Assembly (NCBI GenBank): GCA_024278985.1
Contig: JAJRSC010000027.1
Location: forward strand, 1-35,348
DNA: 35,348 nucleotides
Source: an archaeon
GTDB taxonomy: Archaea; AGJL01; Methanococci; Methanococcales; Methanocaldococcaceae
Direction of reading: 5' to 3'
The translations under genes were made by a program, and so were the position numbers. Each line of letters begins with the position of its first letter. The first letter of the stretch is position 1. Under the pieces are notes generated by a model that ran no database searches, was not told where the DNA came from, and was given only the letters and a program-made list of their open reading frames with translations. Shown here piece after piece: positions 1 through 35,348 of the stretch.

Positions 1-90
1 AAAGCTATTACCTACCCCTTGACAAATTACATAATAGAAAAGGTTATATATTAGAAGAGATATTATACTAAATACGTAAAATTGCCTCTT
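1..90 (+). promoter_or_regulatory. CRISPR leader (3' part)
   Basis: AT-rich sequence directly before the first perfect repeat. The degenerate repeat is at the other end of the array, so this is the leader side. A BRE/TATA-like block (GAAAAGGTTATATAT, about 38-52) would place transcription start roughly 25 bases downstream, just before the first repeat at 91, so the pre-crRNA would run rightwards. The leader probably extends left of the window. No cas gene is visible. Confidence 0.7.
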
Positions 91-1473
91 GTTAAAATCA
101 GACCGTTGCGGTATGGAAACATGGGTGGCATCTGAGAGGAATAGTATAATCTCTATTCGTTAAAATCAGACCGTTGCGGTATGGAAACTCTTTTATATCT
201 TTCATTTTCAAATGATTATAAATAAAGTTAAAATCAGACCGTTGCGGTATGGAAACATTTCTTTATGCCCTTCAAATGCTGCTAATTTTAAATGTTAAAA
301 TCAGACCGTTGCGGTATGGAAACACATCCATCCACTTTCCCCAGAAATTGCTAAATCTAGTTAAAATCAGACCGTTGCGGTATGGAAACACAAAATAACA
401 GGAGTCTATGTAACTGATGACAATATAGTTAAAATCAGACCGTTGCGGTATGGAAACTAAATTTATAGCAACATTACCCAACAATTCTGAATTTATTTGT
501 TAAAATCAGACCGTTGCGGTATGGAAACAAATATACACTGGATAGATTGGTGATATTATGACTAAGTTAAAATCAGACCGTTGCGGTATGGAAACTTAAT
601 TAAACCTCTTGTAACCCCTTTAACTATTTTATGTTAAAATCAGACCGTTGCGGTATGGAAACGGAATTGCTACTTGAAAATCTGTAAGATTATAGCTGGT
701 TAAAATCAGACCGTTGCGGTATGGAAACATTTTTTTAGCGTATTTTCCAATCTCTTTTACGAGTTTGTTAAAATCAGACCGTTGCGGTATGGAAACTAAT
801 ATGTATATATGACGTGTCTTTCTCCTTGATATGTTAAAATCAGACCGTTGCGGTATGGAAACAATGGAAGTGCAGTATTTGATTTTTTTGATGATTTCGT
901 TAAAATCAGACCGTTGCGGTATGGAAACTTAATTAAATTACCATTTTCATCATATTCACTAATCCGTTAAAATCAGACCGTTGCGGTATGGAAACCTTAG
1001 AAAATCATGTTGTACGTTTTTTAAAATCTCTAAGTTAAAATCAGACCGTTGCGGTATGGAAACTTTATAATATTTGCATTATTCTTATATAAATTTTTGT
1101 TAAAATCAGACCGTTGCGGTATGGAAACAGGGATACAATCAATTAAATCAGCTGCAAATGCCTCGTTAAAATCAGACCGTTGCGGTATGGAAACTTGAAT
1201 TAAAAGACATAGAGGCAGAAGTAGTGTCACAAGTTAAAATCAGACCGTTGCGGTATGGAAACGCTCTATCTCCCCATCATCATATGATATTCTTAACCGT
1301 TAAAATCAGACCGTTGCGGTATGGAAACAGATATTATTTAAGATGGGGAAACTCATATGGGTGGGAGTTAAAATCAGACCGTTGCGGTATGGAAACTAAA
1401 ATAATCTTTTTTTATGTCTTTGAATTTTTGATAATTATAAATAGTTAAAATCAGACCGTTGCGGTATAAAAAA
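91..1473 (+). CRISPR. CRISPR array, 21 repeats and 20 spacers
   Basis: A 30-base repeat (starts GTTAAAATCAGACC, ends GCGGTATGGAAAC) recurs 20 times without change, at 91, 159, 227, 294, 360, 428, 499, 566, 633, 699, 767, 833, 899, 966, 1034, 1099, 1165, 1233, 1299 and 1367. A 21st copy at 1444 decays at its 3' end, where TATGG becomes TATAAA. Spacers are 35-41 bases except the last (1397-1443), which is 47. The repeat core ACCG-TTG-CGGT can form a four-pair hairpin, and the last eight bases (ATGGAAAC) would be the crRNA 5' tag typical of archaeal type I/III systems. The repeat resembles the M. jannaschii repeat as I remember it. Spacer sequences all differ; their targets cannot be judged here. 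Short open frames inside the array are repeat artefacts. Confidence 0.99.
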
Positions 1474-1567
1474 CGGAATTATTTAAATTATCTATTTTAA
1501 AATAAAGATTTAGAATTAAAAATTTATAATTTTCTTAAGTTGAATATGTTATTTTTTATGACATTAA

Positions 1568-1577
1568 TTTTATATAT
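1568..1577 (+). promoter_or_regulatory. putative TATA box of the pst operon
   Basis: TTTTATATAT lies 74 bases before the preferred pstC start and is the best TATA match in the 168 bases between the CRISPR array and pstC. The rest of that gap is plain AT-rich sequence; I see no clear operator or RNA structure in it. Confidence 0.4.
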
Positions 1578-1641
1578 CTGTTAAAGTATAGTAATATCTT
1601 AAAAATTTAGTTCATAAAATATGAATTAAATGTGGTATTAT

Positions 1642-2580
1642 ATGGACATAAAAAAACTTTTGAGAAAAATAGATGAATTTAAGATTATAACAATGCCAGC
1701 AATCATAATAGCATTTTTTGTTTTTGTTTATATTTTATATACATATTTTCAAAATGCATTTCCTGCAATACAGCATTATGGGATAGATTTATTTATAAAA
1801 AATGTTTGGAATGCTTCTGAAGACCCTACAAAAGAAGTTTATGGGTTAGCAGCTCCAATATGGGGAAGTATCTATACAGCATTTTTGGCTATTTTAGTGG
1901 CTTTGCCACTTTCAATAGGATATGCTATTTTTGTTAATGATTATGCACCCAAAAAATTAAAGTTTCCTTTAGTTATCATTTCTGACATTATGGCAGGGCT
2001 ACCTACTATTATATATGGGATTTGGGGAGCTTTTATATTGGTTCCTCTTTTAAGAGATTATATTATGAAATTCTTATATAATCATTTTTCATTTATTCCT
2101 CTATTTGACTACCCACCATTATCAGGATATAGCTATTTTGCTGCTGGAGTTTTATTAGGAATAATGGTTACACCATTTGCATCAGCTATTATTAGAGAGG
2201 CATATGCAATGGTGCCAACTGTATATAAAGAAGGTTTATATGCCCTTGGATGTACAAAGTATGAAGCTACTAAAGAACTTATAAAGTATATAAGACCTGC
2301 AATAATCTCAGGAATGATTTTAGCATTTGGTAGGGCATTAGGTGAAACTGTTGCAGTTTCATTAGTTATAGGAAATTCATTCAACTTAACATATAAGTTA
2401 TTTGCACCAGGATATACCATATCCTCATTAATAGCAAACCAATTTGGAAATGCTATTTTGTATAAGTATATGACCTCTGTTTTATATGCAGCAGGATTGG
2501 TTTTATTTGTTATTGGTTTAATAGTTAATATAATTGGAATTATTTATCTAAGAAGGTGGAGAGAGCATGTCTCACATTAA
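1642..2580 (+). CDS. pstC: phosphate ABC transporter permease PstC
   Basis: Inner-membrane permease of the high-affinity phosphate importer, forming the channel with PstA. The 312-residue protein has about six hydrophobic segments (first at about residues 15-35) and the ABC permease EAA-type loop, seen as REAYAMVPTVYKEGLYALGC near residues 190-210, followed by a GRALGETVAVS stretch typical of PstC. An in-frame ATG at 1630 exists, but the GTGGT at 1631-1635 is well placed as ribosome binding site for ATG 1642, so I prefer the later start. The stop overlaps pstA by 14 bases, so the pair is translationally coupled. No pstS gene sits upstream; the CRISPR array occupies that place. Confidence 0.95.
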   Translation: MDIKKLLRKIDEFKIITMPAIIIAFFVFVYILYTYFQNAFPAIQHYGIDLFIKNVWNASEDPTKEVYGLAAPIWGSIYTAFLAILVALPLSIGYAIFVNDYAPKKLKFPLVIISDIMAGLPTIIYGIWGAFILVPLLRDYIMKFLYNHFSFIPLFDYPPLSGYSYFAAGVLLGIMVTPFASAIIREAYAMVPTVYKEGLYALGCTKYEATKELIKYIRPAIISGMILAFGRALGETVAVSLVIGNSFNLTYKLFAPGYTISSLIANQFGNAILYKYMTSVLYAAGLVLFVIGLIVNIIGIIYLRRWREHVSH

Positions 2581-3406
2581 AAAGATTAGAATGATTAAAG
2601 ATAAGATATTTTTATTTATGGTAGGATTTTTAACACTTTTAACAGTTCTTCCACTTTTTCATATAATTTATTCTATAGTTATTAAAGGACTACCAGTAAT
2701 ATTGGAGAGAGGTCTTACATTTATATTTGGAACTTTGAGTGAGGGAGGAATAGGGCCTGCAATAGTAGGGACTTTAATGCTGACAATTATGGCAACATTG
2801 TTAGGTATTCCAATAGCATTTTTAGCTGGAGCTTATGCCTATGAATTTCCAAATAGTATTATTGGAAGAGCTACAAAAGTTCTTTTACAGATAATGTTAG
2901 AATTTCCAACCATATTAATTGGTACATTTATTATGGCAACTGTTGTAGTTCCAATGGGAACATTTTCAGGATTAGCTGGGGCATTGGCATTAGCTTTAAT
3001 ATTAATTCCTTATGTCGCTGTATATACTGAGGAAGCTATGGCTGAAATTCCAAAGTTGTATAAAGAAGGGGCATATGCCTTAGGATGTACAAGGGCTCAA
3101 GTAATATTTAAGGTTATTACAAAAATGGCAAAAAAAGGGATTTTAACAGGAATTTTAATTGGAATGGCAAAAGTAGCAGGAGAAACTGCTCCATTGTTAT
3201 TTACTATTGGGGGATTATATGAAGTGTATCCAACTAATCCACTGGAACCTGTTGGAGCTATTCCTCTTTTAATATATACATTAGTTCAAAGTCCTTCCCC
3301 AGAAGACCATAAAATGGCATGGGGTGCAGCTTTAGTTATGTTAATTATCTTCCTATCTATCTTTATACCAATTAGATTGGCATTAAAAGATGATATAAAA
3401 CTTTAA
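2567..3406 (+). CDS. pstA: phosphate ABC transporter permease PstA
   Basis: Second membrane subunit of the phosphate importer, 279 residues, with about six membrane segments. The permease-ATPase coupling loop is visible as [20 protein letters not shown] near residues 155-175, closely paralogous to the same loop in PstC, followed by [16 protein letters not shown], a hallmark of PstA. It starts at ATG 2567, inside the end of pstC, with GGTGGAGAG as ribosome binding site. Ten bases separate its stop from pstB. Family assignment is secure from sequence and operon order. Confidence 0.95.
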
Positions 3407-3416
3407 AGGGGTACTT

Positions 3417-4175
3417 ATGGAAAAGATTAAAATGGAAACAAAAGATTTAAATTTATGGTATGGAGAAAAACAGGCATTATATAATATCTCCATGCCAATA
3501 TATGAAAATAAAATAACAGCATTAATAGGACCATCAGGATGTGGGAAATCTACATTCTTAAGATGTTTAAATAGGTTAAATGACTTAATTCCTAATGTTA
3601 GGATAGAAGGAGAAGTTTATTTAGATGGAAAGAATATTTATGATGAAGATGTAGATGTATATGAGTTAAGGAAAAGAGTAGGAATGGTTTTTCAAAAACC
3701 TAACCCTTTTGCAATGAGTATATATGATAATGTTGCATTTGGTCCAAGAATTCATGGAATTAGAAATAAAAAAGAATTAGATAAGATTGTTGAATGGGCT
3801 TTAAAAAAAGCTGCTTTATGGGATGAAGTTAAAGATGAACTACATAAAAATGCATTTGCACTTTCAGGAGGACAACAACAGAGATTATGTATTGCAAGGG
3901 CTATAGCAGTTAAACCAGAGGTATTATTAATGGATGAACCTACATCTGCCTTAGACCCTATATCTACCCAAAAGATAGAGGAGTTAATGATAGAGTTGGC
4001 TAAGGATTATACTATTGTAGTAGTTACTCACAACATGCAGCAGGCAAGTAGAGTGTCAGATTATACTGCATTTTTCTTAATGGGTAAGTTAATAGAATTT
4101 GGTCCAACAGAAGAGATATTCCTAAATCCAAAGAGAAAAGAAACAGATGATTATATTAGTGGAAGATTTGGATAA
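3417..4175 (+). CDS. pstB: phosphate ABC transporter ATP-binding protein PstB
   Basis: ATPase that drives phosphate import through PstCA. All ABC motifs are present in 252 residues: Walker [10 protein letters not shown] (about residues 39-47), a Q-loop in [11 protein letters not shown], the signature LSGGQQQR, Walker B VLLMDEP and the switch histidine in VVTHNMQQA. The Q-loop variant with PNPF is characteristic of PstB. Length is normal for the family. ATG 3417 follows a GGGGT ribosome binding site. The phoU paralogue and phoU follow on the same strand, as usual for a pst operon. Confidence 0.97.
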
Positions 4176-4231
4176 TTATATCTTTTTATTTATTTCAAAA
4201 AATATGAAAAAATTTTCCTTGGTTGGAATTT

Positions 4232-4891
4232 ATGCCTAATAAATTTGAAGAGATAATTAAAGATATTGACAATGATGTTATTAAATTATCTGAGCAGATA
4301 ATACAAAATTTAACCTTAAGTATAAATAGTTATATGGAAAGTAAAAAAGAAATGTGCTATCTTGCAATATCCAATAGTAAAAATATTATAAATAATCTTG
4401 AAAAACTTGAGAACAAAGTAATTAAAACTTTATGTTTATATAGACCAGTATCTAAAGATTTAAGAAAAATTTTAGTTTTAATTAAATTAATACTAATGCT
4501 TGAGAAAGTTTTAGAATCATCTATTAAGATTTCAGAGAGATTATTACAATCAAAATATAATTTCAATAGAAAAAACTCCTATCTTTTAGAAATGCTCAAT
4601 TTAACCAAAAAAAATGATTTTTTTATGTATTGATGGATATTTAAATGAAAAATTTGAGAATATAGATAAAATTTATTTATTACATAAAAAAATGAAAAGA
4701 TTTTTTATGAGTCTTTCCAAAGAGATATTACTATGTTAGTTCTCCAAGATAAGTTTAATATTACTATTGCAAATGAACTAATACATGTGGGTAAGTATTT
4801 AGAAAGAGCAGAAAATGCTGCCAATGATTTTAGGAAAGAGTTATACTTTTTAATTAAAGGAAAAAAAATGTTGAGGGATATAAATGCCTAA
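4232..4891 (+). pseudogene. frameshifted phoU paralogue
   Basis: Reads as a second PhoU-like phosphate regulator broken by two frame changes. From ATG 4232 (TTG 4223 is a possible earlier start) the frame encodes a PhoU N-terminus (MPNKFEEIIKDIDNDVIKL, then LYRPVSKDLRK) and stops at 4633. The homology continues one frame over from about 4623 (IDGYLNEKFENIDKI) to a stop at 4737, then returns to the original frame from about 4733 (ELIHVGKYLERAENAANDF) to TAA at 4889. The intact downstream phoU has equivalent segments in the same order ([11 protein letters not shown], then [13 protein letters not shown]). The first shift sits at adjacent A8 and T8 runs (4606-4624). The two shifts compensate, so the end is in the starting frame. 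Decay of a duplicated phoU is the simplest reading; sequencing error is possible. The last codons overlap the phoU start. Confidence 0.8.
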
Positions 4892-5558
4892 AAAATTTGA
4901 AGAATTGATGGATGAAATAGAAAATGATATATTAGAAATGGCTGATTTATGTATTGACCAAACTGAGCAAGCCATAAAGGTATTTATTGAAGGTAACAAA
5001 GAAGAAGCAAAAAAGATAAGAAAAAGAGATACTGCTATAGATTTATTAGAATTAAAAATAGAGGATAAAGTTATCAAAGCATTGGCTTTATATCAACCAG
5101 TTTCTGGACAATTAAGAGAACTTATAACATCTTTAAAAATATCTTCTAAATTGGAGAAAGTTGGAGACAATGCTGCTAAGATTTGTAAAATAATATTAAA
5201 ATCTGAATATAATGGAAAAAGAGAAAATGAACTTTTAATAGTTATGAAAGACTATTTAATAATGATGATAAAAAATGCTATGGTTGCCTATAAAAACAAA
5301 GATGAACAACTTGCAAGAGATGTCTATCATATGGATAAAAAACTTGATAATTTATATGAGCAGTTATATAGAAGTATGATAAGTAAGATATTAGAAAATC
5401 CAACAAAAAATTTAACTTTAGCAACAGAGATTATATTTGCAGGAAAATATTTAGAGAGAAGTGGAAATATTGTTGCATCTATTGGGGATAGAATAGTATA
5501 TATGATTACTGGAGAGAGAATAAAAGAGGAAGAGCTTGAAGAAAAATTAGAAAAATAA
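4884..5558 (+). CDS. phoU: phosphate uptake regulator PhoU
   Basis: Cytoplasmic all-helical protein that in this family restrains Pst transport when phosphate is plentiful. The 224 residues form two PhoU repeats of three helices each: the first (about 1-105) with [15 protein letters not shown] and [17 protein letters not shown], the second (about 110-215) with [17 protein letters not shown]. The acidic metal-binding style of PhoU (ExxxD in each repeat) is recognisable. ATG 4884 follows GAGGGAT. The gene begins within the last codons of its broken paralogue and ends 15 bases before the preferred pheT start. Confidence 0.93.
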
Positions 5559-5573
5559 AAATTGGTGAGATTG

Positions 5574-7226
5574 TTGCCAACAGTAAATATAAAAAAATAT
5601 GACTTAGAGAGATTAGTTAATATGCCTCTTGATGATGAATATATTGAAGAAAAATTTCCTATGATGGGTGTTGAAGTAGAAAATATTTATGAAGAAGAGG
5701 GAGAAAAGATTATCCAGTTTTCAGTAAATCCTAATAGACCAGATTATTTAAGTGCTGAAGGTTTGGCCAGAGGTTTTAGAGGGTTTATAGGAATTGATTT
5801 AGGTCTATCCAAGTATGAAATTGAGGAGACTGACATTAAATTATATGTAGAAGATGTTAAAACAAGACCATATATTGCTATGGCATTGGTTAAGGGGGTT
5901 ATTGTTGATGAATATGTATTAGAAAGTATTATAAACCTACAAGAAAAGTTACATTGGGTTTTAGGAAGAGACAGAAAAAAGGTTGCTATAGGAATCCATG
6001 ATTTTGATAAAGTTAAGCCACCATTTTATTATAAAGAGGTAGATGATGTTAAATTTATTCCTCTTGGAGAAAATAAGGAGATGAGTGCAAAGGAAATTTT
6101 GGAGAAGCATGAAAAGGGGATAAAGTATAGACATTTAATAAAAGATAAGTTTCCTTTAATTGTTGATAAAAATAATAATGTCCTTTCTTTACCTCCAATA
6201 ATAAATGGAGAACTAACAAGAGTAACCACAGAAACAAGAAACCTTTTAATTGATGTCACAGGAACAGATAAATTTTTAGTTGAAAAGGCTTTAAATATTA
6301 TTGTAACTGCCTTGGGAGAAAGAAAATATGCTAAAATACATAGTGTTGAAGTTATTTATCCCAACTATAAAGAAAAATATCCTAATTTAAAAGAGGATAC
6401 TATTGATGTCTCATATAACAATATAAATAAAATTTTAGGAACTAACCTATTGCCAGGGACTATATTGAATTATTTAAGAAGAGCCAAAATGGATGGAACT
6501 TTTTTAGGAGAAAAAATAAGAGTATATATTCCAGCATATAGAGTTGATATTTTTGGAGAAATTGATATTGCTGAGGAAGTTGCTATTTCATATGGATATG
6601 ACAAATTTAAAGGGGAGTATCCTAATGTTTTAACCATTGGAGAACTGGATAATTTTGAGAAAAAACTTGATAAGATTAGGGATTTAATGGTTGGATTTGG
6701 TTTTTATGAGGTTATTAATTTAATGTTATCCAATGACAATATTCTATATAATAAGATGAAAATAGAGGATAAAGAGTATATTGAAGTTTTAAAACCTGCT
6801 TCTATGGAACATAGAATTTTAAGAAAATCATTACTTCCTCTATTAATGGAGACATTAAGAATTAACCAACATAAGGAATATCCAATAAAAATTTTTGAAA
6901 TTGGAGATTGTATAGAGATAGATTTAAGTAAAGAAAATAAAGCTAAAGAAATTAAAAAAATATGTGCTGTTATTTTAGATAATGAAGCTAATTTTAATGA
7001 TATTAAAGCATATACAGAAGGGTTATTAAGAGAATTAAAAGTAAAATATAAAATAGAAAGTTATAATCATCCATCATTTATAAAAGGAAGATGTGGAAAG
7101 ATATTAGATGAAAATAATAACTTTATTGGATATTTTGGAGAAATACATCCTGAAGTTATAACAAACTTTGAATTAGAGTTTCCTGTTGTAGCATTTGAGT
7201 TAAATTTAAATAATATCCTTATTTAA
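5574..7226 (+). CDS. pheT: phenylalanyl-tRNA synthetase beta subunit
   Basis: Beta chain of the heterotetrameric PheRS that charges tRNA-Phe; the alpha chain (pheS) is not in this window. The protein has the archaeal/eukaryotic layout of about 550 residues: N-terminal segment with NPNRPDYLSAEGLARGFRG, a B3/4-type editing domain around residues 110-250, a B5 domain near 280-350 (PAYRVDIFGEIDIAEEVAIS), and a catalytic-like core to the end (LKPASMEHRILRKSLLPLL, FEIGDC). It lacks the C-terminal FDX-ACB domain of bacterial PheT, which is normal here. TTG 5562 and GTG 5565 are in frame, but they coincide with the GGTGA ribosome binding site at 5564-5568, so TTG 5574 (MPTVNIKKYD) is the likely start. 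Confidence 0.95.
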   Translation: MPTVNIKKYDLERLVNMPLDDEYIEEKFPMMGVEVENIYEEEGEKIIQFSVNPNRPDYLSAEGLARGFRGFIGIDLGLSKYEIEETDIKLYVEDVKTRPYIAMALVKGVIVDEYVLESIINLQEKLHWVLGRDRKKVAIGIHDFDKVKPPFYYKEVDDVKFIPLGENKEMSAKEILEKHEKGIKYRHLIKDKFPLIVDKNNNVLSLPPIINGELTRVTTETRNLLIDVTGTDKFLVEKALNIIVTALGERKYAKIHSVEVIYPNYKEKYPNLKEDTIDVSYNNINKILGTNLLPGTILNYLRRAKMDGTFLGEKIRVYIPAYRVDIFGEIDIAEEVAISYGYDKFKGEYPNVLTIGELDNFEKKLDKIRDLMVGFGFYEVINLMLSNDNILYNKMKIEDKEYIEVLKPASMEHRILRKSLLPLLMETLRINQHKEYPIKIFEIGDCIEIDLSKENKAKEIKKICAVILDNEANFNDIKAYTEGLLRELKVKYKIESYNHPSFIKGRCGKILDENNNFIGYFGEIHPEVITNFELEFPVVAFELNLNNILI

Positions 7227-7275
7227 ATATTTTTATTAATTTGTTATATTAAAATTAAAAACAATAGTGGATATT

Positions 7276-7683
7276 ATGGAAGATATTTTTAATATTCCAA
7301 TTAAGGATATTATGACAAAATCTGTTATTGTTGTCAATAAAGATTATAATGTAATTAAGGCCTTTGAGTTAATGCTTAAATATAAAATAAGTTCTCTTCC
7401 AGTTGTAGAAAATAATAAAGTTATTGGGATTGTAACCACAACAGATATAGGATATAACTTAATAAAAGATAAGTATTCACTTGAGACAACTGTAAAGGAA
7501 GTAATGACAAAAAATGTTATTACTATAAATGAAAATGAAACTATAAAAGATGCTATTAAAAAAATGTCTGGACAAAAAGATAATGAAATTATAAATCAGC
7601 TTCCAGTTGTTAATGATAATGATGAACTTGTTGGAATTGTCTCAGATGGAGATATAATAAGAGCAATATCAAAAAGGATTTAA
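7276..7683 (+). CDS. CBS-domain pair protein
   Basis: Small cytoplasmic protein made of little more than two CBS domains (about residues 5-60 and 70-135), which in this superfamily bind adenosyl ligands such as AMP, ATP or S-adenosylmethionine. Each repeat has the expected signature: [16 protein letters not shown] with GIVTTTDIG in the first, [15 protein letters not shown] with [14 protein letters not shown] in the second. No enzymatic domain is attached, so its target cannot be named. GTG 7267 is an alternative start; ATG 7276 is preferred because GTGGAT lies just before it. The stop overlaps the convergent peptidase gene by four bases. Confidence 0.85.
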
Positions 7684-8723
7684 TATTTTTTAATGTCTTT
7701 TATGAAGTAGTATATTAACTTATAAGTTTCTTCTAAATCTCTTTTGTCAATAACTTCAACAGGTGTATGAATATATCTTGCTGGAACTGATATAACTCCT
7801 GTAGTAATTCCTTCTCTTGTTAAATGTATAGCTGTTCCATCAGTTGTTCCTCCTTCTCCAACTTCCAACTGAATTTTTATATCCCTTTCTATTGCTATTT
7901 CTCTAATATATTTTAAAACTCTTGGATGAGCTATTAATCCTCTTCCAGAGGCATCTGCTATATCAACCACAGGTCCTTTTCCAAGTTCTACAGGAGCATC
8001 TTCTTTTTTTATTCCTGGATGGTCTCCTGCAATAGTTACATCTATGGCTAAAGCAATATCAGGATTTATTTTAAAGGCTGAAACTCTTGCACCTTTTAAT
8101 CCAACTTCCTCCTGAACAGTTCCTACTAAATATAATTCACAATCTAAATCTTCCTTAGATAAATTTCTTGCTAATTCTAATAATATAGCACATCCAACTC
8201 TATCATCAAATGCTTTCCCTGTTAATCTATTTTTTCCTAAATCATGGACTTCTACTAAAAAAGAAACTGGAGTTCCTATTTCTACTCCCATATCTTCAGC
8301 TTCTTCTCTACTTTCTGCTCCTATATCTATAAACATATCCTCATACTTTATAATCTTATTTTTTTCCTCTTCTTTCATTCTATGAGGTGGTTTTGAACCA
8401 AGAACACCAATTAAATCTCCATTATTTCCATGAACAACAACTTTCTGATTTAAAATTGTTGGGTCATATATCCCTCCAATCTTAGTAAATTTTAAAAAAC
8501 CATTGTCATCTATATATTTAACCATTAAACCAATTTCATCAATATGTGCTGCAATCATAACCTTTTTTCCTTTTCCTATCTTACCAATTACATTTCCAAA
8601 CTTATCAATCTCTACATTCTCACAATATTTTTTAAATTCTTCAGCCATATAATTCCTAACATTATCCTCTCTTCCAGATATACCACTTAATTTTGATAAA
8701 TTTTTTAAGTATTCTACTATCAC
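7680..8723 (-). CDS. M42-family glutamyl/deblocking aminopeptidase
   Basis: Metallo-aminopeptidase of the M42 family (TET-type peptidases, often misnamed endoglucanases), which trims peptides in the cytoplasm as a large hollow oligomer. The dinuclear metal and catalytic residues are recognisable in order: AAHIDEIG (His, Asp), GKAFDDRVG (Asp), [10 protein letters not shown] (Glu-Glu), AIDVTIAGD (Asp) and a late His in [12 protein letters not shown], with GGTTDGT before it. Length (347 residues) is normal. GTG 8732 is in frame, but AGGTGG precedes GTG 8723 at the right distance, so I take the later start. It is divergent from the glutamate synthase genes and convergent with the CBS gene. Confidence 0.92.
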
Positions 8724-8739
8724 AATCCCCACCTAATTA

Positions 8740-8765
8740 AAATTATAATCTATATAATTTAAATA
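8740..8765. promoter_or_regulatory. shared AT-rich promoter region, peptidase and glutamate synthase
   Basis: The 88 bases between the divergent starts at 8723 and 8812 hold one TATA-like cluster (TATATAATTTAAATA, about 8751-8765) for the rightward operon and ATTATAATTTT-like sequence for the leftward gene. I cannot see a distinct operator. Confidence 0.35.
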
Positions 8766-8811
8766 CTATTCCTATATTTTATTTTATTTACTATTTTAAA
8801 GAGGGATTCTA

Positions 8812-9900
8812 ATGTGTGGGATAATTGGCTTTATGAGTAGAAAAAAGAAAATGATAAATGGAGAAAAAATAGCATTGGGATTATGTAGTTTAAAAGAAAG
8901 AGGTAATGGTAAAGGTTCTGGATATGTTGGATATGGTATTTATCCAACTAAATATAAAGATTGCTATGCATTTCATATTTTAATTGATAACTGTCCAAAG
9001 TTTGAAAAAATTAAGGTTGCAGTTGAGAATATTTTAGAACAGTATGGAACAATAGTAAAAGATGAGGAAATTCCTACTGAAGAGGGGATTATTAAAAAGG
9101 TCCATATTCCTTGGAGATATTTTTATGAAGTTGATGAAAAATTTGCTGATAAAGAGGAGGATGTTATTGTAGATATTGTAATGGATATTAATGATAACAT
9201 AGATGGGGCATATGTTATATCCAGTGGAAAAGATTTAGGTGTCTTTAAAGCTGTTGGTTGGCCTGAAGAAGTGGCAGAGTTCTATAGAATAGATAAATAT
9301 GAGGGCTATCTTTGGCTGGCTCATGCAAGATATCCAACAAATACAAAAGCATGGTGGGGAGGAGCACATCCATTTAACTTATTAAATTGGAGTGTAGTCC
9401 ATAATGGAGAAATAACCAGTTATGGAACCAATAGAAGATTTGTAGAAATGTTTGGATACAAATGTAGATTATTAACTGACACAGAAGTAGTTACCTACAT
9501 TTTAGATTTACTACTGAGAAAGCATAAACTTCCATTAGAGTTGGCATGTCAAACTCTTGCTCCTAAATTTTGGAGTGAAATTGATGACCTCCCAGAAGAA
9601 GAAAGAGAACTTTATACTGCTTTAAGATTAACTTATGCAGGTGCTATGTTAAATGGGCCATTTGCAATAGCTGTAGCAACACCAGCTGGTTTATTATTTA
9701 TGAATGGAGAAATTGAAGATGATACTGTAATGTTTGGTTTAACTGATAGAATAAAATTAAGGCCTTTAGTTGCAGCTGAAAAAGATGATTTATTATTTGT
9801 ATCAAGTGAAGAATCTGCTATAAGAAGAATATGCCCTAACTTAGATAGGGTTTGGATGCCTGATGCTGGAGAACCAGTAATAGCAAGAGTATGGAAGTGA
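8812..9900 (+). CDS. glutamate synthase, glutaminase (class II amidotransferase) subunit
   Basis: Ntn-type glutaminase that would release ammonia from glutamine for the neighbouring synthase. The protein begins MCGIIGFMS, so removal of Met exposes the catalytic Cys directly, without the propeptide of bacterial GltB. Further family marks are [18 protein letters not shown] (near residues 170-190), [14 protein letters not shown] (oxyanion-hole Asn and Gly, about 196-210), LTDTEVVTY, and SSEESAIR near the end. In archaea the big bacterial GltB is split into separate proteins and this is domain 1. ATG 8812 follows GAGGGAT. The next gene starts four bases after its stop. Confidence 0.93.
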
Positions 9901-9904
9901 AACC

Positions 9905-11413
9905 ATGATTCCAAGTTATGTCCCACCAAAATATACTCCTGTTATAGATAAAAAGAAATGTATGGTATGTGGAAGATGTACAATAGAATGTTCTTGGGGT
10001 GTTTATAGAAAAGATGGAAAAAGAATTATTATCTATCCTAACAGATGTGGAGCATGTCATAGATGTGTATCTATGTGCCCAAGAGATGCAATAACAATTA
10101 TTGAGGAGCCAGTAGATTGGAGAAGCCATCCATTATGGACAGTTGATATAAGAAGGGATAACTTAAACCAGGCAAAAACTGGAAAAATCTTATTAAGTGG
10201 GCAAGGAAACACTATGGACCATCCTATATATTTTGATAGAATTGTGTTAGATGCCTGTCAAGTTACAAATCCATCTATTGACCCACTAAGAGAACCAATG
10301 GAATTAAGGACATATATAGGAAAAAAGCCAAAACAGTTAGAGTTTGAATTTGAAGATAGTAAAATAAAATTAAAAACAAAGATAGCTCCTAATTTAAAAT
10401 TAGAAACTCCTATAATGATAGCACATATGTCTTATGGAGCTTTATCATTAAATGCTCATTTATCATTTGCTAAGGCAGTTAAAGAATGTGGAACTTTTAT
10501 GGGTACTGGTGAAGGTGGATTACCAAAAGAGCTTTATCCTTATGCAGACCATATAATAACACAGGTAGCAAGTGGTAGATTTGGAGTAACTCCTGAATAT
10601 CTTGAAAAAGGGGCTGCAATAGAGATTAAAATAGGTCAGGGAGCTAAGCCAGGTATTGGTGGGCATCTACCAGGGGAAAAAGTAACTGCTAATATTTCAG
10701 CTACAAGAATGATTCCTGAAGGAAGTGATGCTATTTCACCAGCTCCTCACCATGATATTTATTCAATTGAAGATTTAGCCCAGTTGGTAAGAAGTTTAAA
10801 GGAAGCTACAAGATGGAAAAAACCAGTTTTTGTTAAAATTGCAGCAGTTCATAATGCTCCAGCTATAGCTGTAGGAATAGCTACAAGTGATGCAGATGCT
10901 GTAGTTATAGATGGTTATAGAGGTGGAACAGGGGCAGCTCCTAAGGTATTTAGAGACCATGTAGGAATTCCAATTGAAATGGCAATTGCAGCAGTAGATA
11001 GAAGATTAAGAGAAGAAGGATTAAGAAATGAGATTAGTATTATTGCAAGTGGAGGAATTAGATGTTCAGCAGATGTATTTAAAGCTATAGCATTAGGAGC
11101 AGATGCTGTTTATATTGGAACTGCTGCTATGGTTGCCCTTGGTTGTAGAGTTTGTGGTAGATGTTATACTGGATTATGTGCATGGGGAATAGCAACACAG
11201 AGACCAGAGTTAGTTAAAAGAATTGACCCAGAAGAAGGGGCAAGAAGAGTAGCTAACTTAATCAAAGCTTGGACTCATGAGATTAAAGAATTGTTGGGAG
11301 CTAATGGTATAAATTCAATTGAAAGTTTAAGAGGAAACAGAGATAGATTAAGAGGAGTAGGATTAACTGAAAAAGAACTTGAGATTTTGGGAATAAAAGC
11401 AGCTGGGGAATAA
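9905..11413 (+). CDS. glutamate synthase, ferredoxin-FMN synthase subunit
   Basis: Central subunit that reductively aminates 2-oxoglutarate to glutamate on FMN. It starts with two [4Fe-4S] ferredoxin motifs (CMVCGRCTIEC near residue 20 and CGACHRCVSMCP near 50). The TIM barrel follows from about 90, with AHMSYGALS, GTGEGGLP, GQGAKPGIGGHLPG, VKIAAVHNAPAIAVG, GYRGGTGAAP and IIASGGIR. The [3Fe-4S] motif is C-x5-C-x4-C in CRVCGRCYTGLC, with one additional Cys inside, then AWGIATQ. The 502-residue length fits archaeal GltB domain-2 proteins. The attached ferredoxin domain gives it an electron entry route of its own; the neighbouring FrhB-like protein suggests the donor. Confidence 0.95.
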   Translation: MIPSYVPPKYTPVIDKKKCMVCGRCTIECSWGVYRKDGKRIIIYPNRCGACHRCVSMCPRDAITIIEEPVDWRSHPLWTVDIRRDNLNQAKTGKILLSGQGNTMDHPIYFDRIVLDACQVTNPSIDPLREPMELRTYIGKKPKQLEFEFEDSKIKLKTKIAPNLKLETPIMIAHMSYGALSLNAHLSFAKAVKECGTFMGTGEGGLPKELYPYADHIITQVASGRFGVTPEYLEKGAAIEIKIGQGAKPGIGGHLPGEKVTANISATRMIPEGSDAISPAPHHDIYSIEDLAQLVRSLKEATRWKKPVFVKIAAVHNAPAIAVGIATSDADAVVIDGYRGGTGAAPKVFRDHVGIPIEMAIAAVDRRLREEGLRNEISIIASGGIRCSADVFKAIALGADAVYIGTAAMVALGCRVCGRCYTGLCAWGIATQRPELVKRIDPEEGARRVANLIKAWTHEIKELLGANGINSIESLRGNRDRLRGVGLTEKELEILGIKAAGE

Positions 11414-11442
11414 TATAAATATATCTTTTTTGGTGGTTTAGG

Positions 11443-12216
11443 ATGGAAGTTATTGAGATTGATGCAAAAAATATGCATTATAGAGAACTAAATGAGAAAA
11501 TTCATCAGGCAATAAAAGAGAATCCTGACCTAAAAAAGATTATTTTAAGGAATGTTCTAGGACAGAGATTTATAGGAAATAGTTTAAGAAAAAAAGATTT
11601 AACAATTGAAATTTATGGAACTCCTGGAGGAGACTTAGGAATGTTTATGAGTGGTCCTACAATTATAGTCTATGGAAATTGTGAATTTGCTCCTGGAAAT
11701 ACTATGGATGATGGAAAAATTATAATTCATGGAAACAGTGGAGATGTAACCGCCCATTCAATGAGAGGTGGAAAGGTTTTTGTTAGGGGAGATGTCGGAT
11801 ATAGAAGTGGAATACATATGAAAGCCTATAAAGAAAAAGTTCCTACTTTAGTTATTGGTGGAACAGCAAAGGACTTTTTAGGAGAGTATATGGCAGGGGG
11901 AAAAATAGTAGTATTAAATATAGATAAAGAAGGAAAGGACTTAGGAAAAATAAAAGGTAAAATGATAGGAACAGGGATACATGGAGGAGCTATATATATA
12001 AGAGGAGAAATCAACAAAAAACAACTTGGGGTTGCAGCAGATATAAAACCATTTACAGAGGAAGATTTAAAAAATATTGAAAATGATGTAAAAGAATTTT
12101 GTCAATACTTTGGTTTAGAGGATAAATTTGAATCCTTACTATACTCAAAATGGACAAAAATAGCACCAATATCAAAAAGACCATTTGGAAAATTATATAC
12201 TCCAGATTTGTTTTAA
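11443..12216 (+). CDS. glutamate synthase, GXGXG (domain 3) subunit
   Basis: Right-handed beta-helix protein equivalent to the C-terminal domain of bacterial GltB, thought to hold the domains and the ammonia tunnel together rather than catalyse. The repeated G-x-x-G-x-x-x-G pattern runs through residues 60-190 (GTPGGDLGMFMSG, YGNCEFAPGNTMDDG, HGNSGDVTAHSMRGG, GDVGYRSGIHMKAY, GGTAKDFLGEYMAGG, GTGIHGGAIYIRG). The protein is 257 residues. ATG 11443 follows GGTGG in a 29-base gap. Its three partners lie on either side on the same strand. Confidence 0.92.
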   Translation: MEVIEIDAKNMHYRELNEKIHQAIKENPDLKKIILRNVLGQRFIGNSLRKKDLTIEIYGTPGGDLGMFMSGPTIIVYGNCEFAPGNTMDDGKIIIHGNSGDVTAHSMRGGKVFVRGDVGYRSGIHMKAYKEKVPTLVIGGTAKDFLGEYMAGGKIVVLNIDKEGKDLGKIKGKMIGTGIHGGAIYIRGEINKKQLGVAADIKPFTEEDLKNIENDVKEFCQYFGLEDKFESLLYSKWTKIAPISKRPFGKLYTPDLF

Positions 12217-12225
12217 GGTGAGAAA

Positions 12226-13293
12226 GTGAAAACATATAAACATTTAAAAGAGGAAGTTTGGAATAAAAATTTATGTTCTGGTTGTGGAGCATGTACCTCT
12301 GTATGTCCAGTAGATAATCTATTTTTTAAAGAAGAGAGTCCTATAAAATTTGAATTAGACAGTTGTTCTTTCCGTATAGTAGTAAAGGATAAAGAGAGAC
12401 CTCACTACCCAGATTCTGCAGAATTTTGTAAAACAGAAGTTTATAGTGTCCCATGTGGGGCATGTTATGATGCATGTCCAAGAGTTGGAAACTATTATAT
12501 AGATAATATATTAGGAAACTATCTAAAAATTTACTCAGCAAAATCAACATTAAATATAAGATATGCACAAAATGGGGGAGTTGTAACTTCTATACTATAT
12601 AATGCCTTTGAAGAGGACTTAATAGATGGAGCTATTGTTGTAGATATGGATAGATTTACCCTATCTCCAAAGTCTTTTTTAGCTAAGAGTAAAGAAGATG
12701 TATTAAAATCTGCTGGAAGTAAATATTTATGGAGAGAACCACCTTTAAAGGCATTAAAAAGGGCAGTTATGGAAGAAAAATTAAATAAGTTGGCTATTGT
12801 GGGAACTTCTTGTGTTATTGATGCTATTGCAAAAATATTAAGGTCAAATAATGATTTGCTATCTCCATTTAGAGATGCCATAAAATTAAAAATAGGATTA
12901 TTTTGTTTTGAAATTTATGATTATGACAAATTGATTAATCATTTAAAAAATGATAATATAGAAACTTGGGAAGTTAAAAAGATGGAAATTAGTAAAGGAT
13001 ATTTAAATATTTATCTTATTGATGGAAATATTAAAAAGTATAAGCTGGAAGATATAGAATTTGCTATGAGAGATGGATGTAGATATTGTAATGATTTTAC
13101 AGCAGTAAATGCAGATATATCAGTTGGGAATATTGGAACTGGAGAAGGACATTCAACAGTAATTATAAGAAATAGATGGGGAGAAGGATTTTTTAAGAGA
13201 GCTGCATATAATGGATATATACATTATGATGAAAATGTTAATATAAAAAGTATAGAAAAGATAGCTAAGTTAAAGTTTAAAAGATGTAAATAA
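12226..13293 (+). CDS. FrhB-like F420-dependent iron-sulfur protein, likely glutamate synthase partner
   Basis: Member of the coenzyme F420 hydrogenase/dehydrogenase beta-subunit (FrhB) family, whose characterised members (FrhB, FdhB, FpoF) bind FAD and exchange electrons with F420. The N-terminus has a ferredoxin motif CSGCGACTSVCPVD (about residues 17-30), then CGACYDACPRVGN (near 80). The FrhB core is marked by AQNGGVVTSILYNAFEE, KSAGSKYLW, AIVGTSCVIDAI, RDGCRYCNDFTAVNADISVG and the closing GTGEGHSTVIIRN. GTG 12226 follows AAGGTGAG, ten bases after the GXGXG gene, so it is in the same operon. Archaea of this group lack GltD; this protein is well placed to take its role, but that is inference. 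Confidence 0.85.
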   Translation: MKTYKHLKEEVWNKNLCSGCGACTSVCPVDNLFFKEESPIKFELDSCSFRIVVKDKERPHYPDSAEFCKTEVYSVPCGACYDACPRVGNYYIDNILGNYLKIYSAKSTLNIRYAQNGGVVTSILYNAFEEDLIDGAIVVDMDRFTLSPKSFLAKSKEDVLKSAGSKYLWREPPLKALKRAVMEEKLNKLAIVGTSCVIDAIAKILRSNNDLLSPFRDAIKLKIGLFCFEIYDYDKLINHLKNDNIETWEVKKMEISKGYLNIYLIDGNIKKYKLEDIEFAMRDGCRYCNDFTAVNADISVGNIGTGEGHSTVIIRNRWGEGFFKRAAYNGYIHYDENVNIKSIEKIAKLKFKRCK

Positions 13294-13341
13294 TCTCTCT
13301 ATTTTTATTATAATTTTTCAAAAATTAAATTGTGTTTTAGT

Positions 13342-14586
13342 ATGGTGTATAAGGTATATGTTGAAGGTTATGGATGTGTATTAAATCAGGCAGATACCTT
13401 GATTATAAAAAATTCTCTAAAAAAAGAAGGGTTTATAATAACTGATAATATTGATTATGCAGATATTATAATAATAAACACCTGTATAGTTAGATTAGAA
13501 ACAGAGAACAGGATGCTATTTAGGATTGAGGAACTAAAAAAATTAAATAAAATATTATTTGTTGCTGGATGTATGCCTAAAGGATTAAAAGAGAAAATCA
13601 AGGGTCTTCCTTACATACTTCCAAGAGAAGCACATAATGCTGGAAAAATAGTAAAGGACTACTTAACTAAAAAAAATATTATTCATAAAGAAGATAATCT
13701 TACTCTATTTAATAAATTGTATCTTATTGAGCCTTCTCTAATTACTCCATTACCTATATGTGAAGGATGCTTGGGAGAGTGTAGTTATTGTATTGTAAAG
13801 TTAGCAAGAGGAGATTTAATATCATATCCAAGAGATGTTATAGTTGAAAGGGCAAAATATCTCATTGAAAGAGGAACAAAATGCTTATTTATAACAGCTC
13901 AAGATACAGCATGTTATGGATTTGATAGAGGAGATAATTTAGCCAATTTATTAAGGGATTTATGTGAGATTGAAGGAGATTTTATAATGAGAATTGGAAT
14001 GATGCATCCCAAATCTTTGGAGAGAATTATAGATGATGTTATTGAAGTTTATAAAGAGGATAAAATAGGTAAGTTCTTACATCTACCACTACAGAGTGGT
14101 AGTGATAAAATATTAAAATTAATGAAAAGGGGCTATACAGTTGATGAATATATAAGTCTTGTAAAAGAATTTAGAAAAAAAATAAAAAATTTATGTTATG
14201 TTACTGATATTATTGTTGGATTTCCTGGAGAAGAAGAGGAAGATTTTGAAGAAACTTTAAATATCTTGAAAAAACTTAAACCAGATTATATACATGCTGC
14301 AAAATATACAGTAAGAAAGGGAACCTTAGCCAGCAAAATGAAACAGATAGATAGTAAGATAAAAAAGAATAGAAGTAGGATTTTAGATAAATTAAGGAGA
14401 GAATTAAGTTATTTATCAAATAAAAAATATGTTGGAAAAACATTAAGGGCTCTTATTGTTGATAAAAATAAAGGATATACTGAAAACTTTAAGGTTGTAA
14501 AAGTTGATTGTGAAGATATAGGAAAGTTTATAAATGTTAAAATAACTGAGGCTAAAACCTTTGGTTTAAAAGGAGAGAAACTGTAA
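13342..14586 (+). CDS. tRNA t6A37 methylthiotransferase (CDKAL1/MtaB type)
   Basis: Radical SAM enzyme expected to convert t6A37 to ms2t6A37 in ANN-decoding tRNAs. The UPF0004 domain (about 1-110) has its three cluster cysteines in EGYGCVLNQADT, NTCIVRLETE and VAGCMP. The radical SAM core has the CxxxCxxC motif in CLGECSYCIVKLARG near residues 145-160, then ITAQDTACYGFDRG, LPLQSGSDKILKLMKRGY, and DIIVGFPGEEEEDFEETL. A TRAM-like RNA-binding end follows (GKTLRALIVDKNKGYTENF). The GYGCVLNQAD form is that of the archaeal/eukaryotic subgroup rather than bacterial MiaB. TTG 13330 is in frame; ATG 13342 gives the usual short N-terminus. Confidence 0.92.
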   Translation: MVYKVYVEGYGCVLNQADTLIIKNSLKKEGFIITDNIDYADIIIINTCIVRLETENRMLFRIEELKKLNKILFVAGCMPKGLKEKIKGLPYILPREAHNAGKIVKDYLTKKNIIHKEDNLTLFNKLYLIEPSLITPLPICEGCLGECSYCIVKLARGDLISYPRDVIVERAKYLIERGTKCLFITAQDTACYGFDRGDNLANLLRDLCEIEGDFIMRIGMMHPKSLERIIDDVIEVYKEDKIGKFLHLPLQSGSDKILKLMKRGYTVDEYISLVKEFRKKIKNLCYVTDIIVGFPGEEEEDFEETLNILKKLKPDYIHAAKYTVRKGTLASKMKQIDSKIKKNRSRILDKLRRELSYLSNKKYVGKTLRALIVDKNKGYTENFKVVKVDCEDIGKFINVKITEAKTFGLKGEKL

Positions 14587-14601
14587 ATATTTAATTTAAA
14601 A

Positions 14602-14668
14602 ATTTACTTTTTAAGGATTTTTATCAATTTTCTATTTAGATTAAAAAATTGGAAAATAAAAAGTAAAT
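14602..14668. terminator. AT-rich imperfect inverted repeat between convergent genes
   Basis: Arms ATTTACTTTTT (14602-14612) and AAAAAGTAAAT (14658-14668) pair over 11 bases, with a further inner pairing CAATTTT/AAAATTG. It lies between the ends of the methylthiotransferase and HIT genes and carries U-tracts on both strands, so a bidirectional terminator is reasonable. It also contains one copy of the 26-base repeat seen again at 35251. Confidence 0.4.
14609..14634 (+). repeat. 26-base exact intergenic repeat, copy 1
   Basis: The 26 bases beginning TTTTAAGGATTTTTATC and ending AATTTTCTA occur identically at 35251-35276, about 20.6 kb away, both times outside genes and on the same strand. The match stops at once on both sides. 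Confidence 0.85.
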
Positions 14669-14690
14669 ATATTTAAAAACGGGACTATAA

Positions 14691-14709
14691 TACCTCGCTT
14701 CGCTCGGTA
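14691..14709 (-). terminator. GC-rich hairpin after the HIT gene
   Basis: On the minus strand the 19 bases TACCGAGCGAAGCGAGGTA fold as TACC/GGTA, then tandem G-A/A-G mismatches, then GC/GC closed by GAA. Tandem sheared GA pairs with a GCGAAGC mini-hairpin are known to be unusually stable. It begins nine bases after the HIT stop and is followed by CCCGTTTTT, so it may end transcription. It is also the most GC-rich short spot among the intergenic regions of this window apart from the tRNA. Confidence 0.5.
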
Positions 14710-14717
14710 ATGCTAAT

Positions 14718-15101
14718 TTATTCAAGTTTTTTATATATTTCATCTAAATCTACATCTACAACTTTCCCAAAAATTATTCCTTCTTCCTCTCCAAATCTTG
14801 GGATTATATGAAAATGAACATGATTTACTTCTTGACCTGCTACTTTTCCATTATTATTAACAATATTATACCCTTTAAATCCTAATTTTTTAAGTTTTTC
14901 TACAGTTCTTTTAACTCCAAGGATAAATTTACTTAATTCCTCATCAGGGATTTCATCAAAAGTTTCATAATGTTTTTTTGGAATAACTAAAGTATGCCCC
15001 TTACTTCTTGGATTTATATCTAAGAAAGCTAAAACATATTCATCTTCATAAACTACCTTTGCAGGAATTTCTCCATTTACTATCTTACAGAAAATGCACA
15101 T
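14718..15101 (-). CDS. HIT-family nucleotide hydrolase/transferase
   Basis: Small cytoplasmic protein of the HIT superfamily, Hint/HinT-like branch, acting on nucleoside phosphoramidates or related nucleotides. The N-terminal CIFCKIVNGEIPAKVVYED is typical, followed by FLDINPRSKGHTLVIPKKHYE. The catalytic triad motif HVHFHIIPR (His-x-His-x-His) is near residues 95-103. Cys2 and Cys5 with a later His could bind zinc as in many Hint proteins. It is 127 residues, a usual length. ATG 15101 follows GGTGATGATAA, an ideal ribosome binding site. The natural substrate cannot be told from sequence. Confidence 0.92.
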   Translation of the reverse strand: MCIFCKIVNGEIPAKVVYEDEYVLAFLDINPRSKGHTLVIPKKHYETFDEIPDEELSKFILGVKRTVEKLKKLGFKGYNIVNNNGKVAGQEVNHVHFHIIPRFGEEEGIIFGKVVDVDLDEIYKKLE

Positions 15102-15139
15102 TTATCATCACCATATCTAACTATTTTAAAAAACAGTAT

Positions 15140-16462
15140 TTACCTTTTAATCAACACATCCCTATATTTATATAATAATTCAGTTATAGCTCTTATATCT
15201 TTTCCCTGCATCTTTGCTTCATTTAAATATAAATTATATAGTTGAGGAGTTAAGGGTTTTGGTATGCTTTTCCATAACTCAGAGTGAATTAACAAATCAA
15301 AACATCTCGCCTCTGCCTCACTCAATCCAAGGTTTTTATATGCTCCATAATGAGTTTTATATAATAAATTTTCTTCTTTAGGCATAGATAAAACTAAATC
15401 ACACATTTCTGTTGTTGGGATTGGCTCAGCAATTGAAACAAAAACATCATCTAATTCTGCATCTACAATAAAATCTTTAGTTAATAGATAATCCATTTCT
15501 GTCTCTGTTGGATATGCAACTATAAAACTTCCTGCTACTTTAACACCACAATCTTTTGCTAATTTTATTGCATCTAAATTTTTTTCTCTATTGGTCCCTT
15601 TTTTCATATCTTTCAGAATTTTATTACTTCCACTTTCTATTCCATAAAACACCCATCCAATAGTATAATTTTTTATAGCCTCTAATATATCCTCATCAAC
15701 ATAATCAACTCTCATATCTGGAACTGATAAATTTTTTTTACCAACAATTTCAGATATTTTTTCCAAAAGTTCAAAAAACTTACTTCTATTAACTGATTTT
15801 TTAAAAGCATATAAACTTCCAGTTCCACCACTTATTGCTATTCTCTTAGCTCCAGCTCTTTTAAATGCTTTAACTTCTTCAACAACATCCTCAACATCTC
15901 TACTCCTAATATTCTTTCCAAAAAACTTTGGAACTTGGCAAAAAGTGCAATTTCCTAAACATCCTCTATGTGTTTCAATATAAACATTAGCCCCTCTAAT
16001 AGATTGTTGCCCTATATCTCTTGGTATTAGTGGGAGAGGATGATTTAAGTCTGGTTTTTCTTTTGGGTAATTTATTACTATTTCATCACCTTCTTTATAT
16101 GCTAAGCCCTCCTTATTACCTTCTATAATTTTTGGAGTTATTATTTCTCCTTCTCCAACTATAACCCCATCTACATTTAGCTCATTTAAAATAATTTCTG
16201 GATATGATGAAACACATCCAGCGATATAAACTTTAGTTTTATTTTTTCTTACTTTTTTTATAAAATTTATAGCCTCTCTAATGTTTTTATTTAATATGTG
16301 TAAAGTTGAATATAAGCTAAAAATAACAACATCTGACTTTAAAAATAGTGTTTTATCTATTTTTCTAATTAAATATACATTATAACCTTTATTTTTTAAA
16401 ATTCCACCAATGAGCATAGACCCATATGTATAAACATCTGGACTGTAAATTGTAATTCTCAT
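15140..16462 (-). CDS. B12-binding-domain radical SAM protein
   Basis: The N-terminal part (about 1-140) looks like a cobalamin-binding Rossmann domain (MRITIYSPDVYTYGSMLIGG, VVIFSLYSTLHILN, VYIAGCVSSYPE, GVIVGEGE), but the DxHxxG cobalamin motif is not evident. The radical SAM core follows with CxxxCxxC in HRGCLGNCTFCQVPKFFG (near residue 170), ISGGTGSLYAF, GIESGSNKILKDMKKGT and GSFIVAYPTETEMDYL. A C-terminal extension of about 80 residues is rich in SEAEARCFDLL-like helices. From memory this matches the family named after MJ_0865. Some relatives of this class methylate McrA residues, but that function is only a possibility here. ATG 16462 follows AAAGGGATGA. Confidence 0.8.
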   Translation of the reverse strand: MRITIYSPDVYTYGSMLIGGILKNKGYNVYLIRKIDKTLFLKSDVVIFSLYSTLHILNKNIREAINFIKKVRKNKTKVYIAGCVSSYPEIILNELNVDGVIVGEGEIITPKIIEGNKEGLAYKEGDEIVINYPKEKPDLNHPLPLIPRDIGQQSIRGANVYIETHRGCLGNCTFCQVPKFFGKNIRSRDVEDVVEEVKAFKRAGAKRIAISGGTGSLYAFKKSVNRSKFFELLEKISEIVGKKNLSVPDMRVDYVDEDILEAIKNYTIGWVFYGIESGSNKILKDMKKGTNREKNLDAIKLAKDCGVKVAGSFIVAYPTETEMDYLLTKDFIVDAELDDVFVSIAEPIPTTEMCDLVLSMPKEENLLYKTHYGAYKNLGLSEAEARCFDLLIHSELWKSIPKPLTPQLYNLYLNEAKMQGKDIRAITELLYKYRDVLIKR

Positions 16463-16535
16463 TTCATCCCTTTTAATTTCTTATTAATTTTATTAAATAT
16501 CAAAAAAAGAATTTTAGAAAAAATAAATGATTATT

Positions 16536-17324
16536 TTATTGAAAAGCTTTCTCTAATAATTCAATATCTTTGAGTATTATATCTATTTTACTTTCTTTAT
16601 CATGATTTTTAATTCTTCTATCATCTAACTCCAAAGTTATAATTCCTCTATAATTTTCCAATTCTTTTAAAGGATTTAAAAAATTTATTTCAGATTCTAC
16701 TAAAGGATAGTGGTCTTTATTATTTACAACACCAGAAATATGTATATGTTTTATTCTATCTTTGAGCTTTAGGAATTTATATATATAATGTTTTGCATGA
16801 GCAAAATCAAGAGTTAAATATAAAGAATCAAATTTTTTTAAAATTTTTTCTATATCTTCATATTTCCATCCAATTCTATAAATCTTTTTTGGCATATTTT
16901 CTAAGCAAATATATATATTTTCTTTATATGATAAAACTCTATTAAGATAATTATAAAAATGTTCATACTCTTCCATAGTTGGTTCTCTACTTACTGGTCT
17001 TCTTCCTGGATGAATAGTTAATATTTTTGAGTTTATAGATAATGCCAAATCAATAGCCCAAAGTGTTTCCTTTAAAGTGGCTTCTCTAACATAAGGATTT
17101 AAAGATGATGGATTTAATTCTATATGTGGGGCATGAACTGCAACATTAAATTTTTTGATTTCCCTTTTAAAATCTTTTAAATATTCATAGTTAAATCTAT
17201 TATCCCAAAAATCAGGATTTTCAGGAAAAAACTCTATTGCTTTTAATCCAATTTCTTTAAAAATATCAAATATCTCAAACATACTATATTCCCAAAAAAA
17301 GAGTGTTGAAACTGCTATATTCAT
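16536..17324 (-). CDS. sugar phosphate isomerase/epimerase-like TIM barrel protein
   Basis: 262-residue protein of the xylose isomerase-like/AP endonuclease 2 superfamily. Metal-binding positions of the fold can be followed: LKAIEFFPENPDFWD (Glu), VAVHAPHIELNP (His), ILTIHPGRRP (His), ICLENMPKKIYRIGW (Glu), LYLTLDFAHAKHY (Asp, His), IKHIHISGVVNNKDHYPL (His) and IITLELDD (Glu). This set is the usual divalent metal site of the fold, so the protein is probably an active enzyme, but whether it is an isomerase, an epimerase or a nuclease is not clear. The unusual length of the IKHIHISG end favours sugar over DNA. ATG 17324 follows GTGATA. Confidence 0.75.
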   Translation of the reverse strand: MNIAVSTLFFWEYSMFEIFDIFKEIGLKAIEFFPENPDFWDNRFNYEYLKDFKREIKKFNVAVHAPHIELNPSSLNPYVREATLKETLWAIDLALSINSKILTIHPGRRPVSREPTMEEYEHFYNYLNRVLSYKENIYICLENMPKKIYRIGWKYEDIEKILKKFDSLYLTLDFAHAKHYIYKFLKLKDRIKHIHISGVVNNKDHYPLVESEINFLNPLKELENYRGIITLELDDRRIKNHDKESKIDIILKDIELLEKAFQ

Positions 17325-17433
17325 ATTATCACATCTTTAAATATATAATTAAAAAAATGATAAAGGTTAAAAATAATGAGGACTATTATAATTATTGTAA
17401 GACAACTAACAAAAATAAAGAATATATTTAAAT

Positions 17434-17646
17434 TTATTTGATGTATTCTTCAAGGGCTAATTTAATATCTTCAACTTTAACTGTCTTTCTCTTTGCATGT
17501 TTGGAAAATTCAACTGCTCTCTTAGCAATTTCTTCAGCTAACTCTTCAATGCCATCTCTTAATTTCTTAGCTGCTTCTTCACTTACTCTCTCAGCACCTG
17601 TCTTTTTGAGTATTCTTACGAAGGGAGCAACTGGGAGCTCTGCCAT
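17434..17646 (-). CDS. archaeal histone
   Basis: 70-residue protein that is one histone fold: short helix 1 in [21 protein letters not shown], long helix 2 in [23 protein letters not shown], loop [10 protein letters not shown] and helix 3 ALEEYIK. The features of HMf-type histones are present, including RILKKTGA, the loop RKTVK that binds DNA and the buried [10 protein letters not shown]. No N- or C-terminal tail is present, as usual for archaeal histones, which dimerise and wrap DNA as extended hypernucleosomes. It has its own strong promoter and a GGTGG ribosome binding site 17647-17657, consistent with high expression. Confidence 0.97.
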
Positions 17647-17705
17647 CCTTCCACCTCTAAAATTTTAGTTTTAAAAACTTATATTTTTTCTTTTATTTGG
17701 AAGTA

Positions 17706-17720
17706 GTATATAAAATTTTC
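17706..17720 (-). promoter_or_regulatory. BRE/TATA promoter of the histone gene
   Basis: On the minus strand GAAAATTTTATATAC is a near-ideal archaeal BRE plus TATA box. Its centre is about 65 bases before the histone ATG, predicting a leader of about 40 bases containing the strong ribosome binding site GAGGTGGAAGG. Confidence 0.65.
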
Positions 17721-17724
17721 TTTT

Positions 17725-18699
17725 TTAATCTTTTTTTAGTATAATAGTAAGTTCATTTTTAGTATTTGCCGGTAATTTAACAATATCAAGGATTTTTATA
17801 TTTTTATCTTTTATAATATTAATAACTTTATTTAAATCTTCTTTTTTTGTTTTTTGACTTCTTGCCTTTAGAGTATGGATAATATATTTTCCATCTTTAA
17901 GGTTATCAAAAAATTTTAAGGTTAATAGAATAGATTCCTCTGGGTAGAGATTGGTGTCATTAGTTATTAAATCTAATTTATCATCTATATTGACATTTTC
18001 AGCTCTATCTTTAATATGAATAATATTTTCAGAGGATATTTTAAGCTCTCCTTTATCAATAGCATAAACCTTTTTTGCCAATCTACTTAAATGTTTAATC
18101 CAACCACCAGGAGCTGAACCAATATCTAAAACTGTCTCCAAGTTATTAAAAATATAAGGATATTTTTCAATTAATTCTATAATTTTTCTTTCAGCTCTGT
18201 TAAGGGGTCTTATACTATATTTTTTTAAATCATTTAAAGCTTTAATATTATCAATAAATTTTATTTCATTAAAATCTTTTGTAAAAATAGATATATAGGC
18301 AATATCTTGTAAGATTTCAATATTAACCCTAAAATCATAATTTTTTAAATCAACTTTAAAATTATATTTTTCCACTATTAATTTTCCTATTTTTTTTTCA
18401 ATATCTTCACTTGTAAAGTTATGGTTTCCTCTTCTCCAGCATCTTACTACAAATTTTCCATTAACTTTTTTATTATTTATAAGTTTTATTATATTTTCTT
18501 CCATATCCTCCAATTTACATATAATTTCAACAGGAATTAATCTACAAATATATTTTGATTTGATATTATCAATATTTCCCTCTATATATAATAACCCTCT
18601 GAATGGTGTATATTTAACTTTTAAATTACATTCCTCTAATTCCTTTTTTAATTCACTTTCAAATCCTGGTTTTGTTGTTACTAATGCTTTTTTTATCAT
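17725..18699 (-). CDS. THUMP-domain FtsJ-like RNA 2'-O-methyltransferase
   Basis: Two-part RNA methyltransferase of 324 residues. The first half (about 1-150) resembles a THUMP RNA-binding module, with GFESELKKELEE and the RCWRRGNHNFTSEDIEKKIG block. The second half is a Rossmann SAM-binding fold with DIGSAPGGWIKHL (near 195-207). The K-D-K-E tetrad of RrmJ-type 2'-O-methyltransferases can be placed: Lys in NRAERKIIEL, Asp in LITNDTNLYP, Lys in HTLKARSQ and Glu in NTKNELTIIL. This points to ribose methylation of RNA, but the target is unknown. Its ATG overlaps the stop of the hydrogenase protease gene as ATGA, so the two are translationally coupled. Confidence 0.8.
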   Translation of the reverse strand: MIKKALVTTKPGFESELKKELEECNLKVKYTPFRGLLYIEGNIDNIKSKYICRLIPVEIICKLEDMEENIIKLINNKKVNGKFVVRCWRRGNHNFTSEDIEKKIGKLIVEKYNFKVDLKNYDFRVNIEILQDIAYISIFTKDFNEIKFIDNIKALNDLKKYSIRPLNRAERKIIELIEKYPYIFNNLETVLDIGSAPGGWIKHLSRLAKKVYAIDKGELKISSENIIHIKDRAENVNIDDKLDLITNDTNLYPEESILLTLKFFDNLKDGKYIIHTLKARSQKTKKEDLNKVINIIKDKNIKILDIVKLPANTKNELTIILKKD

Positions 18700-19163
18700 T
18701 CTTTCACTAATTTTATAATTTCATTAATTAACCTATCTCCAGCATTTTTAACTTCTTCACTCATATCACAAAAATCTATAATTTTTGGCTGAATTCCAAT
18801 AATTACAAACTTAGAATTTATAAAATTTTTAAGATACTTTATTATAACAGTTATTGGAATTGCATGAGATGAAAAAGAATAGTTTTTAATATCTTTTTCT
18901 CTAATGAAACATATTTCTCCTGGTCTCTTGTTCATTATAGCACAATCTATAATAACCACATATTCTGGATTTATCTTTTTAATGATATCTGTAAATGCCT
19001 CTGGGCAAGTTTTAGCATTTATAAAATAATATTTTCCAATGTTGGTTTTATTAAAGTAGTTTATAACATTCTCAATAATATAAACCCCTACTTTATCATC
19101 ACCCCTAAGTTCATTCCCAATTCCTAAAAAAATAACCTTTTTATTTTTTAAAAAAGATAAAAT
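18696..19163 (-). CDS. hydrogenase maturation protease (HycI/HybD type), ATT start
   Basis: Endopeptidase that clips the large subunit of a [NiFe] hydrogenase after nickel insertion. The part after GTG 18959 holds only the C-terminal half; the frame is open upstream and completes the M52 family pattern: VIFLGIGNELRGDDKVGVYI (nickel-binding Glu), then VVIIDCAIMNKRPGE (Asp) and FSSHAIPITVI (His). No ATG, GTG or TTG is in frame between the upstream stop at 19212-19214 and 18959. ATT 19163 lies four bases after a good GGTGA (19168-19172), the same spacing as used by other genes here, so it is the probable start, giving 155 residues. The gene is coupled to the downstream methyltransferase by an ATGA overlap and is divergent from a ferredoxin gene. 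Confidence 0.85.
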   Translation of the reverse strand: MLSFLKNKKVIFLGIGNELRGDDKVGVYIIENVINYFNKTNIGKYYFINAKTCPEAFTDIIKKINPEYVVIIDCAIMNKRPGEICFIREKDIKNYSFSSHAIPITVIIKYLKNFINSKFVIIGIQPKIIDFCDMSEEVKNAGDRLINEIIKLVKE

Positions 19164-19194
19164 ATTATCACCTAAATAATTATTTTGGGATAGT

Positions 19195-19710
19195 ATGGGA
19201 GATATAAAAAGTTATGTAAAAATATTCTTAACAGGAATATATGAAAACTTAGAAAAAATAATTTTTGCCTCTGGAAGATATACAGATGAAGAACTAAAAA
19301 AAGCCATATTAACAGGAAAAATAAAATTACCAAAAACAGTTTTAGAGGAGTTATGTATTGGATGTGAAGGTTGTTATAATGTATGCCCTACTAAAGCCAT
19401 AGAAATGATTCCAATAAAACCAGTAAAAATATCTGAATATATTGTAAAAAATAAGATTCCTAAAATAATTCCTGAAAAATGTGTTTATTGCCTTTATTGT
19501 CATGATTTTTGTCCTGTATTTTCAATTTTTGGAGAAATATCTCCAATACATCCAAGAGATGTAGGAGAGTATATTGAAATAGACATTTCTAAGATTATAG
19601 AAAAAAAGATAACTCTATCTGAAGAACAGATTAATAGAATTAGTTCAATTTTATCAATAAATTTAAAGAGGTTGTTAAATGAGGGAAATATCAGAAGAAA
19701 AATTAAATAA
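19195..19710 (+). CDS. two-[4Fe-4S] ferredoxin-domain protein
   Basis: Electron-transfer protein of 171 residues with two [4Fe-4S] motifs, [18 protein letters not shown] (about residues 53-70) and [18 protein letters not shown] (about 95-112), flanked by an N-terminal helix region and a C-terminal helix. The extended termini and the lack of further motifs set it apart from simple 60-residue ferredoxins; this style is found in small subunits of energy-converting hydrogenases (Ehb type). With a hydrogenase maturation protease diverging 31 bases away, such a role is plausible, but I cannot assign a subunit letter. ATG 19195 follows GGGAT. The DUF357 gene starts inside its end. Confidence 0.8.
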
Positions 19711-19972
19711 ATATTTAAAAATGACTGAAGAAGCTATAAAAATAATTAAAAAAGGTCTTCCTCCAAAAAGAAGTATATTATATCTTGTTGCAGAAGATTT
19801 TTTATTAATGATTGAGAGCTATTATAAAGATGCTTTAAGTTTTAAAGAAAAGGGAGATTATGTTAATGCATTTGCAGCTTTAAATTATGCTTATGGATGG
19901 ATAGATGCAGGAGTTAGATTAGGTTTATTTAATGTTGGAGATGATGATAAAAGATTCACATTATATAAATAG
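19679..19972 (+). CDS. DUF357 protein
   Basis: 97-residue helical protein recognised as DUF357, a small archaeal family of unknown function. The conserved part is [45 protein letters not shown] (split here: [41 protein letters not shown]), which forms a helical bundle with a TPR-like hairpin. ATG 19679 follows GAGGTTG and overlaps the ferredoxin gene by 32 bases, so the two are probably made together. The stop codon (19970-19972) directly abuts the 3' end of the oppositely oriented tRNA-Leu. Confidence 0.85.
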
Positions 19973-20057
19973 TGCGGGGGACGGGATTTGAACCCGCGAA
20001 CCCCTGCGGGACTGGACCCTCAATCCAGCGCCTTTGGCCAGGCTTGGCGACCCCCGC
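19973..20057 (-). tRNA. tRNA-Leu(GAG)
   Basis: Minus-strand class II tRNA of 85 bases. Acceptor GCGGGGG pairs with CCCCCGC, discriminator A. The anticodon arm CTGGA-TTGAGGG-TCCAG gives anticodon GAG (reads CUC and CUU). A long variable arm with CCGCAGGGG and a T arm GCGGG-TTCAAAT-CCCGT follow. CCA is not encoded. Its high GC content against the AT-rich background is normal for a hyperthermophile. Confidence 0.97.
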
Positions 20058-20085
20058 ACATAAAGTAGTTATTCTTACCCAAGGT

Positions 20086-20098
20086 TTATATAATATAA
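20086..20098 (-). promoter_or_regulatory. putative TATA box of tRNA-Leu
   Basis: On the minus strand TATTATATAAACC is centred about 35 bases before the tRNA 5' end, fitting a transcription start 8-10 bases upstream of the mature tRNA. On the plus strand the same bases (GGTTTATATAAT) could also serve the FIST gene. Confidence 0.5.
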
Positions 20099-20100
20099 TA

Positions 20101-20130
20101 AGTAAGAGTTATATATACATTACTCTTACT
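20101..20130 (+). promoter_or_regulatory. perfect 9-base inverted repeat framing a TATA box
   Basis: AGTAAGAGT (20101-20109) and ACTCTTACT (20122-20130) are exact inverted copies separated by 12 bases, TATATATACATT. The TATA-like centre would place transcription start near 20140, about 20 bases before ATG 20160. A dimeric regulator bound here would block TBP, so this looks like an operator for the FIST-winged-helix gene. An RNA hairpin is possible only if a promoter further up (20086-20098) is used. Confidence 0.55.
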
Positions 20131-20159
20131 CTAAAAAAATATTTAAATATGTGGTAAAT

Positions 20160-21686
20160 ATGAATACTGGCACATATCTTTTAGAGAATATCGAAGATTT
20201 CTATGCCACAGGAAAACATATTGGAAAAGAAATATTAAAAAGTTATGGTAAAACAAGTTTGGTATTAGTAGCTACTACAGTATTAGATAAGGATAAAGTT
20301 CAAGAATTTTTAAATGGACTTTCAACCAAAATTGATAGTGATTATATTATTGGTTATTCAACAGGTGGATTTTATTATAATTCTAAGTTATATACTGAAA
20401 ATAGTATAATGGTTTTTGCATTTGAAAATATATACAGATTTGTCCCAGTATTTGAGAAAATAGAAACTCCTGAAGATGGTTACAAAATAGCAAATGATGT
20501 TATTGAAAAAATTAAGCTAAAATATGGATGTATATCCATGAAAAATAAATTTTTAGGGTTAGCTTTTTTTGATTTTAGTGTATGGAGAATGATAGATAAA
20601 ATAATTAAAAATATAAGAAAAGATTTACCAATTCCAATAATTGGAAATATTGCATCAGATAATAAGACATATAAAGATACATTTTTAATTTATAATGGGG
20701 ATATTGTTAAAGATGGATGTGTATTTACTTTAATTATGGGTAAATTAAAATATAAACTCATATATTTTAATCCATATAAGCCTACAGAACTATATGCTAA
20801 AATAACAAAATCTGAGGGAAATATTATATATGAACTTAATAATAAACCTGCATATCAAGAATATTTAAGATTAATCTCAAAACATACAGGATTATCAATT
20901 ATTGATATAGAACAGTATTTTAATAAACATCTAAATACTTTAGATTTTAGAATTACATATCCTTTAGCATATTCTGATGTATATGGGAATTTAATTAATT
21001 TATATATATATAGAGTAAAAAATGATGCATTATATGTTAATTCAGAAATTCCAGAAGGTACTTTTTTAACATTAATGGAAACAAATCCAAACTACATTAT
21101 GGAATGTTGTGAAGCATTTAGAAAAATTAGAAGTAAATTTAAAAATTCATTAGCTATTATAAATCAATGCTATGCTTTAGAAATTATAAAGAATCCAGAT
21201 TTTAGAACTGAAAAATCACATCCATTTTTAGAGATGTTATTTAATCAGAGAATTGTTCCATGTGATGAAAAATATTTATTTATTAATTTGTCTTATGGAG
21301 AATGTGTTGCTAAAGGATTATCTACAATTTTTAGCCCATTATCATATTCAGGAGTAGTATTAGAATTAGACGCTTTAAAAAATATTAAAGATTATTTAAT
21401 TGAAGGTTTTGAATTTAATAAAGAAGAAGCAGAAATAATTCCATTTTTAATTGATAACATTGCAACCATTGAAGAAATATCTAATAAATTACATATTCCT
21501 CTAGAAAAAGTTAAAACATATCTTGATAAGTTTGTAAGCCTTAATATTGTACAAAAACTAGATGATAAATATTATGTAGATACCTCAATATTAGAAAAAT
21601 CTTTAATGGAGCTTCACAAAAAGCTTAAAATGGATGAAGACAGAAAAAGAAATTTAAGATTAAAATTAATTAATATTTTAAGTTAA
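20160..21686 (+). CDS. FIST sensor-domain protein with C-terminal winged helix
   Basis: 508-residue soluble protein. Residues about 20-200 match the FIST N domain (LVLVATTVLDKDKVQEFL, IIGYSTGGFYYN, FLGLAFFDFSVWRM, PIIGNIASDN) and about 205-365 the FIST C domain (KLIYFNPYKPTELYAKITKS, TFLTLMETNPNYIMECCEAF, SLAIINQCYALEI), a predicted small-ligand sensor. From about 420 a winged helix-turn-helix follows (EEAEIIPFLIDNIATIEEIS, KLHIPLEKVKTYLDKF, LNIVQKLDDKYYVD), then a basic helical tail. FIST proteins are usually tied to signalling domains; a fused DNA-binding end would make it a one-component regulator. There is no signal peptide or membrane segment. GTG 20151 is in frame, but GTGGT precedes ATG 20160. 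The gene overlaps the end of elp3 by nine bases. Confidence 0.75.
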   Translation: MNTGTYLLENIEDFYATGKHIGKEILKSYGKTSLVLVATTVLDKDKVQEFLNGLSTKIDSDYIIGYSTGGFYYNSKLYTENSIMVFAFENIYRFVPVFEKIETPEDGYKIANDVIEKIKLKYGCISMKNKFLGLAFFDFSVWRMIDKIIKNIRKDLPIPIIGNIASDNKTYKDTFLIYNGDIVKDGCVFTLIMGKLKYKLIYFNPYKPTELYAKITKSEGNIIYELNNKPAYQEYLRLISKHTGLSIIDIEQYFNKHLNTLDFRITYPLAYSDVYGNLINLYIYRVKNDALYVNSEIPEGTFLTLMETNPNYIMECCEAFRKIRSKFKNSLAIINQCYALEIIKNPDFRTEKSHPFLEMLFNQRIVPCDEKYLFINLSYGECVAKGLSTIFSPLSYSGVVLELDALKNIKDYLIEGFEFNKEEAEIIPFLIDNIATIEEISNKLHIPLEKVKTYLDKFVSLNIVQKLDDKYYVDTSILEKSLMELHKKLKMDEDRKRNLRLKLINILS

Positions 21687-23278
21687 TTCTTTTCCCATAT
21701 ATGCACCAATTCTTTTATATCCTAATTTTCTATAATATTCTCTAACACCAATTCCACTGGTTATAAGTAATTTTTTAGCATTAAATTCCTCTTTTGCTAT
21801 TTTCTCAGCTTCTTTTATTAATCTTTTTCCAAATCCTTTATGTTGCCAAGTTATTTCTTTAATATCTTTTGTTAATGGTTTTTCTTGGCCACATACATGT
21901 AATTGTCTAACTAATAGAGTTTTTTCATCAATTTCTTTTCTGAATGGTTTATATGGAACTCTTAATCTTAAAAAGGCTATTAAAATATCATTTTTAACAT
22001 CTTCATAAGATAAAAATATCTCCAACCCTCCACTTGCTTCATACTCTTCCCTACATAACTTTATATGCTCAATATCTGGAGTAATTCCTTTTTTATACAT
22101 TACATGCCCTACTTCTCTACACCTTATACACTTGCATTTAATTCCTTGCTCTTCCATATACTTATAAACCAACTCTCCTAAATTGCTCTTTTTCACACCA
22201 TCAACTATAACAGTTGCTGGAATATCTCTCTGTATTCTTGAAGTTCTTACCCACTTTGGCATTATAGATTTTGCATAAGCAATAACTTCAATTGCTTCCT
22301 TTTCTCTATATGGTTTAAATTTTCCTTCTTTCCATAGTTTATAAAGTTCTGTTCCTTCAATAACTAAGCAAGGATATATTTTAACCATATCTGGCATAAA
22401 ATCTGGATTTGTAAATATTTCTTTAAACATTTTTTTGTCCATTTCAATATTACTTCCTGGAAGTCCTGGCATTAGATGGTAGGATACTTTTAAACCACTG
22501 TCTTTTAAAAGTTGAGTTGCCTTTATTGTATCTTCAACAGTATGCCCTCTTTTACAAAATTCTAATATATCATTATATATAGTTTGAACTCCAAGCTCTA
22601 CTCTTGTAGCTCCAAGTTTTAACATCTGATTAATTTCTTTTTCTTTACAATAGTCAGGTCTTGTTTCAATACATAAAGCTACACATCTATGTTTAGCTCT
22701 CTCATTTATTTTTTGAGCTTCCTCCAAATTTATACTATCTTTTTCATTCATTGCATCTAAACATCTCTTTATAAACCAATCTTGATATTCTATATCTCTT
22801 GCTGGAAATGTTCCACCCATAATAATTAATTCAATTTTATCTGTTGGATGTCCAACTTTTTCCAACTGTTCAATTCTTGCCTTAGTTTGTAGATAAGGGT
22901 CAAAGTTAAACATTAATCCTCTCATTGTTGCAGGCTCTTTTCCTGTATAACTTTGAGGAACTTCACCAAATACACTATCAACTCCTCCAGGGCAAAAGAT
23001 ACATTTACCATGAGGACATCTCTCTGGAGATGTCATAACTGCAACAACAGCAACTCCTGAGATAGTTCTCACTGGTTTTTTTCTTAAAATAGGTATAAGA
23101 ATTTTTTTTTCTTCTTCAGTTGCTTCAGCTAAAATTTCAGATGTTGAAGGATGCCCAAATTTTGCCTTATATTTTCTTAAACACTCTCTTTTAATTTGTT
23201 CAATTCTTTTTTATCAGTTGGTTTTTCCTCTAAGATTCTACTAATAATACATCTTATAACTTCTCTCTTTAAATTCAT
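21678..23278 (-). CDS. elp3: Elp3-type tRNA U34 carboxymethyltransferase, frameshifted near the N-terminus
   Basis: Radical SAM plus acetyltransferase enzyme that makes the cm5 modification at wobble uridine. The main frame (GTG 23072 onward, 464 residues) has the CxxxxCxxC cluster motif in CPHGKCIFCPGGVD, then LIIMGGTFPARDIEYQ, CIETRPDYC, VELGVQTIYNDIL, YHLMPGLPGS and a GNAT end with QHKGFGKRLIKEAE and REYYRKLGYKRIG. It lacks the N-terminal 60-70 residues of archaeal Elp3. Those are present upstream: ATG 23278, after GTGAT, encodes MNLKREVIRCIISRILEEKP and stops at 23177, while the main frame is open from about 23210 (IEQIKRECLRKYKAKF). One extra A in the A6 run (plus-strand 23207-23212) would join them into 533 residues, the normal length. 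Confidence 0.88.
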
Positions 23279-23323
23279 AGTATCACATAGTCAAATTTAT
23301 AAATTAATATTAAAATAAAAAAA

Positions 23324-23584
23324 TTATTTTACATAAAATTTAAAGGCAAATATAAAGTATAAAAGCATTAGAATTAATATTAAAACTGAGATAATAATTA
23401 ATGTTGGGGAATTTCCAACAACAATAGGAATTGGACCAATCATTACAACTCCAGCATATTCAACCTTTTCATTATTATTATCTGTCTTTTCTTCATTAGT
23501 GTTAGGAAGTAACATTCCTAAACTGATTAAAAACATTCCTAAAAATATTAAAAATATTCCAATAAATATAAGTATTGGTTTCAT
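23324..23584 (-). CDS. DUF131 small membrane protein
   Basis: 86-residue protein with two membrane helices, about residues 3-26 and 60-83, joined by a polar loop rich in Glu and Asn. The GVVMIGPIPIVVGNSP segment before the second helix is the mark of DUF131 (TIGR00304), a conserved but uncharacterised archaeal family. ATG 23584 is the first residue of the hydrophobic N-terminal helix. It stands alone between elp3 and serS, divergent from serS. Confidence 0.8.
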   Translation of the reverse strand: MKPILIFIGIFLIFLGMFLISLGMLLPNTNEEKTDNNNEKVEYAGVVMIGPIPIVVGNSPTLIIISVLILILMLLYFIFAFKFYVK

Positions 23585-23675
23585 AATCTTCCACAGTAAA
23601 TTATTATATAATTTTAATGTTTATTGTTTATTTAAAAACTTTTTTAATTTAAAAATCAATTATGGAGGGATATAG

Positions 23676-25208
23676 GTGATATTTGATTTATATGGAAAAA
23701 TTATTTTTAGTAAAGAACTAAATGAAGATGCAAAAAAAGCAGTTGAGGAAGTTATTAAAGAGGCTGATACTCTATTTTTAAAAGGTGTTCCTAAGGGAAA
23801 AGAAGAGGAGGCTTCTAAAATAATGTTTTATGGAATAAATGGAAATACATTAAATTTAAATATTTTATCTGGAAGATATAGCAGAGCTCATGATGCAATA
23901 ATAAGACTAAAAAAGGCATTAGCACAAAAATTGGGTAAGGAATTTAAAATAGGTGTTAGGAAGGTTATAGTTGATAAATACATTATTGAATTAAAAGATG
24001 AGAGAGCAAATAAATTAAAGAATTTTAAAATCCCAGAGTGTAAAATTGAAGTTGATGATGACAGTATAAGGTTAATTTTTGAAAATTTAGAAGAAGGAGA
24101 AATAAAAAGAAATATTGTAGATATAGCCATAAAACTTGTAAGAGAAGAGTTAGAAAAAGAGGATTTAACTTCAAGAGTTTGTAAAATTCCTCCTGGGACT
24201 ATAGTTAAAGAATACAAAGCTAAAAGAACCATAAATTTCTTTGAAGACCCTACTGATGTTGCTGAAAAACTTGGTTGGATTAAAAAATTTCCTGGAAGAG
24301 GGCAGTGGATATACTTGCCTCCAATAACAGCCTTATTTAGAGCTTTTGAGGAGTTAATTGTTGAAAAAATTAAAAATATTGGTTTTGTTGAAGTACTATT
24401 ACCTAAACTTATACCTCTTGAAATTATGTATAAGATGAGATACTTAGAAGGACTACCTGAGGGAATGTATTATGTTTGTCCTCCAAAAAGAGAACCAGAA
24501 CTTTTTGAGGAGTTTGTTAATGAGATGATGGTTAAAAAAGAGATTCCTATTGATAAATTAAAATCTTTATTAAGAGACCCAGCCTATGTTTTAGCACCTG
24601 CCCAGTGTGAGCCATTTTATCAATTCTTAGAAAGAGAAGTTATTGATGCAGAAAAACCAATTATGTTTTTTGATAGAAGTGGATGGACATATAGATGGGA
24701 AGGTGGAGGAGCAAGAGGTTTAGATAGAGTAAATGAATTTTTGAGAGTAGAGTGTATTTGGGTAGGAACTCCTGAAATTGTTGAAGAGATTAGAGATAAA
24801 ACTTTAAAAGCTGCTGAAAAATTGGCTGAGGAACTTGATTTAGAGTATTGGGTAGAGGTTGGAGATGACCCATTTTACTTAGAAGGAAGGAAAAAAGAAG
24901 ATAGAAATATAGAATTTCCTGATGTCCCTAAGTATGAAATGAGGATATGGTTACCACATATAAAAGATGAAAGAAAAGGAGTTGCAGTTACATCTGCAAA
25001 TGTCCATGGAACCCATTTTGTTGAAGGTTTTAAAATAAAAGATTATAAAGGGAGAAAAGTTTGGACAGGTTGTACTGGATACGGAATAACCAGGTGGGTC
25101 GTTGGATATCTATCCCAATATGGTTTTAATTTTGATGATTGGCATCCTATAATTAATAAAAAAATTAAAAAACTGCCTGAAGTTCCTAAGTTAATAACTT
25201 GGCCATAG
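23676..25208 (+). CDS. serS: seryl-tRNA synthetase, methanogenic type 2
   Basis: Charges tRNA-Ser. This is the rare zinc-dependent SerRS found in methanogens, not the common form: 510 residues, an N-terminal tRNA-binding domain of about 165 residues without the long coiled coil, and a catalytic core of class II type. Zinc ligands of this subclass can be placed as Cys in [11 protein letters not shown] (about 310), Glu in [15 protein letters not shown] (about 355) and Cys 466 in [12 protein letters not shown]. Motif 2 is seen in [15 protein letters not shown] 23676 follows GGAGGGA. It is monocistronic, with 85 bases before feoA. Confidence 0.95.
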
Positions 25209-25240
25209 GAATATATTTATATTACCTTTTAATATAAATT

Positions 25241-25266
25241 TTAGTTAAAATAAAAATTTAACCTAA
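25241..25266 (+). promoter_or_regulatory. imperfect inverted repeat with DtxR-like half sites, feo promoter
   Basis: TTAGTTAAA (25241-25249) and TTTAACCTAA (25257-25266) are inverted copies with one base missing from the left arm. Their form is close to TTAGGTTA/TAACCTAA, the DtxR/IdeR-type metal-repressor half site. A TATA-like TTTTAATATAAA lies just upstream (about 25228-25239), so the site would overlap transcription start. Confidence 0.45.
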
Positions 25267-25274
25267 TTTAAATT

Positions 25275-25292
25275 TTTTAACCAAGGTTAAAA
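25275..25292 (+). promoter_or_regulatory. palindrome directly before feoA
   Basis: TTTTAACCAAGGTTAAAA has 8-base arms around AA and ends one base before the feoA ATG, covering its ribosome binding site. It shares the TTAACC core with the neighbouring half sites, so it may be a second operator for the same metal-dependent repressor. Confidence 0.45.
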
Positions 25293-25293
25293 C

Positions 25294-25521
25294 ATGACAA
25301 CATTGGCAGAAGTAGAGAGTGGAAAAGAAGTAATAATAAAGGAAATTCTTGCTGGACAGGGGTTAAGGAATAAGTTATTAAGTATGGGATTAAGAGAAGG
25401 AGAGAGAGTAAAAGTTCTTATAAACAATAGAGGTCCAATAGTTGTTTTAGTTGGAAGTTGTAGATTAGGATTAGGTAGAGGGATGGCAAATAAAATATTA
25501 GTTGAGGAGTTGGGTGAATAA
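25294..25521 (+). CDS. feoA: ferrous iron transport protein FeoA
   Basis: 75-residue SH3-like cytoplasmic protein that assists FeoB in Fe(II) uptake. The recognisable features are MTTLAEVESGKEVIIKEI at the start, LRNKLLSMGLREGERVKVL in the middle (the LxxMGLxxG motif) and the closing LVGSCRLGLGRGMANKILVEE. The stop TAA is followed at once by the feoB ATG, so the two are translationally coupled. Two candidate operators sit just upstream, suggesting repression by iron or manganese. Confidence 0.95.
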   Translation: MTTLAEVESGKEVIIKEILAGQGLRNKLLSMGLREGERVKVLINNRGPIVVLVGSCRLGLGRGMANKILVEELGE

Positions 25522-27513
25522 ATGTATGAAATTGCATTAATAGGAAACCCTAATGTTGGAAAGTCATCTCTTTTTAATCTTTTAACTGGAGAAAATGTAT
25601 ATATAGGAAATTGGCCAGGGGTAACAGTTGAAAAAAAAGAGGGCTATTTTGATAATAACTATAAAATAATTGATTTACCAGGAGTATATAGTTTGTCAAC
25701 TGGAGCAATTGATGAAAAGGTTACAATGGAATATTTTTTAAAAAATAAACCTGATTTAGTTGTTAATATTGTTGATGCTACAACATTAGATAGGAATTTA
25801 TATTTAACTTTACAACTTTTAGAGATGGGAAATAACTTACTTATGGCATTAAATAAGATAGACCTATGTAAATTAGATTATAAAAAAATAAAAGAGCTTG
25901 AAAATATTTTAAATATAAAAATTGTTCCAATTTCAGTAAAAAAGAAGGTAGGAATTGAAGATTTAAAAAAAATGATTAAAGAACTTTGTAAAAATAAGAA
26001 TTATGTTATTTTAAAATATCCTAAATTGGAGAAATATATAGAGGAGATTATAGATATTCTAAAAGAAGACCAAAATCTTAAAGAATACAATTTAAGATTG
26101 TTGGCAATAAAACTTTTAGAAAATGATGATTATATAATAAATATAGTTAAAGATACAGATATATGGAATAAGTTGGAAAAGAAGTTAAATAAAATTAATG
26201 AAGAACTAAAAAAGGAATATAATGGAAAAAATCCTTTTGAAGTTGAAAGATTAAAATTAATTAAAAAAATAAAAGAAATAGTATATGATAACAATGAGAT
26301 TTATGTAGAGAAAGATTTAACCTACCACATTGATGAAGTTTTATTCAATGGATATTATGGGATTTTGGTAGTAGTGCCTTTATTATGGATGCTATTCACA
26401 TTTACCTTTACAGCATCAAAACCATTTATGGATATTATTGAAACATTAATTAACATTTTTTCCAATTTTATAAAGGAAATAGTAACCAATAAATTTTTAG
26501 CATCTTTATTAGCAGATGGTATTATTGGAGGGGTTGGGGCTGTTTTAGTTTTTATTCCACTATTATTATTTTTATACATAGGTATATCATTTTATGAAGG
26601 AACTGGATTGTTGGCAAGGATTCCAATATTGGCTGATATGTATTTAAGGAAATTTGGACTACCTGGCAAGGCAATTATTCCACTAATTTTAGGATTTGGG
26701 TGTAATGTTCCAGCAATTTTAGCAGCAAGAACTATAGAAAATGAGAAGGATAGAATTTTAACAATTATTATAAATCCATTATGTTCATGTTCTGCAAGAT
26801 TACCAATATATGTATTATTTGCCTCAGCATTTTTTAGTAAAAATCAGGGTTTAGTTATTTTATCATTATATACTTTAGGGATAAGTTTAGCATTGATATT
26901 ATCAAAAATATTTAGAATAGTATTATTTAAGGAAGAACCTGAAGAACTAACTTATGAACTTCCAAATTATCATATTCCAAGTTTTAGAGAAATTTTTGTA
27001 AATACATGGGAAAGAATTAAGCACTTCTTACGTAAAGCAGGAACAATAATATTATTTGGTTCTATATTAGTATGGTTTTTAACTGTATTTGGACCCTCAG
27101 GATTTCTAGGAGAAGATGTTTTTAAAAATCCAGAACTTATAAAAATGTCATTTTCTGCAAAAATAGGAGAATTTTTATCAGTTATATTTTCTCCATTTGG
27201 TTGGGGTTGGAAAGAAACAACAGCACTATTTTATGGCTTGATGGCTAAGGAGTTAGTAGTTAGTAGTTTAGGAATATTGTATGGAGTGAGTGGAGATAAA
27301 TTATTAAATATTCTAACAAAATACTTTACTCCTGTGTCTGCATATGCTTATATGGTATTTACATTAATATATGTCCCATGCCTTGCTACATTAGGAGTCA
27401 TAAAACAAGAATTAGGTTTAAAATGGACAATTTTTGTTATGCTATATTTAATAGTTTTGGCATATTTTGTTTCATTAACTATATTTATTATTGGGAACTT
27501 GATTTTTTGTTGA
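25522..27513 (+). CDS. feoB: ferrous iron transporter FeoB
   Basis: Membrane Fe(II) transporter with an N-terminal GTPase. The G domain (about 1-160) shows G1 GNPNVGKSS, the G2 region NWPGVTVEK, G3 DLPGVYSL, G4 NKID and a G5-like ISVKKK. A helical GDI-like linker covers about 165-270. The membrane part from about 280 has two Gate-type repeats (GFGCNVPAILAARTIENEKDR, NPLCSCSARLPIYVLFA, and GWGWKETTALFYGLMAKELV) and about eight helices. The 663-residue length is normal. ATG 25522 follows GGTGAA within the end of feoA. Confidence 0.97.
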   Translation: MYEIALIGNPNVGKSSLFNLLTGENVYIGNWPGVTVEKKEGYFDNNYKIIDLPGVYSLSTGAIDEKVTMEYFLKNKPDLVVNIVDATTLDRNLYLTLQLLEMGNNLLMALNKIDLCKLDYKKIKELENILNIKIVPISVKKKVGIEDLKKMIKELCKNKNYVILKYPKLEKYIEEIIDILKEDQNLKEYNLRLLAIKLLENDDYIINIVKDTDIWNKLEKKLNKINEELKKEYNGKNPFEVERLKLIKKIKEIVYDNNEIYVEKDLTYHIDEVLFNGYYGILVVVPLLWMLFTFTFTASKPFMDIIETLINIFSNFIKEIVTNKFLASLLADGIIGGVGAVLVFIPLLLFLYIGISFYEGTGLLARIPILADMYLRKFGLPGKAIIPLILGFGCNVPAILAARTIENEKDRILTIIINPLCSCSARLPIYVLFASAFFSKNQGLVILSLYTLGISLALILSKIFRIVLFKEEPEELTYELPNYHIPSFREIFVNTWERIKHFLRKAGTIILFGSILVWFLTVFGPSGFLGEDVFKNPELIKMSFSAKIGEFLSVIFSPFGWGWKETTALFYGLMAKELVVSSLGILYGVSGDKLLNILTKYFTPVSAYAYMVFTLIYVPCLATLGVIKQELGLKWTIFVMLYLIVLAYFVSLTIFIIGNLIFC

Positions 27514-27521
27514 AGGGGATA

Positions 27522-27881
27522 ATGATGATTTATATCATATTGGGAGCAATTTATATATTGGCTGGAATCTTAGATATATTAAAAGGTTTATTTAACTATC
27601 CCCTCCCTAAATTATTTTTAGGGGATATTTTTGGAGGAATTTCCTTATTGTGTATTGGGATATTATATATATTGGGACATAAAAATGATTCATTTATAAT
27701 AACTGCTAATACTTTGGGTATTGGAGTAGGAATAATTTCTCTTATTGTTTTAATTTCTTATTTTATAGGGTATATATTAGGATTTAAATATGAACCAACA
27801 ATTAATATTTATCTAATCTTAGGATTTTTATCTATACTCTACTTTTATAAAGAAAAGATATCAAAAAATATTAAAAAATAA
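27522..27881 (+). CDS. small membrane protein downstream of feoB
   Basis: 119 residues with about four membrane helices (roughly 3-22, 33-50, 60-83 and 91-109) and a short basic tail (YFYKEKISKNIKK). The frame is open upstream inside feoB, but GGGGAT directly before ATG 27522 (a second ATG follows at 27525) fixes the start, eight bases after the feoB stop. I recognise no named family. Its place in the feo operon suggests a part in iron uptake or its control, which is inference from position only. Confidence 0.7.
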   Translation: MMIYIILGAIYILAGILDILKGLFNYPLPKLFLGDIFGGISLLCIGILYILGHKNDSFIITANTLGIGVGIISLIVLISYFIGYILGFKYEPTINIYLILGFLSILYFYKEKISKNIKK

Positions 27882-27919
27882 TTCTCCAACTTATAATAAA
27901 AAGTTCCTAAGGTCTTTTT

Positions 27920-28924
27920 ATGTTCTGTCTAAAAATTAACAAAAAATTAGGAGAAAATGTAAGGAAAATTTTATTAAATTATGATTTACTAAGTAGAGAG
28001 TATAAGATAGAAACTGATGATAGTTATATATACTTTCCATTAAAATATGTAGATATGTATTTACTTAAGAATATTGTAAATTATGATTTTGAAATAGTTG
28101 AGAAAAACTTAAAAAAGATAGAGAGAAAAAAGAAAAAAAGTTTTAGAGAAATAATATTAGAAAAATATAAGGATTTAATTGAAAATAAGTTATTAGCTGT
28201 ATCTTATGACCAGATAGGAGATTTAATTATTTTACAAATAGATGATGAAGTTCCTAAGGAAATTAGGAAAGAAATTGGAAATTTAGCATATAAATTAATT
28301 CCATGTAAAGGTGTATTTAGAAAAAAAAGTGAAATAAAAGGAGATTATAGAGTTAGAGAGATTGAACATTTAGCAGGAGAGAATAGAACTCTAACAATTC
28401 ATAAAGAGAATAATTATAGGCTTTATGTTGATATAGCAAAGGTTTATTTTTCTCCAAGATTAGGATGGGAAAGAAAGAGAGTTGGAGAGTTGGTAAATTT
28501 AGATGATATTGTTGTTGATATGTTTGCTGGAGTAGGACCTTTTTCAATTGCCTGTAAGACTGCAAAAAAGATTTATGCAATTGATATTAATCCTTATGCT
28601 ATAGAACTGTTAAGGAAAAATATTGAGTTAAATAAGTTAAAACATAAAATTGTCCCAATACATTCTGATGTTAGGGAGGTAGATGTTGAAGGAACAAGGG
28701 TTATTATGAATCTACCAAAATATTCCCATCTTTTTATAGATAAAGCTCTTGAAATAGTAAAAAAAGGGGGAATTATTCATTATTATACAATTTCAGAATC
28801 TTTTGAAAAGGGAATTAAGCCCTTTGAAAATAAATGTAATTTTGAGATTCTAAATAAAAGAATAGTTAAGAGTTATGCACCAAGGGAGTATATAATTAGT
28901 TATGATATTAAGGTTTTAGAGTGA
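27920..28924 (+). CDS. trm5: tRNA (guanine37-N1)-methyltransferase Trm5 (aTrm5b type)
   Basis: SAM-dependent enzyme that makes m1G37 next to the anticodon and so prevents frameshifting. The 334-residue protein has a D1/D2 N-terminal part (about 1-160) and a Rossmann catalytic part: [33 protein letters not shown] (motif I, about 195-208), [13 protein letters not shown] (motif II) and [14 protein letters not shown] (the NLP motif, near 255). The ending [12 protein letters not shown] is typical. It starts at ATG 27920 with a weak AAGG upstream, and its last codon overlaps GTGAT that serves as ribosome binding site for rfcL. Confidence 0.93.
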
Positions 28925-28929
28925 TTTTT

Positions 28930-30384
28930 ATGTTAAATTGGATTGAGAAATATAGACCAAAGACATTGGATGAAGTTGTTGGGCATGAAAAGGTTAAAGA
29001 AAAACTTAAAAATTGGATAAAAAATTTCTTAGAGGGGAAAGGAGGAAAACCTATCTTATTGTATGGACCTCCAGGAGTTGGTAAAACAACCCTTGCATAT
29101 GCATTAGCTAATACTTATGGTTTTGATGTTATAGAACTAAATGCAAGTGATAGAAGAAATGCATCAGCAATAAAAAGAATTGTAGGACAGTCAGCAGTAT
29201 CTAAATCAATCTTAGGAAAAAGAACATTAATAATATTAGATGAAGTGGATGGAATATCTTCAAAAGAAGATACTGGAGGAGTTGGAGAATTAATAAAAAT
29301 AGCTAAAATAGCAAAGAATCCAATTATAATGACAGCTAATGATGCCTATGCCCCAGTATTAAAAAATCTCTTAAATTATGTTGATGTTGTAGAATTAAAA
29401 CCACTATCTTCAAGAGATATATATAAGGTTCTAAAAAAAATAGCTGAGAAGGAAAATTTAAATGTAGATGATAAAACTTTAAGAGCAATTGCAAACCACT
29501 CAGCAGGAGATTTAAGAAGTGCAATAAATGATTTAGAAGCATTAGCATTATCTGATGATTTACATTATGAATCTGTCCAGAAACTTCCAGATAGGAATAG
29601 AGAAAAAAATATTTTTGATGCATTGAGAATTATTTTAAAAACTACAAACTATGGAATTGCTACAACTGCATTAATGAATGTTGATGAAACTCCTGATATT
29701 GTTGAGGAGTGGCTTGCTGAAAATATTCCATATGAATGTGAAAATTTGGAAGAGGTTGCTAAGGCCTATGATTATTTATCTAAAGCTGATAGATTTTTAG
29801 GTAGAGCAGTAAAAACACAAAATTATAGTTTTTGGAAATATGCAACCAACTTAATGACTGCTGGAGTGGCATTATCTAAGAAACAAAAATATAGAAAATG
29901 GACTCCATATAAATATCCTAAAATATTTAGATTATTAACAGTAACAAAATCTGAAAGAGAATTAATAAATAAGGTTTTAAAAAAGATTGCAGAAAAAACA
30001 CATTCTTCAAAAAAAAGGGCAAGATTTGATTTAAATATGCTAAAAATTATTAGTATTGATAACCCAAAAAAAGCTGCTGAACTATGTATCTTTTTTGAAT
30101 TAACTGAGGATGAAATAGAAAAACTATTTGGAAAAAATTTATTAAAGTTAGTTAAGCAAATAAAAAAAGAAGAGAAAAAAATAAAAAAAGAAATTAAAAA
30201 AGAAGAAAAAAAGGAAGAAAAAAATATTACTTATGAAAAAGTAAAAGAAGAAAAAGATAAAAAGAGAAAAGAAGAAGAGGAAAAAGCTAACAAAGAAAAG
30301 AAGAAAGAGAAAAAAACAAAAGATAAAGAAAAAGAAAAAAAGAAAGATAAAGCTAAACAATTAACATTAGACAGCTTCTTTTAA
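28930..30384 (+). CDS. rfcL: replication factor C large subunit
   Basis: Clamp-loader subunit that, with RfcS, places PCNA on DNA. AAA+ motifs are intact: [19 protein letters not shown], Walker [13 protein letters not shown], Walker [11 protein letters not shown], sensor 1 IIMTAND, and sensor 2 [14 protein letters not shown]. The lid and collar domains run to about 400. The last 75 residues are an extreme Lys/Glu tail ending in the PCNA-binding box QLTLDSFF. No intein is present. GTG 28921 is in frame, but GTGAT there is the ribosome binding site, so ATG 28930 ([11 protein letters not shown]) is the start; 484 residues. Confidence 0.97.
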
Positions 30385-30419
30385 AATCATTTCTTTGTTT
30401 TGGATAAAAAAGAATATAA

Positions 30420-30443
30420 AAAACCTATAAGGAGAAAGGTTTT
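30420..30443 (+). terminator. hairpin after rfcL
   Basis: AAAACCT (30420-30426) pairs with AGGTTTT (30437-30443) around a ten-base loop, 35 bases after the rfcL stop and followed by AT-rich sequence. It may end rfcL transcription or belong to the leader of the next gene. Confidence 0.35.
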
Positions 30444-30493
30444 AATTAAATTAAATAATTTAATTTATAATTTTATCTGTGGAGTGTGTTAAT

Positions 30494-31009
30494 ATGTATT
30501 TAAATAAATTTCTGGAGTTGTTAAAAGGAGACAGCAACTATAAAGTATTAAGTGAACATGTAAAAAAATTAGATGATTTTATAGTAAATGTTATTATTGA
30601 AAGACTAAAAATATATGATGAAATTGTAAATAAATATAAGCCAAAGGTTAGGCCAGCTCTTGACCCATATGTGGCAAGTGAGTTGGGAATATATAGGAGA
30701 TTAGATGATTGGGAATTAGGAAAATTTTTAGGTTATCCTGAGTGTTGTATTAAATCATTTATTTCTGGTAGAGTAGTTATAGATAATGAACATTTAAAAG
30801 AAGTTGAGAATATTGATAAAAAGGTTGTTTTAACTGCTGGTTTTATTCCATGCTCATTAAAATGTAAAGAAGCTATAAAAAATGGATTAATTGGATATTT
30901 AGATGATGAAGATTTTAAAATAATAATAAAAGTTAATGAAGAACTAAAAAAGGCTTTACCTCATTATCATATATTTTATCCTGACTATTATGAGATAATT
31001 AAAGAGTGA
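30494..31009 (+). CDS. DUF483 protein
   Basis: 171-residue cytoplasmic protein recognised as DUF483, an archaeal family of unknown function. Its marks are RPALDPYVASELGIYRRLDD (about 52-71), LGKFLGYPECCIKSFI with paired Cys (about 76-91), and AGFIPCSLKCKEAIKNG with two more Cys (about 115-131), so four cysteines are available for a metal or cluster. The end is rich in aromatic residues (LPHYHIFYPDYYEII). GGAGTG at 30481-30486 serves ATG 30494; the earlier GTG 30479 in frame is less likely. DUF63 follows after six bases. Confidence 0.8.
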   Translation: MYLNKFLELLKGDSNYKVLSEHVKKLDDFIVNVIIERLKIYDEIVNKYKPKVRPALDPYVASELGIYRRLDDWELGKFLGYPECCIKSFISGRVVIDNEHLKEVENIDKKVVLTAGFIPCSLKCKEAIKNGLIGYLDDEDFKIIIKVNEELKKALPHYHIFYPDYYEIIKE

Positions 31010-31015
31010 TACTAT

Positions 31016-31819
31016 ATGGATATTTTGAATGCAATTTATAATTTTATATATAAATACTATATACTACCTGCTGAAACTGGGAGTGGTTATAATATAGTTC
31101 AGGAAATTACTTATGGAATTATATTAGCTTTTGCTCTTTATCTATTTTATAAAGGATTAAAGAGGTTAAATATAGATATTGATGAAAAATTTGCTATTCC
31201 TTCCATAGTTTTTGCAGTGTTAATAGCATTACTAAGGGCTTTAGTAGATTTGGGATATATTGAAAGGAGTTTTTTAACAATAACTCCAGGAATTATATTT
31301 TTAGTAGGTGGCTTTTTTATAATAACTATATTAATATCAGGATATTTTTTTAAAAAAAATTACTATAAAATAGCCAGTATAATTGGAGGGATTCCTTTAT
31401 TTTATTTTTTTATAATTTTTATTCAGCATATTCATCATATTGAAGCATTATTCTATTTTTTGATAATTTTTTTAATATCATTTGGGATTACATTACTAAT
31501 AAATAAAAGGTTTAATATCCTTAAAAGTAGGTTGGATTATTTAGTAGTTTTAGGTCAGTTGGTTGATGGCTCTGCTACAACTGTTGGAATTGCCTTTTAT
31601 AACTATTGGGAACAACATCCTATTCCAAGATTTTTAATGGAACACTTTACACCATTTTCTTTTATTTTAGTTAAACTAACTATAGTTTTAGCCATACTAT
31701 ATATCTTAAATAAAGAAAAAGATAAAGATGACTTAATAAATATTATTAAGCTTGCAATTATGGCTCTTGGATTAGCTCCTGGATTGAGAGACTTATTTAG
31801 GATAATTATGGGAACTTAG
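31016..31819 (+). CDS. DUF63 membrane protein
   Basis: 267 residues with seven to eight membrane helices; DUF63 family, archaeal and uncharacterised. The conserved parts are [19 protein letters not shown] (about 17-35), [20 protein letters not shown] (with acidic and basic residues inside the membrane region), [33 protein letters not shown] and the closing [16 protein letters not shown]. Such buried charged and His residues suggest a transporter or an enzyme, which cannot be settled here. ATG 31016 follows GAGTGAT. The end overlaps the convergent arfB gene by 27 bases. Confidence 0.82.
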
Positions 31820-32464
31820 TAAAATTATTTTTTCAACTACCTTATTTATATATTTATTTAAAAGTTCTTTTCCTAAGTTTTCATCTATCCTGACACCTTC
31901 TTTTTCTACTTTTTGAGCTTCCCTATCTATATCTTTGTTAATTTTTCTTGCCTCCTTAAATCCAATAAATCCAACCTCAGGACATTTTAAATGTTCTTCA
32001 ATATCTCCCTTAACAATCCCTAAAACCTTACCTATTGAAACCTCTTCAGTTGATGCATGAGTTAATGGAAAAGACATAAAATAAATTTTTATATTTAAAT
32101 TATTTTCTAAAGTTTTAAGATAGTTCTCAACTATTAAATTACCTCCATGACAGTTAACAATAATAACCTTCTCAATACCTATTTTTTTAGCCCAGGATAA
32201 TATAAATTTTAGATAATCAATAATATCCTCAGGTTGGTTATGAATACCATGCTTTATATAGTTAAATTCAGTTGAAGGAATAACAACACCTAAAAATTTA
32301 GCCCCTGTTAATAGGCATGATTTTAGGGAGATATAGGAGGCAATTTTAATATCTGTATCTATTGGTAGGAGAGTGCCATGATTTTCCAAAAAAGAGCCTA
32401 ATGCAACAACACCAATTTTATGGACATTCTCATTTATAACATTTCCAGAGTTTAATCTCAACAA
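31793..32464 (-). CDS. arfB: FAPy deformylase ArfB (creatininase family)
   Basis: Removes formate from 2-amino-5-formylamino-6-ribosylaminopyrimidin-4(3H)-one 5'-phosphate, the second step of archaeal riboflavin and F420 biosynthesis. Of creatininase fold; metal and active-site residues are seen in [21 protein letters not shown] (Glu, His, Asp) and VNCHGGN (His). The order and spacing match ArfB better than creatininase. The protein is 223 residues. GTG 32473 is in frame but is part of the ribosome binding site AGGTGAT, so TTG 32464 (LLRLNSGNV) is preferred. It diverges from the next radical SAM gene by 27 bases. Confidence 0.85.
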
Positions 32465-32491
32465 AAAAATCACCTATACAAGGGTTATATA

Positions 32492-33799
32492 ATGAAAAAT
32501 ATAGCCATTATCTACCCAAATAAATTTAAAGCAGGAATATCATGCTTAGCAGTTCATATATTACCAGTCCATTTATCTAACTTAGGATATAAAAATATTA
32601 ACGTCTATTTTTTAGAGAATTATCAACAAATTAAAAATTTTGATGCAATATTTATAACTTTACAGTATGAATTAGACTATTTTAATGCTATAAAAATTAT
32701 AAAAGATTTAAAGCCAAAAAATCCAAATGCTATTTTTGTTGGAGGGGGACCATGTGCTATATCTAATCCCTATCCACTAATTAATATTTTTGATGCCTTT
32801 ATAGTTGGAGAAATTGAAAATTCAGAAGTTATGAGAGAAGTTATAGAAAAAAATTTTGATGTTGATGGAGTTTTAACAAATAATAAAAATAGTGTTAAAA
32901 GAATATATCCAAAAAAATTAGGTATTGAAGATTATCCAATATATCAACCAACATATAAAGAATCTGCCTATGGAGAAGCATTTTTATTAGAGTTGGGGAG
33001 AGGTTGCCCAAGAAGATGTAAATTTTGCTTAGCAAGAGTTATTTATTATCCACCAAGATTTAGGAAGTTGGAAGATTTGATATATTTAGCAGATAGAGGG
33101 ATAGAGATTAATAAAGTTAATAAAGTTGCATTAATATCCCCATCTGTTGGAGATTATAAATATATTCATGAACTTTTAGAATATCTAACAAATAAAGGAG
33201 TTCAAGTTTCCCCCTCTTCATTGAGAGCAGATACTATAACAGAAGATTTATTAAGAATGATTAAGCCAAAAACTTTAACAATAGCTCCAGAAGCAGGGAG
33301 TGAAGAATTGAGAGAGTTTATAAAAAAAGATATCTCTGAGGAAGATATATTTAATGCAGTTGAATTAGCCAAAAAGCATAATGTTAAAAAAATTAAATTA
33401 TATTTTATGGTAGGATTGCCAAATGAAACAGAGGAGGATATAAAAGAAATTATAAATTTAACAAACAAAATTAAAAGAGAAATTAAGCAAGTAGAAGTTT
33501 CAATAAATCCATTCATTCCCAAACCACATACTGAGTTTGAAAATGAGATTTTTGATTTAACATCTAAAAATAAACTAAAATATATAAAAAAAGAACTTAA
33601 AAATGTTAAGGTTGAAATGGAAAACTTTAATTCAATGCTTTGCCAGGCAATTTTATCAAGAGGAGATAATAAATTAGGAAGTTATTTATACAATTCTAAA
33701 AATTACTCAGAGTTTTTAAGACTATTAAAGAAGGATAATATTTTAGAATATTATTTAAATCCAGAAAATAAGCCATGGAAAAAAATAAAAGTGAGATGA
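32492..33799 (+). CDS. radical SAM protein with N-terminal B12-binding-like domain
   Basis: 435 residues. The first 130 form a Rossmann-like domain of the cobalamin-binding type ([60 protein letters not shown]), without a clear DxHxxG. The radical SAM core has CxxxCxxC in [20 protein letters not shown] (about 171-190), followed by [47 protein letters not shown] and [15 protein letters not shown]. This resembles the archaeal TIGR03960-like group with unknown product. ATG 32492 follows AGGGTT. Its last 25 bases overlap the earliest possible start of the nth gene. Confidence 0.8.
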
Positions 33800-33801
33800 T
33801 T

Positions 33802-35057
<1,256 letters not shown>

Positions 35058-35103
35058 TTAATCTCTCCCTCAGTAATTTATAGAGATTTTATACACATAA
35101 TTG

Positions 35104-35120
35104 TAATATATATACTTTAC
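35104..35120 (-). promoter_or_regulatory. TATA promoter of hfq
   Basis: On the minus strand GTAAAGTATATATATTA forms a BRE/TATA-like block about 55 bases before the hfq ATG, predicting a leader of about 30 bases. Confidence 0.5.
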
Positions 35121-35199
35121 TTTTAGTATTTAATCTAATTTTATTAAATATATAAGTATTATGATTTATTTAAAGGAGAATTAATATATATTTATCACG

Positions 35200-35220
35200 C
35201 TAAAAATTTTTTATTTTTAG
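35200..35220. other. small AT hairpin in the right-end intergenic region
   Basis: CTAAAAAT (35200-35207) and ATTTTTAG (35213-35220) are exact inverted copies around TTTTT. The region 35058-35348 contains no gene I can support; it holds the hfq promoter, this hairpin and the 26-base repeat. Confidence 0.35.
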
Positions 35221-35250
35221 TTTAGAGGAATTTAATCGGTTATTTTTCGA

Positions 35251-35276
35251 TTTTAAGGATTTTTATCAATTTTCTA
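35251..35276 (+). repeat. 26-base exact intergenic repeat, copy 2
   Basis: Identical to 14609-14634. It is preceded by TCGGTTATTTTTCGA and followed by AGGGTCGCGTATT, neither shared with copy 1, so the repeated unit as seen here is just 26 bases. Confidence 0.85.
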
Positions 35277-35348
35277 AGGGTCGCGTATTTTAATTATTTT
35301 AAATATTTGGATGTAATGAATTATCGAGATTTTTAAAAGATTTTAGCT

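Follow-up and report, generated by a model that had tools for sequence, protein, structure and literature searches.

A FIST sensor fused to a C-terminal winged helix in Methanococcales and an inverted repeat on its promoter as a candidate operator

Introduction

The question raised by this locus is whether a FIST protein that ends in a winged helix acts as a one-component transcription regulator, and whether an inverted repeat in front of its gene serves as its operator. FIST domains are predicted small-ligand sensors, best known for feeding into kinases and other signalling modules; the domain was reportedly defined in a paper of 2007. To our knowledge, few regulators are known for the sensing of metabolic state in these archaea. 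The locus lies on a contig of a member of the Methanocaldococcaceae (JAJRSC010000027.1), and the whole stretch of 35,348 nucleotides that was analysed is referred to here as the window. An initial annotation of the window had proposed a one-component, possibly self-regulating repressor.

Domain architecture of the protein

The open reading frame at 20160..21686 on the + strand encodes 508 aa from its ATG, or 511 aa from an alternative GTG at 20151. The following features were assigned to the gene:

20160..21686, + strand: FIST-winged-helix protein (508 aa, alternative GTG start at 20151)
20259..20846, + strand: FIST N domain (Pfam PF08495, 3e-22, residues 37-232 of the 511-aa reading)
20931..21176, + strand: FIST C-like part (Pfam PF10442, 20.3 bits, cut-off 28.5, place and order correct)
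21384..21623, + strand: predicted winged helix and the helices on either side of it (residues 409-488 of the 508; AlphaFold, TrmB profile, Foldseek match to TrmBL2)
21639..21680, + strand: C-terminal helix, possible dimerisation helix (AlphaFold models)

The FIST N segment scores above its curated cut-off (79.9 bits vs 23.2), and because the score of the second segment lies under the curated cut-off, the earlier wording of "FIST C style" is a fair one. The FIST part of the protein resembles the human FBXO22 structure 8ua3 (E 1.7e-5). The winged helix, previously placed at about residues 420-485, was confirmed at about 421-473 as a TrmB/MarR-type domain by profile and predicted model. Pfam TrmB is matched by 16 of the 16 aligned family members (best 4.2e-12), and a profile of the family's C-terminal domain matches the solved structures of TrmB (3e-6) and MJ223 (1.1e-5) as well as HlyU and many ArsR/MarR structures. 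Structure prediction of the C-terminus, which the initial annotation had suggested as a check, recovered the winged-helix fold: the AlphaFold models have a pLDDT of 79 for the whole protein and 86 for the C-terminus alone, with 82-96 in the winged helix (mostly 82-94 in the whole-protein model). The predicted order is helix-helix-helix-strand-strand followed by a long helix, with helices at 421-431, 437-444 and 448-460 and wing strands at 465-467 and 470-472, and the Foldseek matches comprise TrmBL2 (5.7e-4), ST1889, AbfR2 and MarR proteins. By analogy with TrmB/MarR folds, a role of the C-terminal helix in dimerisation is possible.

The winged helix of the window copy might instead be degenerate or protein-binding, in a gene that is drifting. 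The protein by itself gives weak HTH matches under the Pfam cut-offs, the net charge of the winged-helix domain is not positive (16 K/R, 16 D/E), and the wing is without the GKPK-type residues found in most relatives. Moreover, the branch of this copy in the tree is long (1.7 changes per column), the copy differs at 44 of the 108 columns that are near invariant among the other relatives, and the gene has decayed in two relatives (G002 and G010) and is thus dispensable there. Against this, the frame is open over 508 codons and the hydrophobic frame and fold are intact in the AlphaFold models, and loss of DNA binding is considered distinctly improbable. Judged from its domains and predicted fold, the FIST-winged-helix protein is very probably a one-component transcription regulator, for which we infer DNA binding, ligand control and dimerisation.

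Distribution of the architecture

The genome set consisted of 36 genomes of the order Methanococcales, and the phylum-level set was identical to those 36. The same FIST and winged-helix architecture is present in 17 copies in 16 of them, carried by Methanocaldococcus, Methanothermococcus and kin. Identity between the window copy and the other members is 29-37%; one of these others, from a draft genome (G034), is interrupted in its N-terminal part. A tree joins the window copy with that of G003, but both are long branches and the grouping is uncertain. A single-sequence search of the genome contigs gave no match.

In 80 FIST loci across bacteria and archaea, the winged-helix profile matched no FIST protein outside the family, and among the best 80 loci of an alignment search, limited by its two peptide patterns, the full architecture was confined to Methanococcales; the FIST tails read by eye stop at FIST C. 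A second FIST and winged-helix family of about 480 aa occurs in Methanococcus, Methanothermococcus and one Methanocaldococcus (L222, L223, L224, L225 and L226; HTH motif around HRRSAYDR/HRRTAYDR). Like the window protein it has FIST N and C followed by a winged helix, but the latter is of another sequence type and is missed by the C-terminal profile of the window family. The FIST-only proteins of the order, of about 420 aa, share FIST N and C with the window protein, but stop at FIST C without a winged helix. One FIST-only protein is also encoded in the window's own genome (C4:43526-44545).

In the literature searched, no paper dealt with FIST regulators of archaea, and the initial annotation likewise knew of no description of such an architecture in archaea. 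With 17 copies in the order, however, the architecture is widespread and therefore unremarked rather than unique. It is a variant made of known parts, common across Methanococcales and apparently unremarked in the literature searched.

The inverted repeat in the shared promoter region

In the intergenic stretch of 102 bp before the gene (20058-20159), the following features were located:

20101..20130, no strand: inverted repeat AGTAAGAGT-TATATATACATT-ACTCTTACT (AGTAAGAGT-N12-ACTCTTACT) with exact 9-bp arms, candidate operator or symmetric BRE-TATA-BRE
20100..20117, + strand: best BRE-TATA match of this strand (AAGTAAGAGTTATATATA), probable promoter core of the FIST gene (3.8% of shuffles reach it)
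20108..20125, - strand: best BRE-TATA match of this strand (GAGTAATGTATATATAAC), possible promoter core of tRNA-Leu (0.5% of shuffles reach it)
20085..20094, no strand: further TATA-like stretch TTTATATAAT, which either gene might use as its TATA instead

The stretch is bounded on its other side by one further gene:

19972..20057, - strand: divergent tRNA-Leu (GAG)

The exact 9-base repeat, first described as about 30 bases before the ATG, has its 3' end 29 nt before it; the central TATATATA run is present as described, but is offset by 2 bp from the exact centre. The start of tRNA-Leu(GAG), a gene that the initial annotation did not mention, is 43 bp from the repeat; since this gene and the FIST gene diverge, the repeat is part of a promoter region common to both. 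Dinucleotide shuffles of the 102-bp stretch produce an exact 9-bp repeat (gap of up to 16) in 6.4% of cases and one with at least three G/C per arm in 0.22%, a value that is somewhat flattering because the three-G/C criterion was picked after the repeat had been seen. It is the sole exact 9-bp repeat with at least three G/C per arm in the 35-kb window. The search for the pair elsewhere in the genome, proposed together with the repressor, revealed no second site within 3 mismatches in 1.1 Mb, and a relaxed repeat core with gaps of 8-18 recovered the repeat itself and nothing else in the same genome. The relaxed motif was therefore rejected as the basis of a regulon: owing to its single occurrence, the repeat is notable, yet defines no regulon. 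A terminator or RNA hairpin was likewise rejected, because an A run instead of a T run comes after the repeat, the likely start is downstream of it and Rfam gives no match; as RNA it would be foldable with -9.8 kcal/mol (z -1.7).

Among the relatives, no comparable repeat was detected in the 16 other family promoters, and order-wide matches with up to three mismatches were no commoner than those of a reversed control pattern. The repeat is thus absent before all relatives, which the initial annotation had named beforehand as refuting its proposal. Both parts of the one-component architecture are borne out by profile and predicted fold; the self-regulating repressor is the more tentative part of the proposal. 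Since the relatives are 29-37% identical and differ from the window protein in recognition helix and wing, the missing repeat weakens the operator and does not refute it. With a single site in the genome and no counterpart in the relatives' promoters, the repeat is a possible operator that conservation does not support. A conserved feature of tRNA-Leu promoters was rejected as its origin, since in the relatives tRNA-Leu has different neighbours and lacks the repeat; only the window genome has tRNA-Leu beside FIST, and only it has the repeat.

Promoter cores were predicted with a BRE-TATA model trained on 27 tRNA-Leu promoters from the genus. The palindrome overlaps the predicted core promoter of the FIST gene, and with the best + strand match on the repeat, the left arm may plausibly be the BRE of this gene. 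As the best matches of both strands (+ 20100-20117 and - 20108-20125) coincide with the repeat, the latter could be a core promoter that works in two directions. The palindrome would then be a symmetric promoter, its TATA-like centre flanked on both sides by a BRE-like element, with transcription running toward tRNA-Leu and toward FIST, while the FIST-winged-helix protein acts elsewhere. The likeness of the left arm GTAAG to the GCGTAAG element that precedes the TATA in the relatives' tRNA-Leu(GAG) promoters, and the private occurrence of both arrangement and repeat, agree with this. The scores on the repeat are low, however (4-8 bits, compared with 19-27 for most training sites), the distance of the - strand match from the tRNA exceeds the norm of the genus by about 20 bp, and a BRE pair requires no 9 identical bases per arm. 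A purely symmetric promoter is regarded as somewhat unlikely.

Gene neighbourhoods in the window and in relatives

In the window, the gene is surrounded by ferredoxin and DUF357 genes, tRNA-Leu and then a convergent radical-SAM/GNAT gene of the Elp3 kind (named from sequence). These neighbours give no hint of the ligand, as initially noted, but the same is not true of the relatives. In three Methanocaldococcus genomes, the gene stands between mtrH and a V4R gene in the order mtrEDCBAFGH - FIST-winged helix - V4R, and a V4R gene follows mtr also in other genomes where the FIST gene no longer stands there. The two decayed copies lie directly before V4R (G002:C1:1048801-1050343, L048; G010:C166, L233), pointing to an older mtr - FIST-winged helix - V4R order and subsequent gene loss. 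In four Methanococcaceae, the order is HmdII - small GTPase - roadblock - FIST-winged helix, where HmdII was identified as TIGR01724 and not as the Hmd enzyme.

Both contexts suggest, but do not prove, the sensing of methanogenic metabolism, and the sensor-type neighbours, V4R behind the gene or GTPase and roadblock ahead of it, also speak for a one-component regulator. The FIST-winged-helix protein could accordingly regulate methanogenesis or its sensing genes (mtr/V4R or HmdII/GTPase/roadblock), the palindrome being the site of another regulator or due to chance. Other contexts exist too, however: the gene adjoins thrC in five Methanocaldococcus genomes and unrelated genes in the window, and the V4R gene of the window's genome stands apart from FIST and mtr. 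Moreover, neighbourhood is no proof of regulation, and this alternative is judged unlikely.

Three further observations were made on the genes of these regions. In a Methanocaldococcus genome (G001), mtrC and mtrB are tandemly doubled inside the mtr operon (L037:11880-13905). In the window, the frame of a HycI hydrogenase maturation protease (18696-19190, - strand) is open to the full N-terminus without an ATG, GTG or TTG there, which could be due to an assembly error or to an unusual start codon preceded by the ribosome-binding site GGTGAT. Additionally, two neighbouring homologous radical-SAM-like proteins of one similarity cluster are encoded on opposite strands (13330-14586 and 15140-16462).

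Proposed mechanism

The preferred reading combines a one-component FIST regulator with autorepression through the palindrome; taken together, and leaning on the first part, it was given a probability of about 0.5. Autorepression on its own is more tentative and falls somewhat short of even odds. In the proposed mechanism, the FIST module would bind a small molecule and alter the seating of the C-terminal TrmB/MarR-type winged helix on DNA. The winged helix would be dimeric, probably via its last helices, and its likeliest DNA site in the window genome would be the palindrome of 30 bp at the promoter of the FIST gene itself. A dimer sitting there would mask BRE and TATA and silence the FIST gene, perhaps together with the divergent tRNA-Leu, much as MsvR acts at its own promoter. 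The data fit a dimer blocking BRE and TATA and the symmetry of a two-way core promoter alike.

A direct FIST-to-DNA regulator across a methanogen order that stands beside mtr and Hmd-related genes in some genomes is a testable candidate for metabolic-state sensing, and these proteins offer a small system in which the FIST ligand might be found by a simple DNA-binding readout. In the widest and speculative form, which we would not expect to hold, the FIST-winged-helix proteins of Methanococcales, beside mtr/V4R and HmdII/GTPase/roadblock, would pass a ligand signal straight to promoters linked to the methanogenic pathway, bypassing kinases and any other signalling step, and the one described here would also control tRNA-Leu via the shared palindrome.

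Comparison with known systems

The closest parallel is MsvR, a methanogen one-component sensor with a winged helix, whose inverted repeat overlaps the BRE/TATA of its own gene and mediates autorepression, for which a dimer blocking BRE/TATA has been proposed (PMC3729527). The sensor of MsvR is a V4R domain, whereas the window protein has FIST and no V4R. The MsvR operator TTCGTAN4TACGAA is conserved between orthologues, and MsvR proteins at only 33% identity keep it (PMC3729527), whereas the repeat of the window is not conserved; an MsvR-type TTCG-N7-9-CGAA motif is absent from 20058-20159. NosP likewise uses FIST as a ligand sensor, but consists of FIST alone, without a DNA-binding domain, and acts via a histidine kinase (PMC12570481); its equivalog model matches the window protein weakly (35.3 bits vs a cut-off of 450). 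TrmB and TrmBL share the type of winged helix with the window protein (profile 3e-6, Foldseek 5.7e-4), but TrmB carries it at the N-terminus (the match covers residues 9-106 of 342) together with another effector domain, whereas in the window protein it lies C-terminal to FIST.
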